From IMG/VR virus record IMGVR_UViG_3300044614_000719, positions 1-64,000 of that record: a DNA stretch of 64,000 nt, one strand, 5' to 3'. Every line of letters begins with the position of its first letter. Position 1 is the first letter of the stretch. The stretch is from a virus. The notes below the pieces were generated by a model that was given only the letters and a program-made list of their open reading frames with translations, did not search any database and had not been told where the DNA came from. Shown piece after piece: positions 1-64,000 of this stretch. The position numbers were made by a program, and so were the translations under genes.

Positions 1-395
1 CAGGTTTTCTTTTTAGATTTTGGGCACAACGCGCTCAAGATCAAAAAGAAATGTTTCAAAGATTAATTGAAGCAAATAGACAAACAACAGAGAATCAAGA
101 CAAAGCAGTTCAAAGAGTTCCAATTGACCTAGGAAAGGGTGTGCGTCAACTAATCGTGCTTGCTTGCTTATTTGCAGTTGTTGCAGCACCATTCGTTCTT
201 CCTTTCTTTGGTATTCCTACCTTTGCGGAATATACTCAAAAGCAACCCGAAAGTTTCTTTGGACTGATTCCCGAAACTAGCAGAAAGTATTTTGTGGAGA
301 TTCCCGGATATCTGTTTGCTGAAGAAAACCGTCAAGTTCTTCTTGCCGTTGTTGGATTCTATTTTGGTTCAGCCGCAGGAGGTAACAAGTCATGA
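1..395 (+). CDS. Holin-like membrane protein (5' end outside window)
   Basis: The reading frame is open from base 3, so the ATG at 51 is probably internal and the gene is cut by the window edge. The protein has a charged amphipathic N-terminal part, a strong hydrophobic segment (about residues 33-53 counted from the ATG at 51) and a second hydrophobic stretch at the C-terminus ending in GFYFGSAAGG. That layout resembles the three-TM holin family found in gene transfer agents and marine phages, which often ends in a GFxFG motif. Its stop overlaps the next start (ATGA at 392-395), so the two are probably translated together. Role as a lysis holin that permeabilises the inner membrane is inferred; no search was possible. 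Confidence 0.6.
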   Translation, partial: GFLFRFWAQRAQDQKEMFQRLIEANRQTTENQDKAVQRVPIDLGKGVRQLIVLACLFAVVAAPFVLPFFGIPTFAEYTQKQPESFFGLIPETSRKYFVEIPGYLFAEENRQVLLAVVGFYFGSAAGGNKS

Positions 396-664
396 ATAAA
401 GTAATTTGGGGAATAGCATTATTTTTGTTGGTTTCCTGCACTGAACCAAAAATGGTTTATATGGAAGACAAAAATGGTCAAATAATACACTCCGTGCAAA
501 AAGAACCATTCTTTAATAGTCCCGACAAAACTTCAGAATGGTTGTTCTGGTATACTCCTATTTTCTTGTTTGCTTCATGGTTTATCTGGAGAGAAGCAAA
601 ATCGATATATTACGATTGCAAGAAAGTAAAGAATCCCGAAGACGAAGAAATTAACAATCCTTGA
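392..664 (+). CDS. Small lipoprotein with extra membrane segment
   Basis: A 90-residue protein that begins with a short positively charged end, a hydrophobic stretch and a lipobox LLVSC, placing the lipidated cysteine at residue 16. A second hydrophobic, Trp/Phe-rich segment lies at about residues 49-66, followed by a charged acidic tail. Starting inside the stop of the holin-like gene, it is likely part of a lysis module, perhaps in the role of an outer-membrane spanin subunit or a lysis regulator. Typical o-spanins lack a second membrane segment, so this assignment is only a guess. Its 3' end overlaps the convergent RuvC-like gene by 14 bases. Confidence 0.6.
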   Translation: MNKVIWGIALFLLVSCTEPKMVYMEDKNGQIIHSVQKEPFFNSPDKTSEWLFWYTPIFLFASWFIWREAKSIYYDCKKVKNPEDEEINNP

Positions 665-1205
665 TTTTTTCATAAAGCATTTTGCAAATATAATAAGAAT
701 CAACAATATCTGACACCGGACTAGTAATATCTTTCTTGTCCGGTGTTATTATTTGTTTTAATAGCATATTGTTTTCCAAAACAAATGCATCATACATTTT
801 TTCTTTGTCTGCATTACCCTTACCGGTGGCATACTTCTTTACCTCCGTGGGTGGCAAAATGGTCAAGGGTATTCCTAATTGATAGATTTTATACTTCAAT
901 ACCCCAGTATTTTCAGCAATGTGGAAAACTTTACCTTTGGCACCATAAGCATATCCTTCTAATGCAATAGCAGAACAACCCATAAGAATTTCCGTAGCCC
1001 AATCGGCAATTGTTTCATATCTTTCGACATCACAATCCCAATCTAGGAATGTTTCTCCTATGATGTTGCTCAAATAACTGTTAGCGTACTTTTTTGTGTC
1101 TGTTAGGTAATAGAACGAACACTTGCTGTAACTGAACGTTCCGGTTCCGTTGAACACACAAATTGCGGGCCCAGTCAAGGAATAATCTATACCAGCGATT
1201 ACCAT
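651..1205 (-). CDS. RuvC-like Holliday junction resolvase
   Basis: A 184-residue protein with an RNase H-like fold signature. Candidate catalytic acids are Asp7 in the N-terminal GIDYS strand, Glu83 in ALEGYAYG, and Asp166/Asp169 in SDIVDSYY. The KYATGKGNADKEKM stretch (about residues 124-137) matches the lysine/GN region of the RuvC family. Such enzymes cut branched DNA, here probably resolving replication and recombination intermediates before packaging, a job done in T4 by the unrelated endonuclease VII (gp49). ATG at 1205 is the only good start. Transcribed towards the holin and lipoprotein genes, with convergent overlapping ends and no visible terminator between them. Confidence 0.75.
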   Translation of the reverse strand: MVIAGIDYSLTGPAICVFNGTGTFSYSKCSFYYLTDTKKYANSYLSNIIGETFLDWDCDVERYETIADWATEILMGCSAIALEGYAYGAKGKVFHIAENTGVLKYKIYQLGIPLTILPPTEVKKYATGKGNADKEKMYDAFVLENNMLLKQIITPDKKDITSPVSDIVDSYYICKMLYEKIKDC

Positions 1206-1211
1206 ACAACA

Positions 1212-1982
1212 TTATTTATTCTCCTCCAGTATAGTTTGCAACCACTCTTTATATAAAATAATGTGAGTTGCTGAGTTTTCAAATATGTGTGTATTATACA
1301 TTGCAAATGAACAAAGTATTCCTGCTAACTTTCCACCGTCTTCAAAAAGTCCTCCACCAGAATCTCCAAACCAAACGCTTCCTTCCAGTGGTAAAAATTT
1401 AATATGAGATGGATCTTCTATTACTGTTCCATAATAGAAAAATGTCTTTGGATTGCTAATCTTCTTCTTTTCAAAACTATACCCCACTGTTACCAAAGGT
1501 TCTAAACGGTTTAGTTCACCCAAATTGTCTATTAGAACAGCAGGTGTTTTGGTACTGGGTGTTTCTAAAACAAAAGCACCAATATCATGAATTGTATAGT
1601 TTGACATGTAATCTTTGTGTATTACAGTTTTCACTATGCGTATTCTTTCACAATCATTGGTTTCAAACCAATACGCATTTCCATCTTCTAAACAATGAGC
1701 GGCGGTTAGCACAACTCGGGGAGATATGAGAACACAACTACCAATCATGTCCCCATTCTCTTTTAATACTTTCCCCACACAACCAAAAGGATCTTGTTGC
1801 CCCTCTTCGATGACTGTAAACCCTCGGGTTATAAAGTAAGGCAGTTCTTGAGTGGGCTGCTCGACCGCTTCGGGTGTTGCTTCCTTTGGTTGTGTGGGGG
1901 GTGTAGAAGCGGCAGGAACACCTTTGCAGGCGTTTATCGTCGCAAGGGAGGTGACTAGGATGGTTACTAGTACCCTTGACAT
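1212..1982 (-). CDS. Trypsin-like (S1) serine protease lipoprotein
   Basis: 256 residues with a complete S1 triad: His96 in TAAHC, Asp133 in HDIGA, Ser208 in GDSGGG. Cys82 and Cys97 bracket the His as in the conserved His-loop disulfide of trypsins. An N-terminal signal segment ends in INAC (Cys19), a lipobox, followed by a Pro/Thr/Glu-rich linker (residues 24-48), so the mature enzyme is predicted to be exported and membrane-anchored by lipid. Secreted trypsin-like proteases are unusual phage cargo; possible roles are degrading host envelope proteins during lysis or superinfection, or processing a surface receptor. No strong ribosome binding site is visible; a CATAAATA box lies at 1991-1998, very close to the ATG. 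Confidence 0.8.
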   Translation of the reverse strand: MSRVLVTILVTSLATINACKGVPAASTPPTQPKEATPEAVEQPTQELPYFITRGFTVIEEGQQDPFGCVGKVLKENGDMIGSCVLISPRVVLTAAHCLEDGNAYWFETNDCERIRIVKTVIHKDYMSNYTIHDIGAFVLETPSTKTPAVLIDNLGELNRLEPLVTVGYSFEKKKISNPKTFFYYGTVIEDPSHIKFLPLEGSVWFGDSGGGLFEDGGKLAGILCSFAMYNTHIFENSATHIILYKEWLQTILEENK

Positions 1983-2004
1983 AACACTAGTATTTATGCC
2001 ACTT

Positions 2005-2041
2005 TATTAAATAAAAATCCCGATTTTTTAGATCGGGATTT
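2005..2041 (-). terminator. Intrinsic terminator after the membrane coiled-coil gene
   Basis: Arms 2015-2024 and 2032-2041 form a perfect 10-bp stem (AAATCCCGAT with its complement) with a 7-base loop. On the minus strand the stem is followed by a T-rich run (TTATTTAAT). It lies just downstream of the gene ending at 2045 and upstream of the protease gene, separating the two transcripts. Confidence 0.7.
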
Positions 2042-2044
2042 CAT

Positions 2045-2335
2045 TCACTTCTTGTTTTTCATATATGTATCGATTTTGTCTTCCAAACTTCGAACTCTTT
2101 GATATAGAGCAGAAATGGTATCATTACAATTTTTAATTGACTCATCCATATTTCTTTGTAATGCTTCCGCTTCTCTTTGCATTTGATTGTAAACCTCAAT
2201 AAACCGTTGGTTCTCCTCTCCTGCTTCTTTCTCTCTGCGGAGCTTTTTGTTTTCACTTTCCGCTATAAAAAACAAAACAGTCATGAAACCAAAACTACCC
2301 AATAGTAACCAAACATAAAACATTGCATTGCTCAT
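2045..2335 (-). CDS. Membrane-anchored coiled-coil protein, i-spanin-like
   Basis: 96 residues: one N-terminal membrane segment (about residues 5-25), then a charged heptad-like helical region to the end (LRREKE...VRSLEDKIDTYMKN). This is the topology of an inner-membrane spanin (Rz type), which bridges to an outer-membrane lipoprotein for the last lysis step. The lipoprotein encoded at 392-664 could be a partner, though it is on the other strand. Sequence alone does not prove a spanin, and many phage membrane proteins look like this. ATG at 2335 is the obvious start; a terminator follows the gene. Confidence 0.6.
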   Translation of the reverse strand: MSNAMFYVWLLLGSFGFMTVLFFIAESENKKLRREKEAGEENQRFIEVYNQMQREAEALQRNMDESIKNCNDTISALYQRVRSLEDKIDTYMKNKK

Positions 2336-2344
2336 AATGTCTCC

Positions 2345-2548
2345 TTATTCCGATAGGAATTGTTTGTTTTCATTCAAATTTCTTGTTCGTGCTTCACCAA
2401 TAATCTTACTGTCTGCATCATTCCAACCCGTAGCAAACTCTGACCAATATGGATCTGAAGACCAAACTGCTTGCGATGGTTTTGACCCACCATTCATGCG
2501 ACAAGTAAACCCTTTATCATATCCTTCACCTGGCTTGTAATTGCTCAT
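2345..2548 (-). CDS. Small protein, Rmf-like pattern
   Basis: 67 residues. It starts inside the 3' end of the methyltransferase gene (23-base overlap) and so is probably co-translated with it. The pattern of YDKGF...GGSKPSQAVWSSDPYWSEFATGWNDAD, with spaced Gly, Pro-Tyr-Trp and a GW motif, loosely recalls the ribosome modulation factor-like fold common in small phage proteins. That resemblance is weak, so it is best treated as a conserved-looking small cytosolic protein of unknown function. Confidence 0.55.
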   Translation of the reverse strand: MSNYKPGEGYDKGFTCRMNGGSKPSQAVWSSDPYWSEFATGWNDADSKIIGEARTRNLNENKQFLSE

Positions 2549-3473
2549 GATACACTCCTTTTATACGTTTTGCAATCCATTCAGCCACATTAACTGTGAC
2601 TGCATTTCCCATTTGACAGTATCTAGCGCGATCTGATAATCCTTCTGTCCATCCATCCGGAAATCCTTGTAATCTTTCCCATTCTACTGGGGTCAGATAC
2701 CGAACTACATTTGGGTTCTCTGCTACTAGAACACTTGATCTTTGCCCAACATCAAACAGATTTAAAGTATTAGCGTAATCCGTTTCTACCCATGTCTCAA
2801 AGTCTTTATCACTTTGAGCCTTTCGAGACTTTCTTAGGGTGATTGGGTATTCAACATTTTCTTCAAACAATCCGCCAGTGGCTGATATAGAATTCTTCCC
2901 ATTCGTTGCCCTCGCTCTAATATCCCGGCGCATGTCTGTTTTGAGATCCAGTATTTCTGAGGCACGTTCTCCTGTAAGATCAACGACAACGAAGACTCTT
3001 TCTCGTCTTTGGGGAACACCGAAGTATCTACTGTCCAATATTCTCCACGCGATAGATCTAGGACTCCACTGTTTGACCATTTCATTGAGGATAATTCCGA
3101 AATCTGCCCCTCGATTACTTGAGAGCATTCCGGGGACATTTTCGACCACCACAAAGGTTGGTCTGGTTGGCATGTCTCTGACGATTCGAATAAACTCATA
3201 AAATAATCCTGATCTTTCCCCTGAAAGCCCTTTGCGTTGACCACCAACAGAAAGATCTTGGCATGGGAATCCACCAATCACAACATCAACTGGTGAAACT
3301 TTTGTGGAATCTATTGTTTTAACATCGTCATAAAGTATAGCAGATGGGAAGTGCTTTGCAAGAATTTCTCTGCAAGATTTTTCCTTATCGCATGCCCAAG
3401 AAATGGAGAAACCTTGACGCTCGAATCCGAGATCAAGGCCTCCAACTCCTGAGAATAGCGATCCTACCTTCAT
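2526..3473 (-). CDS. DNA (cytosine-5) methyltransferase
   Basis: 315 residues with the ordered motifs of C5-cytosine methyltransferases: motif I LFSGVGGLDLGFE at the N-terminus, catalytic motif IV GGFPCQDLS, motif VI VVENV, motif VIII QRRERVFVV, and the closing motifs GFPDGW and QMGNAVTVNVAEWIA. The length suits a standalone phage enzyme. It methylates a specific cytosine in DNA, most likely to shield the phage genome from host restriction; no cognate nuclease is visible nearby. Its start overlaps the reductase stop by an ATGA-type junction (3470-3473), so it sits in the reductase transcript. Confidence 0.93.
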   Translation of the reverse strand: MKVGSLFSGVGGLDLGFERQGFSISWACDKEKSCREILAKHFPSAILYDDVKTIDSTKVSPVDVVIGGFPCQDLSVGGQRKGLSGERSGLFYEFIRIVRDMPTRPTFVVVENVPGMLSSNRGADFGIILNEMVKQWSPRSIAWRILDSRYFGVPQRRERVFVVVDLTGERASEILDLKTDMRRDIRARATNGKNSISATGGLFEENVEYPITLRKSRKAQSDKDFETWVETDYANTLNLFDVGQRSSVLVAENPNVVRYLTPVEWERLQGFPDGWTEGLSDRARYCQMGNAVTVNVAEWIAKRIKGVYHEQLQAR

Positions 3474-5380
3474 TTAGTCAAGTCTACGATTTCACACTTA
3501 TCGCCACTGCAAGCGTAGGTTTGTGTACCAGCAGTGTTGTCTTCCTTCTCATACTTCTTGAGTTGACTCCAATCAACACTCTTTGGCATCTTTGCAAGCA
3601 TTTCTTCATATTGCTCCTTTGTGCAATCTTGATATGGTGCTTGACGGTAACTGTGATCAGAATGTGGCAAGAAGGAAATACCACTAATCTCATCAAAGTG
3701 CTTGTAAACCCATGCTCCAACTTCCACCCATTCATGTTCCTTCACGGTAATGGTAACTGATGGCTTGTGCTCACACCAGTTGCGTTGATACACCAACCAA
3801 AGTTCTAGTTGCTCAATGGCGGTCATATCATTTCGGGTGATAGAACCTTCTGCTTTCATTGGGAAAGAGAATACCATTGTGTGTTCTGGCTTCATAACGC
3901 ATGGCTCATGTGGGAAGCCAAGATCCACCATAAGTTTACAAATTGGATCTTTTTGGTCCGCACGAACAGTACGGATATAATATTCGGCGTGTCTGGCGTG
4001 AATACCAGATGCGGCGTCTACCAGTTGCGAGACTGTACCCGATGGTTTTACACAGGTGATGGCAGCAGCAGGATTGATTCCTAGACGCTTTGCCCATTCC
4101 TGATTGGTGCTGATCGCTTCTTGCTTCAATGTGCCTAAAAGATCACTGCTTGGATTTTGCATCATCTTGTTATCAAGAATGCCAGTCAGGGATACACCAA
4201 GAAGTGCTTCTTCTTCACAATTCTTCTTCCATTCGCTTGAGAGGTATGGGAAGTTTGTGAGAGATGCTTGCCAAGTGCCGAGAATGGCAGCCAAGCGAGT
4301 CTTGCGCTTTAGTGATTCTGTTGTATCCTCTGCACGAACAACAACCTCAGTCAAGTTGCAGAACTCACGATCACGCAGAATAATCTCACTGCATGGGTTT
4401 GTACCAAACTCAAAGTTCGGATCACGACGCTCACCTAGACGAGCAACGGTCTTCTTTGTTGCATCACGGTTAAAGATACCACGCTCACCACTCTTACTGT
4501 TGTAGAGAGATAGCCATTCTTCCATGAATACACCAATCTCTGGACGCTCTGTATAAACGGCAGAGTTGTTTGCCAAGGCGCGTTGTGGGTTTGCTTCCCA
4601 CCATGCACCTGTCTTGGCGTTTCTCATGCGGTCGTCCGAGAGATTTGATAGGCTAATAAGAGCAGATCGACGGACTCCTCCGACCACGACAATCTCCGCA
4701 ATCTTGCAGACGATATCATGGCATTCAATTGAGGTAAGTTTGCGCCCTGCCGCTCTCTTAAAAGTATCACAGGTGAATTGGAATAGATCTTCGAGAGGCT
4801 TTGGACCTGAAGCTCTCCCTCCAAATGTCTTAAGCCGCGCACCAGCAGGTCGTACCTTAGATACGTCCCATTGTGGTATTTGACCTCCAATGAGCAAGGA
4901 GACAAGTTCCTTATAAGCCTTAGCCCAACCAGCCTTACTGTCCTGTACAATGATAGTGGTATCTGACTGAGTGAACTCCTCAGCGATTGTTGGGAGTTTC
5001 TCGACGAATTGCTTCTCGACACTAAAACCCACACCAGTACCGCACATAAGAATATATAAAATTTCATCAAATGCCCTCACACGGTTTACTGCCACATAAG
5101 AACAATTATAGCCGGCAGTGTTGTCCCGCAGTAACGCTTCACCTGCCGTCATCAATGATCTCATACTTGGCATAATTTCTAAATTTAAAACTGCTTGGCG
5201 CAATTCCTCGCGCTCTTCTTTTGTAATTTTAACTTTCATTCCTTTGAGATGTTCATCAAAGAAGTTAAAGTAACGGTTCACAGTTTCTTCCCAAGTTTCT
5301 CTGCGACCTTCTTCCTCAAGCCAACGAGAGTAGCGAGAAAGGTGAATAAAATCTTGGTAAAGTGTTGGTAAGTTTTTCAT
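3470..5380 (-). CDS. nrdJ: Class II (B12-dependent) ribonucleotide reductase, monomeric type
   Basis: 636 residues resembling adenosylcobalamin-dependent ribonucleoside-triphosphate reductases. An early Cys in GYNCSY and the Cys in REFCNL are the substrate-side redox pair, NPCSE carries the N-x-C-x-E radical site, and the C-terminal CSGDKC (Cys-x4-Cys) is the swinging reducing pair. The late CVKPSGTVSQL and DAASGIHARH regions are also family-typical. It reduces ribonucleotides to deoxyribonucleotides for phage DNA synthesis and needs host-derived B12 coenzyme. It is about 100 residues shorter than the Lactobacillus enzyme. It has its own consensus promoter (5405-5432) and a good AGGAG site before the ATG. 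Confidence 0.92.
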   Translation of the reverse strand: MKNLPTLYQDFIHLSRYSRWLEEEGRRETWEETVNRYFNFFDEHLKGMKVKITKEEREELRQAVLNLEIMPSMRSLMTAGEALLRDNTAGYNCSYVAVNRVRAFDEILYILMCGTGVGFSVEKQFVEKLPTIAEEFTQSDTTIIVQDSKAGWAKAYKELVSLLIGGQIPQWDVSKVRPAGARLKTFGGRASGPKPLEDLFQFTCDTFKRAAGRKLTSIECHDIVCKIAEIVVVGGVRRSALISLSNLSDDRMRNAKTGAWWEANPQRALANNSAVYTERPEIGVFMEEWLSLYNSKSGERGIFNRDATKKTVARLGERRDPNFEFGTNPCSEIILRDREFCNLTEVVVRAEDTTESLKRKTRLAAILGTWQASLTNFPYLSSEWKKNCEEEALLGVSLTGILDNKMMQNPSSDLLGTLKQEAISTNQEWAKRLGINPAAAITCVKPSGTVSQLVDAASGIHARHAEYYIRTVRADQKDPICKLMVDLGFPHEPCVMKPEHTMVFSFPMKAEGSITRNDMTAIEQLELWLVYQRNWCEHKPSVTITVKEHEWVEVGAWVYKHFDEISGISFLPHSDHSYRQAPYQDCTKEQYEEMLAKMPKSVDWSQLKKYEKEDNTAGTQTYACSGDKCEIVDLTK

Positions 5381-5404
5381 ATATTTACATCTCCTATGGG
5401 TAAT

Positions 5405-5432
5405 ATTATAGTACGAGACACTAACTTGTCAA
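5405..5432 (-). promoter_or_regulatory. Sigma70 promoter of the reductase gene
   Basis: Minus-strand TTGACA (5427-5432), 16-bp spacer and TATAAT (5405-5410), both perfect consensus boxes, ending 25 bases upstream of the reductase ATG. It implies expression by unmodified host RNA polymerase, i.e. early in infection. Confidence 0.8.
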
Positions 5433-5454
5433 TTCTTTTGGTACGATATTTAGT
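5432..5454. repeat. 23-bp direct repeat, copy downstream of tailspike gene
   Basis: 22 of 23 bases match the copy at 7268-7290, including an identical 18-base core (TTTGGTACGATATTTAGT). The two copies flank the tailspike gene just outside its stop and start. This copy touches the -35 box of the reductase promoter. Confidence 0.75.
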
Positions 5455-5461
5455 GTTTTAA

Positions 5462-7261
5462 TTAAAGTTCGTTTATGCTTGCTTCAGCAAAAATTCTAAT
5501 TGTTTCTGCTGATGTAAAGTTATTACCATCACCGGAAGCAACTGTTATTTGTGCAGTTGTTGCTGAATAACTATTAACAAAAACGCTACTAACTTTTCCA
5601 CCACGATTTGGAGTTACTGAAGTACCATCAGACGAACCCGCTGTTGCTATAATTCTTGGTAAACGAGTTGCGGGATAAGGATATCTAAATGTCCAAGTGG
5701 AACTTGCAACTTTATAGTCACTAGTTGAGGTAGTTAATTGTTCAGTATAGTGTTGTTTTTGCAGTCTCATTGGAGCCGCGGCATTTGCATTTGAACCAAA
5801 GACAGCCAATCTAGTTCCGCTTGGGGCAATTATATCGTCAATTATAATAGAAAGATTAGCGGAAACGTCATTGGTTCCTAGGAAAGATAATATTGAAAAT
5901 GCGCTGGCTGCTTTATGATTCAATCCACGTATATCAATATTGATTTTATCTGTAGGTGCAGAACTATTACCAGCATAAAGCATGACACAACGATGGGTGT
6001 TTGGAGAGGAACCTTTATTTTCCATAGTGTTATTGTGCATAATCAATTTAAAATCTTCAGTGATTTTATCAACATCAAGGTACACACAACCAGCAGAACT
6101 GCAATTACCATATGTTATTAATTCACAATTTTGTATTGTAAAAGTTCCACCCACCACTTCGCTACCCCATATACAGGAACCATCATCAGACAATCCTAAA
6201 TCACCAGCACCCAATAATATACTAGTTGGTCTTCCATATATCTTACAATTTTTGTATGAAACATTTCTACCGGCCATGTTCGCATGTTGAATTATGCAAT
6301 TTGTATATAAGACATCATCAGAATTGCCGTGCATATCAGCGGCACCCACTCCCAATTCTCCATCATTTTCTAAAATGCAATGATCTATGATTACATTTCT
6401 AACAGGAGGTCCCAAACCACCACCCATAGCAATACAATGACGATCACTGTACAATGAACAATTACTAACCGTAATTTTTTGCGAATTAAGAAAGACTATA
6501 GGATAAGAATCACTAGATGGGAAGGATGCGCTTCTTCTTGCTGTTGCTTTTAAATTTTTAACATCAATATCAAAACATGTTTGAATTGCTATACCAGTTC
6601 CTGTAGCACCAGTATTTAATGAAATATCACGAATAACTACTCCTTCGTGCCCCTCAACGGTTAATGCAATTTTTGATGATCCGCTTGGTGGAATAATTTT
6701 TAAATTTGAAATATGAACTTTACCACCAGTCAGTTTGGTCATAGTCATAGAGCCCGAAGCATAGGTGTCTGGTGAAGTTGAGTATGTTTTTATATTAGTA
6801 GAATTTGTTGGATCTGCTACTTTGAAAAAACAACCATCTCTATAAAAATTTCTGTGAGGTCCAAAACTAAAATCTGTAGGATTGTATGCAACAATAACAT
6901 CACCCTCAGACAATCCGTGTGCTGTTGAAAATGAAATAACATTACCACCGGCCTGTATATTGGATGCTAAATTTGGCAAAGAACTTCGTGTGCATACTAA
7001 TTTTAATTCACCATTCGTAGAAAAATTTAAAACCGAACTATCACCAGATCCATACAAATAAATAGTTGAATTTGATATCGTTAGTGTGCTTGTTATTTTA
7101 TATGTTCCTTGTGGAAAAAACAATGGAACATTGGCATTTAATGCTAATTGAATGGCGGCAGTATCATCGGCTACACCGTCTCCAGTTGCTCCATAGTCTT
7201 TTACTGATTTTATGTCGCAAAGTTTACTGCTAATTGTTCTTGGTGTGGTTGGGCAGGTCAT
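5462..7261 (-). CDS. Tailspike with right-handed beta-helix (pectate-lyase-like)
   Basis: 599 residues. The N-terminal part holds DIKSVKDYGATGDGVADDTAAIQ, the hallmark that opens pectate-lyase-like beta-helix domains in phage tailspikes, followed by FPQGTYKI. Repeating short strands rich in Asn, Ile and Val (for example ITVSNCSLYSDRHC, VIIDHCILEN) continue to about residue 460, and a beta-rich C-terminal domain follows. Such proteins sit at the tail or baseplate and bind or cleave host surface polysaccharide; catalytic residues cannot be picked by eye. It is flanked by near-identical 23-bp repeats, suggesting that it moves or is exchanged as a cassette. Confidence 0.8.
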   Translation of the reverse strand: MTCPTTPRTISSKLCDIKSVKDYGATGDGVADDTAAIQLALNANVPLFFPQGTYKITSTLTISNSTIYLYGSGDSSVLNFSTNGELKLVCTRSSLPNLASNIQAGGNVISFSTAHGLSEGDVIVAYNPTDFSFGPHRNFYRDGCFFKVADPTNSTNIKTYSTSPDTYASGSMTMTKLTGGKVHISNLKIIPPSGSSKIALTVEGHEGVVIRDISLNTGATGTGIAIQTCFDIDVKNLKATARRSASFPSSDSYPIVFLNSQKITVSNCSLYSDRHCIAMGGGLGPPVRNVIIDHCILENDGELGVGAADMHGNSDDVLYTNCIIQHANMAGRNVSYKNCKIYGRPTSILLGAGDLGLSDDGSCIWGSEVVGGTFTIQNCELITYGNCSSAGCVYLDVDKITEDFKLIMHNNTMENKGSSPNTHRCVMLYAGNSSAPTDKINIDIRGLNHKAASAFSILSFLGTNDVSANLSIIIDDIIAPSGTRLAVFGSNANAAAPMRLQKQHYTEQLTTSTSDYKVASSTWTFRYPYPATRLPRIIATAGSSDGTSVTPNRGGKVSSVFVNSYSATTAQITVASGDGNNFTSAETIRIFAEASINEL

Positions 7262-7267
7262 GTTTTT

Positions 7268-7290
7268 ATTCCTTTGGTACGATATTTAGT
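7268..7290. repeat. 23-bp direct repeat, copy upstream of tailspike gene
   Basis: Partner of 5432-5454 (one mismatch). It lies between the stop of the upstream small fibre gene and the tailspike ATG, overlapping the leader just upstream of its AAAGGAA ribosome binding site. On the minus strand the core reads ACTAAATATC, which also matches 6 of 8 bases of the late promoter box. Confidence 0.75.
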
Positions 7291-7292
7291 TG

Positions 7293-7520
7293 TCAGAATG
7301 CTCCACCGTCAAGCGAATTGGAATTTTTCCATTCGATACCATCATACTTCAATACTTCATTTGAAGTCGGTGTTGTGATGGTTACGTCGCTTAAATCACT
7401 TAATGAAATATCAATTGTTCCTGCACTTTTCACAGTCCAAGCAGTGCCATTCCATTCCCATGTAATAGTTCCTACTGTGTAGGTATTGCCAATTGATGGT
7501 GTATTTGGAAATCCTGCCAT
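7293..7520 (-). CDS. Small tail-fibre-associated protein ending in DGGAF
   Basis: 75 residues. It contains an aromatic WEWNGTAWTVKS strand pair typical of short fibre-associated modules in marine T4-like phages, and ends in LDGGAF, a tail shared (DGG-x-aromatic) with three other proteins in this window. It sits in the fibre operon between a 405-residue structural protein and the tailspike. Probably a virion or fibre accessory component; exact role unknown. Confidence 0.7.
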   Translation of the reverse strand: MAGFPNTPSIGNTYTVGTITWEWNGTAWTVKSAGTIDISLSDLSDVTITTPTSNEVLKYDGIEWKNSNSLDGGAF

Positions 7521-7531
7521 TTATTATTCCT

Positions 7532-8749
7532 TTATATGATTTCAAACCAAGAAAAATCTACGGCAACATCTGTACTATTACTTTTACCGGCCATTGCAAT
7601 GGTGATTATATCTGAAACTCCAGCTTGTGTTCTTCCTAATTGAAAATTAAAGTCATTTATATCGGATATAGTAAGCAATCCATTGATTTCAATATATCCG
7701 CCAATAATATCAGTACCACCTGTATATGATGTTCCAGAACCGTGAAAAGAATATTGAACATTTCCATTGTAGTGATCGCTCCAAGAGACAGCATCCCCAG
7801 TAAATGTGGGATTTAGTAAAATTCTGTATTGTGCAGAGGTATTTGCAAGTACCAATGCACTTATATTTGAGGGAACAATTACAGAATCTAATCTAGTTGA
7901 TTTTAAACGCAAAGAAACTACAGGATAGAAAGTACCAGCGGTTGCCAATCTTCGTGGAGATGTTATAGTCGTTGCGACATTATACCGTCTAGAGAATCCT
8001 TCAAATCCTGCTTCCGACATCACGCTATTGCATATTTGTTTCGCGGTAGATGCAGATGCGGTTGCTGCTAAATTTTCTATTTCCATACGCATTGGAAGAG
8101 TTGCTGTTGTCATGTATGTTGTATTTCTTAAATTATCGTTGTGGAAGGTGTGTGCAATAACAGGTCTTCCATCAGCAAAAAATCCAACACGCACATCACC
8201 TACACCCAACCATTCAATATCCATTATCAAAATGTTTGCTTTGGTTAGATCTAAAGTTCTGCCACTTGGACCAGTGCCATTGAACTTATCGCCGTTCCAA
8301 TTCGCTTGGGATACTTTATATGTCTCATCATCAACAGATCCATCAACATATGTTCTCAATACAAGATAAACATCATTTCCATTTTGCTCAAGATAGATTC
8401 CATTTTGAGCACCAAAATAACCAACTCTTTGACGAAGGTTTGCTTTCTTTGCTGCAAATACGAAAGTACTTAATACCAATAAAGATTTGCCTGGTTGATA
8501 TGCAAATACTCTTTTTGTTTCTCTATAAACCTTCGCACCCGAAGCGGTTGTTAAATTTAAATTAATCGCACTTTCATTTGGTTTGAATTCTGTAGAACCA
8601 CCACTAGTGGTTAAAGTATCCCATTTATCATTTTCTTGATAACGGTGCTGTGAATCAAACAGAGTAAATGGTGTGCTTACTTTAAGACGAGCAAAAGCAT
8701 CAATTGCTTCGCCGTTAAATCGTATTTGATCGTTAAATAGGTAACTCAT
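7532..8749 (-). CDS. Putative virion structural protein of the fibre operon
   Basis: The preferred start is the ATG at 8749 (405 aa), because GGAG lies six bases upstream and it forms an ATGA overlap with the preceding gene; a longer frame begins at 8761. The protein opens with [31 protein letters not shown] and has alternating hydrophobic and polar beta-strand character throughout, without membrane or signal segments. Similar openings occur in structural proteins of marine T4-like phages as far as I recall. Its place between a collagen-like fibre and the tailspike supports a tail or fibre role. No enzymatic motif was seen. Confidence 0.7.
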
Positions 8750-10404
8750 ATGATTCTCCATCCATCTCTGTAAATAAACTGTAATGCACCATTACTGATA
8801 TTTAAAATTGCGGACTCTTCATTATCTATGAAATCGTTTGTATTGCCAGGAACAATTTCAATGTAGCGATTAGCATATCCTGCTTGTCCAGATTCATCTT
8901 TTACTGTAATAGTTTCTCCAGTAACTGGTGTTGTTGGAAGAATAATTGTAACTATTCCGGCGTAGTTTACACCAATATAATAATCTAAGGATGACGCTTG
9001 ATACGATGATGTGGTTACTGCTTGTGTGTGATAAACAGGCGACAAATTAATAGAAGGCACTACAGAAATTTCTACCCATTGAGATGAATCACCATCGTCA
9101 ATGTAAACAAAGTATCTACCAGTTAAACTATTAAACCATCTATCACCATTGATTGCACCTTCGGGTGGAACTGGTGCATAAGTGAATCTATTTGCTACCG
9201 TAGTTCCACCACCAGAAATATCAATGTTGATATTCTTTCCATCCGATGATACAGATGAAATACCAGTTCCTGTGAAGTTTATACTTTTTGCAGCAGAAGT
9301 AAGTCTACTTCCTTCATGTTTAACAATAAGGTTTCCACCACCACCGCCTTGTGCGCTATGTTTTCCTACATGTGCAACAAGATCATTTAAATACTTAGAT
9401 TCTATCGAAAGAGTTTTCTTTTCGAGTTTCAAAGGAAACGTAGCAGCAACTACACCGGGTTCTCCAGTATCTCCTTTAGGACCAATTGATCCTGCTTCTC
9501 CCGCTACACCAGCAGGTCCCTGCGGACCTACATCGCCTTTTGCTCCCTGAGTTCCCTGTATACCTTGAGCGCCGCGTTCTCCCTTTGGACCAGTTTCGCC
9601 CGCTTCTCCCTTATCGCCGCTCGGACCTCTGTCTCCTTTAGCACCGCGAGGACCACGTGGACCGGGTGGACCAGATAACCCAATAGGCCCTTGGGGACCG
9701 GTATCTCCTTTTTCGCCCTTTTCTCCTCGCGGTCCAATTGGGCCAACTTCTCCCTTATCTCCAGTATCTCCACGGTCACCTTTAGGACCAATTTCGCCTT
9801 GTAATCCATCTGTGCCCCTTTCTCCGGTGTCACCCTTTGGACCTTGAATACCTTGTGGACCAATATCGCCTGGTTCGCCCTTGTCTCCCTTTTCACCTTT
9901 CTCTCCGCGATCACCAATAAATCCACGTTCTCCACGGTCACCCTTTTCACCATTGTCTCCCTTTAAACCGGGAAGCATAATAGGAGTTGGTGCTTCTAGT
10001 TGTTTTGGTTCTTCTTTAATTACTTCAGCAACAGAATCATCAATAACACCTTCACTTGCAACAACAAACAACTTATCAATGATGTTATATTCTTTACCAT
10101 CTGGATATTTGTCATTACCACCAATGATTTTAAATAATCTGTTTGTTCCTTCTTCTACAAAGCAATATTCACCTATACCGTTTAATTTCACAATATATGG
10201 TTTGTTGCCCTCTTCTGTAAGAAACTGAAATGTTTCAGAAAGAATTATATTAAATACTGATCCTTGCTTCATTTCTCCCAGATCACGGGTAAGTAAAAAT
10301 CTATTATTCCGTGGTGCAGCCTTTCCTGAAATGTACCAATTTGATAAATTGGCATAATTCAATCGCGGTTCCGGTGTGTTAAATGAAGAAAATGATGGTA
10401 GCAT
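8746..10404 (-). CDS. Collagen-like tail fibre protein
   Basis: The ATG at 10404 (552 aa) is preferred; the frame can extend to a TTG at 10437, but that would overlap thyX and lacks a clear ribosome site. An N-terminal domain of about 145 residues is followed by 57 uninterrupted Gly-X-Y triplets (nucleotides 9457-9969) rich in GEK, GDR and GPQ. The C-terminal beta-rich region includes the [19 protein letters not shown] module common at fibre tips. Collagen-like repeats form trimeric rods in phage fibres. It probably carries a receptor-binding head out from the tail. Downstream genes are coupled by ATGA. Confidence 0.88.
9457..9969 (-). repeat. 57 tandem Gly-X-Y triplets (collagen-like coding repeat)
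   Basis: Every third codon encodes glycine for 171 codons with no interruption. The antisense strand therefore shows a false Ser/Pro-rich frame. The 9-base periodic similarity makes the stretch prone to slippage and length variation. Confidence 0.9.
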
Positions 10405-10412
10405 ATCTCTAT

Positions 10413-11117
10413 TTATTTGCCAGTCAAAGCCTTCCAAGAGTGCGGAAATAGCGGTTGGATTATATCATAAATGGCTTGTGCATACTGGCGAACCTCCCAT
10501 TGTGCATGGGGATCAATTCTTTGTGCATATACTCTCGCGTATGCAGAAAGTGATCCTGTCCACCACCATTCGGTGTAAGTCCCCTGTGGTAGCACGGAAC
10601 GCGCCTGCTCGGGGGCTACCCCCTCTGCGATGAGTTTATGATACACCTCTAGTGCGGGTTTAGCGATCCTTTCCCAATCAGTATTATATGAATTCACTAA
10701 TTCGGGGTTAACGAAATCTTCGCTACCCTGCTTTGCGCCATTTGTTGGCTTTGAACGCCACTGCGGACAATAGATTTCTGGCGTATCTGAAACATATCTA
10801 CGGGATACTTCATTCTCTACGAATCCAACCTTGTGCTTAAAAAGTTGAGTTCGGATGAAAATTGGGGCTTTGATTCTCAAAGTTATCTGAGGATGTGCAA
10901 AGGGAGTCCAGTGCTTGTGCTTTGCAAGATAAGAGATCAGTTTCTGATCCTTTTCAGACAATTTGTGTTCACGATAACCAGTCCAATTGGGATCAGTATC
11001 CCAATCGCTTTCCTTATTAAAGGAAACTCTCGCGGCATTTACTACCGTGAGATCGCTTCCCATGTAATCAACTAAGTTAACAAATCCGTGATCAAGTAGG
11101 TTTATCTTTTTGTTCAT
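10413..11117 (-). CDS. thyX: Flavin-dependent thymidylate synthase ThyX
   Basis: Starting at the ATG at 11117 (234 aa, [11 protein letters not shown]...), preceded by GGTGA, rather than the longer frame from 11150. It carries the substrate and flavin site in the phage form [15 protein letters not shown] (canonical RHRxxSxNExSxRY), the early AARVSF motif and the C-terminal [14 protein letters not shown] helix. It makes dTMP from dUMP using methylenetetrahydrofolate and FAD, feeding phage DNA synthesis with the nearby dUTPase and reductase. It overlaps the upstream acidic gene by 26 bases. Confidence 0.93.
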
Positions 11118-11460
11118 TATCATCACCAAAATTAAATTCCACACCATCAATTTGAACGTAATCTAGAGCATAATCTTTTGCGCGTTTCCACATTTCGGGA
11201 TCTATCGCTTTGATGTACTCTGCAAATTTTATACCAAATTCAGCAACGGCTTCTGTGCTTAAAATCCAAGCGCGTTGCTCTTCTGTTAAGTTGTCGAATT
11301 CGACTTCAATTTCGTCCAAGTCGATAACTTCTTCATCATCTTCTTCGGACCCTCCATCTGAGTAACTTGGGAATGGTGGAGTTTCTTCCGGATCATCTGA
11401 TTCAATCTCGTCATCTTCATAGTATTCATCCTCATCTTCGTAGTCGTCGTAGTTTGACAT
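11092..11460 (-). CDS. Highly acidic protein of unknown function
   Basis: 122 residues. The first half is dominated by Asp, Glu, Tyr and Ser (DDYEDEDEYYEDDE and later SEEDDEEVIDLDEIE) and is likely disordered. The second half (EEQRAWILSTEAVAEFGIKFAEYIKAIDPEMWK) looks helical. It sits between primase and thyX, separated from the primase start by no gap. A DNA-mimic or protein-binding role is conceivable from the charge alone, but nothing specific is recognised. Confidence 0.7.
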   Translation of the reverse strand: MSNYDDYEDEDEYYEDDEIESDDPEETPPFPSYSDGGSEEDDEEVIDLDEIEVEFDNLTEEQRAWILSTEAVAEFGIKFAEYIKAIDPEMWKRAKDYALDYVQIDGVEFNFGDDNEQKDKPT

Positions 11461-12453
11461 TTAAACCTTCTTCCATTGAGAGAATCTAATAAGTGCTTCA
11501 GGTCCGGAGTAAGTGTTAGTATCGATTACTCTTTTTACTTCGATTGGTGTTCTACCTCTCAACACCATATCATTTACATCCTTACCTGTTACACTATTAG
11601 GCCATATGCAAACTGTCTTACCAGTATTTATTAATTTTTGATATTGCTGAACCACATGCTTATTACGAGGTTCATTGTCCAACACATAAATCAACTTACT
11701 ACTTGCAAATAAATTTGCATCAATTTCGTGGTTCATTCCAAGAATGGCAACTGAGTTTGGAATGAACAACGAATCAATGGGTCCTTCCATAATATACACA
11801 ACTGATTTCAAATTTGCTCGCTCGACACCAAAACACAACTTGGTATCTTCGTCAAATTTGATAGTAACATAACGAATTGCATTGTCATCCAATGCTCTTC
11901 CCTGAAACCCAACAAGTTCATTGTCCTTATCGAATATTGGAATAATCAATCTTGGTTCTTCACCAACATCTTTTTGAATATGCTTATGCACAAATTCTGC
12001 AAAGTTTTCTGCATAATACAAATTTTCCCAATGTTCTTGTGGTATCTTTCTGCGTGTTACATAAGATTTACAAACATGTGAACGATCCAAATCATTAATA
12101 GTTGGTAAAACTATCTTATTAAATTTGGGAGTGTCCATTTTGATTTTTGGTTTTTCATAATTTGAATGACCATTTTCTCCACCTTTCCAACGCTCCAAAG
12201 AGTATTGTTTGCTTAATGCTGGAGAAACGGTTTCCAAAAATCTATAGATGCTTGTAGAAGCCCCACAGTTGTGACATCTATAAAACATATCATTGTTTTT
12301 AGAATAAAAGTATCCTCTTGCTTTTGTCTTATTTGATTTGGAGTCACCACAAATAGGACAACGACAATTTGCCAAAGTATCACCCTTCCACTTGAACATC
12401 TCAAGCATAGGGGATACTAGATTGATATACTTTTTATCTACAATTAATGACAT
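11461..12453 (-). CDS. 61: DNA primase, T4 gp61-like
   Basis: 330 residues (T4 gp61 is 342). An N-terminal zinc ribbon uses Cys32, Cys35, Cys60 and Cys63 (CPICG ... CHNCG). A TOPRIM-type core follows, with a VVYIMEGPIDSL glutamate and KLIYVLDNEPRNKH, then GKDVNDMV. It makes RNA primers for lagging-strand synthesis and works in the primosome with the gp41 helicase encoded two genes upstream. The neighbouring replication genes confirm the call. Confidence 0.92.
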   Translation of the reverse strand: MSLIVDKKYINLVSPMLEMFKWKGDTLANCRCPICGDSKSNKTKARGYFYSKNNDMFYRCHNCGASTSIYRFLETVSPALSKQYSLERWKGGENGHSNYEKPKIKMDTPKFNKIVLPTINDLDRSHVCKSYVTRRKIPQEHWENLYYAENFAEFVHKHIQKDVGEEPRLIIPIFDKDNELVGFQGRALDDNAIRYVTIKFDEDTKLCFGVERANLKSVVYIMEGPIDSLFIPNSVAILGMNHEIDANLFASSKLIYVLDNEPRNKHVVQQYQKLINTGKTVCIWPNSVTGKDVNDMVLRGRTPIEVKRVIDTNTYSGPEALIRFSQWKKV

Positions 12454-12455
12454 TA

Positions 12456-12599
12456 TTACTCAATGTTAAATGTGCGCTTTGCCCACTCTTCCCACTCTGG
12501 AAGATCCTCGTCGCGGATTGCCGGTAAAGCGGCAAGTCGTTGCTCAAAGGTGCGAGTATCGTTTTCACTGATGTATTGTACTTGCTTATATTCAGGCAT
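12456..12599 (-). CDS. Small protein between helicase and primase
   Basis: 47 residues from the ATG at 12599, which overlaps the helicase stop by 8 bases; a longer frame from 12641 would lie deep inside the helicase gene and is less likely. Sequence [20 protein letters not shown] then a Leu/Glu/Trp-rich helix. No family recognised. Its tight coupling between two replication genes suggests that it is real, possibly a replisome accessory. Confidence 0.6.
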   Translation of the reverse strand: MPEYKQVQYISENDTRTFEQRLAALPAIRDEDLPEWEEWAKRTFNIE

Positions 12600-14010
12600 C
12601 GTGTGTCTCCTCAAATTGCCAATCCTTTGCTTTGTTACCAAAACTTTTTCTCTTAAACTTACTAGTAAAACCGTTATCCTTTGTTGCTACCTCATCCTCT
12701 GCACCAACACCAATCAATCCTTCTTGTGCAGATTCTTCAACAGTATACAACTTCATCTTGGAACGGTTGATACCAAGAATGAATTTACGATTAGAAGCCA
12801 AATCATTATATCGATTTTTTAGTTGCTTGACAACAACTTGATCCATCTTGTCAAGATCCTCTGTGCGGATCATTGCAAACATGAAATCGGCTGTCTGCGG
12901 CAAACCAAATGACTCTGAAGTATTCTCCAAACCAAGATCAGTATTTGTATACCCATCACGGTTTGTTTGTGTTGCAGTAAAAACTGGCACATTGTATTCT
13001 ACTGCCAATCCACGAAGTTCTTCTGCTATTCCCTTAACATAAGTGTAGGAATTTACCATAGCCGCTTTGAAACGACTAGAGGCGCAGATGTTCAGATAAT
13101 CTACAAAGATAATATCTGGAACAAACTTCTTCTTCAGTTTTAGTTCTTCCAAAAGATGACGGAAGTGATTTACATTTGAAGATCCGGTAGGATACTCCTT
13201 CACGATCAACTTACCGCTAACCCCACGGGTTGCATTGAATAACTTTTTGGCGTACATCTCTTTTGGTAGTTGCTTGAGATCATCCAAAGTGATGTCCATG
13301 ATATTTGCATCGATTCTTTCTGCAATTCGTTCTTCTGCCATTTCACAAGTGATGTAAAGCACATTCTTGTTCTGCATTAAACAGTTTGCAGCATGGTGAC
13401 ACAAAAACAAAGACTTACCCACACCAGTACCCGCAATGACAACATTCAAAGTCTTTTGAGGAGTACCATTGTTTGTAATTTGATTCATGTAATCAAGATC
13501 GAAGGGTATACGCTGTTCTACTGTGTGATAGAACTCGTATCGCTTTTCGGCATCTCGTAGATAATCGTGTCCGATGTTATTATCAAAAGAAACAGCCAAT
13601 GCATCCGACAATATAGACGGAAGTGCATTGACTGACTTCTCCTTCGACTTACCCTCAATAATATGAACAGACTCTAGGATAGCATTGAAGATTGCTTTGT
13701 CTTTGCAAAACTTCTCTGTCTCATCCACAAGCCAATTTTCATCTTGCTTCGTGGTTGTATCGAACGCTTTAATTTTTTGATCAATACTATCAAACTCGTT
13801 CTGAGTTAAATCAGTACGAGATGATAGACCAATTTTTAGTGCATCAAGAGATGGTAACGCATTATACTTATTGAAGAACTCCTGAACAGCACGAAATATG
13901 GCTTTATCAGTTCGTTCTTGAAAGTATTCATCCTTGATGAACGGCAGTACTCGTCTAACATATGGTTCGTTAGAGAGTAAGTTTTCAAGTATTACTTTTT
14001 CTACACTCAT
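12592..14010 (-). CDS. 41: Replicative DNA helicase, T4 gp41 (DnaB family)
   Basis: 472 residues, close to T4 gp41. An N-terminal helical domain is followed by a RecA-type core with Walker A GTGVGKS (about residues 194-200), Walker [11 protein letters not shown] and the downstream ATQTNRDGY and LKNRYND segments of DnaB-type helicases. The hexamer unwinds the parental duplex 5' to 3' and recruits gp61 primase. Its start overlaps the uvsX stop by ATGA (14007-14010). Gp59 (helicase loader) and gp32 (ssDNA-binding) are not in this window. Confidence 0.93.
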
Positions 14011-15074
14011 TCATCAGACTCATCATTGTCCTCTGAAGCAGTCTTCTCGCCGGCAGACTGAGTACCGTATTTGAACTCCGCACCAGCGGCTTGTTCAAGT
14101 CTATCCATTACATCTTGCGTAAAGAACTTTTCGGGATTCTCTCGAATACTCTTCTCAAAAGCAGTTTTGCCATCGGGAAGTTCAATACGAGTAGAAACCT
14201 TCTTAAAGATTCCATACTTTAGGGCTAGATCAACTAGTCCATAGTATCTATCCAATCCACTGTCATACTTAAGCAGAACATCAACCATCTTGTTCTCCTT
14301 AGTAATTCTACCCTTGTAGAGTTTGCAGTGTATCACATTTCCAACTACACCTCCATCACTATCCTTCTCTTTTCTCTTGGAGAGATAGACAATAGTTGTG
14401 GCTGCATACTTTAGACCAGAACCACCACCCATTTCCTTCGTTGGGAACATCGAACCCACAACATCGTAGGTGTGATTAGTCATAATAAGTGGCACATTTG
14501 CCTTACCAAGTTTTAATGTAAGAACCCGGAAAGTGGCTTTAATTACTTGTGCGCGAGTCATATCCTTTGTAGTCTTACCTTCGGCAGTGTCCACCATTTC
14601 TTTATTTGTAGACAACATACCAAGAGAATCAAGAACAATCATCATTGGCTTCTTATCCTTCTCTGCTAGAGCCAAATAAGAATCAAGAATAGTGACTGCT
14701 TGGTGACGGAACTCCTCCACCGTGTTTACGGGGAATACAGCAACCCTAGAAGGATCTACACCGCGTTCCTTGAACATTTGACTAGTGACTGCTTGCTCTG
14801 TATCAAAATACAGCACAGCACCGTCTGGACGATCCTTGAGAAATTGGCTTACGATACCGAGCGTGAAGTAAGTTTTTCCAGTTGCACTCTCACCTGCCAA
14901 AGCCATGATCTTATTGTCAGGCATGCCACCATGAAGAGAACCAGAGAGTAGAGCATTGAAAGCGTAACTGCCAGTATCAACGAACCCCTTGATATCGCTT
15001 CCTTCGATTCCTTCATCCACGATTGAAGCAAACTCATTTTTAGATTCCTTAATGATGTTTTTCAGAAAACTCAT
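14007..15074 (-). CDS. uvsX: UvsX RecA-like recombinase
   Basis: 355 residues (T4 UvsX 391). Walker A GESATGKT is at residues 61-68 and Walker [11 protein letters not shown] is central, with the [11 protein letters not shown] loop and [19 protein letters not shown] typical of this family. It forms filaments on ssDNA, loaded by UvsY (gene at 41706), and drives strand exchange for recombination-dependent replication. A C-terminal acidic tail (EDNDESDE) matches RecA-family autoregulatory tails. A clear AAGGAG site precedes the ATG. Confidence 0.95.
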
Positions 15075-15076
15075 AA

Positions 15077-15250
15077 TTATTTATCTCCTTTTAGTTGTGA
15101 TTTGGCATATTCTAGATCTGCAATTTTGTTATTGAATGTTTCAAGTTGGGATAATGATAGTTTTGCCAGATCGCTTTTTAGAATTAGGCGATACTCTTCT
15201 ATCTTTTCGTCCAGACACTGTTCAATAATTAGTGTTGCATCTTTATTCAT
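15077..15250 (-). CDS. Small helical protein between polymerase and uvsX
   Basis: 57 residues from the ATG at 15250, chosen because it forms an exact ATGA overlap with the polymerase stop (15247-15250); an upstream ATG at 15292 gives 71 aa but lies inside the polymerase gene. The sequence is a Leu-heptad helical hairpin ([20 protein letters not shown] ... [13 protein letters not shown]). Unknown function; its position suggests a replication or recombination accessory. Confidence 0.65.
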
Positions 15251-17802
15251 ACGAATAAACTTTCCAAAGTGCTTTCTTCTTTTAGTTTCCATTTAATTGC
15301 ATCAAGAATAATCTTGAGCGGTTCAATGAAACTGCTTTCAAACTGTGAAGTATAATCAATAAAACGATGTAAGTCAAGTTCTTTTGGAAGAGTATTGATG
15401 AATGATATGACATCCTCTCCGATGGGATTAGGTTCTTTTAGATAAACAAACTTAATCTTTTCTCCGTCTTTGATTAATTGGTATTTCTTTGTGAGTTTAT
15501 TCTGTTTCAAATAATGATTATACAAAAGAGAACCACGCACATGGATTGGTGTAGATTTGCGATAGATTCTAGATGAATCGGCATATTCAGTAATGCCATT
15601 GCATCCGCGAGGAAACGCAATTACCTCTGGATCTTGTTTGTTAAAGACATCTCTAAATTCGTTTACAAAATTACGCAAAGCAAGTTCATCCTGATTCATG
15701 ATGATATCAATGGCATTAGTCAACCCCTCACGAACAATTTGTGGAGTTGAGGATTTTGTCGTTTCGATACCCATGATCTTTAGTTCTGGCTTGTCGAGAA
15801 GAACATTGTCCTCACCCATGAACACATTCAACATGTAACGCTTCTTTGCAGTCCAAATACCTTTGTTGGAGATAGACTCGCGCTTCATATGCATCTTTTG
15901 CGAATAAGCATTCATCATAGTCGCAAGTTCTTCATACTTCGATTCGATGAATGGATCGATGATATCCTTACACGCTTTATCCAAGAACTTCACAACCTTC
16001 TTGTTGTCTGCATTAGGCATAACCTTCTGCACCAACTTGTCTAGACAGATATAAACCGAATCGGTATCTGCTGCAATAACAAAGTCAACATCGTTTGTTC
16101 CTACAGTTTTGTTTAGGAACTTGTTCAACCCACGCTCAATCCATCGAATTGACAATTGACCGGACACGGTAATTGCTTCTGCCAAGTCTAGATCGTAGTA
16201 ACGGAAGTATTGATTACCGATTGCACCGAACGCGCTGTTTAATTGAATCTTACGAACCAACTGAAAGTTGTGATACTTGGAAATCAGATTCTTTAGTTCT
16301 GTAACTTTTTCTTTTGGTGCATCCTTCGGAAGATTCTTCAGTTCTGCTTTACACTCCAACATCTTCTTCTTGTACATCTTCCGTTCTTCATACATGGTTT
16401 CCATCAACTTTGGAAGAAACCCCTGTCGATCTTTGCGGAAGGTAACACCATTTGCTGCCAACGATTCGCTGCGGAGTTTAACATCACGCATTAGATTCAC
16501 ACAATCTATGAATGAAGTTACTGGTTTTCCATCCTCACGATCAAAGATAACATCCGGATTCAAAGATCCCCGCTTACCATATGATGTTTTTGTCTCGGGT
16601 GAAATGTTGTATTGCATAATCAAATGTGGATACAAAGAATCCAAGTCAAAAGACACGATCCACTTATGCTCACCAACTTGCGGTGGCTTCACATATGCAC
16701 CTTCAAACTTCTTGTCCTTCTCTTCAACTTCCTTTTGCGGGATTACAATCTTATGCTCGTTAAGATAATGGTAGATGATAGTGTCCCAAGTTCGCACTTG
16801 AGAAAACACATCTCGCAGATTAACCTTTGCGCTATATGCTAGAGCGAGAGCAAGTTCAAGTAGACGCAACTTCTCTTCCAAACGAAGAACCAGTTGGACA
16901 TCTTTGTGGTTATATGCAACAAACTTATCGAAGTCACCCTTGTAGAATTGTTGAAGGTTGTCGTATCCCTCAAAGGATGCTTTTCTTTCTCCAAGTTCGA
17001 CATATGCAATATGATCTAACTTGTAACTCTCTCTAGTAACGAAGGTAAACTTGCGATATAAATCAAAATAGTCCATCGTAGCAATACCAACAAGATCATA
17101 AACAACATGCTCTTGCTGCTTAACTGCTACGGTGCGTGTCTTGATTTGTCCCCACGGAGAAAGACGATTTGCTGCTTTATCATCTAGGACATTGTTCAGT
17201 CTATGAATAATGTACGGAATATCAAAGAACTGGACATTCCAGCCAGTGATGATGTCAAAATCTTTGTCTTGCCAGAATTGTAAAAATTGCTCCAACATAA
17301 TGTCTTCCTTTGTGTAGGAATAGACATGGTGATTGGAGTCAACCGGAGTCGCTTTACCAAGACAGAATGTATAAGTCTGATCGTGTAGGCGAATTGTAAT
17401 TACATTGATTCGTTGATCGGCTTGTTCAATGTTCGGAAATCCATTTTCACATTCAGTTTCAATATCCAAATAAGCGATACGAAGTTGATTGTAATCATAC
17501 GCAACTTCTTTCGGATACTCTTCTCCAATAAACTGATATACGAAGTCGTTGTTTCCGTAGATTTCAAATCCAGAGACATCCTTGTAGTCATCAATGAACT
17601 TTCTAGTTTCATCAATGTTTCCAGGCTTAAAAGACTCAACATACTTTCCCTCCAGAGTCTTCCACTCTGTTTGTTTGTTGACAGCCGGCACAAACACCGT
17701 AGGATAAAACGGCTCTGCGCGATGAATGCGCTTGGAGCCGTCATATCCACGGTATAAGATTCGGTTTCCCCGAATCGCAACATAAGTATAAAATTTAGAC
17801 AT
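15247..17802 (-). CDS. 43: DNA polymerase, family B (T4 gp43)
   Basis: 851 residues (T4 898). The proofreading exonuclease begins with YLDIETE (Asp113, Glu115), and a later FDIITGWNVQFFDIPY supplies ExoII. Palm motif A is FDLDSLYPHLI, motif B lies near QLNSAFGAIGNQYFRYYD, and motif C is ADTDSVYI. It copies the phage genome at the fork with the gp45 clamp. A single uninterrupted gene: unlike some T4-like relatives, no intein or homing-endonuclease split is seen. Start ATG at 17802 abuts the upstream gene stop. Confidence 0.96.
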   Translation of the reverse strand: MSKFYTYVAIRGNRILYRGYDGSKRIHRAEPFYPTVFVPAVNKQTEWKTLEGKYVESFKPGNIDETRKFIDDYKDVSGFEIYGNNDFVYQFIGEEYPKEVAYDYNQLRIAYLDIETECENGFPNIEQADQRINVITIRLHDQTYTFCLGKATPVDSNHHVYSYTKEDIMLEQFLQFWQDKDFDIITGWNVQFFDIPYIIHRLNNVLDDKAANRLSPWGQIKTRTVAVKQQEHVVYDLVGIATMDYFDLYRKFTFVTRESYKLDHIAYVELGERKASFEGYDNLQQFYKGDFDKFVAYNHKDVQLVLRLEEKLRLLELALALAYSAKVNLRDVFSQVRTWDTIIYHYLNEHKIVIPQKEVEEKDKKFEGAYVKPPQVGEHKWIVSFDLDSLYPHLIMQYNISPETKTSYGKRGSLNPDVIFDREDGKPVTSFIDCVNLMRDVKLRSESLAANGVTFRKDRQGFLPKLMETMYEERKMYKKKMLECKAELKNLPKDAPKEKVTELKNLISKYHNFQLVRKIQLNSAFGAIGNQYFRYYDLDLAEAITVSGQLSIRWIERGLNKFLNKTVGTNDVDFVIAADTDSVYICLDKLVQKVMPNADNKKVVKFLDKACKDIIDPFIESKYEELATMMNAYSQKMHMKRESISNKGIWTAKKRYMLNVFMGEDNVLLDKPELKIMGIETTKSSTPQIVREGLTNAIDIIMNQDELALRNFVNEFRDVFNKQDPEVIAFPRGCNGITEYADSSRIYRKSTPIHVRGSLLYNHYLKQNKLTKKYQLIKDGEKIKFVYLKEPNPIGEDVISFINTLPKELDLHRFIDYTSQFESSFIEPLKIILDAIKWKLKEESTLESLFV

Positions 17803-18209
17803 TATTTTGTTGGTTCAATTCTGATTGGATGATTTGGATCTTCCACTAGGAACATAGGCTTACCTTGCTCGCGCTTGGTTTGCTTCTCTTGCATATAGCA
17901 GTAGAATAGTACGGAATAGTTAATCATGTCAAGAATTGTATCCAAAAGTTTCTCATCAGAAACAGCAAAAGTGCCAGATTCAGTAAAAGATGATAAACGA
18001 CTCATCTTATCTGTCATACGGACAAGCATTCCTTTTTCCGTAGTAGTTACACCCATTGCTTCTGTGCGAGTAAAGTTGGCAAATGGCTCTTCACCACCCT
18101 TACCGGCATAATCGTGATTCTTTTTCTTCATTAATTCTAAGGCTTCCTTACAAAGGCTTTCATGGAAACCCAGAAGTTCTTCTCTCGTCATCTTATATGG
18201 TTCGTTCAT
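17802..18209 (-). CDS. DUF1599-like (nucleotide-modification-associated domain 1) protein
   Basis: 135 residues. The central pattern KKKNHDYAGKGGEEPFANFTRTEAMG followed by RMTDKMSRL and DEKLLDTILDMINYSVLF matches the small all-alpha family DUF1599/Nmad1, which occurs in phage DNA metabolism clusters and is linked to nucleotide modification. Its location between dUTPase and DNA polymerase fits. The reaction is unknown. It overlaps dut by ATGA. Confidence 0.75.
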   Translation of the reverse strand: MNEPYKMTREELLGFHESLCKEALELMKKKNHDYAGKGGEEPFANFTRTEAMGVTTTEKGMLVRMTDKMSRLSSFTESGTFAVSDEKLLDTILDMINYSVLFYCYMQEKQTKREQGKPMFLVEDPNHPIRIEPTK

Positions 18210-18640
18210 GATTTAATTCCTGTTGAGCCAAAACCACCCACACGGTCGGTTTTCTGCGTGGGTTTAGTATAGCACTCATCAATGGTATAGTCAAGAGATT
18301 TAATCAGTTCCCCTTGAGCAATACGATCCCCTTTGTTAATCATGAAATCAATATTTGAAGTATTGTAAAGAATTACTTTCAATTCATCTGTGTAATCTGA
18401 ATCGATAATACCTTCACAATTTAAAAGAGTAATTCCCTTTTTATATGCCAATCCAGAACGGGGATGAATTCTTACAGAATAACCCTCAGGTATATCAAGA
18501 ATTAATCCCGTTGAAACGGCATAACTATGTTTTGCAATTATTGTGCAATCTTCACTTGCAGATATGTCAAAGCAAGCAGATTGTTTTGTGGCAAATTTTG
18601 GTAAAGTAGCATTTTCACTAATACGATAAATTTTAAGCAT
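18206..18640 (-). CDS. dut: dUTPase (deoxyuridine triphosphatase), trimeric type
   Basis: 144 residues with the five motifs in order: ACFDISAS (I), HPRSGLAYKKGI (II-III region), CEGIIDSDYTDELKV (III), KGDRIAQGEL (IV) and RVGGFGSTG (V, C-terminal). Hydrolyses dUTP to dUMP, preventing uracil misincorporation and feeding the ThyX encoded downstream. A standard length for the homotrimeric family. Confidence 0.95.
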   Translation of the reverse strand: MLKIYRISENATLPKFATKQSACFDISASEDCTIIAKHSYAVSTGLILDIPEGYSVRIHPRSGLAYKKGITLLNCEGIIDSDYTDELKVILYNTSNIDFMINKGDRIAQGELIKSLDYTIDECYTKPTQKTDRVGGFGSTGIKS

Positions 18641-18659
18641 AATATAAGTCTTTCAAAAA

Positions 18660-18839
18660 TTATTCAGGTTGTTCTGTGAATCTTGGTGTATTGTTTGCTT
18701 CATACAACCAGCCTATGGAACATGGCTCATTTTCAGTCAAAAGAACATTCAAAGTATTTGGAAATAGAGTACCTTCGCCATCCCAAATTACAACATTTTC
18801 TACTAAATTATTTTCACTATTAATTAAAGCCCATCTCAT
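18660..18839 (-). CDS. Short 59-residue fibre-associated protein
   Basis: An ATG at 18839 follows a strong AGGAGAATTAA ribosome site and runs 59 codons to TAA at 18660. Translation opens MRWALINSENNLVENVVIWDG and ends GWLYEANNTPRFTEQPE. The arrangement 'val-x-asn-val-val-x-trp-asp-gly ... gly-trp-x-tyr' is common in short proteins encoded beside tail fibres, often chaperone-like or fibre tip components. It fills the gap between dut and the first glycine-rich adhesin-like gene. Role unproven. Confidence 0.7.
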   Translation of the reverse strand: MRWALINSENNLVENVVIWDGEGTLFPNTLNVLLTENEPCSIGWLYEANNTPRFTEQPE

Positions 18840-18852
18840 TTTAATTCTCCTA

Positions 18853-19791
18853 TTAATTATATGAAACTATAAGAACATAACCGTCACCACCGCGGCCGCC
18901 GGCACCAGAACCAGTGTGGGTACTCCAACATCCGCCTCCTCCTCCACCTCCACCACCGCGCCAACCGGCACCGCCGGTGCCTCCTTGATTTGAAGTTGCT
19001 CCATTTCTTCCTCCGGCACCACCAAGTCCTGGCGTATATTTTCCCGCTATTGTAAAACCAAAAGCAGATTGACCTCCAGCACCAGAACCACTTAAAATTG
19101 TACCACTTCTAACATAATAAGAACTCATTACACTTGTGGATGCGGTTGTAGATGTTGTGATGTTTCCTCCGCTGTTAGAGGTTGCTGCTCCTCCCGCGTT
19201 AGTGTGACCACCACCACCAGCACCACCATTATAGTTGTAACCTTGTATTATGTTGCCGTTTCCAGATGTTGAGCCACCTGAACTACCGGCACCTAAGGCA
19301 CCCACAGCAATTCCTTGGACTATAGATGCTCTAGCAGTACCACCCGTTCCTGCTGTTGCGGTTCCACCAGTTCCGCCCGCACCTCCAACTGTTGAAATTA
19401 AAAAACCAAATTTTCCGGGCATAGTAATGGTTGTCGAACCCCCAGTACCACCGGCACCACCATTGTTTCCAGAAGACACTGGTGTAGCACCAGCATTACC
19501 ACCAGCACCTATTGTAATTAATAAGGTAGATCCTGGTCCACCCAACTCATCTACTAGAAAATCATGAAGCACATAAGAACCACCACTGCCACCACCACCA
19601 CCAAATGTATTTGCTGCATCTCCTGCGGCACGCCAGCGACCAGCTCCACCACCACCTCCACCAGCAACAGCAAGGATACTTATTAGTTTTGCTTCTTTTG
19701 GTATGGAATATGACCCACTTGAATCGAATTCATCAATTGCAAGCACATTCATATTCAAAGCAGAAGGAAATCCAAAAAATCCATTATTCAT
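18853..19791 (-). CDS. Glycine-rich adhesin-like protein, copy 1
   Basis: 312 residues, first of three tandem paralogues. It starts MNNGFFGFP, continues with an EFDSSGSYSIPKEAK strand region, then long glycine runs (AGGGGGGAGRW, FGGGGGSGG) and closes with RGGGGGGGGG ... GAGGRGGDGYVLIVSYN. Glycine-rich sandwiches with such polyglycine tips occur in tail-fibre adhesins such as the gp38 type of T-even phages, where the loops set receptor specificity. No signal peptide. Probably a distal receptor-binding or fibre-tip protein; the exact fold is inferred. Confidence 0.75.
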   Translation of the reverse strand: MNNGFFGFPSALNMNVLAIDEFDSSGSYSIPKEAKLISILAVAGGGGGGAGRWRAAGDAANTFGGGGGSGGSYVLHDFLVDELGGPGSTLLITIGAGGNAGATPVSSGNNGGAGGTGGSTTITMPGKFGFLISTVGGAGGTGGTATAGTGGTARASIVQGIAVGALGAGSSGGSTSGNGNIIQGYNYNGGAGGGGHTNAGGAATSNSGGNITTSTTASTSVMSSYYVRSGTILSGSGAGGQSAFGFTIAGKYTPGLGGAGGRNGATSNQGGTGGAGWRGGGGGGGGGCWSTHTGSGAGGRGGDGYVLIVSYN

Positions 19792-19803
19792 AGTATTATC
19801 CCT

Positions 19804-20754
19804 TTAATAAGCAACAATAACAACATACCCATCACCACCGCGGCCACCGGCACCGGCGGCAACTCCGTTTCTTGAACCCCCTCCACCACCACCACCGCCT
19901 CCACGATAGCCAGCACCACCAGCACCTGCACCAGACGCTAGAGTATCTGGTCCGGCTCCACCACCAGCACCCCCAAGTCCTGGGCTATACTGTCCAAAAA
20001 TTGTTTTACCAGTTGCACTATCACCGGGCAAACCAGTATCAACTTGTCCAGGTTGACAAATATTACTTGATAGCGTGTATAAAGGATTTCTCACTCCAGA
20101 AAACTGTCCACCACCTGTAATTGCGCCACCTTGAAATCCCGTTCCGGGTGTTCCGCTATTTATTCCACCACCAGCAGCACCACCTGTGTGATTGAGATAA
20201 TATACTACCTGCGAACCCGCTTGTGCTGAAGATGAACTAGAAGCGCCAGCACCATGTGTTGCGACAGCCGCAGTAAAAAATCCAAACATCCAATTATTTT
20301 TGCCAGATGCACCATTTCCCGATGTGCCTGATCCACCGCTTCCACTATTTCCACCCGAAGCAGCAATAAAAAATCCGGGTGAGCCTAATATTGATAGTGT
20401 TGTATGTCCTCCAACTGAACCTACGGTACCGCTCGTAGTGTTCGATGCACCAGCAGGTCCACCAGTTCCTCCACTTCCGATAGTAATTAATAATGTTGTA
20501 TTAGGTCCACCTAAAGTATCAACAAGAAAATCATGTATAACAATTGTTCCACCACCTCCACCACCCCCACCAAAAGAAGCAGTGCCCGCAGCGCGGCGAC
20601 CACCACCGCCACCTCCTCCTCCGCCACCAATTGCCATAATCCATAATTTTTTTGCGGAAAAAGGAATAATATAAGTTCCACTAGTGTTAAATTCACTTAT
20701 GGAATACTTATTATTTACATTTCTGTTTGGGAATCCAAAAAATCCATTATTCAT
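19804..20754 (-). CDS. Glycine-rich adhesin-like protein, copy 2
   Basis: 316 residues. It shares with its neighbours the N-terminal MNNGFFGFP, the EFNTSGTYIIPFSAKKLW segment, RRAAGTASFGGGG, the HDFLVDTLGGPNTTLLITIG strand (nearly the same as copy 1) and the C-terminal GAGGRGGDGYVVIVAY. The middle, from about residue 110 to 250, is the most divergent part. That distribution, conserved ends and variable centre, is what is expected of host-range adhesins under diversifying selection. Confidence 0.75.
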   Translation of the reverse strand: MNNGFFGFPNRNVNNKYSISEFNTSGTYIIPFSAKKLWIMAIGGGGGGGGGGRRAAGTASFGGGGGGGGTIVIHDFLVDTLGGPNTTLLITIGSGGTGGPAGASNTTSGTVGSVGGHTTLSILGSPGFFIAASGGNSGSGGSGTSGNGASGKNNWMFGFFTAAVATHGAGASSSSSAQAGSQVVYYLNHTGGAAGGGINSGTPGTGFQGGAITGGGQFSGVRNPLYTLSSNICQPGQVDTGLPGDSATGKTIFGQYSPGLGGAGGGAGPDTLASGAGAGGAGYRGGGGGGGGGSRNGVAAGAGGRGGDGYVVIVAY

Positions 20755-20759
20755 ATTAA

Positions 20760-21731
20760 TTATCCAAAAGCAGCAATAACAACATATCCATCTCCACCTT
20801 TACCACCGTTACCAGTAGTTATACCATTTCTTGCTCCACCTCCACCACCTCCCCCACCACCACGATATCCATCTTGACCATTATTAGCAGTTGCTAGACT
20901 TCCACCCCCACCACCAACACCACCAACACCGGGTGAGTATTTTGTAAATAGTGTATATCTGTGAGGACTACGAGTAGTTGCATTATCCCCAACTCCACCT
21001 GCAATTAATGTTTGATTTCTTACATAATCTGGATTGGATATTGCTATTGCGGTGGAAGAACTTGTAGATATTGCACCACCATTTCCTACGGCATCTCCTG
21101 AACTTACTCCACCACCACCCGCTCCACCATTAGATGTATATGACGAAAGAGTTATTCCAGATACTAAATTGGTGGCACCCGTACCACCAGCACCACTGTT
21201 CGCGGGAGAAGACATGCCATAATACACAAAGGCAGTTGATCCACCAGCAGTGCCGGCTGTGTTAGTTCCACCTTGACCAGCAGCACTTGATCCAGAATGA
21301 ATGGCATACATTATATAACCGGGAGTACCATCAAGTGTTATATAAGTTGCTCCACCAATTGAACCATTTCCTCCGGAAGCAGTATTTGTAGTTGCACCCA
21401 GACCACCTGTTCCCCCGGCACCAATACCAACGGTTAGTGTGAGGTTTGCTTTATTGTTTGAATATCCATATGCAGAAACCATATATGCCAATTCATCGAC
21501 ATTTAAAAATGTCTGATTGACGACTCCTCCTGCTCCTCCACCACCACCAAATGAGTTAGTGCCAGAGGCTCGGCGTCCACCTCCTCCACCACCCGCTCCG
21601 GCACCCACCATAAAAACCCATAGCCTTTTTGCGAATGAGGGAATCCGATAGGTGCCGCTACTGTCAAACTCTTTAATGTCTAATAAAGTGCTTCCTGTTT
21701 GACCAGAAAATCCCAAAAATCCATTATTCAT
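20760..21731 (-). CDS. Glycine-rich adhesin-like protein, copy 3
   Basis: 323 residues, the most divergent of the three. MNNGFLGF, EFDSSGTYRIPSFAKRLWVF and RRASGTNSFGGGGGAGG are kept, but copy 3 has an insertion around residues 75-95 (VDELAYMVSAYGYSNNKA) where copies 1 and 2 have HDFLVD. It ends GNGGKGGDGYVVIAAFG. It overlaps the next upstream gene by ATGA. Function as in its paralogues: probable receptor-binding fibre component. Confidence 0.75.
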   Translation of the reverse strand: MNNGFLGFSGQTGSTLLDIKEFDSSGTYRIPSFAKRLWVFMVGAGAGGGGGGRRASGTNSFGGGGGAGGVVNQTFLNVDELAYMVSAYGYSNNKANLTLTVGIGAGGTGGLGATTNTASGGNGSIGGATYITLDGTPGYIMYAIHSGSSAAGQGGTNTAGTAGGSTAFVYYGMSSPANSGAGGTGATNLVSGITLSSYTSNGGAGGGGVSSGDAVGNGGAISTSSSTAIAISNPDYVRNQTLIAGGVGDNATTRSPHRYTLFTKYSPGVGGVGGGGGSLATANNGQDGYRGGGGGGGGGARNGITTGNGGKGGDGYVVIAAFG

Positions 21732-22141
21732 AGAGTACCAGATTCAACTAAAATATTAAATGTTTCTGAGTTGTTTGTTGTTGCGTAAATTTTATTTGTT
21801 GTTCCGCCTGGGATGATTAAACCAACTAATTCTGCAACTTCTGTTCTGAATGCAGCAACAGATGTGCTTGGTGTGATTGCTGGAACCAATTTTTCGCAAA
21901 TAAGTCTTTTAGTTGTTCCCGAATCCGTAGAGTAAAAGAAACGAATTACACCAGCAGTTGTTGTTGCGGTGGCTTGAATAGTAACTCTGAAGATTCTTTT
22001 TCCAACTCCGTTACCGGCGGTAGCACTAGGACCTGCGGTAACTTCGGTGCTGTTTGTTGGTGCGGTTCTAGAAGTATCTGCTGTTGTTACTTGCGAGACT
22101 TCGCATATTGGTGCTGCTGTATATTGTGCGTTTGTTGCCAT
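21728..22141 (-). CDS. Putative fibre or virion protein, Thr/Ala-rich
   Basis: 137 residues rich in Thr, Ala and Val, with predicted beta-strands (RIFRVTIQATATTTAGVIRFFYSTDSG) and no membrane or catalytic features. The pattern VIRFFYSTDSGTTKRLICEKLVPA resembles small beta-sandwich decoration modules of marine phages. It sits between fibre genes and is coupled to the adhesin-like gene downstream. Assigned to the virion only by context. Confidence 0.6.
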   Translation of the reverse strand: MATNAQYTAAPICEVSQVTTADTSRTAPTNSTEVTAGPSATAGNGVGKRIFRVTIQATATTTAGVIRFFYSTDSGTTKRLICEKLVPAITPSTSVAAFRTEVAELVGLIIPGGTTNKIYATTNNSETFNILVESGTL

Positions 22142-22159
22142 AATTATTTCTCCGTGTGT

Positions 22160-22187
22160 ATTATACTATACCCATATCAAAAAGCAA
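22160..22187 (-). promoter_or_regulatory. Candidate sigma70-like promoter
   Basis: Minus-strand TTGCTT (22182-22187), 16-bp spacer, TATAAT (22160-22165), overlapping the last codons of the upstream fibre gene and 19 bases from the ATG at 22141. Same -35 and spacer as the candidates before uvsY and gp55. It could be chance in AT-rich DNA. Confidence 0.4.
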
Positions 22188-23393
22188 GTAGTCTGGTGTT
22201 TTTGTTATTTGCTGTGAACCATCTTGAAATTCCATGTATTGGTTAGACGCCATTTTTAATATTGCTGCTACGGTAAAAAAACCAGTATTGTCATTTAATT
22301 CTATAGAATAACCATTACTATTTCCTACTATATCTCCGGCTTGAAATAGTGGTGTATCACATTTAATATAACCCACGGTGTAATCGTAGGCAGCAGCTCC
22401 ATAAATGTCAATTTCTCCACCACCGTCTTGGTTGTCAATTGCCATTGCTACAGGAGCAATCGTCGCATCCTCCGCAGTTACTGTTATTCCTTTTCTTCCA
22501 CCTTTTGCGTTTCCCATAGCAATAGAATCAAAAGACGATACACTTGAGTACATTATAAATGTTGAGCCTACCTGATTCACTAATCCGTATATATTAAGAT
22601 TAGAAGTTCCCAAAATAGACCCAATATTAATTTCGGTGGTACCACTGGCACCACCACCAGTGCCTATGTTAATTATTTTGCTGAAAATTGAACCAACTGC
22701 TCCAGTGTTAATATTTGTTGTAGATGATGCTGTACTATCATAACCCAAATTTAATGTTGTAGCAGCACCAAATGCATTTACTGTTGTTGCAGTTGCATCA
22801 AATATAGAAGCAGTTGTTGTAGATGTCGTTATATCTCCACCATTAACTGCAAGATCTCCGGTAATGGTCAAGGAGTCGGTTGTCTTGTTGTATGTTAAAC
22901 CAGAATCTCCACCAAAAGAACCACCATCATTAAATTGAACCTGAGTGTCTGAACCACCGGGAGTTCCACCACCACCAGACACGGTTGCCCACTGTAAAGT
23001 AGCATCATTACCAGCAACAGATGCTATTTGCAGAACTTGATTTGCAGAACCGACCGCGGATGGTAATGTGTAAATGTTATTATTACTAACGGTTGCGGGA
23101 GCCTGAAAAGCAATATAATTAGAAGAATCCGAATCTGCTAAACGAAGATCTCCCTGAGAACCTATCTGTAAATTTGTTCCATCAAACGTAAAATTGGCAC
23201 TGCTTCCAAAATTGCCACTATTATTATACTGAACCTGTGTATTTGATCCGCTAGGTGCAGAACCAATCAAATCACCACCACCACCAGAATTACCAATATA
23301 AACTCGTTTATTTGTTGTGTCAACGGCAAGTTCGTGTTCGGTTAACCCAGTCGATGGTGCAGTAGTGCCGCGCTTTGGTTTAATTATTGCCAT
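22161..23393 (-). CDS. Tail fibre protein, IKPKRGTT family
   Basis: 410 residues. The N-terminus (IIKPKRGTTAPSTGLTEHELAVDTTNKRVYIGN) is the short beta-prism-like opening shared by many marine phage fibres and reminiscent of the first domain of Bordetella phage Mtd. Two copies of a GGG-x-DTQVQFND/NTQVQYNNSG-like module (about residues 50 and 150) and a repetitive Ser/Thr/Ala beta stem follow. The end lacks the DGG-x-aromatic tail of its paralogues. It is one of three consecutive fibre paralogues. Confidence 0.75.
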   Translation of the reverse strand: MAIIKPKRGTTAPSTGLTEHELAVDTTNKRVYIGNSGGGGDLIGSAPSGSNTQVQYNNSGNFGSSANFTFDGTNLQIGSQGDLRLADSDSSNYIAFQAPATVSNNNIYTLPSAVGSANQVLQIASVAGNDATLQWATVSGGGGTPGGSDTQVQFNDGGSFGGDSGLTYNKTTDSLTITGDLAVNGGDITTSTTTASIFDATATTVNAFGAATTLNLGYDSTASSTTNINTGAVGSIFSKIINIGTGGGASGTTEINIGSILGTSNLNIYGLVNQVGSTFIMYSSVSSFDSIAMGNAKGGRKGITVTAEDATIAPVAMAIDNQDGGGEIDIYGAAAYDYTVGYIKCDTPLFQAGDIVGNSNGYSIELNDNTGFFTVAAILKMASNQYMEFQDGSQQITKTPDYLLFDMGIV

Positions 23394-23407
23394 TTATCTC
23401 TCCACAA

Positions 23408-23878
23408 TCAGAACACATCACCATCGAGAATATCGTCTTTAGGTTGTGTTTTCTTTTTCTTAGATGGGGGTGTCTTAAGAACTTCTATTTCTGCTTTCGC
23501 AGTATTTAGTTGTTTATTCAACTCATCTATAATTGCTTGTTGTTCTTTAATTGAAGATCTATTAATACTAATTGTATTTGCGCGATCATTTGCAATATTC
23601 GTTAATTCTTCTATTTTGCTATGAAGATCACCAATTATTGGCGATTCGGATTCTAATTGATTATACTTTCCTTTATATTCGGAAATTAAATCATCTCGCT
23701 TAGAAATTTCTAAAGCAAAGTTCTGAGTGATGTTATTAAATTTTTCTGTTAGATCTTTGTTCTTATTCTGTTCCACCATCAAATTAACTTCAAGAACTAA
23801 ATTGTTGTTTACAAGTTCTTGAAACTTCTTCTGAAGGAATGGAATTACTATTGTTTCATTATAATTCACTTCTGACAT
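23408..23878 (-). CDS. Coiled-coil protein within the fibre cluster
   Basis: 156 residues, almost entirely helical with heptad-like repeats (LVNNNLVLEVNLMVEQNKNKDLTEKFN; LHSKIEELTNIANDRAN; IIDELNKQLNTAKAEIEVLK), closing with a Lys-rich then acidic tail (KKKKTQPKDDILDGDVF). Lying between two fibre paralogues, it may be a fibre chaperone, trimerisation factor or hinge. No family recognised. Confidence 0.65.
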   Translation of the reverse strand: MSEVNYNETIVIPFLQKKFQELVNNNLVLEVNLMVEQNKNKDLTEKFNNITQNFALEISKRDDLISEYKGKYNQLESESPIIGDLHSKIEELTNIANDRANTISINRSSIKEQQAIIDELNKQLNTAKAEIEVLKTPPSKKKKTQPKDDILDGDVF

Positions 23879-23897
23879 AATATATCTCTTTCATTTA

Positions 23898-26471
23898 TTA
23901 ATAAGTTCCACCATCAATGTTGGCTTCCAAATAGTTCGTAGATGCGTTATATGCTAATGACGAATTATACTTTAATGCTTGATTTGATGCAGATGCTGCA
24001 TTTACGAAAGCCAAGAAGCAAGTAGTATCTGAGGTTTCACTTGCCATAGTTACTGCTGAAGCATTTGATGCTGTACCAGTTAAACTGGCAGTAATTGTTC
24101 CTGCACTAAAATTACCAGAACCATCTCGCTTTACGATAGCAGATGTAGTATTTGCATCTGTAGCATTTGTCCAACTTGGTGATCCTGCACCACCCGAAGT
24201 TAGAACATATCCAGATGTACCAGCAGCAAGAACTTCCATACTGTCAGCATCTGTCCAGACGATACCACCGTTGCTGGCGGTTAGTGCTTTACCTGTACCA
24301 CCATAAGTCAAACCAACTACTGTACCTTGCCATGTACCTGTTCCAATTGTACCAAGAGTAGTTATGCTAGATTGACCAATATATGTGCTCTTGATACTAA
24401 ATGTATCTCCACTTTTAGTTAAAGTAACTTCATCGGCAATAAATGTACCAGCACCGGAGAATTGATCCCACAGAATGGAATCTGTGTCCAATGTAGTGAT
24501 AACTTCTGTTTGCACCCAACCTGTGTTGTTATATGTTGTTCCTTCTAAAATGAAGATGAAATCACCACCGATATATTCTGCTGCTGTATTTGCGTCTACG
24601 GATCTTCTCAATTCTCTGGCACCATACACATAATAAATTCCGTTATATGCTGCACCCAATCCACCAACATCTCCTTCATTTTTTACAAGAATTCTACTAG
24701 CGGAAGATTCTGTTGTACTCGCAGTAAAAGAAACACCATCGGTAAATGTACTGGTTAGCGCGGTTCCACCTGTCCAAGTTATTGCTTGAGTTCCTCCGCT
24801 ATAACTTACTGTTGCACCAGAGAGAGATGCCAAAGTTGCAGTTGTTGCTCCTTTTGCAGTTGCATGAACGTGCAAACCTTGCGCGACACTATCAACATAT
24901 CCGCGTGTGGCGGCATCCGTAGATGATGAGGGTGTTGCAAGATTAGTAATTCTCTTAGATCCAACATCAACTGTACCGTTTCCATTTGGAACCAAGTTTA
25001 CGTTTGTGTTTGTTCCGCCAGCGGTAAATGTTAAAGCACCAGTACCTGTGATACTACCATCAGATGTACCCGTACCACCGTGAGCAACTCCTACATCTGT
25101 TGCTTCCCATACACCAGTTGCAATTGTTCCCACTGATGTTAAAGATGAACTTACTACACTGGAACCCAAAGTTGTAGCACTCAATACTGAAGTTGCATTT
25201 ATTTGGTATACTTTTCCAGTAGCAATGTTCAAATCATTTCTAACCGTAGTAGTACCAGTAGTTGCACCAATAGATACGGTCGTTGCCGCTTGACCCATAT
25301 TCAAAGTTGTTGCGTTGCTGTTGAATACGGTTGCTGTACCTGTAGATGTTGTTGTAAGATCTCCACCATTTACTGCAAGATCGTTTGTGACAGTAACAGT
25401 ACCGTCAAGTGTTGTTGTGCTTGTGCCTGTGCTAGATCCAATAGTAACAGACGCAGTACCGCTTCCATTCATACTTGTGGCAATATTAACAGCAGATGTA
25501 CCACCAGAAGCAGTATTTGCACCAATATTTACGGTTTTGGTAAAAGTGCTTGCGGTGGACTGATTCATTATGTTTAATGTGGAACTAGCAGAAGTTGCCG
25601 AATCTCTGATTGTGTACGAGGTTGGCAACTCTAAAGTAGAACCAGTCATAGTTACAGTTCCACTATTAATTGTCATTGTACCTAAACCACTTCCAAGATT
25701 AATTGTTGTCCCACCTATAGTCGTGGTACTTGCAGATAAATTAGCGGTAGCCCCTCCTATCGCAAGAGATCCGGTCAAAGTTAATTGTGCTGCATCTTCT
25801 GATCCGGGAGAATTTACTGTTAATGCCGTATCATCGGCGGTTGTTGTTACATTTCCTTTGTGTGTACCGACAAAATTAGAAGCAGTTAGTGTACTTGTAC
25901 TTGGAACATAACTTAAAGCAGTTGTAGATGGATCGGCATATAGAGTCAACCCAGAACCAGATCCGGTAACAAATGTTGGATAGAATGTGCTACCAGTATT
26001 ATCCGCAGTAACAGCCAAACTCGACGCAGATACGGCTCCCCAAGATAATGTACCAGAACCGTTTGTTGTCAGTACGTGTCCAGTGGAACCGTCGGCAGAT
26101 GGGAGAGTAAATGTTACGGAAGTTGCAACTGATGCTGGGGCTTGGAACGCAATGTAATCAGAACCACCACCAGTTTCAATAAAGCGAATGTCGGCACCAC
26201 CAGAAAGAGAAAGATCACTGGTAAATGTACCACCCGACTTTGGCATAAAGGTGGTATTAATAGCACTTTGTGTTGCTAGTTTTGTGCTACTAGTCCAATC
26301 CGCAGGGGATGCTTCGATTTGAGCACCAACCCAAATTGGAGTTGTGCTGCTATCATCCGCAGTCTTTAGCCAAATCTTTGGTGTACTTGTATTTGCCGCC
26401 AATTCACCAGCATTTGTTACTTGCGATGCTGATGGATCTGTAGTTCCACGCTTAATCTTAATAGTTGCCAT
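23898..26471 (-). CDS. Long tail fibre protein, IKIKRGTT family, ends DGGTY
   Basis: 857 residues. It opens ATIKIKRGTTDPSASQVTNAGELAANTSTPKIW, matching the openings of the genes at 22161 and 26482. The body is a long Ser/Thr/Gly/Ala beta-repeat stem with recurring elements such as VTVTNDLAVNGGDLTT and TLGTIGTGTWQGTVVGLTYGGTGK, and a segment around residues 500-650 with TNLATPSSSTDAATRGYVDSVAQGL, typical of fibre shafts near the tip. The C-terminus is NIDGGTY. Likely the main long fibre of this cluster. Confidence 0.8.
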   Translation of the reverse strand: MATIKIKRGTTDPSASQVTNAGELAANTSTPKIWLKTADDSSTTPIWVGAQIEASPADWTSSTKLATQSAINTTFMPKSGGTFTSDLSLSGGADIRFIETGGGSDYIAFQAPASVATSVTFTLPSADGSTGHVLTTNGSGTLSWGAVSASSLAVTADNTGSTFYPTFVTGSGSGLTLYADPSTTALSYVPSTSTLTASNFVGTHKGNVTTTADDTALTVNSPGSEDAAQLTLTGSLAIGGATANLSASTTTIGGTTINLGSGLGTMTINSGTVTMTGSTLELPTSYTIRDSATSASSTLNIMNQSTASTFTKTVNIGANTASGGTSAVNIATSMNGSGTASVTIGSSTGTSTTTLDGTVTVTNDLAVNGGDLTTTSTGTATVFNSNATTLNMGQAATTVSIGATTGTTTVRNDLNIATGKVYQINATSVLSATTLGSSVVSSSLTSVGTIATGVWEATDVGVAHGGTGTSDGSITGTGALTFTAGGTNTNVNLVPNGNGTVDVGSKRITNLATPSSSTDAATRGYVDSVAQGLHVHATAKGATTATLASLSGATVSYSGGTQAITWTGGTALTSTFTDGVSFTASTTESSASRILVKNEGDVGGLGAAYNGIYYVYGARELRRSVDANTAAEYIGGDFIFILEGTTYNNTGWVQTEVITTLDTDSILWDQFSGAGTFIADEVTLTKSGDTFSIKSTYIGQSSITTLGTIGTGTWQGTVVGLTYGGTGKALTASNGGIVWTDADSMEVLAAGTSGYVLTSGGAGSPSWTNATDANTTSAIVKRDGSGNFSAGTITASLTGTASNASAVTMASETSDTTCFLAFVNAASASNQALKYNSSLAYNASTNYLEANIDGGTY

Positions 26472-26481
26472 TTAATTCCCC

Positions 26482-27414
26482 TTAATAAGTTCCACCATCA
26501 AGTTCCATACCAATACCCAAATATTCTTCCTCTGTGTCGGTATTGCCGCGTATTCCTGTATCAGTTTCAATGTAACCCGATACGATAAGATTACCAGTAA
26601 TATGTATATCTCCAGTTAATACTGGATTATTTGCAAATACCAAAGAACCAGTTCCGGTTTTATCTGAAATTATACTTGCCAATTCCGTAGAAGTTGTATT
26701 GGCAAATACACTTAGTTTGTTTGTAACATATGCAACAGTACCACCTGTACCAAACGCAATAGATGCGGCATCAGTACCAGAAAAAGACAAAGTGTTATTT
26801 ACTGTAAATGTTTTATTATTACCAATTGTTAATGTTGCGGCAGTTGCCGGTTGTGTGATTGTAACTTTATTGAATGTACTTGAGGTTAATGAAAGAAAAC
26901 TAGTTTCCTCAATTTGTTCTACACCAAAAGCAGTAATCCAAGATAAAGTACATTGTCCGTTACTTGTGCTGTTTATGGACAACAGTTGTCCAGCAGTTCC
27001 TGCACCCGGAAATCTGTAATGTGTGTCTCCGGATAAAGACGATTGTGCCAAAAAAGAAATATAATTGCTACCGTTTCCGGTTGCTTCATATAATTTTATT
27101 CCTGCTATATTTTTAAATTCAAGATAAGAAGTTGTACAACCACTTCCGCATGTGGCACTATCTTGCCAAGTTAGTTTAGATGAAGAACCAAAAGCACCAT
27201 TATTATTAAATTGAATTTCGGTATTATTTCCGGCAGGATTGCCTGCTCCACCAGTAGCATTACCATCGACAATTAAAGCAATATTATCTGTAGAATTATC
27301 ACCGATATATATTTTTTTATCGGGGATATTTATAGCCAACTCACCCAACTCTAGATCGGCTGGTACGTTTCCGGGTGTAAGCGAACGTTTAATTTTAATC
27401 GTCACATCGGACAT
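26482..27414 (-). CDS. Tail fibre protein, IKIKR family, ends DGGTY
   Basis: 310 residues with the paralogous opening VTIKIKRSLTPGNVPADLELGELAINIPDKKIYIGD and a NTEIQFNNNGAFGSSSKLTW module also found in the 410-residue paralogue. The C-terminus MELDGGTY matches the 857-residue neighbour. Its ATG overlaps the upstream TAA (TAATG). Fibre or fibre-connector protein by homology with its neighbours. Confidence 0.75.
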   Translation of the reverse strand: MSDVTIKIKRSLTPGNVPADLELGELAINIPDKKIYIGDNSTDNIALIVDGNATGGAGNPAGNNTEIQFNNNGAFGSSSKLTWQDSATCGSGCTTSYLEFKNIAGIKLYEATGNGSNYISFLAQSSLSGDTHYRFPGAGTAGQLLSINSTSNGQCTLSWITAFGVEQIEETSFLSLTSSTFNKVTITQPATAATLTIGNNKTFTVNNTLSFSGTDAASIAFGTGGTVAYVTNKLSVFANTTSTELASIISDKTGTGSLVFANNPVLTGDIHITGNLIVSGYIETDTGIRGNTDTEEEYLGIGMELDGGTY

Positions 27415-27647
27415 TAAAATTCCCCACCATCAAGAGTCGCAAATTGAATAACATCTACTTTTAGAATATCTAATTTACCTGCACTATCGACCGTTAATAT
27501 AGAACTTGGTGCCAATTCTCCCATAGGATGTTGCAACCAACCTTGAATAGTCGTGAGTGTTGGTTCTGCAACAGGTACAACTAACGATGTTAACTCGGTA
27601 ACAGCGGCATTTGCTCTTTTATCGTAGTAGTAGATCTTTTTGGCCAT
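27414..27647 (-). CDS. Small fibre-cluster protein ending in DGGEF
   Basis: 77 residues beginning AKKIYYYDKRANAAVTELTSL and ending FATLDGGEF, the same type of tail as three other fibre-cluster proteins. It lies just downstream of a late promoter box (27700-27707), making it the first full gene of the late fibre transcript. TAATG couplings at both ends. Likely a virion component, function unknown. Confidence 0.7.
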   Translation of the reverse strand: MAKKIYYYDKRANAAVTELTSLVVPVAEPTLTTIQGWLQHPMGELAPSSILTVDSAGKLDILKVDVIQFATLDGGEF

Positions 27648-27766
27648 TATGGTACTAAAATAGTTGTAGTCTTTGTAGATGCTTTCTTTATTACTACTCT
27701 ATTTATAGTACCTCTTTTATGTGTGGCCTTGCTTCTTTGGGTTTCTGTCACTACTAATTTTCTCAT
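27647..27766 (-). CDS. 39-residue basic protein
   Basis: An ATG at 27766 overlaps the upstream stop as ATGA, follows a GGAGG ribosome site, and the frame ends in TAA forming TAATG with the next gene. The product is strongly basic (MRKLVVTETQRSKATHKRG...VVIKKASTK). Coupling at both ends argues that it is translated, though a late promoter box is embedded in its codons. No family recognised. Confidence 0.45.
   Translation of the reverse strand: MRKLVVTETQRSKATHKRGTINRVVIKKASTKTTTILVP
27700..27707 (-). promoter_or_regulatory. T4-type late promoter of the fibre cluster
   Basis: Exact TATAAATA on the minus strand, 53 bases before the ATG at 27647. T4 late promoters consist of just this box, read by host polymerase carrying gp55 (encoded at 38847). 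It would drive the fibre genes to its left. Confidence 0.65.
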
Positions 27767-28143
27767 GCTGCCTCCACGGCAAATTTACCCTTCAAGAGCA
27801 TAGTTTCTACACCATTTAAGTGTCTAACTAGAGTATAAAAATACGTAGTGGGTTGGAGTTGATCCATAGTTTCTGCGGTTATTTGTAGGGTAGCAACACC
27901 ATTTGAAACGGTGATTGTGCCGTAACCGGATTCAGATGAAGGGAATGGGAGAACTCCCTCAACGATAGCACCATTTGAATGAACTTCAAATAGCGTATCA
28001 TAAGGTAGAATCGACTTTTTAACATAAAAAGATAAATCACCTTGTCCTAAATTTATAGCAGTTCCATCGTTTTCGGTGTATTCAAATTCTACAGAATAGT
28101 CAACACCAAATTCTGCATATAAGTCATATATTCCTGCGTCCAT
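27763..28143 (-). CDS. Beta-rich virion or fibre-base protein
   Basis: 126 residues beginning DAGIYDLYAEFGVDYSVEFEYTENDG and ending FYTLVRHLNGVETMLLKGKFAVEAA. The layout, an immunoglobulin-like beta-sandwich opening with 'phe-gly-val-asp' and closing with 'leu-leu-x-gly-x-phe', recalls the small N-terminal domains of receptor-binding or baseplate proteins of the BppU kind, and resembles the end of the 199-residue protein at 49072. Structural role inferred. TAATG overlap with regA. Confidence 0.6.
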   Translation of the reverse strand: MDAGIYDLYAEFGVDYSVEFEYTENDGTAINLGQGDLSFYVKKSILPYDTLFEVHSNGAIVEGVLPFPSSESGYGTITVSNGVATLQITAETMDQLQPTTYFYTLVRHLNGVETMLLKGKFAVEAA

Positions 28144-28553
28144 TATTTTTTACCCTTTCCGATATGGTATTTAGGACAAAGTTCCCATTCCGGTTTTTCC
28201 TTGAATGGAATTATCTTAATTTGATTTAGTGGTGTTAAAATGCTGTTTAATTTTTGCTTATCAACAACAGTTAACAAATTCCATTCTTCCAACAATTTTG
28301 CAATTGTGTTTCTTCTGCCTATATCGGTTTCATCTATGTCGGAACTCAACCCATCCAGAAGAAATAATTCTTTAAAATGTACAATGTAATATTTACTTCT
28401 TTTATGTAAAATATGACAAGATTGGTACAGTTTCTTCTCTTTTTTGGAAGAAACGCCAATTCTTGTCAATGTTTCTTTAATTTTTAAAAAGGATTCCGAA
28501 TCCTTAAGTTCTACTTCCAGTAGCGAATCGATTTCAATACTATTCTGTTCCAT
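28143..28553 (-). CDS. regA: RegA translational repressor
   Basis: 136 residues (T4 RegA 122) matching RegA closely: FLKIKETLTRIGVSSKKEKKLYQSCHILHKRSKYYIVHFKE, DETDIGRRNTIAKLLEEWNLLTV. RegA binds AU-rich initiation regions of early phage mRNAs, including clamp, clamp loader and its own, and blocks ribosome loading. The ATG at 28553 has only a weak GGA upstream; a hairpin lies at 28564-28589. It is the last gene of the 45-44-62-regA series, the same order as in T4. Confidence 0.95.
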   Translation of the reverse strand: MEQNSIEIDSLLEVELKDSESFLKIKETLTRIGVSSKKEKKLYQSCHILHKRSKYYIVHFKELFLLDGLSSDIDETDIGRRNTIAKLLEEWNLLTVVDKQKLNSILTPLNQIKIIPFKEKPEWELCPKYHIGKGKK

Positions 28554-28563
28554 AATAATAATC

Positions 28564-28589
28564 CATATTAGTAAACTTCTCCTAATATG
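28564..28589 (-). promoter_or_regulatory. Hairpin in the regA leader
   Basis: CATATTAG and CTAATATG form a perfect 8-bp stem with a 10-base loop carrying GGAGAAG. The loop Shine-Dalgarno is about 24 bases from the regA ATG, further than normal. RegA of T4 represses its own translation by binding the leader, so this may be an autoregulatory site; no binding data here. Confidence 0.45.
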
Positions 28590-28597
28590 TATAATTA

Positions 28598-28972
28598 TTA
28601 CTTTCTAACCCCGCCAGTAAGGTTGCGTATATATGCAATATGTTCCTTCGTCAATAGAGGCAAAACCTCTAATGCTTTTTTTGTAGAATAATTGTAGTAT
28701 TGCTTAATCAATTCCAGATCATCGCTGTGATCCTTCTTATCCCATTTAGAAAACCGCTTCCGCTTACGGATAACAATACGCAAATAGTCGTATTGTAGTT
28801 TCTTGGGTAATAGGTGCTTTTGATTCATTTCATTTGCATGAAATAGGGTATCCGGAAAATACGACAGCGAGCGGTTAATGATATAAGGAGAATATTCCTT
28901 TTCCAGTAAAGGATCTTCCAAAATATTCTTTTTGGTAATATTGATGGAATTTAACCAATCCGTAAGTTTCAT
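28598..28972 (-). CDS. 62: Clamp loader small subunit, gp62-like
   Basis: 124 residues, shorter than T4 gp62 (187) but like the compact versions in marine T4-like phages. The segment KRKRFSKWDKKDHSDDLELIKQYYNYSTKKALEVLPLLTKEHIAYI matches the gp62 core. It joins four gp44 subunits to load the gp45 clamp. Overlaps gp44 by ATGA (28969-28972), and T4 shows the same 44-62 coupling. Confidence 0.88.
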   Translation of the reverse strand: MKLTDWLNSINITKKNILEDPLLEKEYSPYIINRSLSYFPDTLFHANEMNQKHLLPKKLQYDYLRIVIRKRKRFSKWDKKDHSDDLELIKQYYNYSTKKALEVLPLLTKEHIAYIRNLTGGVRK

Positions 28973-29916
28973 TTGAAGTTACACTCCATCATAACTTGAA
29001 CCAAACAAGCAGTCATATTGATTTCCTGATCGGCAACAAATGCAGATTTATATTGATATTCGGAAATAATCAATACAAAGGTAGGAATGCTTTCGGGTTC
29101 CATTGTATCCTGCAATCCCTCATACAACTTACGGAAGACTTGAGATTGATCGTTATCCAAGTTTGCAACAACCCACTTTCGAACAGCAGGAAAGTTTTTC
29201 TTCTTCATTGCATCGGTTAGATCATCAATATTAAGATCTCCGACTTCCTTAAGAATACCAACATCAATTTCACCGGAAACAGAATAACGCTGCAACTCGT
29301 TCAAAAGTCTGCGTAGATCTGGTGCATGACGCATGATGAGTTTAACAAGAACCTTCTCATCATACTTTACCTTTTCTTTGTCCAGAATGAACTTCAAACG
29401 ATCCAAGATGAATGGACCAAGTTTCATCTTGTCCTTCGGGGTAAACTTGAAATCAATGCATGTGCATCTAGAATGCAGAGGTTCAATCACTCGATTCTTA
29501 AAGTTGCAAGTCAAAATGAATCGGCAATTATCTGCAAACTCTTCAATAAATCCTCGGAGAGCAGGTTGAGTTGACTGTGGATTTGAATAATCAAACTCAT
29601 CTAGGATCACTGCTTTGCGGTTTCCTGTCAAAGACACGGTGCTGGCAAAGTTGCGGATCTTTGTACGCAGAGTGTCAATGTTTCCATCTTCAGAGCAGTT
29701 GATGATAATCCACTCCATGTCAAGTTCGTTGCATAGAGCCTTTGCAACAGTTGTTTTGCCACAACCTGGTCCCCCAGAAAGGAGAAGGTTCTGGAGTTCT
29801 CCAGAACCAACCATTTCCTTGAAAGTCTTCTTTAGACTATCGGGAAGAACACAATCATCAACTTTCTGCGGACGGTATTTTTCCACCCACAAGAATGTAT
29901 CATTGTTTGTTTCCAT
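28969..29916 (-). CDS. 44: Clamp loader large subunit gp44 (AAA+ ATPase)
   Basis: 315 residues (T4 gp44 319). Opens FLWVEKYRPQKVDDCVLP; Walker A GGPGCGKTT at residues 48-56; Walker B VILDEFDYSN at about 105; sensor 1 FILTCNFKNR; SRC motif LHSRCTCIDFK supplying the arginine finger. It hydrolyses ATP to open and place the gp45 clamp on primed DNA. Between clamp and gp62, as in T4. Confidence 0.95.
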   Translation of the reverse strand: METNNDTFLWVEKYRPQKVDDCVLPDSLKKTFKEMVGSGELQNLLLSGGPGCGKTTVAKALCNELDMEWIIINCSEDGNIDTLRTKIRNFASTVSLTGNRKAVILDEFDYSNPQSTQPALRGFIEEFADNCRFILTCNFKNRVIEPLHSRCTCIDFKFTPKDKMKLGPFILDRLKFILDKEKVKYDEKVLVKLIMRHAPDLRRLLNELQRYSVSGEIDVGILKEVGDLNIDDLTDAMKKKNFPAVRKWVVANLDNDQSQVFRKLYEGLQDTMEPESIPTFVLIISEYQYKSAFVADQEINMTACLVQVMMECNFK

Positions 29917-29919
29917 ATA

Positions 29920-30603
29920 TTATCCGTTGTACTTTGAATCCGGTTCTAGTGCAATCCAATACGATAGATTCATTGTTTCGTGAGTAAACTTACTAACAAC
30001 CTTTTCTGTGATTTCTACATTGTAATCACCATAGATCAACTTTAGATTTTCTACCTTAAAGTAGAATTCAAAGTCTGCATTGGTATCACCCAAATCGACC
30101 GAATAACTATTTGAGGTATCGTCGTTCTTGTCGAGAGCAACAAGTTCCATTCTACCATCATTAGACCGCACGGCAATATCAGGAAGTTGCAGAACAGATG
30201 CTGCCTTTTGCAGTTCTGTAAAGTTCTTTTGGGTTAACTTGAAGTTAACCACACCAGCAGGCATTTGAATCTTCTTTGTGGGTGTGGTCAACAACTTTGG
30301 TTCACAATAAAAATACTTAACAGAAGAACCATTTGAACCAGAAATAACCACATACTTTTGGTGGAATTCAAATTCAGGATCAGTAAACAAACTCACAGTT
30401 CCAAGGAACTTGTTAAGATCCCAAACACCAAACTGAGTATCGAATGTTTCGTCTACAGTTGCTTCTGCTAGAACATTCTTTACTGGGGAAATCGTGGTGA
30501 TAACATTACCCGGATTTACTAGAATGTTGGAATTAATTGATGCATAGTTCTTGAGGATATCAAGAGTTTTCTTTGAGAGTTTAATTGTAGTTGCTGTAGT
30601 CAT
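29920..30603 (-). CDS. 45: Sliding clamp gp45
   Basis: 227 residues (T4 gp45 228). Opens TIKLSKKTLDILKNYASINSNILVNPGN, as in gp45, with predicted two-domain beta-alpha repeats. The trimeric ring tethers gp43 polymerase and, in T4, activates late transcription by touching gp55 and gp33. gp55 is encoded here too, so the same coupling of late transcription to replication is likely. Short gap from gp44. Confidence 0.94.
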   Translation of the reverse strand: MTTATTIKLSKKTLDILKNYASINSNILVNPGNVITTISPVKNVLAEATVDETFDTQFGVWDLNKFLGTVSLFTDPEFEFHQKYVVISGSNGSSVKYFYCEPKLLTTPTKKIQMPAGVVNFKLTQKNFTELQKAASVLQLPDIAVRSNDGRMELVALDKNDDTSNSYSVDLGDTNADFEFYFKVENLKLIYGDYNVEITEKVVSKFTHETMNLSYWIALEPDSKYNG

Positions 30604-31076
30604 TGTATAGATTCTCCTTTAGACTTCTCTGTAATATACTCGACACTCATACGATTTTCAATTTCTTTTTTGCGACTATTTTGCATTTCAATAGGTTCTT
30701 GACTTGATGGCTTGTATGGTTGAAATCCTGGCATATCCAAGGGACACCAAACCTTAGGATAGTCGAGTTTGCCATAGTTTTCTTTACCATCCACAGTCAA
30801 ATCTATCAATTGAGTTCCTTGCTTATCTCCACACCCACAAGCACCACAATAGAATGAGTTTGGAAATTTATCACTTTCTTTTCTATTTGAACACGGAATG
30901 AGATTATCATCACCATGACAACTCAATTGTCGCAATGTTTTTGTTTCTGGTATTACTTTTTTATTAGTAACGCCGCGAGATGCCATTGATTTAGCAAATG
31001 AAGCGGCTTTATGCATAATATTTCTTTGATTCGCCATTGCTTGCTGACGAAGTATGTTTTCATCTGGGGTTTCCAT
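30600..31076 (-). CDS. Cys-rich protein between clamp and RNase H
   Basis: 158 residues from the ATG at 31076, which has GGAG 8 bases upstream; the frame could start at a TTG at 31082. A helical N-terminus (ENILRQQAMANQRNIMHKAASFAKSM) is followed by a cysteine cluster: RQLSCHGDD, IPCSNRK, FYCGACGCGDK and VWCPLDMPG. These suggest zinc binding. Found between rnh and gene 45, it may be a replication accessory. ATGA overlap with gp45. No family recognised. Confidence 0.7.
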   Translation of the reverse strand: METPDENILRQQAMANQRNIMHKAASFAKSMASRGVTNKKVIPETKTLRQLSCHGDDNLIPCSNRKESDKFPNSFYCGACGCGDKQGTQLIDLTVDGKENYGKLDYPKVWCPLDMPGFQPYKPSSQEPIEMQNSRKKEIENRMSVEYITEKSKGESIQ

Positions 31077-31088
31077 AATCAATCTCCA

Positions 31089-31925
31089 TTAAAAATCTTG
31101 AATGTCATTCATAAGATTCTTCAAACCCTTTTCAACAAAATAATTAAAAATCTTGCTGCGATCTACTGTAATTGGTTTGTTGTATTCCGCAAGAATTGCC
31201 TGCTCATACTCTTGAGGTATGTAGGACAGATCTACCAACATTTGGTTGCGGTTCCAGTTACTTTGTAGATCGTTTGGCACATTACCTGTGCTAGACCAAG
31301 TGTCCAACTTCTTAGATGATAGTGGCTTTTGTCGCTTACCATCTACTGCAAAAACATCATCATCTGAAAGAATATTTGGAATACCATCTCCAGAATCCCC
31401 GCGTACAATGTGTTCAAACAAAAACTTATCGGGGGATTCACAGGTAATAAATCCCTTTTGATTTGGGCTATATTGAACAATATTTGGATATCGCATCAAT
31501 TGCTTGAAATCTTTATCACCGGAAACGATCAAAATCTTTTCCTGCGTGTGATAATGCTTAGACAAAGTGGCGATAATATCATCGGCTTCACATCGTTCAA
31601 TCTTCATTGTGCGATATGGCATATTTTCCGCAACTTCATTACGAATCTTAGAAAGAGTTTCAAAAACTTGCTTCCAATAGAATTCATCTTTTGCTTGCGT
31701 CTTTTTACGGTTAAACTTATAAAGCGGAAAGATATCTTTACGCCAATAATTACCAGCGTCTTGACAAATTACAAGTTCACCATACTCCTGATGAAATCTA
31801 TTTCGATAGTAACGATATGTGTTTAAAGTAATATGTCGAATCATATCTTCATCTAACTGATCCGGTGAATCATATTGAGAAAAGATAGATGAAAGTACGA
31901 TTTGTGTATTGTCAATTAGAATCAT
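31089..31925 (-). CDS. rnh: RNase H (FEN-type 5' nuclease)
   Basis: 278 residues (T4 Rnh 305). N-terminal MILIDNTQ with the first acidic metal ligand; GELVICQDAGNYWRKDIFPLYKFNRK; CEADDIIATL acidic cluster; VSGDKDFKQL second cluster; GDSGDGIPNI helix-hairpin turn. These are the FEN/5'-nuclease motifs. It removes lagging-strand RNA primers. Overlaps the upstream gene by ATGA. Confidence 0.93.
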   Translation of the reverse strand: MILIDNTQIVLSSIFSQYDSPDQLDEDMIRHITLNTYRYYRNRFHQEYGELVICQDAGNYWRKDIFPLYKFNRKKTQAKDEFYWKQVFETLSKIRNEVAENMPYRTMKIERCEADDIIATLSKHYHTQEKILIVSGDKDFKQLMRYPNIVQYSPNQKGFITCESPDKFLFEHIVRGDSGDGIPNILSDDDVFAVDGKRQKPLSSKKLDTWSSTGNVPNDLQSNWNRNQMLVDLSYIPQEYEQAILAEYNKPITVDRSKIFNYFVEKGLKNLMNDIQDF

Positions 31926-33076
31926 TTAATTACCTGTATAATTACGGTATTTTCGTTAAATCTGCCATTCGGGACAGATTCTTTTGTTTTAACAGTTTCC
32001 CATGCATTATTAATGGCACGAACACCACCAATCATGCGTGAGAGTACACTTTTAGGATCACGAAGTTTCTTTGTTTTTGAAGAACCCTCATCAAACCCAA
32101 TCAATGTAGTGCCTTTGATTGTAAAACCATCAACCAATGGAGATGCGTCATACACAGTAAGTGTACGATATTTTGTGTTAAATGCAACCAATTTCTTTGC
32201 ACCAATAATTTCTCTAGGATCGACTGAATTCAAATTAAACTCAGTGCATTCCTTTTGATACTTTAATTTTGCAATCAATTGTTCTGGCTTCTTCTTTTTC
32301 TTCTTTCTTGGTTTGCGAATCTTCTTTGCAAATTGTGCTTGCGCTTGTAATTGTACAACCATGTCTTGATGAAATTGTAAGAACTTCTTGAGTTTTGGCT
32401 TACTGATCCAAGAATATGCTTGCTTTAAATCTTCATCTTTACCAGAAATTGCTTCTTCCAATTCTTTAATTCTTGGTTTAAAAGAATCCGCAATCATTTG
32501 CGCTTGCATGGACTTTACATCCTTTTTACGAATCCATTCCGTTATTTCAAATTCAAATTTATTCGATGTTGGTTTTGTTAAATAATTAACCAATTCATCT
32601 ACACGAATTTCAAGTTCGCAGATATATTCAGAAACTTGTTCATTAATTCTGTCTTGAATTGAAACTTTTGGTTTATCGACAACTGGTGCCAAATATTGAA
32701 CTTTAGATCCCTCTTTGATCAAATTATCAATATGAGTTTGAACTAGTTTCTTCTTTGCTTCGGGTAGTGTTACGCCATTGTTAGAAACGCGACAATATGC
32801 ACCAACACACCGAAAGTCAAAACTTACGGTTGATGCATTTTCTACCTTCTCCTGATCGCTTTTAGTGTATTTGTTTTTCTTCAAATACTCTAGAGTGGCT
32901 TTGCGGTAGTCTTTTTCAGACCAATTATAATTATACCAATTCAAAGCCTTTTGAATTTGCCAAATGAGTTCACTATCGTCCGTAATCTTCATGGCGGCAA
33001 TGTTTGGCTCACCACCAAGTAATACAGATTCAACAGTATCACCCCTACCGATGGACTTGTAGCGTTTCTTGCTCAT
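31922..33076 (-). CDS. Conserved-looking protein of unknown function, Lys-rich
   Basis: 384 residues. Long helical central part with KKIRKPRKKKKKKPEQL (about residues 245-261), an aromatic N-terminal region (ALNWYNYNWSEKDYRKAT), and a C-terminal beta-rich domain (AFNTKYRTLTVYDASPLVDGFTIKGTTLIGFDEG). It is the first gene of the replication operon with its own promoter (33084-33111). Not recognised; the basic patch would fit nucleic-acid binding. Confidence 0.75.
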   Translation of the reverse strand: MSKKRYKSIGRGDTVESVLLGGEPNIAAMKITDDSELIWQIQKALNWYNYNWSEKDYRKATLEYLKKNKYTKSDQEKVENASTVSFDFRCVGAYCRVSNNGVTLPEAKKKLVQTHIDNLIKEGSKVQYLAPVVDKPKVSIQDRINEQVSEYICELEIRVDELVNYLTKPTSNKFEFEITEWIRKKDVKSMQAQMIADSFKPRIKELEEAISGKDEDLKQAYSWISKPKLKKFLQFHQDMVVQLQAQAQFAKKIRKPRKKKKKKPEQLIAKLKYQKECTEFNLNSVDPREIIGAKKLVAFNTKYRTLTVYDASPLVDGFTIKGTTLIGFDEGSSKTKKLRDPKSVLSRMIGGVRAINNAWETVKTKESVPNGRFNENTVIIQVIK

Positions 33077-33083
33077 GGACTAT

Positions 33084-33111
33084 AGTGTATCAGGCATTGC
33101 TGCGTTGTCAA
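33084..33111 (-). promoter_or_regulatory. Sigma70-like promoter of the replication operon
   Basis: TTGACA (33106-33111), 16-bp spacer, TACACT (33084-33089; 4 of 6 consensus bases), 8 bases before the ATG at 33076. An alternative -10 (TATAGT) would need a 20-bp spacer. It sits at the junction after the methyltransferase stop and would drive the 31922 gene, rnh, 45, 44, 62 and regA. Confidence 0.5.
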
Positions 33112-34811
33112 GGTTTATAGAAAACAAATACTGGTTCGTATTTGTGAAATCTACCATTAACCTTACAATAATTTTTACACTTTGGTAAACCATCTTCACC
33201 CACACGATTTTGACCGGGCATGTTTTCCAGTGCCATCTTTAATGTAAATTTGTATTCCATACCCAAAGACTCTAGTATTTTTCTAGAATCTTCTTCTAAT
33301 GGAAGGTAATCACCACTTACCAATAAGTCAGCAATATTCCATAAAAGATACCTATCATTCTTTAAATAAGAAACACAGGTTTCTAGTGTTGGTCTTAAAA
33401 ACCCATCTCGCCAAGAATCATATGAAGAAAATTTCTTATATGATTGATTCTCATCTTCAGAATATGCTTCTCTGTTAAAATACGGTGGTGAAGTAAATAC
33501 CAAATCTACTTTGCCTTTGTATTGTTGGAAGTTGGTGTTCTCAGAAATGACTTCAGAGCCAAGCTGATATAGATCGCAAGTATTAGTTGAAGAAAAGAAG
33601 GGATTCGCTCTATATGTTTTTGTATTATAAAAATCTGCAATAGCATGGTACTTAGAAGAGTGACCATCACATTGCCAATTTTCAGGATTAGGATCAGTTC
33701 CAACATAGTGTACATTCCTGTCATCGCGGATAGACATTGCTCCTAGAATTCTACCACCCCAACCACTAGATGGATCGTAAATTACAATACGATCTTGATC
33801 TTTGCAGTGTTCTGTAAACCTCTCATACAAATACTTAGCAGTCATCGGTGGAAAGTTAACTGCGGGTTGAATATAACCAATACGGAAAGATGCAAAACCG
33901 GCAGGGAAAACTCTTTCACCCTTCTTATACAGACGAATGGCATACAATTGATCGTCTGGTAAATTCTCATGATCAAATGTGGAATAATGCCGATATGACA
34001 TCTTGGGCTTCCACTTTTCAAACTGCTCTTTTGTCAGTTGAAGAATGTTAGACTGCTCAAGTTGAAAATAACTACTGCTTGCACCTTCGCGGGGAGCCAC
34101 TTGTTCCAACATGAAATCGTAACCAGTAAATACGGATGGACTATTAAAGAACGCTTCCATCCATTCGTCACCAGATCCCACATCTACAACAGAATACTTC
34201 TTATCGTGCTTGATTGTAGAAAGGGCGTGCTTATAGAAAGAATCGCGGCGCAAATGACGCATAGTACCACGAATCATTCGCGGCAGATATTTGTCATCTG
34301 CAAACATATCGTAAATAGAATATCCGGTATCATTCGCAGAATAATTGATTCTCGTCTTGAACATATTTGAGAACCACTGATCGACTTCTACACCGATGCG
34401 GGATTTATTTACAATTACATCATCAGGAACATTAGATAGTTCATCTGAATGTGTAAATTCATGAACAGGATATTGTCCCAGTTGATTAAACTGATCGATT
34501 ATATCTTGCTCGTCTTTTCCTGTTCTTGGAGGACAACCATATGTGTCCCACGAATTTAGAATTGCTTTACGCATCTTGATTACCCATTGCTCAAACTCCT
34601 TTGGAGTCATTGCAAGTAGATCCTCAAAGTAAACATTTACATCTAGATTATTAATTACGTGGTCATTACGCTCGTAAAAGGGTTTCTTTCCCACCTGTAA
34701 ATCACTCCCGGCAGTTTCCCGCCCATCCACGATATTGTTCCCACTTCCTGAAACCCGTGCTTCAGATAGAACTTTATTGCTCTTTCGTTGTTTGCTCTGA
34801 CTGATAGCCAT
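33108..34811 (-). CDS. DNA methyltransferase with TSPPY motif
   Basis: 567 residues. DPSSGWGGRILGAM (around 340-355) is the AdoMet-binding region and VFTSPPYFNREAYS (around 435) is the catalytic TSPPY motif, as in amino-methyltransferases acting on cytosine N4 or adenine N6. A further VDVGSGDEWMEAFF segment lies in the N-terminal half. The ATG at 34811 has AGGA 8 bases upstream but places 157 bases of the gene inside the GNAT gene; an internal ATG at 34610 (500 aa) would avoid overlap but has a poorer site. Likely protects phage DNA. Target unknown. Confidence 0.82.
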   Translation of the reverse strand: MAISQSKQRKSNKVLSEARVSGSGNNIVDGRETAGSDLQVGKKPFYERNDHVINNLDVNVYFEDLLAMTPKEFEQWVIKMRKAILNSWDTYGCPPRTGKDEQDIIDQFNQLGQYPVHEFTHSDELSNVPDDVIVNKSRIGVEVDQWFSNMFKTRINYSANDTGYSIYDMFADDKYLPRMIRGTMRHLRRDSFYKHALSTIKHDKKYSVVDVGSGDEWMEAFFNSPSVFTGYDFMLEQVAPREGASSSYFQLEQSNILQLTKEQFEKWKPKMSYRHYSTFDHENLPDDQLYAIRLYKKGERVFPAGFASFRIGYIQPAVNFPPMTAKYLYERFTEHCKDQDRIVIYDPSSGWGGRILGAMSIRDDRNVHYVGTDPNPENWQCDGHSSKYHAIADFYNTKTYRANPFFSSTNTCDLYQLGSEVISENTNFQQYKGKVDLVFTSPPYFNREAYSEDENQSYKKFSSYDSWRDGFLRPTLETCVSYLKNDRYLLWNIADLLVSGDYLPLEEDSRKILESLGMEYKFTLKMALENMPGQNRVGEDGLPKCKNYCKVNGRFHKYEPVFVFYKP

Positions 34812-35107
34812 ACATCTGTTCCTGCATATTGTAAAAATTGATTCAAAACTTTAGATGCGCTTCCGTTACCTTGTGATCCCGCTGCAATCTGATGCAGCAT
34901 TGTGTGACCTTTTGGAACGGTCAAGTTACCCAACTTGACATCCTTTTTATATAGGCTAAAGGTGATTACAACATTATCCTCGAAAATAGTATTCTTTGCA
35001 ACTATTTTTCGCGTAACATAATCTTGCCGTATATGAGGAAAGTATTCCTTGTGTTGCTTGAATATTTCCATGACTTCTTTTAAATTGTCTATTGTCGCCA
35101 GATTCAT
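34655..35107 (-). CDS. GNAT-family acetyltransferase
   Basis: 150 residues. The core HTMLHQIAAGSQGNGSASKVLNQFLQYA holds the acetyl-CoA pyrophosphate loop (QGNGSA), and VRANNERAIKFYLKHGFQEVG is the classic C-terminal GNAT segment. It transfers acetyl groups to an unknown amine substrate. Its last 157 bases overlap the methyltransferase gene in another frame, and its ATG overlaps the gp46 stop by ATGA. A role modifying a host protein or phage DNA base is possible but unsupported. Confidence 0.85.
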   Translation of the reverse strand: MNLATIDNLKEVMEIFKQHKEYFPHIRQDYVTRKIVAKNTIFEDNVVITFSLYKKDVKLGNLTVPKGHTMLHQIAAGSQGNGSASKVLNQFLQYAGTDVWLSVRANNERAIKFYLKHGFQEVGTISWMGGKLPGVIYRWERNPFTSVMTT

Positions 35108-36807
35108 AGTATCTTACTGAAATTGTTTCTTTTCACAAATACAATATGATCTTGGAATTTATCTTGAAGAATTTCTTTGGACTTGTGGGAGATTACATAA
35201 ACATTTGTTCCCTTATCCAGTCCCTTTAGAATGTTCAAGAACGCTTCTGTGGCAGAATCATCCAGACTACCATCCATAACTTCATCAAAGATCAGTAGAT
35301 TGCAGTTGAGAGAATTCTTTAATTGTGCAATATAACGCCATGCAAACAATAAAGCCAAGTCAATCTTGCGCTTTTCTCCTTCACTAAAACTGTCATAAGT
35401 GAAGATATCGCGGTAACGACTCTTAATGGTTTCTTCGAACGACTCCCCCAGTTCAAACTGCACAAAGAAGTCCATCTTACCAAGATAACCATTAATTACT
35501 TTGTTCATGATTGGAAGATAGTGCTTGATGATCTTGCTCTTAATTCCGGTATCCTTAAGGAGCAGAGCAGCAATAGAATAGTAATGAAGATCGTCAGACA
35601 TTTCCTGACGAAGTTCTGTTTCCTTTTTCCCCTCTTCGACGATTGAATTTAGTTTTGCATCTTCTGCGGTAAAGTCAACAGAATCATCTTTGTTCATTTC
35701 CTTTTGTAACTTAGAAATAAACTGATTGCAAGCAGAAATTGTATTATTCTTTTCTGCTACTTCTTTTTCAAGTGCAAGAATTTGCTTTCCAATCTTGCGA
35801 TCTTTTTCAATCTCAACTTGAAGTTCAGAAATCACTTTGTTTAGTTCTTCAACTTTAGAACTAAGTTCAGATTTGTTAGTTTCCAAACCACTTACAATTC
35901 CTGTTTTGTGTTCTTCTGATAGTTTTTGTTTACAGAGAGTGCATTCTTTATTCTTTTGGTAATAAGTAATTTCTTTGTTTATTTTACCAATCTGTTCATT
36001 CAAATGTGATACTTGATATGAAACTTTATTCATTTCATCTTCATCTCCAGCACTAGTTTCTGTAGAAAGATTGTCGATTGCTTGAGATAATTTTTGAATA
36101 TCTTTTTGCAGATCAGAAATAGTGTTTTGATTTGTCTCTATTTCTGCTAAGATTTTATCTTTGGATTCCTTGCTCTTCTCCTGAAGAACCTTAATGTGAT
36201 TCTTCTGTGCTTTTGCTCGTTCCATGAGAATAGCAAGACGGTGTTCAGTATCTTTGATTCCGTCTTTTGCGGTGGATACTTTTGCTTTAAGCAGAGTATT
36301 CATTACAGAAAACACATCAATATCCAAAAGATATTCTACAATTGATCTGCGCTCTGCTGCGGCTAAACGCATAAATGGAACATAGTTTGTACTACCAAGA
36401 ATTACAACTTGACAAAAAGACTTATGATTCATTTTGAGAATCTGCTCTTCAAGCATTTTTTGATAGTCTTTGGATTTTGAATCTTGATTTAAAAGATTAC
36501 CATCCTTATAAATTTCAAAAATCTTTGGTGCTAAACCGCGCACAATTTTATATTCTGCATTACCAATAGTAAATTCAATTTCTACCTTACAATCTTTTTG
36601 ATTGATGCTATTTGCAAGTTGTGGAATATTGATATTTCTGTATGGTTTTCCAAACAATACAAATGAAATAGCATCAAGAAAGGTTGTCTTTCCTGCACCA
36701 TTTTCACCACTAATAAGTGTAGATTTGTTTTTTGTAAGATTTAATTCTGTAAAACTATTTCCAGTTGAAAGGAAATTCTTCCAACGAATCTTAGTAAATG
36801 TAATCAT
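35104..36807 (-). CDS. 46: Recombination endonuclease subunit gp46 (Rad50/SbcC-like)
   Basis: 567 residues (T4 560). Walker A GENGAGKTTFLDAI near residue 40; Q-loop region FCQVVILGS; long coiled coils broken by a zinc-hook CTLCKQKL (about 290); ABC signature FSEGEKRKIDLALLFAW; Walker B LLIFDEVMDGSLDD; closing H-loop VISHKSKE. With gp47 it resects DNA ends for UvsX-mediated recombination. Confidence 0.95.
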   Translation of the reverse strand: MITFTKIRWKNFLSTGNSFTELNLTKNKSTLISGENGAGKTTFLDAISFVLFGKPYRNINIPQLANSINQKDCKVEIEFTIGNAEYKIVRGLAPKIFEIYKDGNLLNQDSKSKDYQKMLEEQILKMNHKSFCQVVILGSTNYVPFMRLAAAERRSIVEYLLDIDVFSVMNTLLKAKVSTAKDGIKDTEHRLAILMERAKAQKNHIKVLQEKSKESKDKILAEIETNQNTISDLQKDIQKLSQAIDNLSTETSAGDEDEMNKVSYQVSHLNEQIGKINKEITYYQKNKECTLCKQKLSEEHKTGIVSGLETNKSELSSKVEELNKVISELQVEIEKDRKIGKQILALEKEVAEKNNTISACNQFISKLQKEMNKDDSVDFTAEDAKLNSIVEEGKKETELRQEMSDDLHYYSIAALLLKDTGIKSKIIKHYLPIMNKVINGYLGKMDFFVQFELGESFEETIKSRYRDIFTYDSFSEGEKRKIDLALLFAWRYIAQLKNSLNCNLLIFDEVMDGSLDDSATEAFLNILKGLDKGTNVYVISHKSKEILQDKFQDHIVFVKRNNFSKIL

Positions 36808-36809
36808 AA

Positions 36810-37244
36810 TTAATGTTCGTGTTTCTTAGTACCACCAAGAGTCTTTCTTCTACGCAAAGAAATTCTTCTCTTTCTTAATGCACGACCTCTTTTGCTCTTT
36901 GATTTTCTGGCAGCCCGTCGAGCGCGGCGACGCATTTTTGCTAACTCGGAACTTTTTCTACGAGCGCACCGTCTACTTATTTTCTTTTCACCGGGCTTAC
37001 ATCTAAAGATGACTTTTCTTTTTCCACCTCTGACTACAATTTTACGCTGTGCAACACCCTCGTCAAGCAAAATATCCAAAGAAGAATCCATAAACTCTTC
37101 AAGCAATTCTTCAACTGGATCGTATACTAAAAAATTACTAGACAATAAATCAAAATCAAAATGGTTTTCTTCCAAAAACAATTCAACCATTTTGGTTTCA
37201 TCTTCAGTGTCTACTGTAATTATATTTTCTACTACTGTAATCAT
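36810..37244 (-). CDS. Basic C-tailed protein, unknown function
   Basis: 144 residues from the ATG at 37244, chosen for its exact ATGA overlap with the upstream stop; a longer frame to 37310 is less likely. The first half is acidic (MVELFLEENHFDFDLL, EELLEEFMDSSLDILLDEG); the second is extremely Arg/Lys-rich (SRRCARRKSSELAKMRRRARRAARKS...). GKRKVIFRCKPGEKKISRRCARRK resembles a sequence seen in several marine T4-like phages as far as I recall. Likely binds nucleic acid, or acts as an internal head protein. Confidence 0.7.
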   Translation of the reverse strand: MITVVENIITVDTEDETKMVELFLEENHFDFDLLSSNFLVYDPVEELLEEFMDSSLDILLDEGVAQRKIVVRGGKRKVIFRCKPGEKKISRRCARRKSSELAKMRRRARRAARKSKSKRGRALRKRRISLRRRKTLGGTKKHEH

Positions 37245-37804
37245 GTTTGTACAGTATTTATGTTGCTCACACCTTCTGTGTACCAAGATGGCACATTTCC
37301 TGTCTTCCATTTTGCAAATCTAGATTTTTCATAAATGTAATAATCACGATATGCCCGAACTGCATCAGAATTTTTATACTGATCAGGCATTGCTTGAGCA
37401 AAAGGCGGCATGGTAGCATTCGGTATATTTTTCGGACAATGTGCCAAACTATATTGAATCATATTGTCATAACAATGAATTTTGTTATAACGGGCTTGAT
37501 ATACCTTTAGCATTTCGTGGGTATGCTCCCACAACCAGTAATAGGATTCCGTGCTCGCTCTGGTCCATATGGTGCATGGATGGTTTATCATGGTGCATCG
37601 CAAAAAAGTAAATCCTGGCTTATTTACTTCCCATGTCTTAAACTTTCTTCCGTTCTTTGTAGTTCTTGTAATCTCATTACCATCCAAAACATGATGGGCA
37701 GTAGACATCAATTGACAAGATTCTAGGATCATTTTAACTACATGCTTATCACACATCATTTGTGCAGCAGTACGAGGATTGTTGTCTAATACAAAAATAT
37801 TCAT
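37241..37804 (-). CDS. Phage-conserved protein, possible Pyr_excise-like family
   Basis: 187 residues opening NIFVLDNNPRTAAQMMCDKHVVKMILESCQLMSTAHHVLDG, a start seen in many cyanophage and T4-like genomes in proteins sometimes annotated as pyrimidine-dimer glycosylases. Several conserved His, Cys and Trp follow (NHPCTIWTRAS, SYYWLWEHTHEM). It sits between gp46 and gp47 genes of DNA repair, overlapping both neighbours by ATGA, so a DNA-repair link is plausible; the biochemical assignment is weak and T4 DenV is not obviously similar. Confidence 0.72.
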   Translation of the reverse strand: MNIFVLDNNPRTAAQMMCDKHVVKMILESCQLMSTAHHVLDGNEITRTTKNGRKFKTWEVNKPGFTFLRCTMINHPCTIWTRASTESYYWLWEHTHEMLKVYQARYNKIHCYDNMIQYSLAHCPKNIPNATMPPFAQAMPDQYKNSDAVRAYRDYYIYEKSRFAKWKTGNVPSWYTEGVSNINTVQT

Positions 37805-38850
37805 GTTTCTTGTGAAGAAAGACTTTCCAAATAAAGTTCGTGAATAATCTTCTTTAGTTTTTCTTTATTCTGAACTTCTTGCATCCCATCAATTTCGTTA
37901 TTGATGATGGATACCGTATCCAATGATGCATCAACTTTATCAACCGAAAGTATATCATTGTTTTGCTCTTCCGCAACCGTTAAGTTTGCTACTTGAGCGC
38001 CATAAAGACTATCCATAAATCTATCAAAAATGTATGGTTTAGTTTTTGTTTCTACAATAATTTTTACAAACTTGTTCTTATATTCTGTGAAATCAATTTT
38101 CATGGGATCTTCGTCTTTATCATTATAACGAAGAACATAGAACATTTTGTTTTTATTAGGAATAAATTCCATGACGCGGGTATCTGTGTCAAACACATGG
38201 AAACCTTTGCGTTCATTAACATCACCAAATGTTATTTGATAAGGTGTACCAAGATATGAGATATTCTTGTCTGTTTGCTTGCAATGAAAGTGACCAGAAT
38301 ATACATGTTCAAACTTTGAGAACAAAGATGGATCGGTTCCTTCTTCGTGCTTAACTCCACGCAAAACTTGATACCCGACAAACTCAAAATGACCAAGAAC
38401 AAAATCCGCAGAAGTATTTTTAATAAACTGCAAACTTTGTTCACTATTTGCTTTATTTAACCACGGAACAAATACAAAATCAACTCCACTGAAGTTTACC
38501 TTTGCTGGTAAAAAATCGTATATCTTGAAGTCTCCGTCAAACAATTCTCGAAGAGAGTTAACATCATTAGTATTTCTAAAATAGGTATCATGATTACCCG
38601 CAATACAATGCATTTCGTAGTTGCCATCTTTTAATTTGTCTATAAACCTCTTACGAACTTGATTTAATGTATGAAAATTAACAAACTTGCGGCGATCCAT
38701 AAGATCACCCAAGTGAATTATTGTCTTAATGTTGTGTTCTTCCAAATATGGGAAGAATTGATTTTCAAAAAAGTCTAAGAAGTGATCCAAAAATAATGGA
38801 GCATCATTTCTAGCACCAAAATGAGTATCAGCCAAAAATGCTATTTTCAT
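37801..38850 (-). CDS. 47: Recombination endonuclease subunit gp47 (Mre11/SbcD-like)
   Basis: 349 residues (T4 339). Phosphoesterase motifs in order: FLADTHFGAR (I), HLGDLMDRRK (II), IAGNHDTYFRN (III), LGHFEF (IV) and SGHFHCKQ (V), supplying the two-metal site. Nuclease partner of gp46. ATGA overlaps with both neighbours. Confidence 0.95.
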   Translation of the reverse strand: MKIAFLADTHFGARNDAPLFLDHFLDFFENQFFPYLEEHNIKTIIHLGDLMDRRKFVNFHTLNQVRKRFIDKLKDGNYEMHCIAGNHDTYFRNTNDVNSLRELFDGDFKIYDFLPAKVNFSGVDFVFVPWLNKANSEQSLQFIKNTSADFVLGHFEFVGYQVLRGVKHEEGTDPSLFSKFEHVYSGHFHCKQTDKNISYLGTPYQITFGDVNERKGFHVFDTDTRVMEFIPNKNKMFYVLRYNDKDEDPMKIDFTEYKNKFVKIIVETKTKPYIFDRFMDSLYGAQVANLTVAEEQNNDILSVDKVDASLDTVSIINNEIDGMQEVQNKEKLKKIIHELYLESLSSQET

Positions 38851-39443
38851 TCATCCTCCATTATTAGACTCTTGCGATTTTTCTTTTTATTTTTTGGCTT
38901 TTTGGGTGTCTCTTCATCTAATGTTTTTAAATAATTTTCTTCATCTTCACTTATACCCATATGCTTTAAGTATTCAGATAAATCACCTTTTGTATCCAAA
39001 GACTTTAGGTATTTGTATTTAATTAATGTTTGTTTCTTCTCTTTTTGAATTCTACGCAAGAACGCATAGTAAATTATTTGGGTAAAGTAAGAAAAGGGAT
39101 TATTTGATTTAGTGGGATCAAAGTTTGAGCAATACATCAAACAATTTTCAACCCCATCACCAATCATATCGTCTTTAAATGGATAATTCATAAAGTTTGG
39201 TTTCTTTGCCAAATTTTCAGCAATTTCCATAAAACATTGACCAATATACGGAGTTACTGGTGGTATGGGATCTCCAACCTCTTTTGATTCGTTTACTTTT
39301 GTTTTCCATTCAACCATTTCATCAAAAAACATTTTATTGTTGATGTAATGTGATTTCTTTTGAATTTCTTCAATTACTTCTTCAGGAAGAGGCTCTTCTA
39401 TAACTTCTTCTTGCTTCTTCTTTTTCTTTTTGTTCTTTTTCAT
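38847..39443 (-). CDS. 55: Late sigma factor gp55
   Basis: 198 residues from the ATG at 39443, preceded by GGAG; the open frame extends to 39491 but lacks a ribosome site. The Lys-run N-terminus (KKNKKKKKK) is unusual. The core SHYINNKMFFDEMVEWK ... FKDDMIGDGVENCLMYCSNFDPTKSNNPFSYFTQIIYYAFLRRIQKEKK aligns with gp55, whose region 2-like helices read the TATAAATA late box. The sites found here fit. A sigma70-like promoter lies just upstream. Confidence 0.94.
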   Translation of the reverse strand: MKKNKKKKKKQEEVIEEPLPEEVIEEIQKKSHYINNKMFFDEMVEWKTKVNESKEVGDPIPPVTPYIGQCFMEIAENLAKKPNFMNYPFKDDMIGDGVENCLMYCSNFDPTKSNNPFSYFTQIIYYAFLRRIQKEKKQTLIKYKYLKSLDTKGDLSEYLKHMGISEDEENYLKTLDEETPKKPKNKKKNRKSLIMEDE

Positions 39444-39463
39444 AATGTTCTCCGCTTGTGGGT

Positions 39464-39491
39464 ATGATACTACAACGCTCGCATAAAGCAA
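39464..39491 (-). promoter_or_regulatory. Sigma70-like promoter of gp55
   Basis: TTGCTT (39486-39491), 16-bp spacer, TATCAT (39464-39469), 20 bases before the gp55 ATG. Back-to-back with a consensus plus-strand promoter at 39513-39540. Confidence 0.5.
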
Positions 39492-39512
39492 GCGATTTCC
39501 TATATTTTTGTC

Positions 39513-39540
39513 TTGACAGATTTGCGAAACCCCTTATAAT
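39513..39540 (+). promoter_or_regulatory. Consensus sigma70 promoter pointing against all neighbouring genes
   Basis: TTGACA (39513-39518), 16-bp spacer, TATAAT (39535-39540) on the plus strand, both boxes perfect. Every gene within 38 kb to the left and to the window end on the right is on the minus strand, so its product would be antisense to the 39576 gene. Confidence 0.55.
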
Positions 39541-39546
39541 TCTCAG

Positions 39547-39620
39547 TGCCGGTGGATACCGGGCCCTGCAATATATTACTTGAGGTAGTCTTGGGGATCA
39601 GATGACCAGTCATCTAGATT
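39547..39620 (+). ncRNA. Possible small antisense RNA
   Basis: Predicted transcript of the 39513-39540 promoter. Near its 5' end is a GC-rich stem CCGGT/ACCGG (39549-39562) that stands out from the AT-rich surroundings, and a second stem AGATGA/TCATCT (39600-39615) is followed by AGATTATTT. No open frame of note. The 3' limit is a guess, and expression is unproven. Confidence 0.25.
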
Positions 39621-40208
39621 ATTTCCAAACCCCTGATCTTCTGTTAATTCGTCTATCATTTCTTCATCAGATATATCTTCAGATGAATCATTATCAGAAA
39701 AGTCAGGTCCAATTAAATCTATTCCCTGTGATTCCAAAAATTCAATCAATTGTTTAGCAACATCCATTGGTAAATTTAAATTAAAATTTGCCATATTATT
39801 TGGAATGTTTTTGGGAGTGGGTGGAATTAAACCGGGCATTCCAGGCAGCATTGGCATTATGTTTGGATTTACTGGAGGCAAACTTTTATCTTTTGATTTT
39901 AAAAGTTTGTATATCTCCGGAGCGTCTTGTTTTATCTTTTCCATCTCATAACAATTTAATAATAGAACATCGGGTTTCCATGATGTCATAATAGAATTTA
40001 ATGGTACTTCTATATCAGTATCGGCTGAATACTCTGCCCAATTCTTTAATAAAAGAACTTCGGTAGAATTCATATTCTCATCCATCATCATTACTGTCTT
40101 AAATGCCATAGGTCTATGGAGAAATATTGATTTTTCGGAAGTAGAACTTATTTCCGTAATAACGCTATCACCGTTTGTTAGTTTTAGCACTTTATATTCT
40201 GAATCCAT
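39576..40208 (-). CDS. Conserved-looking protein, unknown function (possible Sm-like N-terminus)
   Basis: 210 residues. The N-terminal 100 residues (EYKVLKLTNGDSVITEISST ... IFLHRPMAFKTVMMMDE ... VLLLKNWAEYSADTDIEVPLNSIM) look like a small beta-barrel of the Sm/LSM type. Then a Pro/Met-rich linker (NPNIMPMLPGMPGLIPPTP) and an acidic C-terminus follow. Located between uvsW and gp55. Function unknown. Confidence 0.72.
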   Translation of the reverse strand: MDSEYKVLKLTNGDSVITEISSTSEKSIFLHRPMAFKTVMMMDENMNSTEVLLLKNWAEYSADTDIEVPLNSIMTSWKPDVLLLNCYEMEKIKQDAPEIYKLLKSKDKSLPPVNPNIMPMLPGMPGLIPPTPKNIPNNMANFNLNLPMDVAKQLIEFLESQGIDLIGPDFSDNDSSEDISDEEMIDELTEDQGFGNNLDDWSSDPQDYLK

Positions 40209-40210
40209 AT

Positions 40211-41686
40211 TTACTCCTCTATCGATATTACTATTTTACGAAAATCAAACTTTTCGTGTTCATATATTTTAAGTCTTTCACCAAAATGTCTAAGCGTGTG
40301 ATTTTGATGAGACTTCCAAGACAAATCATCCGCTATATCATACAACTTTGCTTTTTCTTTAAATTCCGATTTTCTAAGTTGTCTTCCAATACTTTGTAAC
40401 ACCCGTATTCTACTCTTAGATGGAGAAGAGAACACAATATTATGTAGTCGTTTAATGGATATACCTGTGCTGAATGTACCATATGATGCTACAATAATGG
40501 CGTTTTCTTCTTTCTCTACAATCTTTCTTATCATTTCTCTATCGTCGGCTTCAGTACCACCATGTACGAAGAATACTTTCTTATTGTTCATTTTTTGCAA
40601 AATGTCGTACAATACCTTTCCATGTTTTTCTACAAACTGAAATAGTATTAGAGTATTTCCCTTTAAACTTTCTGCCAAATTACAAATGAATTCGTTTCGC
40701 TTTTGATTTTGCACCAACCAGTCAATTTCTTCTGCGTATTTGAATTTCTTACAACTTTGTTTTACTTCTGGTGGATAATTTAAAACAATACAATCAATAT
40801 TTAATTTGGATAATAGTTCCTTATCCATCAACTCTTTTGTACTGGTGACTTTGTGGACTCTTCCAAACAGTCCTTCTATTACTAGTTTATGGGTGAATGT
40901 TCCATCCAAAGTACCAGTTGTACCGATGCGATAAGGACAACCTGTAAGTTTGGTCATTATCGCTGTTAGTGATTTTGATTTAAACAAATGGCATTCATCA
41001 CCTATTACTACTTCGAATTCATCAAAGTAAGTTTTTGACATCTTATAAATGCTTTGCCAAGTTGAGATTACTATTTGCTTGTCTGTTTCTTTTTCCTCTC
41101 CACCATGTATCTTGTGGCAATACTTCCGCAGTTTCCATTCGGATGTTTTTGAATATTCAAAGAAATCCGAATACATTTGTGTAACTAATGAAATAGTTGG
41201 AACAATGATTAGTATTTTCTTTTTAGGATTGATTCTATCAAGATAGTATCTTACCAAAGTATAAATGATAAGACTCTTTCCGGAACCAGTTGGAGAAAGC
41301 AAAAGACATCTATCATTGTTAATTGCATGACAGATGCCTTCTACTTGGTGATCGTGAAGATTGAATGGGATATTTAAAAGTTTTGCAAACTTTACGACTT
41401 CATCAGGAGTAATCGAATTTTTCTTTGGAGTTTCGCGTCTCTCAATGTTATACGATCTATCTTTTGCAAATTGGATGACATAATCTTCCAATCCGGCATA
41501 GATTTCTTGCTTATAGATGTTGTACAGTTTGATCTGTCCATCCCACATTTTATTCCTAAACGCAGGCATGAATTTATGACCAGGCACTTTGAACGTGAAA
41601 AAGTCGGAAAGTTCTTTAGCATATCCTTTTTCACACTTTACCTTGATATAAACAGAATCAACTGGTTCAATTATTAAATCACTCAT
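40211..41686 (-). CDS. uvsW: UvsW helicase
   Basis: 491 residues, SF2 helicase: Walker A LSPTGSGKSLI; motif Ia IIVPTISLVTQMYSDFFEY; DECH box VIGDECHLFKS; TGTLDGT motif III; HGGTEADDREM; ASYGTFSTGISIKRLHNIVF; QSIGRQLRK motif VI. Unwinds branched DNA and R-loops and shuts off origin-dependent initiation in T4. A short hairpin (41687-41703) immediately precedes the ATG, and no clear Shine-Dalgarno is seen. Confidence 0.95.
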   Translation of the reverse strand: MSDLIIEPVDSVYIKVKCEKGYAKELSDFFTFKVPGHKFMPAFRNKMWDGQIKLYNIYKQEIYAGLEDYVIQFAKDRSYNIERRETPKKNSITPDEVVKFAKLLNIPFNLHDHQVEGICHAINNDRCLLLSPTGSGKSLIIYTLVRYYLDRINPKKKILIIVPTISLVTQMYSDFFEYSKTSEWKLRKYCHKIHGGEEKETDKQIVISTWQSIYKMSKTYFDEFEVVIGDECHLFKSKSLTAIMTKLTGCPYRIGTTGTLDGTFTHKLVIEGLFGRVHKVTSTKELMDKELLSKLNIDCIVLNYPPEVKQSCKKFKYAEEIDWLVQNQKRNEFICNLAESLKGNTLILFQFVEKHGKVLYDILQKMNNKKVFFVHGGTEADDREMIRKIVEKEENAIIVASYGTFSTGISIKRLHNIVFSSPSKSRIRVLQSIGRQLRKSEFKEKAKLYDIADDLSWKSHQNHTLRHFGERLKIYEHEKFDFRKIVISIEE

Positions 41687-41705
41687 GTCCTATTATTTAG
41701 GACAA

Positions 41706-42143
41706 TTATGATTCTCCATTTATGAACTTACGCCAAGTAATGGCGTCTCGTATGTGGTATTGACGATTAGAAATCATTTTGATAATTGATTCTAAGTAGT
41801 TTACTTTTTCTTCTTGTACAAATACTCTATCTCTTTTTTGATTTAGATCTGCATCAGATTCCATGTACAATTCAACATCTTGTTTGAGAATACGCAACTG
41901 AAATGGCTCCCAGTTCAGTTCTTTTAATTGTTCTTCTGACATTTTGCCAGTATAGTATTCCCACTTTAATTTTAAAAGTTGTCCCAGTTCATTTTTCCAT
42001 TTGCGTAGTACAAGTTTCTCATCGTACAGCATATTTAAATATTTACCATGTAACTGGGGAATGCGTAGAGACTCCGTATCCAGTTCAGATTCATTGAACT
42101 TCAAATCAACATCCGCCATCTTTTTAATATCATCAAATAGCAT
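41706..42143 (-). CDS. uvsY: UvsY recombination mediator
   Basis: 145 residues (T4 UvsY 137) starting at the ATG at 42143, which has AGGAG upstream; the open frame begins at 42176. Sequence LFDDIKKMADVDLKFNESELDTESLRIPQLHGKYLNMLYDEKLVLRKWKNEL and ISNRQYHIRDAITWRKFINGE has the helical spacing and C-terminal region of UvsY. It loads UvsX on gp32-covered ssDNA. Promoter candidate at 42160-42187. Confidence 0.88.
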   Translation of the reverse strand: MLFDDIKKMADVDLKFNESELDTESLRIPQLHGKYLNMLYDEKLVLRKWKNELGQLLKLKWEYYTGKMSEEQLKELNWEPFQLRILKQDVELYMESDADLNQKRDRVFVQEEKVNYLESIIKMISNRQYHIRDAITWRKFINGES

Positions 42144-42159
42144 AAAATCTCCTATTGGG

Positions 42160-42187
42160 AGTATATCACACATCAAGTAAAAAGCAA
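42160..42187 (-). promoter_or_regulatory. Sigma70-like promoter of uvsY
   Basis: TTGCTT (42182-42187), 16-bp spacer, TATACT (42160-42165), 17 bases before the uvsY ATG. Same type as the gp55 promoter. Confidence 0.5.
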
Positions 42188-42715
42188 TTAAATGTTCTGT
42201 CTGAGGGTTTCTACTGTAAACCCGCTGTATGCAAATGTTACTCCAGCAATCGCAGGATTAATATCACTAACAGTACTGTCTAGATCTAATCCAGATATTG
42301 CCAAAGGAAAACAATCTCTATATGTGAAATGCAATAAACCTAAAGACTTGCTGTTCATTACTATTATTGAAATATCAGAAAATCTTTGTGTTTCTTGAAC
42401 TTGATTATTGAATGTATCGATTGGAGTTATCGTTCTCAACCAATTATACAATTCTAGCCAATTAGACATATCTTCATTTACAATGAATTTAACATTTAAA
42501 TCATCATGCGTTACCTTGCCTGGAGTCCTCTTTATATCGGTGGCAAAGGGACTAGGCTGCGATATAGGACTAGATTGGATACCGGGTAGGTTGATTGACT
42601 GACAGAAATAAACTATATGAGGAGTTCTATGCAATACCATTTTATATTCGTTCAACTGCATTGGGTTGATCGACTTTGGCTGTCTTTGTATTGCGTTTGT
42701 TATTAGATTGCTCAT
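42188..42715 (-). CDS. Tail-tube-like protein (gp19 paralogue)
   Basis: 175 residues. The central part (FCQSINLPGIQSSPISQPSPFATDIKRTPG ... LNVKFIVNEDMSNWLELYNWL) follows the pattern seen in the tail tube protein gp19 encoded at 51321 (HVKSIQLPETTVGEIPVNH ... MRVRHFFEAWN), including the LP turn and ED/N-helix. T4-like phages have such paralogues as baseplate or tail-tube initiator proteins (gp54 type). Separated from gp23 by a terminator, and from uvsY by a promoter, so its transcript is separate. Confidence 0.75.
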   Translation of the reverse strand: MSNLITNAIQRQPKSINPMQLNEYKMVLHRTPHIVYFCQSINLPGIQSSPISQPSPFATDIKRTPGKVTHDDLNVKFIVNEDMSNWLELYNWLRTITPIDTFNNQVQETQRFSDISIIVMNSKSLGLLHFTYRDCFPLAISGLDLDSTVSDINPAIAGVTFAYSGFTVETLRQNI

Positions 42716-42720
42716 AATAG

Positions 42721-42757
42721 TATCTATAAAAGAATAAAGGGTTCCTTTCGGAACCCT
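42721..42757 (-). terminator. Intrinsic terminator after gp23
   Basis: AGGGTTCC (42738-42745) and GGAACCCT (42750-42757) form a perfect 8-bp stem with a 4-base loop (GAAA on the minus strand), followed by TTATTCTTTTATAG. It lies between the capsid gene stop (42784) and the next gene. Confidence 0.85.
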
Positions 42758-42783
42758 CTACTCGTTAGTTTACACACTAATTA

Positions 42784-44250
42784 TTAGTTAGTGGTTGGGT
42801 TATATGTAGCGTCGTTACCGTGGAGAGCGTCAACGCGGAAGATGCGGTAGTATTGATTGCGTCTGCGGGTCAATACTTCTGCGTCTGGGAGGTTACTGGC
42901 GTTGAGAACATATGGGTTACTTACCATACCATAACGGGTCTTGAAACCAATCTTTGGTTGGAATGTACCTGTATCAACGGCTCTTACCATTTGCAATGGA
43001 ACGTATGGGCAGTAGAAGAGACCAGCGTCGTATGGACTTGTTCCCTTATATCCTACGCATACGAAATTGATTGGTGAGAAGGTTTCTGTGTGGGTTGGCA
43101 TTGAATATGGATCAATGTAAACCTTGATACGTCCACCGTGGAGTGTACCAGCGAAGGTGTTACCATTAACGTCTGTGTTAAGAGCACCACTGAAAGCTGG
43201 GGAGAAGTCGAGCAAGCCACTCATACTGAGGGCAGCAGCAACGTCTGGACTTGTGATGATAAAGTTACCCTTACCACGACGAGTCTCAGCACCTACTACG
43301 TTGCATTCGCGCTCGATTTGGAAGGTCAAACCACGGAACTTTTCAGCACTCCAACGACCATCTGAGTCGAGTTCGAGATCGTAAGTACCACCACCACCGG
43401 CTCTGTTCAAACCAGCACCTGAAGCCTTACCGGAGAGGTCGGCTTGTTGGCAACCCAACTTAGCGACATCATAGATTTGACGAACCAACTCGCGGTTGAT
43501 TTCAAACATGATTTCAGTTGAGAGGATGTTAGCCAACTCTGTCTCAGCGTCAAGTCCGTGAACGGCCTTGAGGTCTTGAGCGAGTTCTGTTGTGTACTCT
43601 GCCTTGAGGGCGCGAGTCTTGGCGGTAACGGCTGTCTTTTCGATTGTGAAAGACATTTCACCAAAGTAGTTTGTTCCACTACCGAGTTGTTCACCCTTAG
43701 ATGTGGTAACAGCGCGGCCAGCCTCAAAACGTCCGTCTGTTGAACCGGCGTCATCTTGGAAGATGTCACCCATATCACCAGCAGCACCAGTTTCACCGGA
43801 GAAACTTGTATCGGCTTCCTTGAAGAGGGCTTCACTTGCACTGCCATTACGAGATGACAATGTTCCTGTTCCTCCAGCCTTACCTTGATACTTAGTCTTC
43901 ATAGCGAAGATCAAGCCGGTTGGGCCGTTCATTGGTTGAACACCAGCGATGTCGTAAGCCATCAAATTTGGCATAGCGCGGCGAACCAAACTGATCATAA
44001 TTGGATCGAATGAATCGATACCTGTACCAGTTGTGGATGATGCACCTGCTTCGAAACCACCAATATTACCGAGTCCTGTGCCGGTGATGCCTTGGTATGA
44101 TTCGCGGAGGGCGCGCTCTTGGTTCTCCAAGAGGATTGTTGTTACAGTCTTCTTATAACTGTCCTTGATTTCTGGCAATGCCTTGTGCTCAAGGATTGGT
44201 TGCCACTTCTTGCGGGCAGATTCTGTGATCATTTGACGATTAGGGTCCAT
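42784..44250 (-). CDS. 23: Major capsid protein gp23
   Basis: 488 residues (T4 gp23 521). Core signature DPIMISLVRRAMPNLMAYDIAGVQPMNGPTGLIFAMKTKY is diagnostic of gp23. A gp21-type cleavage site is likely at GGFE/AGA (Glu67/Ala68), close to Glu65 of T4, releasing the N-terminal propeptide. Encoded downstream of an exact late promoter; a strong terminator follows. The most abundant virion protein. Start ATG at 44250 has AAAGGAG upstream. Confidence 0.97.
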   Translation of the reverse strand: MDPNRQMITESARKKWQPILEHKALPEIKDSYKKTVTTILLENQERALRESYQGITGTGLGNIGGFEAGASSTTGTGIDSFDPIMISLVRRAMPNLMAYDIAGVQPMNGPTGLIFAMKTKYQGKAGGTGTLSSRNGSASEALFKEADTSFSGETGAAGDMGDIFQDDAGSTDGRFEAGRAVTTSKGEQLGSGTNYFGEMSFTIEKTAVTAKTRALKAEYTTELAQDLKAVHGLDAETELANILSTEIMFEINRELVRQIYDVAKLGCQQADLSGKASGAGLNRAGGGGTYDLELDSDGRWSAEKFRGLTFQIERECNVVGAETRRGKGNFIITSPDVAAALSMSGLLDFSPAFSGALNTDVNGNTFAGTLHGGRIKVYIDPYSMPTHTETFSPINFVCVGYKGTSPYDAGLFYCPYVPLQMVRAVDTGTFQPKIGFKTRYGMVSNPYVLNASNLPDAEVLTRRRNQYYRIFRVDALHGNDATYNPTTN

Positions 44251-44285
44251 TTTTCTTTGCTCCTTTAAACCTTTTTGTCTGAGTT

Positions 44286-44293
44286 TATTTATA
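44286..44293 (-). promoter_or_regulatory. Late promoter of gp23
   Basis: Exact TATAAATA on the minus strand in the gap between gp22 and gp23, 36 bases before the ATG. It gives a short leader with an AAAGGAG ribosome site. Confidence 0.8.
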
Positions 44294-44310
44294 ATTTCTC
44301 AATTTTTGAA

Positions 44311-45528
44311 TTAAGATTTTAGTGTTCTGTTAATTGTGTTTGAATAAAGTTCCATGAGTGGAGAGAGTGTTTCTTGCTCTGGCTCATCTTCAGTTGCTTG
44401 TTCCAAAAGTGTAATTTGTTCATTTACTTTTTGAACATTCTTTGGTGCAACTTTTTTACTTCCAGAAACAACACCTTCAACCAAGGTCTTTACTTTACTG
44501 CGGAAATCTTCTTCTCCAGAGTATTCAAGATTTTCTGCAATCTCTCTTGCTTTTTCTGCTTGAAGAACAGTCAAACCTCTTGTTTCTTCAGCAAATACTC
44601 TTTGAGCAGTTAGTAAACTGATTTCTTGATTGAGAACTACGTTCTTTTCAATCTCTTCGTTTATTCTACCTTCAAGAGTTTCGACTGCTTCTGAAAGTTC
44701 AGCAAACAAATCTACTTTTTCTTCTGGGATTTCAACATAAGATTCTGCAAAAAGATTCTTCAAACCATTGATGAAGTCTTCTGCAATTTCAGTTCTTAAA
44801 CCATTTTCAATGGCAACTGCATTTTCTTTTGCCCACTCTTGAACAACATAAGCCAAATAATTATCAAGTTGTTCTACCAAAGCAGACTTTACAGTTTCTA
44901 CTTCTTCTACCAACTTTTCTTCAAATTGTTCGACTAATGCTTCTGCAATTGTTTCAACCTTTGAAGCAACTGCGGCTTCGTAAATTGAAGCGGCGTTCTT
45001 TACAAAATCTTCAGATAGTTCTTGTGAACCGAAGATTGCTGTAATATCAGAAGCTAATTGTTCGCTGGTCATTTGTGGTGCTTGTGGGGAAGTGAAAGAT
45101 GGCTTCATGTTGAGGGTTGCAGCCAATGCACCTGCATTTCCACCAGTTGGTTGGATGATTTGTTCACCACCACCATGTGCATCTTTTACACCACCACCCA
45201 AGGCATCATGAACATGTCCACTGCCCTTTGTTGGTTGTGGTAATTGACCTTTAAGGGAGATTGAAGCGGCAGCAGATGTAGTAGCAGAACCCTTCATGGC
45301 ATTACCAACTGCTTTAGCAACTGGAGCCTTGTCCTCTGCTTCTTCTTCGCCTTCTTCTTCCTCACCGGCTTCTTCTTCCTCACCGGCTTCTTCTTCGCCT
45401 TCTTCTTCCTCACCGGCTTCTTCTTCTTCGCCTTCTTCTTCCTCGTCCATTTCTTCTTTTTCTTCGACGAGTTCATATGTATCGAATAAATCTTTTACGA
45501 TTTCTTCTGCAATTTTCTTGGGGTCCAT
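44311..45528 (-). CDS. 22: Prohead core scaffold gp22 with acidic repeat
   Basis: 405 residues, longer than T4 gp22 (269). After an N-terminal helix comes an Asp/Glu/Gly/Ala repeat (EEEEGEEEEAGEEEEG...; nt about 45337-45450), then a linker and a helical C-terminal part with coiled-coil character (EEKLVEEVETVKSALVEQL; VETLEGRINEEIEKNVVLNQEI). Position between gp21 and gp23 supports gp22. It forms the core around which the capsid assembles and is later degraded by gp21. Confidence 0.9.
   Translation of the reverse strand: MDPKKIAEEIVKDLFDTYELVEEKEEMDEEEEGEEEEAGEEEEGEEEAGEEEEAGEEEEGEEEAEDKAPVAKAVGNAMKGSATTSAAASISLKGQLPQPTKGSGHVHDALGGGVKDAHGGGEQIIQPTGGNAGALAATLNMKPSFTSPQAPQMTSEQLASDITAIFGSQELSEDFVKNAASIYEAAVASKVETIAEALVEQFEEKLVEEVETVKSALVEQLDNYLAYVVQEWAKENAVAIENGLRTEIAEDFINGLKNLFAESYVEIPEEKVDLFAELSEAVETLEGRINEEIEKNVVLNQEISLLTAQRVFAEETRGLTVLQAEKAREIAENLEYSGEEDFRSKVKTLVEGVVSGSKKVAPKNVQKVNEQITLLEQATEDEPEQETLSPLMELYSNTINRTLKS
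45337..45450 (-). repeat. Tandem repeats encoding a poly-Glu stretch in gp22
   Basis: Imperfect 18-base and longer units (for example TCACCGGCTTCTTCTTCC on the plus strand at 45362 and 45380 and a related copy at 45410) encode EEAGEE-type repeats. Prone to slippage. It produces a false Ser-rich frame on the other strand. Confidence 0.8.
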
Positions 45529-45558
45529 TTGTTAAATCTCCTTGATTTGTCGCTCAGT

Positions 45559-45566
45559 TATTTATA
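45559..45566 (-). promoter_or_regulatory. Late promoter of gp22
   Basis: Exact TATAAATA on the minus strand, 31 bases before the gp22 ATG, in the 42-base gap after gp21. An AAGGAG ribosome site follows. Confidence 0.78.
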
Positions 45567-45570
45567 CATT

Positions 45571-46218
45571 TCACAATTTAGATAAGAAATCGCGGAATAC
45601 TTTTAATTTGGCTTCTTCCAAGTTTCTTGATCCTGCTTTTTCAATTTGTTTTTTGTAATTCTCAATGATTGTTGGTTTGAAAACACCATTGTCCCAAACC
45701 CATTCTTTACCTTCCATGATGCCGTCTACGAATGCGTTTGGTGCAGAGGGATCTGCAACTACATCGACAGCGGCAAGCATGAAGTCTTTTTGGACATAAT
45801 TGACTCCATTGCGCTCAGCCAATGAACCCATACCACGGGTAGACACTCCAAGTTTAGCACCTTCATCAATAAGGTTTTGTACAATTCTACCATATGGGGT
45901 GTCCATGATCTTTGCATTACCCATTACTTGACTACCCTCCACATGAAGATCTTTGATCATGTGGCATACTCTTTCTAAATTAACAGTTGGTCCTTCTGGA
46001 TGTCCAAGTTCACCCAAAGCGCGACTATTTTTTACAAAGGTATCATTGTATGTTTGTACAGCCATCTCCATGACTGGTCCTTCGTAAAATCGTTGATTCT
46101 TGTTTACTTTATTGGACTCTGCGAAAACACCACGAATGAAGTAAGACTTCTTACCACCCTCTGCGGCTTCAGAAACATATTGAATGTCTTGTTGTCTTGT
46201 TTCAGTAATAAGTTTCAT
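45571..46218 (-). CDS. 21: Prohead protease gp21
   Basis: 215 residues (T4 gp21 212). RGVFAESNKVNKNQRFYEGPVMEMAVQTY; catalytic His in ALGELGHPEGP and Ser in GVSTRGMGSLAERNG; KDFMLAAVDVVADPSAPNAFVDGIMEG closes the domain. Serine protease of the gp21/herpes assemblin type, which cleaves scaffold and capsid proteins in the prohead and itself. Confidence 0.95.
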   Translation of the reverse strand: MKLITETRQQDIQYVSEAAEGGKKSYFIRGVFAESNKVNKNQRFYEGPVMEMAVQTYNDTFVKNSRALGELGHPEGPTVNLERVCHMIKDLHVEGSQVMGNAKIMDTPYGRIVQNLIDEGAKLGVSTRGMGSLAERNGVNYVQKDFMLAAVDVVADPSAPNAFVDGIMEGKEWVWDNGVFKPTIIENYKKQIEKAGSRNLEEAKLKVFRDFLSKL

Positions 46219-46223
46219 CTATA

Positions 46224-46499
46224 TTACCCCTTTTTCTTTGCGTTCTTTTGAGCAAGAGCAATAATGTCTCCACGGGTAATCTTATCATGTGGTGCTCTTA
46301 CTGCTGCTAATTGCTCTTTAGATAGTTTCTTTTTTTCCTCTTGTACTTCTTCTGGAGGATTCATCATGGCACCAGCAACGGTTTGCTTTGCGTTGTTCAT
46401 ATACTCTCCTGCTTTTGTGTATAAAGCAGTACGAACTTCTGTTCGGAATTTCTCTAAATTGTTATCGAATAGTGCATCGATTATTTTTTCGCTAGACAT
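46224..46499 (-). CDS. Prohead core protein, gp67/gp68-like
   Basis: 91 residues, between gp20-side genes and gp21, the slot held in T4 by 67 and 68. Acidic/helical N-terminus (EKIIDALFDNNLEKFRTEVRTALYTKAGEYMNN), then EEVQEEKKKLSKEQ and a basic tail (AQKNAKKKG). Prohead core proteins of this kind help determine head shape. Direct similarity to T4 67 is not visible; the call rests on position and composition. Late promoter upstream (46518). Confidence 0.7.
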   Translation of the reverse strand: MSSEKIIDALFDNNLEKFRTEVRTALYTKAGEYMNNAKQTVAGAMMNPPEEVQEEKKKLSKEQLAAVRAPHDKITRGDIIALAQKNAKKKG

Positions 46500-46517
46500 A
46501 GAATACCTCTTTTTTAT

Positions 46518-46525
46518 TATTTATA
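46518..46525 (-). promoter_or_regulatory. Late promoter of the gp67-like and gp21 genes
   Basis: Exact TATAAATA on the minus strand, 19 bases before the ATG at 46499, just past the end of the accessory block. Confidence 0.75.
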
Positions 46526-46531
46526 GTTTTG

Positions 46532-47503
46532 TTAACTTAGATATGTATCGACTTTGGCTGCCCACTCTGGATACTCTTCTCTGAACTTTTGGATAAAGCG
46601 TTGCCTATATGCTATGCTTTGTTCTCCATCATCACGTTTTGCATCCATTAAATGTACATATTTTAACTCTGTACTTCTATCAATATTTAATTCTACTGTG
46701 TGTTCTTTTTCTATGTCTTCTTCATTTAATACGGTTTTTAACCCATCTAAATTTTTATATTTTTGCTTATACATTAAAACTGGTAAAAACTCTTCAAATA
46801 AAGAAAATAATGCGGTTTGTGTATATGTACTACCTTTTTTATTATTTGCATAAAAAGTCATAAGACTAAACTCATCCAGCAGATCATTTAATAGTTTTGT
46901 ATTGTGTGTATTTTCAAAAAACAATAAAGTTTTATTTGCACATTCTCGTATTAATTGTAAATCAGTTCCACCAAATACTCCCGCATTTAAAGTCCCAAAC
47001 TCCGAATTTTTCATTGTTAGAATGTTTAATTTTTTAAATTCTTCGGGTATTGCTTCAAAATTATTATTAAATAATAGTACTAAAGTGTTTTGGTATAAAT
47101 CCTTTAACCACCATGAATATTGTTGTGCATATAGATTGGGCAAATTGGTTGGAAAATATTCTCTAAAGACAACATCACCATCTATGTGTAAAAACGGTTC
47201 TGTTTGAACTGCATATGTTTTTATTTTCCCAAGATACAAGTATTTTTTGTTTATACCATCTAATGTCAAATTAACTTTACTGTATGGTAAATTTAATGCA
47301 CCAACTAAAATATCTGCACCCATTGCATCAGTATATAACTCAAATTGATCGGAATGTTTAGAGGCAGATAAAAAAGACCAAACCCAACAATACCAATGAA
47401 CTCTTCTTTTGGATAGACTGTCTCCCCATTTTTTTGAGTTTATTGCTTCTTTAATGTTTTGTGTATCATCAATATTAGTTGAAAAACTGTGTATCAATTT
47501 CAT
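46532..47503 (-). CDS. Putative glycosyltransferase (DUF6734-like)
   Basis: 323 residues from the ATG at 47503 (MKLIHSF). A single DGD motif in EPFLHIDGDVVFREYFP is the metal-binding triad typical of GT-A glycosyltransferases; NAGVFGGTDLQLIRECANK and the aromatic YAQQYSWWLKDLY segments support this family. The gene stands in the head operon next to a collagen-like protein, so sugar transfer to that protein or to the capsid surface is plausible. Unusually AT-rich codon use compared with the flanking core genes suggests acquisition. DUF6734 is assigned from memory. Confidence 0.65.
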   Translation of the reverse strand: MKLIHSFSTNIDDTQNIKEAINSKKWGDSLSKRRVHWYCWVWSFLSASKHSDQFELYTDAMGADILVGALNLPYSKVNLTLDGINKKYLYLGKIKTYAVQTEPFLHIDGDVVFREYFPTNLPNLYAQQYSWWLKDLYQNTLVLLFNNNFEAIPEEFKKLNILTMKNSEFGTLNAGVFGGTDLQLIRECANKTLLFFENTHNTKLLNDLLDEFSLMTFYANNKKGSTYTQTALFSLFEEFLPVLMYKQKYKNLDGLKTVLNEEDIEKEHTVELNIDRSTELKYVHLMDAKRDDGEQSIAYRQRFIQKFREEYPEWAAKVDTYLS

Positions 47504-47510
47504 AATTAAA

Positions 47511-49070
47511 TTAAACTCCACCGGGCGCCACAATTACTCCGGGATAATGATAACCATTATAATAATAACAATAGAAAGAACTAATGCAATCTGCACATTC
47601 AGTTGGTGGTTCTACTGGACACTCAGCAGTCAATGCACTTAACGCTCCAGAGCATCCACCACCACAGGCTTTCAATACTTTTACTGCTGCATCTAAAGCA
47701 GCGGTACAATTTGTACAACCCTCACCACTGGTTGAGTCGCAACCTTCAAACGCGCCAGGATCTGGGCAATCTTCACATGGTGGGCAAAAACAAGTTATTT
47801 GTGGACATTCTTCTGGTGTTGCAAAATCTAATTTTCCGTCTGCTTGTCCTCCGCAAGCAGACTCACCCCCTAAAGGGACACCGGAACTTGACCACGCTCC
47901 CCCTGAGTAGAAATACATTACTCCGTTAGTTGCGTCAATAAAAATATCACCATCTGTTAACTCTGAACAATTTGCAATAGGATTGCTGCATCCACCATTG
48001 CATGGATTGTCATTTCCCTCTAATGGTGTAGAAGAAGGAGGAGTTCCACCGGCTTCAGTACATTGACTATTTAATACACTACCTTGATCTGCTATTGGTG
48101 GTGATGAAGATGGTCCTTCTGGTCCACAGTCTGGATTATTATCTACCAATGAATCATATAAACCATTACCACCGTTACCATCTGCTCCCTTTAATATATC
48201 CCACCAATCTTCCATTCTGGTAGAGTTGCCACCACCGTATATTGATTGTGTTGGGACGAATATTAATCCAGATGCGCTACCGTTTCCCGCATTAGCACCA
48301 TTACGACAAAAATTACTCAAACCACTACCAAGTTCTGCTGATCCTTGACCAAATGAGTTTAAGTAATCACCAAATGTCCACTGAGTTGAAGAATAACAAA
48401 TTCCATTAACATTTGAACCTTTGAATATTGGAGTGTGAATATATTTTGCTGGAGTATAATTTGTATCAATTCTATCTGTTAAAGGAGAAGTGCTACTACA
48501 ATTATTTCCTTGTACTGGATTCCCATCAGTTCCTATGACATACTGAGTTCCACTGGCATAACCAAAGTTGTGTTGAAGATTATTTAAATCAGATCCAGAA
48601 CCGGAACTAAATGGATTTGTACCACCAACTGCTGTACCGTTTTTATTTACAACATAACCAGTTGCATTTTTTAAACATGCAATTGAAATTTGACCTGCTG
48701 GTGGTGCTGGTGGTCCTTGAAGATAACCGCAAAATATTCTAGCACCACCACCAGCAGGTCCTTGGGGTCCTGTTGGGCCGGCAGGTCCTGTTGGTCCTGC
48801 TGGTCCTGCTGGTCCTCTTTCTCCACCACTACATTCATTTGGGTTTGGTGCTACGAATGCTTCATCACAACCAATTAAGCCACTAGTACAAGAATCGCCT
48901 TTAATTCCTATAGCATCTTCGTACAACTCTCCTGCTAAATTTAAATTATCTATTTCTTGTGCTTGGGTGTAAATGATTCTATTTATTTGGTATACGTCTA
49001 TAGTTGCGCCTCTTCTATAGGCGGTCTTTTGTGGAAAATTACTGACGTATATCTTAAAATTAGTTGCCAT
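47511..49070 (-). CDS. Collagen-like, Cys-rich virion protein
   Basis: 519 residues. N-terminal part (NFKIYVSNFPQKTAYRRGATIDVYQINRIIY) may be a virion-binding module. Eight Gly-X-Y triplets (GERGPAGPAGPTGPAGPTGP...) follow at about residue 83. Then a Gly/Ser/Asn-rich region, and a C-terminus dense with cysteines (CPQITCFCPPCEDCPDPG, GCTNCTAALDAA, CADCISSFYCYYY). It lies between the portal and head-protease genes, so it could be a head-surface fibre or decoration. Cys pairs might form disulfides or bind metal. Confidence 0.68.
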   Translation of the reverse strand: MATNFKIYVSNFPQKTAYRRGATIDVYQINRIIYTQAQEIDNLNLAGELYEDAIGIKGDSCTSGLIGCDEAFVAPNPNECSGGERGPAGPAGPTGPAGPTGPQGPAGGGARIFCGYLQGPPAPPAGQISIACLKNATGYVVNKNGTAVGGTNPFSSGSGSDLNNLQHNFGYASGTQYVIGTDGNPVQGNNCSSTSPLTDRIDTNYTPAKYIHTPIFKGSNVNGICYSSTQWTFGDYLNSFGQGSAELGSGLSNFCRNGANAGNGSASGLIFVPTQSIYGGGNSTRMEDWWDILKGADGNGGNGLYDSLVDNNPDCGPEGPSSSPPIADQGSVLNSQCTEAGGTPPSSTPLEGNDNPCNGGCSNPIANCSELTDGDIFIDATNGVMYFYSGGAWSSSGVPLGGESACGGQADGKLDFATPEECPQITCFCPPCEDCPDPGAFEGCDSTSGEGCTNCTAALDAAVKVLKACGGGCSGALSALTAECPVEPPTECADCISSFYCYYYNGYHYPGVIVAPGGV

Positions 49071-49071
49071 T

Positions 49072-49671
49072 TTACGTGGTTACGTTAGGATTAAATGTCA
49101 TTCTTCCTTGCAATAAACGAATAACAAATGAGGTTGGTGTTTCTCCCTCATCTCCAATTTTATATTCCAGTTCAATATCATAAAGATATTTTCCACTGTA
49201 ACATGTTGTTCCTGTTGGTGCGTTACCATTTGTTCCACAGGTTGTGCCAGCAGGCATTCTCATAGTTAAATTATATTCGGTATTGTCTGGAACTAATGTA
49301 AATTCTATTAGTTCTTTAGATGCGGGTATCGAAGTAAAAGTAGTGGTTGTTATTGTTTTGGTAGAACCATTAAATGTATAGACTCTAGTTCCTTGTATTT
49401 GTAAAACACCTCTATTATCTTTTACTTTACTTCTTACCGTCAAAAATGTACTAGATGATGTACCTTTCATCCAACCGAATGCAGCAGATTCTGTTGATTT
49501 AAACAACTTAATTTCTTCAGGCACATCAATGTTTAAAGTAGTACCAGTCCAAACAGTTTGATTTGCTTTTGGAATAAAGCGAAAAATACCACCGCCGGGT
49601 TTCATCGCCTTTACTGATGTTATAAAATCAGAACCTTGTTCTATATTAAATTCATAAAAGGCTGCTGGCAT
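49072..49671 (-). CDS. Beta-rich virion protein, IEQG family
   Basis: 199 residues. FNIEQGSDFITSVKAMKPGG then strands, and the close YDIELEYKIGDEGETPTSFVIRLLQGRMTFNPNVT match a motif found in several marine T4-like virion proteins, related in pattern to the gene at 27763. Two Cys (GTTCGTNGNAPTGTTCYSG) bracket a Gly-rich loop. Its ATG lies inside the 3' end of gp20 (20-base overlap), so it is part of the head transcript. Function unknown; head or neck decoration is possible. Confidence 0.68.
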   Translation of the reverse strand: MPAAFYEFNIEQGSDFITSVKAMKPGGGIFRFIPKANQTVWTGTTLNIDVPEEIKLFKSTESAAFGWMKGTSSSTFLTVRSKVKDNRGVLQIQGTRVYTFNGSTKTITTTTFTSIPASKELIEFTLVPDNTEYNLTMRMPAGTTCGTNGNAPTGTTCYSGKYLYDIELEYKIGDEGETPTSFVIRLLQGRMTFNPNVTT

Positions 49672-51289
49672 CGTAATCTACTCCCGTTGATTGCTGTGGT
49701 GCAACTGCTGTTGGTTGACTTGGTGCAGATGCTCCTGCTCCAGGCGCACCGCCAGGAACACCCATAGTTTGTGCTGCCAATTGCTCGGCGCGCATTTGTT
49801 CTTCCATTTGCTTTTGTTCTTGTATCATTTTTTCTTGTTCAATTTGAGAATCAATCAATTGAATGTCTTCGTCTGTTTGATGAAGAATATTCTTTCTAAT
49901 CCATTCTTCCGAGAAATACTTACCAGAATAATCGGAAACTTCTCTCAAAATTGCCATTCTGTCTTTTAGCACTTCAGATTGCTTAGATTCTAAGAACATT
50001 GAATCCGTTGAAAATTCAAAACGAATGTATTGACAAATCTTATTCCATTCGTCAATATCTACTATTCCTTTTGCAATCAATTGAGTTCTCATAAAGTTTA
50101 AGAACAACTCTGAAAACCGAGAGCGAAGGCGAGAAATGAATTTAGCAAACTTCAATTCATCTCTGCTAATATCCGCCGCTCTACCCATGTTAAATCCATT
50201 GTCTGCTTCTAAACGAGACATAGGAATATTCAAACTTCTAAACAGTTTCTTTTGGAAGTATTTTACATCTTCCATTTCACCTAGATTTTGACCACCGGAT
50301 AGTGTTTGAATTTCTGTTCCCTTACCGCCTTCACGACGGGGGAGCCAATAATCTTCCAACATACTCAAGTGTTTTCTGTCGTCGCGGATTTCACCAGTAC
50401 CGGCATCGTATGTAATCTTATTGCGATAACGCAACATGATGTCTCTTAGATACTGCTCTGCTTTATTTTTTGGCAAAGAACCAACGTCGATATAGAATAT
50501 TCTACGCTCTGGTGCTCTTGACCAACGATAAATTACGGTAGCATCTTCGACCATTCTTAATTGGTTCAATGGTTTAATTGCTTTATGAAGATAACTTACT
50601 ACTCTTTTTGTGCCGTAATCAAATAAACCAGAGTGGCAGTAATTAATGGAGTCGGGAGATAACTTGATACCTTGAGTGGTATCATACATGTTAAATCTTT
50701 CTTGAACGGTGTACAAATAATATTCTTCTACACCATCAATAACATCAACACCATTTACTTTTTGTTTTTTCTTTATTTCTCTTACTTTTTTAATTCTAAG
50801 AGGATCTACTTGTCGTACTTCTTTTATTCCTTGTCGTGGATCATCTTCCAGAATAATGTGGTAATATAACCTACCATCAATATACCAGCGACGAACAATC
50901 TCATAACACTTTCTATTGAAATCCAATAAGAATAAAATGTGTTTAAATTCGTCATATAAAACTTTTTTAACTTCTTCTGGAATAATACTAGAATCTACTT
51001 TGTCTATATTTAATTTAATATATGTACCAGAAGCATCTTCGGTTATTACTTCATTTACGATGTCGTCTATTCCCATTTCAACTTCAGCATGAAGACTCAT
51101 TTCACGATACTTTTTAACCAAATCTACATCAGACTTGACAGTACCATCAAGATCTACATACCAGCCTTGAAAACCACCGGCTTGGACGAAGGATGCGCCA
51201 TCGTCCATAGCCGGGGGAATTACTGAGGGAACAGATTGTTGTTGCTCTTTAGTTCTACCAAAAGTAAAACCGAATATATCAAATGCCAT
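49652..51289 (-). CDS. 20: Portal vertex protein gp20
   Basis: 545 residues (T4 524). FVQAGGFQGWYVDLDGTVKSDVDLVKKYREMSLHAEVEMGIDDIVNEVI, the SRAPERRIFYIDVGSLPKNKAEQYLRDIM block and TLSGGQNLGEMEDVKYFQKKLFRSLNIPMSRLE are diagnostic of gp20. A dodecameric portal through which DNA enters and to which the neck and tail join. C-terminal Gly/Ala/Gln/Pro-rich tail. Confidence 0.97.
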   Translation of the reverse strand: MAFDIFGFTFGRTKEQQQSVPSVIPPAMDDGASFVQAGGFQGWYVDLDGTVKSDVDLVKKYREMSLHAEVEMGIDDIVNEVITEDASGTYIKLNIDKVDSSIIPEEVKKVLYDEFKHILFLLDFNRKCYEIVRRWYIDGRLYYHIILEDDPRQGIKEVRQVDPLRIKKVREIKKKQKVNGVDVIDGVEEYYLYTVQERFNMYDTTQGIKLSPDSINYCHSGLFDYGTKRVVSYLHKAIKPLNQLRMVEDATVIYRWSRAPERRIFYIDVGSLPKNKAEQYLRDIMLRYRNKITYDAGTGEIRDDRKHLSMLEDYWLPRREGGKGTEIQTLSGGQNLGEMEDVKYFQKKLFRSLNIPMSRLEADNGFNMGRAADISRDELKFAKFISRLRSRFSELFLNFMRTQLIAKGIVDIDEWNKICQYIRFEFSTDSMFLESKQSEVLKDRMAILREVSDYSGKYFSEEWIRKNILHQTDEDIQLIDSQIEQEKMIQEQKQMEEQMRAEQLAAQTMGVPGGAPGAGASAPSQPTAVAPQQSTGVDYDASSLL

Positions 51290-51320
51290 TATAAAACTCC
51301 TTCACGAGTATATAGGTAGG

Positions 51321-51866
51321 TTAACGTCTTAAGTGAAGACCGTTCTTACCGTCTACTTCGAAGAAGTGGTACTTCAATGTTACTGTAAATTCAACTAAAG
51401 CGTCATTGTTGTCGTGTGACAAATCTACGGCAGAGACATCACTGCACCATGCTTTTTGCAGTTTATATGTTCTGATTGGGCTGTGATTGCGATCCAATTG
51501 AATTAATTCAACTACAGCGTTCAAGTTTGCATCATTTGGCAACAATCCTACGTTTGCAAAATGACGATTCCAAACATGGTTCCATGCTTCGAAGAAATGT
51601 CTTACGCGCATATCAGTACCATCACTCAAGATAGTAAGTGATACGTCATTATAAACTCTATCGCCTGGGAATTTGTAAATTCTTCCCATGTGATTTACAG
51701 GAATTTCACCAACTGTTGTTTCTGGCAATTGAATGCTTTTAACGTGGATGATTTGATCATCTGCATTGAATGCAGGAACGCCTGCTGGTAAATTACTGAC
51801 TCTGAATTGGAACAGATTTGATCTTGCTCCGCCATCGAATTTAGATGTAAACTTGCTAATGTCCAT
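51321..51866 (-). CDS. 19: Tail tube protein gp19
   Basis: 181 residues (T4 163). SNLFQFRVSNLPAGVPAF, HVKSIQLPETTVGEIPVNHMGRIYKFPGDRVYNDVSLTI and FFEAWNHVWN are gp19 signatures. It polymerises into the inner tube surrounded by the gp18 sheath. A related paralogue lies at 42188. Confidence 0.95.
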   Translation of the reverse strand: MDISKFTSKFDGGARSNLFQFRVSNLPAGVPAFNADDQIIHVKSIQLPETTVGEIPVNHMGRIYKFPGDRVYNDVSLTILSDGTDMRVRHFFEAWNHVWNRHFANVGLLPNDANLNAVVELIQLDRNHSPIRTYKLQKAWCSDVSAVDLSHDNNDALVEFTVTLKYHFFEVDGKNGLHLRR

Positions 51867-51884
51867 TTATTGCTCCCTCTTCGA

Positions 51885-53711
51885 TTAGGCTCCAACGACT
51901 TCTTCAAAGCTCAAACCAGTTGGTGTAGCAATGAAGTTGAGTTGAATGAAGTTGATTGATTTGTTTGGTTTGATATAGATATCTGCTACAAAGTTGTTTG
52001 AGTCGATTACTTGTGCTGTATTGTTTGTTTCATCACAAACTACACGGAAATCGGTGATACCTCTTCTTCCAAGAACATTTCTGAGGAATGGAGTTACCAA
52101 GTTTACAAATTGTGCTCTTGTAAACTCATCGTTGAATTCAAAGAGTTGGAACTTGGCGGCAGTTGCAATTGATTTCTCAAGAATTATGAACAATCTGCGA
52201 ACATTGATTCTGTCAAAGGCAGATGGTCTACTTAAGAGAGTCTTGTCTCCGTAAAGAACAGGACCAATTCCGGGGAATGAAACTACAGGATTCATTCCAA
52301 TCTTATACAAATCATCGCGTTGTGCTTGATTTGGATTGAAAGGAAGTTTGATTACTCTGTTAATTCCACCACGGTTTAATCCGGCTGGAGAGAACCAAGG
52401 ATCATTTGTGCTATCTGTACGAGCACACAATCCTGCAATATCTGCATTTAGAGGAATATAAACATATTCGTCGTTATAATTGTCGTATTGCAATTTGTAA
52501 CCAGTATCAGCAACACCATAGGAAGTGGAATCGCCATTTGTTCTAAATGCAACGATATCATCCAAATATGCACTTGGTGTTTGATTGAAACCATTTGTTG
52601 GTGTTGGGGACACGAATGCCACAACATCTTTTCTTGTTTCTGCTATTTCTGTTACACGGTATGCAGCAGTTTTACCGAGTGGTCCTGTGATAAACATTGA
52701 AACATCGATGATTTCTGGATCACCCATGTATGTGTTGAATGCCTCTGCGATGTCGTTATCATTTGGTGTAGTTCCAACCAATCCACCATACAGCATACTA
52801 ACTACAAGATTTTCGCCAGTTTTAACAATTTTGAATGCGGCTGTAGTAGTTGTTACGGCTGTGCCCCATGCAGTGGTTCCAGTTGAAGTTACAGCACCAA
52901 ATGCATTTACATTTGATGTATTGTTTGTTACACTTGCACCATCTAAGTGATTTAATGACCAAACATACTTTGATTCATTATTGATTACATCTTTATAATA
53001 ATTAGATGTTCCGTTTTGATTTACTGCGTTTGATGCCTTTGAAAGGTAAGCAAACTTTTCAAGAATTGTACCAGCAGTACCGGAAATTTTACCATCTGCA
53101 TCAATTACAAGAACGTGAATTTCGTCTTTAATATCTGCTCCAGTTACTGCTGTTGCCCAAGGGGATGTTCCTGGCAAACCATCAAAATTACCGATATAGT
53201 CGATATATTGATTGGCGTTTCCGTCTGTATCGGCTCCATATGTTTCAGCAGCATAATAATCCAAAACTACTACTTTGATACTGTTACCAAGTTCGCCTGG
53301 ATACTTTGCTCCCCAGAATCCATTTCCGACAACTGGAGTATATGCTCTAAATGATGTCAATCCGCAAAGATTATGTCCTGCAACCGCAGCAGTTCCTGAG
53401 GTTGCGGTAAATGAACCAGCACTATCGTTAATAAATCTTACAATTTTAATATTGTTACCGTAAGACAAGAAATTGGCAGCAGACCACCACCATCTGTTGT
53501 ATTTGGTGGCATCGGTCATTGCGCCTGATGCTTTTGCTGGCTTATAAAATACTTCTGAAAGTTCTTTTTCGCTCGTAATTGTCACTGGTTCGTTGCCTGG
53601 TCCCCATTGGAACAAGCCAACCATACCTGCTGGTGTGGTGGCGATTGCTGGCACCAAAAGTGTGACATCTTTTTCTGTTACATTTACGCCTGGGCTAATT
53701 TGAATTGCCAT
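51885..53711 (-). CDS. 18: Tail sheath protein gp18
   Basis: 608 residues (T4 659). Opens AIQISPGVNVTEKDVTLLVPAIATTPAGMVGLFQWGPGNEPV, typical of contractile sheath proteins; IDVSMFITGPLGKTAAYRVTEIAETRKDVVAFVSP, TLLSRPSAFDRINVRRLFIILEKSIATAAKFQLFEFND and the C-terminal FIQLNFIATPTGLSFEEVVG are sheath core motifs. It contracts to drive tube penetration. Leader contains a near-late box (TATAGAAA) but no exact one. Confidence 0.96.
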   Translation of the reverse strand: MAIQISPGVNVTEKDVTLLVPAIATTPAGMVGLFQWGPGNEPVTITSEKELSEVFYKPAKASGAMTDATKYNRWWWSAANFLSYGNNIKIVRFINDSAGSFTATSGTAAVAGHNLCGLTSFRAYTPVVGNGFWGAKYPGELGNSIKVVVLDYYAAETYGADTDGNANQYIDYIGNFDGLPGTSPWATAVTGADIKDEIHVLVIDADGKISGTAGTILEKFAYLSKASNAVNQNGTSNYYKDVINNESKYVWSLNHLDGASVTNNTSNVNAFGAVTSTGTTAWGTAVTTTTAAFKIVKTGENLVVSMLYGGLVGTTPNDNDIAEAFNTYMGDPEIIDVSMFITGPLGKTAAYRVTEIAETRKDVVAFVSPTPTNGFNQTPSAYLDDIVAFRTNGDSTSYGVADTGYKLQYDNYNDEYVYIPLNADIAGLCARTDSTNDPWFSPAGLNRGGINRVIKLPFNPNQAQRDDLYKIGMNPVVSFPGIGPVLYGDKTLLSRPSAFDRINVRRLFIILEKSIATAAKFQLFEFNDEFTRAQFVNLVTPFLRNVLGRRGITDFRVVCDETNNTAQVIDSNNFVADIYIKPNKSINFIQLNFIATPTGLSFEEVVGA

Positions 53712-53800
53712 TGTTTCTCCTTCTAGACGCCGTGTGTTATTTCTATAATTAGAAAATACTATTTGCTAGGAATATGTATAATTTTATGGTGTTTCGATTT

Positions 53801-55423
53801 TTACAAAATAGTATCGCCAAATTCACCACCAAACCCATCATCATCCCCATAATCCACGTTACTTAGGAAACCAAAAGGCATAATTTCTTCCTCAATCGCA
53901 TCAATTTGCTTTTGAAATAGAGTCTTTCTTATATCCAAATCTGTCAAATCTTTAAAATAAGTTTGGGTACTTAACCAACCAAAAAGAACCAAGCACATAA
54001 TAAGATCGTCATTGCTGCCAGTATCTGCTTCATATGAATTATTTTTTGAAATAAAGGTAACAAGTTCTCGCATGATATCGATATCGTTTAGTATCAGTTT
54101 GTCACTCTCTATCATACTCTTCAATACGGAGCATCCTAGACGCTTTACAACCTTTGTGGTGCGTACACCCAACTGGGTATCTGAGTTACCAAACCCACCA
54201 TCTAAAGTCTGACCCTTTCTTCCCCGCACAGAAGATATAAGAACATTTTCATATTCTAATTCTTTATATAAAATATCAGCAACTTGTCCGCCAATATCAT
54301 TGATTTCTACTAAAATAAATGCTTCATTATATTCCCTAGAAGTATTCATAATAATATTGGGATATACCATAGGAGAAATCATGTTATTTTTAAATACAGC
54401 AACGACCTTATAGGGCATCTCAGTTATATCAAGTACACAAAATGCACTATAGTCTAATCCTTGACCTCTAGAGGTATCAACCAAAGTCAAATAACTGTGC
54501 TTCTCTTTTGGTTTTTCATAAACTTTCAATCCATCGTCATTTTTATAAATTGGATTGCGGAATACCAAAGTCTTCAATTTATTTGCACTAATGAGTGTAT
54601 TTGTAGAACCAATGAAATCACATTCGTGTTCTGTTCGGAACTTGTCTTCAGAACCCAAGTTACGGATTTCTTGTTCGCGCCAAACTTGATCTCTGCCGGG
54701 AACTTGACTCCAATGGATTTCTACATTCTTAAAGTCGTTTCGGTGTTCCGCAGAATCTACCCAAATCTTATAAAATAAATTCAAACCATTTGGTGTGGAA
54801 ATTATTACTAATTTGGTAGTTTTACCGGAAGTAATTGTTGGAAATACAGAGGTATAGAAATCATTTGCAATGTTTTCAGGAACGTGAGCAAACTCGTCCA
54901 ACATGATAAGATTAAAAGATCCACCACGGATAGCAGATGCAGAGGTTGCAGCAGCAATAATTCTAGAACCGTTTTCCAGTTCTATGCTCATTTTATTCCA
55001 TTCTTTTATACCTTGTTGTAGCCACTTCGGAAGGTATTCGTATGCAACTTTCAATCTATCCATGTGCAACTTTGCTACAGTTTGTTTATTTGCAAGAATA
55101 GCAACATTGCTTGTTGGATTGAAAAGAATATACCAAAGAATATAAGCAACCAGAGTAGTTGACTTACCGCATTGACGAGGCATTTTGCCTATCGTGAATC
55201 TATTTTCATTAATAGTTTCAACAAACAATTCTTGGAAATCAAACATATTAAAATTGATAAGTCCTTTGTCCAGACTTACAATCTTGACATAGTTTTTAAT
55301 AAAGTAAATCGGATCTTGGGAGCACTTAACATATTCTTCTACTTGTTCGGGAGTAAAAGAAACGTTTACATTTGCTCGTTTAAGATTTGGATTTCCAAGA
55401 TATGTTTTTTCTTTATTCTGCAT
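53801..55423 (-). CDS. 17: Terminase large subunit gp17
   Basis: 540 residues (T4 610). Walker A MPRQCGKSTT (about 81-90), Walker B NLIMLDEFAHVPE with the catalytic Glu, coupling motif LVIISTPNG, and the RNase H-like nuclease with LTLVDTSRGQGLDYSAFCVLD and its later acidic residues (GSNDDLIMCLVLF). It packages concatemeric DNA into proheads. Its 5' end overlaps gp16. Confidence 0.97.
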   Translation of the reverse strand: MQNKEKTYLGNPNLKRANVNVSFTPEQVEEYVKCSQDPIYFIKNYVKIVSLDKGLINFNMFDFQELFVETINENRFTIGKMPRQCGKSTTLVAYILWYILFNPTSNVAILANKQTVAKLHMDRLKVAYEYLPKWLQQGIKEWNKMSIELENGSRIIAAATSASAIRGGSFNLIMLDEFAHVPENIANDFYTSVFPTITSGKTTKLVIISTPNGLNLFYKIWVDSAEHRNDFKNVEIHWSQVPGRDQVWREQEIRNLGSEDKFRTEHECDFIGSTNTLISANKLKTLVFRNPIYKNDDGLKVYEKPKEKHSYLTLVDTSRGQGLDYSAFCVLDITEMPYKVVAVFKNNMISPMVYPNIIMNTSREYNEAFILVEINDIGGQVADILYKELEYENVLISSVRGRKGQTLDGGFGNSDTQLGVRTTKVVKRLGCSVLKSMIESDKLILNDIDIMRELVTFISKNNSYEADTGSNDDLIMCLVLFGWLSTQTYFKDLTDLDIRKTLFQKQIDAIEEEIMPFGFLSNVDYGDDDGFGGEFGDTIL

Positions 55424-55868
55424 CTATAATATCGCCATTATTTTCTAACTTCTCAATTTCTTTTATTTTTCCACGAAGCAGTTTTTGCAGATCTGCCGTG
55501 CTACCGACAAATATAGAATTGTTGGTAGTTACAGAATTGGGAGTATTGGTTTGAGGTTCTCCTTTAATAACCTTCATCTTGTTGTGCATATCCAACAGAT
55601 CTTTATTCGTCTCAGCAACAGTTTTAATTAATTGTGCAAGAACTTCATATGCTCTTGGTTGTTCTGTTTCCGATGCTAAATTCAGAATACCATCTATAGC
55701 AGATGTACCTTTGTTTATTAGTTCTTTTAAATTATCTCTTACCGTGAGATAATCTTTATCCAGATCGTCCTTTTGAACAGTAATTTCTGTTGCTTTGCGT
55801 AATTGTGGGACTTCTGGTTCTGGGGTTGGTTCTATATTAAATTGTTTTTCCAGTTCATCAAATGACAT
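55413..55868 (-). CDS. 16: Terminase small subunit gp16
   Basis: 151 residues (T4 164). Mostly helical: KDYLTVRDNLKELINKGTSAIDGILNLASETEQPRAYEVLAQLIKTVAETNKDLLDMHNKMKVIKG, matching the gp16 central region. Recognises DNA and stimulates gp17. Overlaps gp17 by 11 bases. Confidence 0.9.
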   Translation of the reverse strand: MSFDELEKQFNIEPTPEPEVPQLRKATEITVQKDDLDKDYLTVRDNLKELINKGTSAIDGILNLASETEQPRAYEVLAQLIKTVAETNKDLLDMHNKMKVIKGEPQTNTPNSVTTNNSIFVGSTADLQKLLRGKIKEIEKLENNGDIIDAE

Positions 55869-55878
55869 AATGTATCCA

Positions 55879-56046
55879 TTAATATTCTGTGATTGTTTGT
55901 TTTATATCGTAGTCATCACTGGGAACTACTTGTACTCCAGACTTTAATTCAATTTTATCGCCATTAGTATCTAGGACATAATCATCATTGGTGTCCTTTA
56001 AATATACCACTGGCTCTATATGAATGTTTACTAATTTCTTTGCCAT
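55879..56046 (-). CDS. Short 55-residue protein between gp15 and gp16
   Basis: ATG at 56046 to TAA at 55879, one base after the gp15 stop. The product begins MAKKLVNIHIEPVVYLKDTNDD and contains VLDTNGDKIELKSGVQVVPSDDYD. It fills the only spare space between gp15 and gp16. No family recognised; the frame is uninterrupted and the coding density around it argues that it is real. Confidence 0.6.
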   Translation of the reverse strand: MAKKLVNIHIEPVVYLKDTNDDYVLDTNGDKIELKSGVQVVPSDDYDIKQTITEY

Positions 56047-56047
56047 A

Positions 56048-56716
56048 TTAATCCAAATTAAAAAGATTAACGTCGATAGTTTTGATAAGTCCTGCTTCTC
56101 TTACTGGTCCATAGTAATAAGTTCTAGCGACAAATTGCAATTCAAATATAATAGATCTTTGGTTGTCGTCTTTAAAAGAACCTTCGAATTGCTGATCAGT
56201 ATTGGTACTAACCAATGTAATCGGAATATCTAGTTTTTCATAACCATCACTCAATACACTTGGTTTAATTGTTATTGTGAATTCTGGTGTAAAGAATGGG
56301 AATATTTGTTCAATAATTTTTAAACCATCATCCATAGTACGGCTATAAATGAATAAAGAAAATGTTAATTTATATGGTACTTCATTAAAGTGATAATTAA
56401 TAATAACATCACCATTTGTTTGTACCTTTTCTGCTCGTCTCTTTGTTGAACTGTTTAATTTTCTTTCCGTATCGTATTCCAATCCCGTCATCATAAATGA
56501 CATTCTTGGTATTCCGAGAGCAGTAGCATATGCAACAGGATCATCCAATTCCAAATTTAAACGCTCCATCATTCTTTCTTTTGGAGCATATGTTAATGGA
56601 ACTTTTATTTTCTTGTAAGTATTGCCGGAACCACGTTCTATGTAAATGTTATTAAACAGCGTACCGAACGCCGCTGTTATCTTTTTTGTAATTCCGTGAT
56701 AAAACGTGGTAAACAT
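56048..56716 (-). CDS. 15: Tail terminator and sheath stabiliser gp15
   Basis: 222 residues (T4 272). TTFYHGITKKITAAFGTLFNNIYIERGSGNTYKKIKVPLTYAPKERMMERL is diagnostic of gp15; later FPFFTPEFTITIKP. The hexamer caps the tail and joins it to the neck. Confidence 0.94.
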   Translation of the reverse strand: MFTTFYHGITKKITAAFGTLFNNIYIERGSGNTYKKIKVPLTYAPKERMMERLNLELDDPVAYATALGIPRMSFMMTGLEYDTERKLNSSTKRRAEKVQTNGDVIINYHFNEVPYKLTFSLFIYSRTMDDGLKIIEQIFPFFTPEFTITIKPSVLSDGYEKLDIPITLVSTNTDQQFEGSFKDDNQRSIIFELQFVARTYYYGPVREAGLIKTIDVNLFNLD

Positions 56717-57432
56717 TAATACTTATTCTCCGAGAATGGATCTATTTCAGTAAAATCAATCAAATCTCTTGTACCAGATTGTAGTATATCATTATCACTT
56801 TGTTGTTTTTTATCTTTAACCGATGTGATGGTTTCGTCTATAATTCCATCGGAGTTATAGTCCATTTGTTCCGTAACAGTTTGCGTCAAATTTGTTTGTA
56901 TTGAATCTATTTCGGATATACCAGTATTCAAGTTTTCGTAAGAGTACTTGAAGAGTTCGCATTCTAATTTATATGTGTATAGTTTTCCAAATTGATAAAA
57001 TACTTCTTTATTATCTACGTATTTAATTTCAAACAAACCCTTTGAGAATGGATGGAAAATTAAATCACCTTCCATTGGGTTGCTTATTTGTACTGGACGA
57101 TCTGCCATTACTTCAAATTTTGCTGCTTCTCTTTGAAATCTTCTTTTTGAAACAACTAAACTTAATGTATCTCTTATTTCTAAACCAAACTTTGAAATAA
57201 TTTCGCGCTCTCCAGAAAACCCAGAGTAGTTGTCCATAAACATTTCTATTTGTATTGCATCTTTAAAATAAGAAGTTGCATCTTCACCAAACAACTGATC
57301 TAAATTTGCAAATCTACGAGGAATGTAATAGACATTTATTCCATTAATTTTAATGGATTCCTCAATAAGATCTTCCATGAGATCTTGTTGAGGTTTATAG
57401 GCGTAATTATTGAAGTGTGGATTTAAAGCCAT
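56716..57432 (-). CDS. 14: Neck protein gp14
   Basis: 238 residues (T4 256). ALNPHFNNYAYKPQQDLMEDLIEESIKINGINVYYIPR and LIFHPFSKGLFEIKYVDNKEVFYQFGKLYTYKLECELFKYS match gp14. With gp13 it forms the neck that seals the filled head and attaches the tail. One base overlaps gp15. Confidence 0.94.
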   Translation of the reverse strand: MALNPHFNNYAYKPQQDLMEDLIEESIKINGINVYYIPRRFANLDQLFGEDATSYFKDAIQIEMFMDNYSGFSGEREIISKFGLEIRDTLSLVVSKRRFQREAAKFEVMADRPVQISNPMEGDLIFHPFSKGLFEIKYVDNKEVFYQFGKLYTYKLECELFKYSYENLNTGISEIDSIQTNLTQTVTEQMDYNSDGIIDETITSVKDKKQQSDNDILQSGTRDLIDFTEIDPFSENKY

Positions 57433-57433
57433 T

Positions 57434-58258
57434 TTATCCTATAAATCCTTGTGGTGGGAGTTCGTATTTGGCTTGAATTTCGTTTTCTATTTTTTCAACT
57501 TCTGATTTTGCTTCAGATGCCATATTAGCACCATTAAATGAAACACCACCCGGTAAACTCATACCACTAAACTTAGATAGATTTAATCCCCATTGTTGTT
57601 TAATTAAAGCTGTTAAATACATTTTTAATAAACGATCATTGTAAATTTCTGGATACAATGAAGGATCGAGAATTTTATATGCTTCAAATACTAAGTAATT
57701 ACCCTTAGTCATTTTTTCTGACCAATTGGTTTCTACATAAATCCGATTGGTAACGCGACTAAACTCAATCATCTTTTCGGGGGTCAACATATCCTGAAGC
57801 ATTTGCATATGACTTCTTGTTATGTTATAACCAATTAACGAGTCACCATATGTGTTGGTTCTTAACCCATATAAGTCATTTAACGCGATTTGATACTTTG
57901 CATCAAACATACCCAAACCACCCAAAGTATCAAATAATTGAAAGCAACGAATTACACTAATTATTGAATTACCATCTGGGTCTAATGCAGGTGCTGCTTT
58001 AATTTCTATACCATCGTCAGTTGCAGCCAAAGTTGGTTGGGTTAAATCTATATAACCCCGCTCTATGTCTTGCTGGGTCACTTGTTTTCTTAAATAAACT
58101 CTCTCCACACCATCAAAATGGTATTCGGCAAAAAACTGTAAAGCATCGTCCACACGATCCTCTATTTGCGAATCATCCACGTTGATTTGTACAACAGGAT
58201 AACCGAGTCGTCTTAGACAATAATCTTTAAGTTGTTCCCTTGTTGAAGGTTTTGCCAT
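57434..58258 (-). CDS. 13: Neck protein gp13
   Basis: 274 residues (T4 309). STREQLKDYCLRRLGYPVVQINVDDSQIEDRVDDALQFFAEYHFDG is diagnostic; LNDLYGLRTN and LIKQQWGLNLSKFSGMSLPGG support it. Start ATG at 58258. Its strong AAGGAG Shine-Dalgarno lies in a perfect hairpin with a late promoter in the loop (58266-58304), so its translation is probably blocked on early transcripts and open on late ones. Confidence 0.94.
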   Translation of the reverse strand: MAKPSTREQLKDYCLRRLGYPVVQINVDDSQIEDRVDDALQFFAEYHFDGVERVYLRKQVTQQDIERGYIDLTQPTLAATDDGIEIKAAPALDPDGNSIISVIRCFQLFDTLGGLGMFDAKYQIALNDLYGLRTNTYGDSLIGYNITRSHMQMLQDMLTPEKMIEFSRVTNRIYVETNWSEKMTKGNYLVFEAYKILDPSLYPEIYNDRLLKMYLTALIKQQWGLNLSKFSGMSLPGGVSFNGANMASEAKSEVEKIENEIQAKYELPPQGFIG

Positions 58259-58265
58259 ATGTAAA

Positions 58266-58304
58266 ATCTCCTTGGTTCTACATTATTTATAAAACCAAGG
58301 AGAT
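58266..58304 (-). promoter_or_regulatory. Hairpin sequestering the gp13 Shine-Dalgarno
   Basis: Arms 58266-58277 and 58293-58304 pair perfectly for 12 bp with a 15-base loop. The 3' arm in the transcript holds AAGGAG of gp13; the loop contains TATAAATA (58284-58291). On the plus strand the stem is followed by CCTTTTTT and would act as a terminator. Transcripts starting upstream would form the hairpin; those starting at the late box (predicted +1 near 58278) would lack the 5' arm. Confidence 0.75.
58284..58291 (-). promoter_or_regulatory. Late promoter of gp13 inside the hairpin loop
   Basis: Exact TATAAATA on the minus strand. Counting six bases from the end of the box gives a start near 58278, at the edge of the 3' arm, so late mRNA cannot form the hairpin. 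Confidence 0.75.
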
Positions 58305-58327
58305 CCTTTTTTGTAAATGTTATTTAC

Positions 58328-58675
58328 TTATTCTTTAAACAAATATTGAATTTTTGCTAAATCAGCAACCGAAAGTTTCATATTATCACCCAAAGTATCT
58401 ACTTCAATTGGTTCCCATGAGACATCTACTTCTTCGTTTAAAAACTCACTAAATTCTTTCAAAAATAGTTCTTTATTTTCATCCGAAACAACCGTACCAT
58501 CTGGTGCGTATTGCTTTACCAACTTTAATCTTTGATCTTCTACTAACTTGACTTCAGCGTTTAGAACATTTAGCAACTTCATTAGTTTAAATGAAATCTT
58601 AGTTGGGAGTGGTTCTTCAATTAGTTTGTTTAAAACAGATACAGAACTATAAATATCAATCAATCGAACTTTCAT
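58328..58675 (-). CDS. Small early-type protein, DUF1617-like
   Basis: 115 residues. KVRLIDIYSSVSVLNKLIEEPLPTKISFKLMKLLNVLNAEVKLVEDQRLKLVKQYA and the closing MKLSVADLAKIQYLFKE resemble the small DUF1617 family of phage proteins. It is the only gene of its transcript, with a perfect promoter upstream and the gp13 hairpin downstream. Helical; function unknown. Being early-transcribed amid late genes suggests a non-virion role. Confidence 0.72.
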   Translation of the reverse strand: MKVRLIDIYSSVSVLNKLIEEPLPTKISFKLMKLLNVLNAEVKLVEDQRLKLVKQYAPDGTVVSDENKELFLKEFSEFLNEEVDVSWEPIEVDTLGDNMKLSVADLAKIQYLFKE

Positions 58676-58701
58676 AATTTCTCCTTTATAAAATCAGGTA
58701 C

Positions 58702-58730
58702 ATTATATAGTCAATAAAAGTAAATGTCAA
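58702..58730 (-). promoter_or_regulatory. Perfect sigma70 promoter
   Basis: TTGACA (58725-58730), 17-bp spacer, TATAAT (58702-58707): full consensus. The -35 box overlaps the stop of the large gene to its right. It drives the 115-residue gene and would read into the gp13 hairpin. Confidence 0.85.
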
Positions 58731-61327
58731 TCTGGTATACCATCAGTTGTTGTAAACTTTTCTAGAGGATAATATTTATTTAAAAATGTGCTATAAGATA
58801 GGTGAGTTCTATAAATAAAACACGAAGAATAAGCACTCTGGGTTGAAATTAAAAGACCCCTAGAATATACTAAAAAGTTTGAATCTATTGCGCTAACGGC
58901 GGAATTTATATTTGACCAACCACCAGTTTGAGTTCCACCTTGATCTGTAGTTAATTGATCTACATTAATTCCTCTGTAAAAGTCATAATTACTGACCGCT
59001 GGCGGTTCTCCGGCTACTCTTGATGTATTTTTAAACAAATAATCGATAAACAAAGGATGAGCAAATTTGTAAGTTTTTGAAACTAATGTCGTCCCACCAA
59101 TTACGGTTGGAACTGTAGAGTTTTGAAGATTTTTGCATACAAAATTTACTGGTTGCAGTGTTATTCCTCTTAATGCTGCTCTTAAATTGCTTTGATTGTT
59201 TTTAATAGTATTAAGATTTATTGCAGAAGATATGCATCGGTTTCCACTTGCGGTCATTTCAAAAACAACATAGTGTGTTGTTTGTGTCGTTGGAAAACCA
59301 AAAACGTCCCATTTTATTATGGGATATTGTCCCAAAGAGGCCGCATTTGTTGCGGTGGAAATGCCCGTTTGCGACGGAGCACTAAATGATGGACTTAAAG
59401 GTCCAATTGGATAAGTTATTGATGATGGAGTACATGAGCCACTTACAGTAACTCCAAAACGATTTTCTTCATATTGAAAACTATGTGAAGAAAGTGGTAT
59501 CGCACCAGTAACTAATAATTCTCTTGTAATTAAGTTAAAACCAAATATGTCGCATAATGCTTTCCACAACAATAAATCGTTTCCTTCTAAACTTATACCA
59601 GTCATATTTTTTATTGTTTGTGTGCCATCATAATTGACATCACCACCATTAATAAAATCGTCAAGTTGAGTTGTTGTTAGATTTTTTAGTTTAACTATAA
59701 AAGTATCAAACTCTGGTAAAGTTAAATACATTGGCAAAGTAAATCTAACCTTAGCACTTGCACTCTGTGTTGTATTTTCTGTGTTGAGTGCTATCATTGT
59801 GCTAATATCTTCAAAGAACTTTAAATTAGCACCATTGGGATTTTGTGTATTAATTGGTGGTATTTGATAAATTTCCCGACACATATCTTCAGTGGTTGTG
59901 TCGTCGTTTACCGGTCCATAAAAACAATTAGTACAGCAATCTTGTAAATCACTTTGTGCATTTAAAACTGGTATTGTTCTATCTGTAGCAGTATTATCTG
60001 CAACCAACAAATACGAATATGGATTATAATATTGTCCAACTCCCGGTATATTAATTAAATCTCTATCAACAAAAATATTACAATCACCAAATCCAGATGT
60101 TGTTCCTAGACTACCAAGTGTAACTTGTTGGTTTGTCCAAGGTGCTCCATATGAAAAAGAACCAGTGCAATTTACACTTGCTGGAAAATCATTGGTGTTT
60201 CCCATTGCCCATATAAATTCTTGAGTACCACCAGCACCATAATTCCAACATGTTCCATGTGCCCATGTTTTATAAAATTCTTGATCAAATAAAGTAACAC
60301 AATATTCTTGTCCACATGGTAAATCTAGATAGGATCTATTCCCATTAACCGAATTAAAATTCTGTATTGTGTTTAAATCAACATCCAGTAGCACAAATCT
60401 ATCATAATATGGGTATATTGAACTATCTCTAGTTGCGGCAACTTGGGCAGGACCAGTTAAGCATGTACCTCCGGGAGCATATCTTTGATCATATGCACCA
60501 GTGGGTACGTATGTCGTCTCAGTGGGTGGACTTGTATCACTATCAACGATTGTTACAGTTCTACCGTGATCTGTCCATTTATATCTTGGTCTACTTACGC
60601 GAGAAACTATAGTGCTTTTAAAATTAGAGGTTTTATAATCTATTAGTATAAACCCCGGCAATATGGGATAATTTGTTAATTCATCATAAGAAATTTTTAA
60701 TGCTTTCCAAAATATATTAGTTAAATCACCAGTTCCGTATGAAAAACCCGAAACAGATTCTGAAATTCCACTGGGTGGAAGGCTTCCGGTAAATGAACTA
60801 TTAAACCAATTGCAAAAACAAAAATTTGGTAGTGAAGGATTGCAACTTAAAGGTTGTTCTAGTGTTCTGTAGTACACCGAAGAAGACAAATCTTCATTTG
60901 GTGTAACTCCATTGTTTTCTAAATTCGTTTTGACATAATCATAAGACAATGATGTTTTTTTCCAATAAGTTTTATCTAAAGTGCTAACTGGATGAAACCA
61001 TGGTCTTAATCCGGAAATTGTCGGTGATGATGTAATGGCACACGCTGGTTGATTTAATACCGGTCTTGCCACCCCAACATAATTTGCTCTCGTTGTTGTA
61101 ACAAGACCAGTCGCTGCCGTTCCCACATTGAAATAATATACATAACCAACATCACAGTCGCTACACAGTGAAGGAACAGTGGTTACGGTATTATCAAATA
61201 CTAACTTTGGTGCTCCACTTGCATCTCTAACATAAATTTTAGAAATTTCTTGTGGGGTTCCAGAAGCATCACGTACAAAAATTCTAGAAATTTCTCTTGG
61301 GTTATTTGAGTTATCTCTAACAAACAT
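58727..61327 (-). CDS. Large virion or fibre protein with N-terminal repeats
   Basis: 866 residues. The first 45 consist of three 15-residue repeats (MFVRDNSNNPREISR, IFVRDASGTPQEISK, IYVRDASGAPKLVFD), likely an attachment module. The rest is beta-rich, Asn/Ser/Thr/Tyr-rich with many Cys (SLCSDCDVGYV, NFCFCNWF, DCCTNCFYG). It sits next to another large fibre-like protein. Its family is not recognised; a fibre or head-decoration role is inferred. Confidence 0.68.
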   Translation of the reverse strand: MFVRDNSNNPREISRIFVRDASGTPQEISKIYVRDASGAPKLVFDNTVTTVPSLCSDCDVGYVYYFNVGTAATGLVTTTRANYVGVARPVLNQPACAITSSPTISGLRPWFHPVSTLDKTYWKKTSLSYDYVKTNLENNGVTPNEDLSSSVYYRTLEQPLSCNPSLPNFCFCNWFNSSFTGSLPPSGISESVSGFSYGTGDLTNIFWKALKISYDELTNYPILPGFILIDYKTSNFKSTIVSRVSRPRYKWTDHGRTVTIVDSDTSPPTETTYVPTGAYDQRYAPGGTCLTGPAQVAATRDSSIYPYYDRFVLLDVDLNTIQNFNSVNGNRSYLDLPCGQEYCVTLFDQEFYKTWAHGTCWNYGAGGTQEFIWAMGNTNDFPASVNCTGSFSYGAPWTNQQVTLGSLGTTSGFGDCNIFVDRDLINIPGVGQYYNPYSYLLVADNTATDRTIPVLNAQSDLQDCCTNCFYGPVNDDTTTEDMCREIYQIPPINTQNPNGANLKFFEDISTMIALNTENTTQSASAKVRFTLPMYLTLPEFDTFIVKLKNLTTTQLDDFINGGDVNYDGTQTIKNMTGISLEGNDLLLWKALCDIFGFNLITRELLVTGAIPLSSHSFQYEENRFGVTVSGSCTPSSITYPIGPLSPSFSAPSQTGISTATNAASLGQYPIIKWDVFGFPTTQTTHYVVFEMTASGNRCISSAINLNTIKNNQSNLRAALRGITLQPVNFVCKNLQNSTVPTVIGGTTLVSKTYKFAHPLFIDYLFKNTSRVAGEPPAVSNYDFYRGINVDQLTTDQGGTQTGGWSNINSAVSAIDSNFLVYSRGLLISTQSAYSSCFIYRTHLSYSTFLNKYYPLEKFTTTDGIPD
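61193..61327 (-). repeat. Three 45-base coding repeats
   Basis: Three in-frame units encode the VRDxSGxPxEIS repeat at the N-terminus of the 866-residue protein. The second and third are nearly identical at the DNA level, pointing to recent duplication. Confidence 0.8.
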
Positions 61328-61329
61328 AA

Positions 61330-64000
61330 TTAAGGTTGCTTTCTTACAAAGATAATTTGTCCGGGCGGTCCGCTTGGCGATCCACCAGCAGTTGGATCTG
61401 TGCCATTTGGTACTACCAAATACAGTGGTCCTCTATTTGCATCTGTAATTGTACTTGAATAGTTTGTGGTATTGTATGTAGTCGCACCACTATACAATAG
61501 TGCTTTTGTTGCCACTGCATTCAAATCAAAATTATACTTACCATCTGCATTTGCTATTGCAATAGTATTTAGGAGGACTGGTTTACCTCTTGCAACCGCA
61601 CCAACTTCCCATGCTTGAAGAGCATCTGCGCCAGCACTTGCACCGTTGCTATCAAACAATTCATCTTGTGCCCATCTATGTGTATCTGAGTGAGTGCTTA
61701 CGGACAATCCAGTAACTGTTGCATTTGCAAAATTAATAGTTCTAGTTGTACCCCCAACCTCACCAAAATCAATGTCTATATCAAATATAATTTTGTTACT
61801 AGTAGTAAATTCTGATCCACTAATACGTATCGTTCCATCATCGTCTACATCGGTAAAATATAACGAAGTTAATTCGCTACCAGCAGAAATGCTTCTAAAT
61901 GTTAGTGCAAAGTTTTGATCCGCAATAATAGCAAAATCTTCAGTTGCAGTGTTGTTAAAATTTACAGAACGCATAAATGCGTATGCACCTGATGTTGCTA
62001 TATCAACAGTATTGGAAGTAGATCTAATTTGTTTAGAGTTTAGAGTCACACTTCGACCAGAACCAGAAAATGCTATATCATTTTCGGAATTCAATGTAAT
62101 GTTACTTGCTAAAGCAGTAAATGCCCCATTTTGTAGAACACTCGAACTATTATAAGTTTTAACATTTAGTGTATAAGCATCAGCATACACAACTTCAGTT
62201 ATTACATTATTGTAAATATATTTTTGTCCCGCAAGGCTTGCCAATGCTGAAGTTACTGTTATTAAATTAGTTTCAGCAAAATTATTTGTAGCAGTAAATC
62301 TATATTCTTTAGAAATTATATCAGTAGAAGTGGCAGTTCCTCCTATGGATGGTCTGCTATTAAATGATTCAATATTATAATAACTTGGTTTTGTTGTTGT
62401 TGCGTTTGTTTCATTACCATATCTTACAGTTGTACCAAAAGAAGTTGCACTAACAAGAGAAGAATTTGTTGCAAATCTTGGTGTCAAATCAGTAGAAAGA
62501 ATAGTCTTTGCAGATATTCCTATAGTTTTTGTACCAGTGGCTGATGTAGTTGTTAAAGTTGCGGTTCCATCAGTATTTCTAAACAATAAAACTTCACCAT
62601 TTGTTGCTAATGAACTTGATGTGTTTGGTGGTTCAGATGCGTTTTGTGTACCAACGCTACTATACCAACCAATACCCAACATACTTCTAACTGTTGTTCC
62701 TGCTCCAGTAACTGGAATTGCTTGCATATCGCCTGTAGATGCGCGTCCTAAGAAAGTATTTGGACTTATTGTTATTGGGGATGGTACAGCACCTATTGAA
62801 CTGGCATTTGCTAAAACTGTATTTGGTCCTATGACAGATAATCCATAATTTACAGTTAATTCTTTTGCCGTTGAATCATAAGAACCAGTAGCAGTTAAAC
62901 CAGAACCAGTTTTGAATGCTAGAGAAGTTAAATTAGCATCAACAGTGTTGACTCCTCCAGTACCAACAATAATTTGACGTATAGTTGGTGTTGGTTGAGT
63001 CGAACCTCCTGTAGAATTTATAGTTATAGTGTTTGTTGCGTCATTTGCGGTAAAACTAATATTTGTACCAGCACTAAATGTAAGTTTTCCTTTATTTGCC
63101 CCTAGTGCATTTAAATAAGTAGGAGAACCACCAGTACCAACTTCAATTAAACCAAAATATGGCATTTGTAAAGATGGTGCTGTAGAAGTTCCAACCCCTG
63201 TTGTCCAGGCCAAATCCGAATTTGTTATTGCTTCAATTGGTCCACTGCCAACTCTTCCAACAAAAGAGTTAGAGGAAACTGAAATTGCGCTCATTCCGTC
63301 TGTTGTTCCGGGATTTCCAAGCAACACATAATCATCTGATATATTTAAATCAAAAATAGCAGTATCGTTATTTGTATCTGTTACTATTGATATAAATTGA
63401 CCAGATTTTAATGTAAAATTATCACTAGAAGTATTTGCGTCAAAACTATCTAAAGTAGTACCATTTTTATTCTTAATGTTTACTTTAGCAAATGCGTTTT
63501 GTGCAACTCCAGTATTTGTTATTACTATTCTATTTGGAGAGCCTGGATTTGATAAAGAAATTCCAGTTCCTGCTTCAAAGAAAATTGCACCATTTTTATC
63601 AGCTGCGGTAATGTAATTAGAACCACCATCTATTGTCCATTTGCTGTATACACTGCTTATATTATCAATATATCCTGTTGGAGCAATACCCATCAAGAAA
63701 CGTAATGCGTTTCTTCCCAGTCTTTGTATCGAAGAAGAGGGGAACACTGATGTACTATTTGCACTTGGTGTTATTCTACCAACAACGAAACCAGCAAGTT
63801 CCGAGGGTAGATATTTACCAAGCGTATCTGTTGGCCAGAATCCTCCGGAGTCAACATCATAACTCGAAGAATCATAAGTGTATATTCCACCACTGGTATA
63901 TGTTATTGTTTTTGCGGGTTCTAATGCTAGAGAAACATCATCATAACTGGAACCCAAATTAGATACGAATGAACCAGTTCCACTACCCAATAAACTTACA
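61330..64000 (-). CDS. Large tail fibre-like protein, 5' end outside window
   Basis: The frame is open past the last base; an apparent start at 63990 is a TTG with no ribosome site, so the gene is cut at the edge. The visible part (about 889 residues) is a Ser/Thr/Asn/Gly-rich beta stem: STGGSTQPTPTIRQIIVGTGG, GLTATGSYDSTAKELTVNYGLSVIGPN, ISPNTFLGRASTGDMQAIPVTGAGTTVRSML and a closing PSGPPGQIIFVRKQP. Patterns like 'phe-leu-gly-arg-ala-ser' recur in tail fibre shafts. Fibre assignment is by composition and context. Confidence 0.75.
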   Translation of the reverse strand, partial: VSLLGSGTGSFVSNLGSSYDDVSLALEPAKTITYTSGGIYTYDSSSYDVDSGGFWPTDTLGKYLPSELAGFVVGRITPSANSTSVFPSSSIQRLGRNALRFLMGIAPTGYIDNISSVYSKWTIDGGSNYITAADKNGAIFFEAGTGISLSNPGSPNRIVITNTGVAQNAFAKVNIKNKNGTTLDSFDANTSSDNFTLKSGQFISIVTDTNNDTAIFDLNISDDYVLLGNPGTTDGMSAISVSSNSFVGRVGSGPIEAITNSDLAWTTGVGTSTAPSLQMPYFGLIEVGTGGSPTYLNALGANKGKLTFSAGTNISFTANDATNTITINSTGGSTQPTPTIRQIIVGTGGVNTVDANLTSLAFKTGSGLTATGSYDSTAKELTVNYGLSVIGPNTVLANASSIGAVPSPITISPNTFLGRASTGDMQAIPVTGAGTTVRSMLGIGWYSSVGTQNASEPPNTSSSLATNGEVLLFRNTDGTATLTTTSATGTKTIGISAKTILSTDLTPRFATNSSLVSATSFGTTVRYGNETNATTTKPSYYNIESFNSRPSIGGTATSTDIISKEYRFTATNNFAETNLITVTSALASLAGQKYIYNNVITEVVYADAYTLNVKTYNSSSVLQNGAFTALASNITLNSENDIAFSGSGRSVTLNSKQIRSTSNTVDIATSGAYAFMRSVNFNNTATEDFAIIADQNFALTFRSISAGSELTSLYFTDVDDDGTIRISGSEFTTSNKIIFDIDIDFGEVGGTTRTINFANATVTGLSVSTHSDTHRWAQDELFDSNGASAGADALQAWEVGAVARGKPVLLNTIAIANADGKYNFDLNAVATKALLYSGATTYNTTNYSSTITDANRGPLYLVVPNGTDPTAGGSPSGPPGQIIFVRKQP

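Follow-up and report, generated by a model that had tools for sequence, protein, structure and literature searches.

The leader of gp13, a neck gene of an uncultured T4-type phage, probably acts in cis to switch translation on or off according to the promoter used, as described for T4 gene e and I-TevI, a mechanism to which its structure and conservation point. We propose that RNA begun upstream, e.g., from the early-type promoter at 58730-58702, would carry both arms of a hairpin, which would fold and hide the gp13 Shine-Dalgarno sequence; gp13 would then remain untranslated, and perhaps gp14 and gp15 too, by coupling. A gp55-type RNA polymerase would fire from TATAAATA between the two arms, and the RNA would begin near 58278 without the 5' arm. 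On this late RNA the ribosome site would be open, and the neck protein would be made late. The proposal is carried by the anatomy of the leader, its conservation with compensatory change, the computed masking and unmasking of the ribosome site, and the gp55 and gp45 homologues encoded in the same genome.

The window, i.e., the whole stretch analysed, comprised 64,000 bases of a 94,760-base IMG/VR virus record, and the remainder of the record was also read (Table 1). Among annotated proteins, gp13 best matched T4-like phage neck proteins, with identities of roughly 44%. The stop codon of the 115-aa ORF upstream lies 69 nt from the gp13 ATG, and the intergenic sequence reads AAAGGATCTCCTTGGTTTTATAAATAATGTAGAACCAAGGAGATTTTACAT-ATG. 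Downstream, the gp13, gp14 and gp15 genes abut or overlap. The original prediction had the hairpin guard a neck gene that heads the whole morphogenesis run; gp13 is indeed first of the run, but the masked ribosome site is that of gp13 only, and silencing beyond gp13 would require translational coupling. A gp55-type late sigma factor is required for the use of TATAAATA, and gp45 is the co-activator in T4 late transcription; homologues of both are encoded in the window.

Table 1. Positions of the gp13 leader elements and of the genes and motifs related to them in the window.
Feature	Position	Strand	Remarks
Hairpin	58266..58304	-	perfect 12-bp core stem, 58304-58293 / 58277-58266
gp13 Shine-Dalgarno AAGGAG	58268..58273	-	entirely within 3' arm
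T4-type late promoter motif, exact TATAAATA	58284..58291	-	between core arms; predicted start near 58278
Consensus sigma-70 (early-type) promoter TTGACA-17-TATAAT	58702..58730	-	exact; TTGACA at 58730-58725, 17-nt spacer, TATAAT at 58707-58702
Upstream ORF, 115 aa, function unknown	58328..58675	-	phrog_1401; co-directional with gp13
gp13, neck protein / head-tail adaptor Ad2, 274 aa	57434..58258	-	phrog_211, E 1.2e-36
Same-strand run downstream of gp13	53801..57432	-	gp14, gp15, 55-aa ORF, gp16, gp17
gp14	57432-56716	-	
gp15	56716-56048	-	
55-aa ORF		-	between gp15 and gp16
gp16	55868-55413	-	
gp17	55423-53801	-	
TATAAATA motifs without hairpin	44286..46525	-	starts 46525, 45566, 44293; precede 91-aa ORF adjoining gp21, gp22 (scaffold), gp23 (major head protein)
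gp55-type late sigma factor	38847..39491	-	E 2.1e-58; also phrog_234
gp45-type sliding clamp	29929..30585	-	phrog_223, E 8.7e-80

Among 50,697 phage records, neither the 115-aa ORF nor the gp13 leader had a real match (leader matches were short, with E 0.3 or worse), and no gp13 relatives were found in the GTDB genome contigs scanned. Rfam 15 gave no gathering-score match anywhere in the window, and no tRNA was found in it. A perfect TTGACA-16-TATAAT occurs at 39513-39540 (+), between gp55 and the next gene and antisense to the genes there; no plus-strand gene lies downstream of it, and it is possibly a source of antisense or small RNA. The gp55 homologue of one relative, L324 (G008:C1:43953-44447), contained one in-frame TGA within the matched stretch.

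On the minus strand, the leader reads ATCTCCTTGGTT-TTATAAATAATGTAG-AACCAAGGAGAT. A perfect 12-bp stem with the gp13 AAGGAG in its 3' arm had been predicted, and every coordinate was right; AAGGAG stands 9 nt ahead of the gp13 ATG at 58258. An exact TATAAATA in the loop, with a late start near 58278, had been predicted as well, and the motif was confirmed at 58291-58284, between the core arms. The T4 late motif occupies positions -13 to -6; therefore, the predicted +1 falls at 58278, a G, where TATAAATA would start the late RNA. In the predicted fold, the stem lengthens to 20 bp (58307-58288 / 58282-58263) via G-U and A-U pairs, and thus, in the minimum-energy structure, TATAAATA has its first four bases within the stem and the loop is down to 5 nt. 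The folding energy over 101 nt was -27.9 kcal/mol with z = -5.7, and 0/200 shuffles were equally stable. No second copy of the hairpin was found in the 94,760-bp record. No comparable hairpin was found at the three other TATAAATA leaders of the same genome (91-aa ORF, gp22 and gp23), indicating that a promoter and a Shine-Dalgarno sequence alone do not create one. As a counterpoint to the switch, these other late genes manage without a hairpin.

We folded both RNAs to compare the accessibility of the ribosome site. Opening AAGGAG cost 13.7 kcal/mol in the upstream-started RNA and 1.2 kcal/mol in the RNA from 58278. In RNA from the predicted early start, the unpaired probability of each AAGGAG base was approximately 0.001 or less, whether the fold included the whole gp13 gene or not. 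The gp13 ribosome site was the least accessible among 50 genes with a recognisable site. The core 5' arm is on the upstream side of TATAAATA, and any RNA that starts downstream of the motif therefore lacks it; for RNA starts from 58283 to 58275 with the whole gene folded, the mean unpaired probability of AAGGAG was 0.70-0.86, and masking was lost at every start tried. Across the window and its relatives, the long RNA was computed to mask the ribosome site, and the predicted late RNA to leave it more open, in 37/37 leaders. It was 0.42-0.97 unpaired in the predicted late RNAs, and the long-RNA masking was weakest in the relatives L021 and L024 (0.25 unpaired). These folds agree with the claim that late mRNA without the 5' arm exposes the site, and masking of the site would lower gp13 translation.

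Relatives were collected by the gp13 protein alone, ignoring the leader, which gave 36 IMG/VR relatives with a readable leader at 68-100% identity; one further relative (L054) was left out of the leader set as its sequence ends inside the gene. All 36 retained the 5' arm, the late promoter and the masked Shine-Dalgarno sequence, and the late motif was TATAAATA in 35 of them and CATAAATA in the remaining one (L026). The arms themselves differed, being CTCCTTGGTT/AACCAAGGAG in the window, CTCCTCTTTAT/ATAAAGAGGAG in L018, CTCCTCAATT/AATTGAGGAG in L028 and CTCCTTATATA/TATATAAGGAG in L025. An alignment of the leader in relatives had been set beforehand as a test of compensation. We assessed pairing in 21 distinct leaders with the arms anchored solely on the CTCC and GGAG cores. 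Outside this core, 83% of cells paired, compared with 59% when whole arms were dealt to other sequences (sd 3%; maximum of 2000 shuffles, 71%) and 46-56% when the registers were slid by 1-3; that is, stem changes are compensated in relatives. Parsimony on the gp13 tree gave approximately 25 two-sided compensatory changes over eleven stem positions, an upper-leaning estimate because ties were broken toward paired states, and three positions had 4-5 compensatory events each. RNAalifold on a plain MAFFT alignment recovered a 5-pair core only because stem lengths differ, which was solved by anchoring the arms on CTCC/GGAG. Compensatory mutation has thus preserved the hairpin across a wide clade, direct evidence of selection on the RNA fold itself. 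The hairpin pattern was present at gp13 in 10/10 records tested. The collections searched contained no cultured phage of this clade, and six cultured T4-like phages from outside it lacked the pattern at gp13; in the pelagiphage Mosig, TATAAATA precedes gp13, yet the hairpin is absent.

A perfect early promoter giving read-through RNA that folds the hairpin was also part of the original prediction. The exact site was found 55 nt ahead of the 115-aa ORF, and RNA begun there or further upstream would reach gp13. Three 12/12 sigma-70 sites occur in the 94,760-bp record, and another of them lies 52 nt upstream of the gene for ribonucleotide reductase, a typical early gene. Sites at 11/12 or better numbered 8 against 5.6 expected by chance; therefore, the weight falls on the perfect match and its persistence. 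L010-L015 lack an early-type promoter, as do the clades L021-L036 over the 200 nt upstream. In the relatives L002-L008, L016 and L017, a site scoring 11/12 or 12/12 has persisted at almost the same position despite drift of its flanks. The near-consensus early promoter is thus limited to the window and these nine nearest relatives, and the hairpin is far more widespread, so that early RNA cannot be the sole target. Judged from this distribution, the hairpin is older and wider than the early promoter. The likeliest reading is that it silences gp13 on any upstream-started RNA, early RNA included in the window lineage. The T4-style interpretation is well supported after this narrowing of its early-only part.

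The same distribution bears on the possibility that the hairpin insulates gp13 by promoter identity, uncoupling it from all upstream transcription, including late RNA of upstream structural genes, with the gp13 dose then set by its own late promoter only. We consider this reading possible and hold it tentatively. It is consistent with retention of the hairpin where an early-type promoter is not visible, and with the same-strand upstream genes, which include very large ORFs. In addition, a CATAAATA motif stands at 72040, a record position outside the window, and late RNA from it that reads into gp13 could then also be silenced by the hairpin. However, the molecular mechanism would be identical to that of the timing switch, the sole difference being which RNA matters, and the consensus early-type promoter was retained in 10 loci despite flank drift, which favours a timing role in the window lineage. 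Timing would then be the benefit of the switch.

It is unlikely that the hairpin is an intrinsic terminator with an embedded late promoter, which mainly ends the RNA of the upstream gene and overlaps the gp13 ribosome site incidentally. The window clade and L018-L020, L023 and L037 do have 5-7 T in nine bases or fewer after the 3' arm, and T6 follows the hairpin on the plus strand. However, 15/37 leaders (clades L021-L036) have just 0-4 T behind the arm and still retain the hairpin and the masked site, i.e., a U tract after the stem is not conserved in relatives. Moreover, the arm always covers the Shine-Dalgarno sequence, which is needless for termination, and there is no upstream plus-strand gene to terminate. 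In L018-L020, L023 and L037, the 3' arm directly abuts T6-T7 ahead of the gp13 ATG, and the hairpin could therefore double as an intrinsic terminator there; termination and masking could coexist in the T-rich clades.

Translational coupling, in which ribosomes finishing the upstream ORF would open the hairpin and gp13 would be made in proportion, is more doubtful still. In its favour, only 43-46 nt separate the upstream stop from gp13 in the clades L021-L036, and the stop nearly touches the 5' arm (a gap of a few nt), whereas the stop in the window clade lies 69 nt before gp13 and approximately 20 nt before the extended 5' arm, which is probably too far to open it; coupling would also leave the late promoter between the arms unexplained. 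A chance palindrome, formed by a fortuitous anti-Shine-Dalgarno sequence upstream or by the mirror-image Shine-Dalgarno sequence of a divergent gene as in the T4 divergent pairs 26/51 and 4/53, has a negligible probability and was rejected, given the co-directional upstream gene, the conservation in 36/36 relatives and the covariation of the stem. In T4 (NC_000866), 77344-77379 and 116435-116473 are the palindromic leaders of the divergent late pairs 4/53 and 26/51, with TATAAATA inside, and they arise because the Shine-Dalgarno sequence of each gene is the anti-Shine-Dalgarno sequence of the other.

We then compared the gp13 switch with known masked leaders. In T4, masked leaders are known for e, soc, 49 and I-TevI, as the original prediction had stated, and expression of e falls about 100-fold when it lies on long RNA, a block lifted on RNA from the late promoters (PMC3014915). 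Further masked leaders are those of I-TevII, I-TevIII, segB and Aeh1 mobE, and such masked genes are late genes on long early and middle transcripts (PMC2988022). As predicted for the gp13 leader, the Shine-Dalgarno sequence of T4 e is masked on upstream-started RNA and TATAAATA promoters yield a shorter late RNA (PMC3014915; recomputed here). T4 e differs in having two promoters with promoter bases within the stem, whereas gp13 has a separate 12-bp arm wholly upstream of one promoter; in addition, e is a lysis gene and gp13 a neck gene. I-TevI, I-TevII, I-TevIII, segB and Aeh1 mobE likewise have a late promoter in the hairpin region and a ribosome site masked on early and middle RNA (PMC2988022, PMC3014915). 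Unlike gp13, the homing endonucleases are mobile, non-essential genes, and I-TevI binds and represses its own promoter, a repression of which there was no sign at gp13. T4 gene 49 (endonuclease VII) has a stable leader hairpin with the late motif AATAAATA just ahead; however, it is a recombination gene, and its motif lies upstream of the core stem and not between full arms. T4 soc is a virion protein gene with a reported inhibitory leader structure (PMC3014915), but it encodes a capsid decoration protein and its Shine-Dalgarno sequence was mostly open in our recomputed fold (0.76 unpaired). As this fold leaves the site unmasked, soc is the least similar precedent.

In the gp13 leader, the Shine-Dalgarno sequence lies in a helix, the promoter is placed such that RNA from the predicted start loses the 5' arm, gp55- and gp45-type genes are present, and the helix is conserved with compensation. 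On these sequence features, the leader would be best filed in the known T4 masked-leader class (e, 49, I-TevI). No report of a masked leader at gp13 was found in the literature searched, the scope of which excluded most subscription journals.

The IMG/VR collection was scanned with the pattern CTCCTT-(0-8)-TATAAATA-(2-22)-AAGGAG. At least 120 stretches matched, compared with 31 over the whole collection for a control with a non-complementary 5' arm and 95, some of them shared, for a control with a scrambled promoter. Distinct matches numbered at least 61, versus 13 and 26 in the respective controls, when a correctly spaced gene start and an upstream gene in the same direction were required; at least 49 remained, versus 4 and 19, when the stem also had to run for 9 bp or more without a gap. 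Some of the pattern matches are surely due to chance. A divergent-looking arrangement occurred in 4/72 distinct gene-linked matches, among the matches listed. The genes downstream, again among the matches listed, included gp13, tail tube, baseplate hub lysozyme, baseplate wedge, terminase and gp14, as well as endonuclease VII (the function of T4 gene 49) and homing endonucleases; the portal match (L164) had a stem of 7 bp only. Such hairpins stand ahead of late genes in L091, L105, L109, L137, L184, L188, L201 and others, which are unrelated uncultured phages. These matches suggest that the same layout may precede other late genes of uncultured phages.

A second gp13 lineage (247 aa) has the same hairpin and late promoter, at L116:5775-5803 and L122:120-149. 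In the tree, these gp13 proteins are far from the window clade and near that of Stenotrophomonas phage DLP6, which itself lacks the hairpin. Their hairpin is probably of independent origin; alternatively, the hairpin may have been lost elsewhere. It is an even call whether the late-promoter-in-hairpin switch is recurrent, having evolved repeatedly for core virion genes across uncultured T4-type phages, i.e., at least twice for the neck gene gp13 and also for tail tube, baseplate hub lysozyme and wedge, gp14 head closure, terminase and perhaps portal. If this is true, the switch would be no T4 curiosity of lysis and homing genes. In T4, the best-studied examples control the genes for lysozyme, homing endonucleases and a recombination nuclease; the gp13 case would put the switch in front of a core virion gene that heads a morphogenesis run. 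Metagenome scans for its compact sequence signature could pick out late genes that lie within regions transcribed from upstream, and the gp13 leader is ready-made for a reporter study of how virion assembly proteins may be kept off until late.
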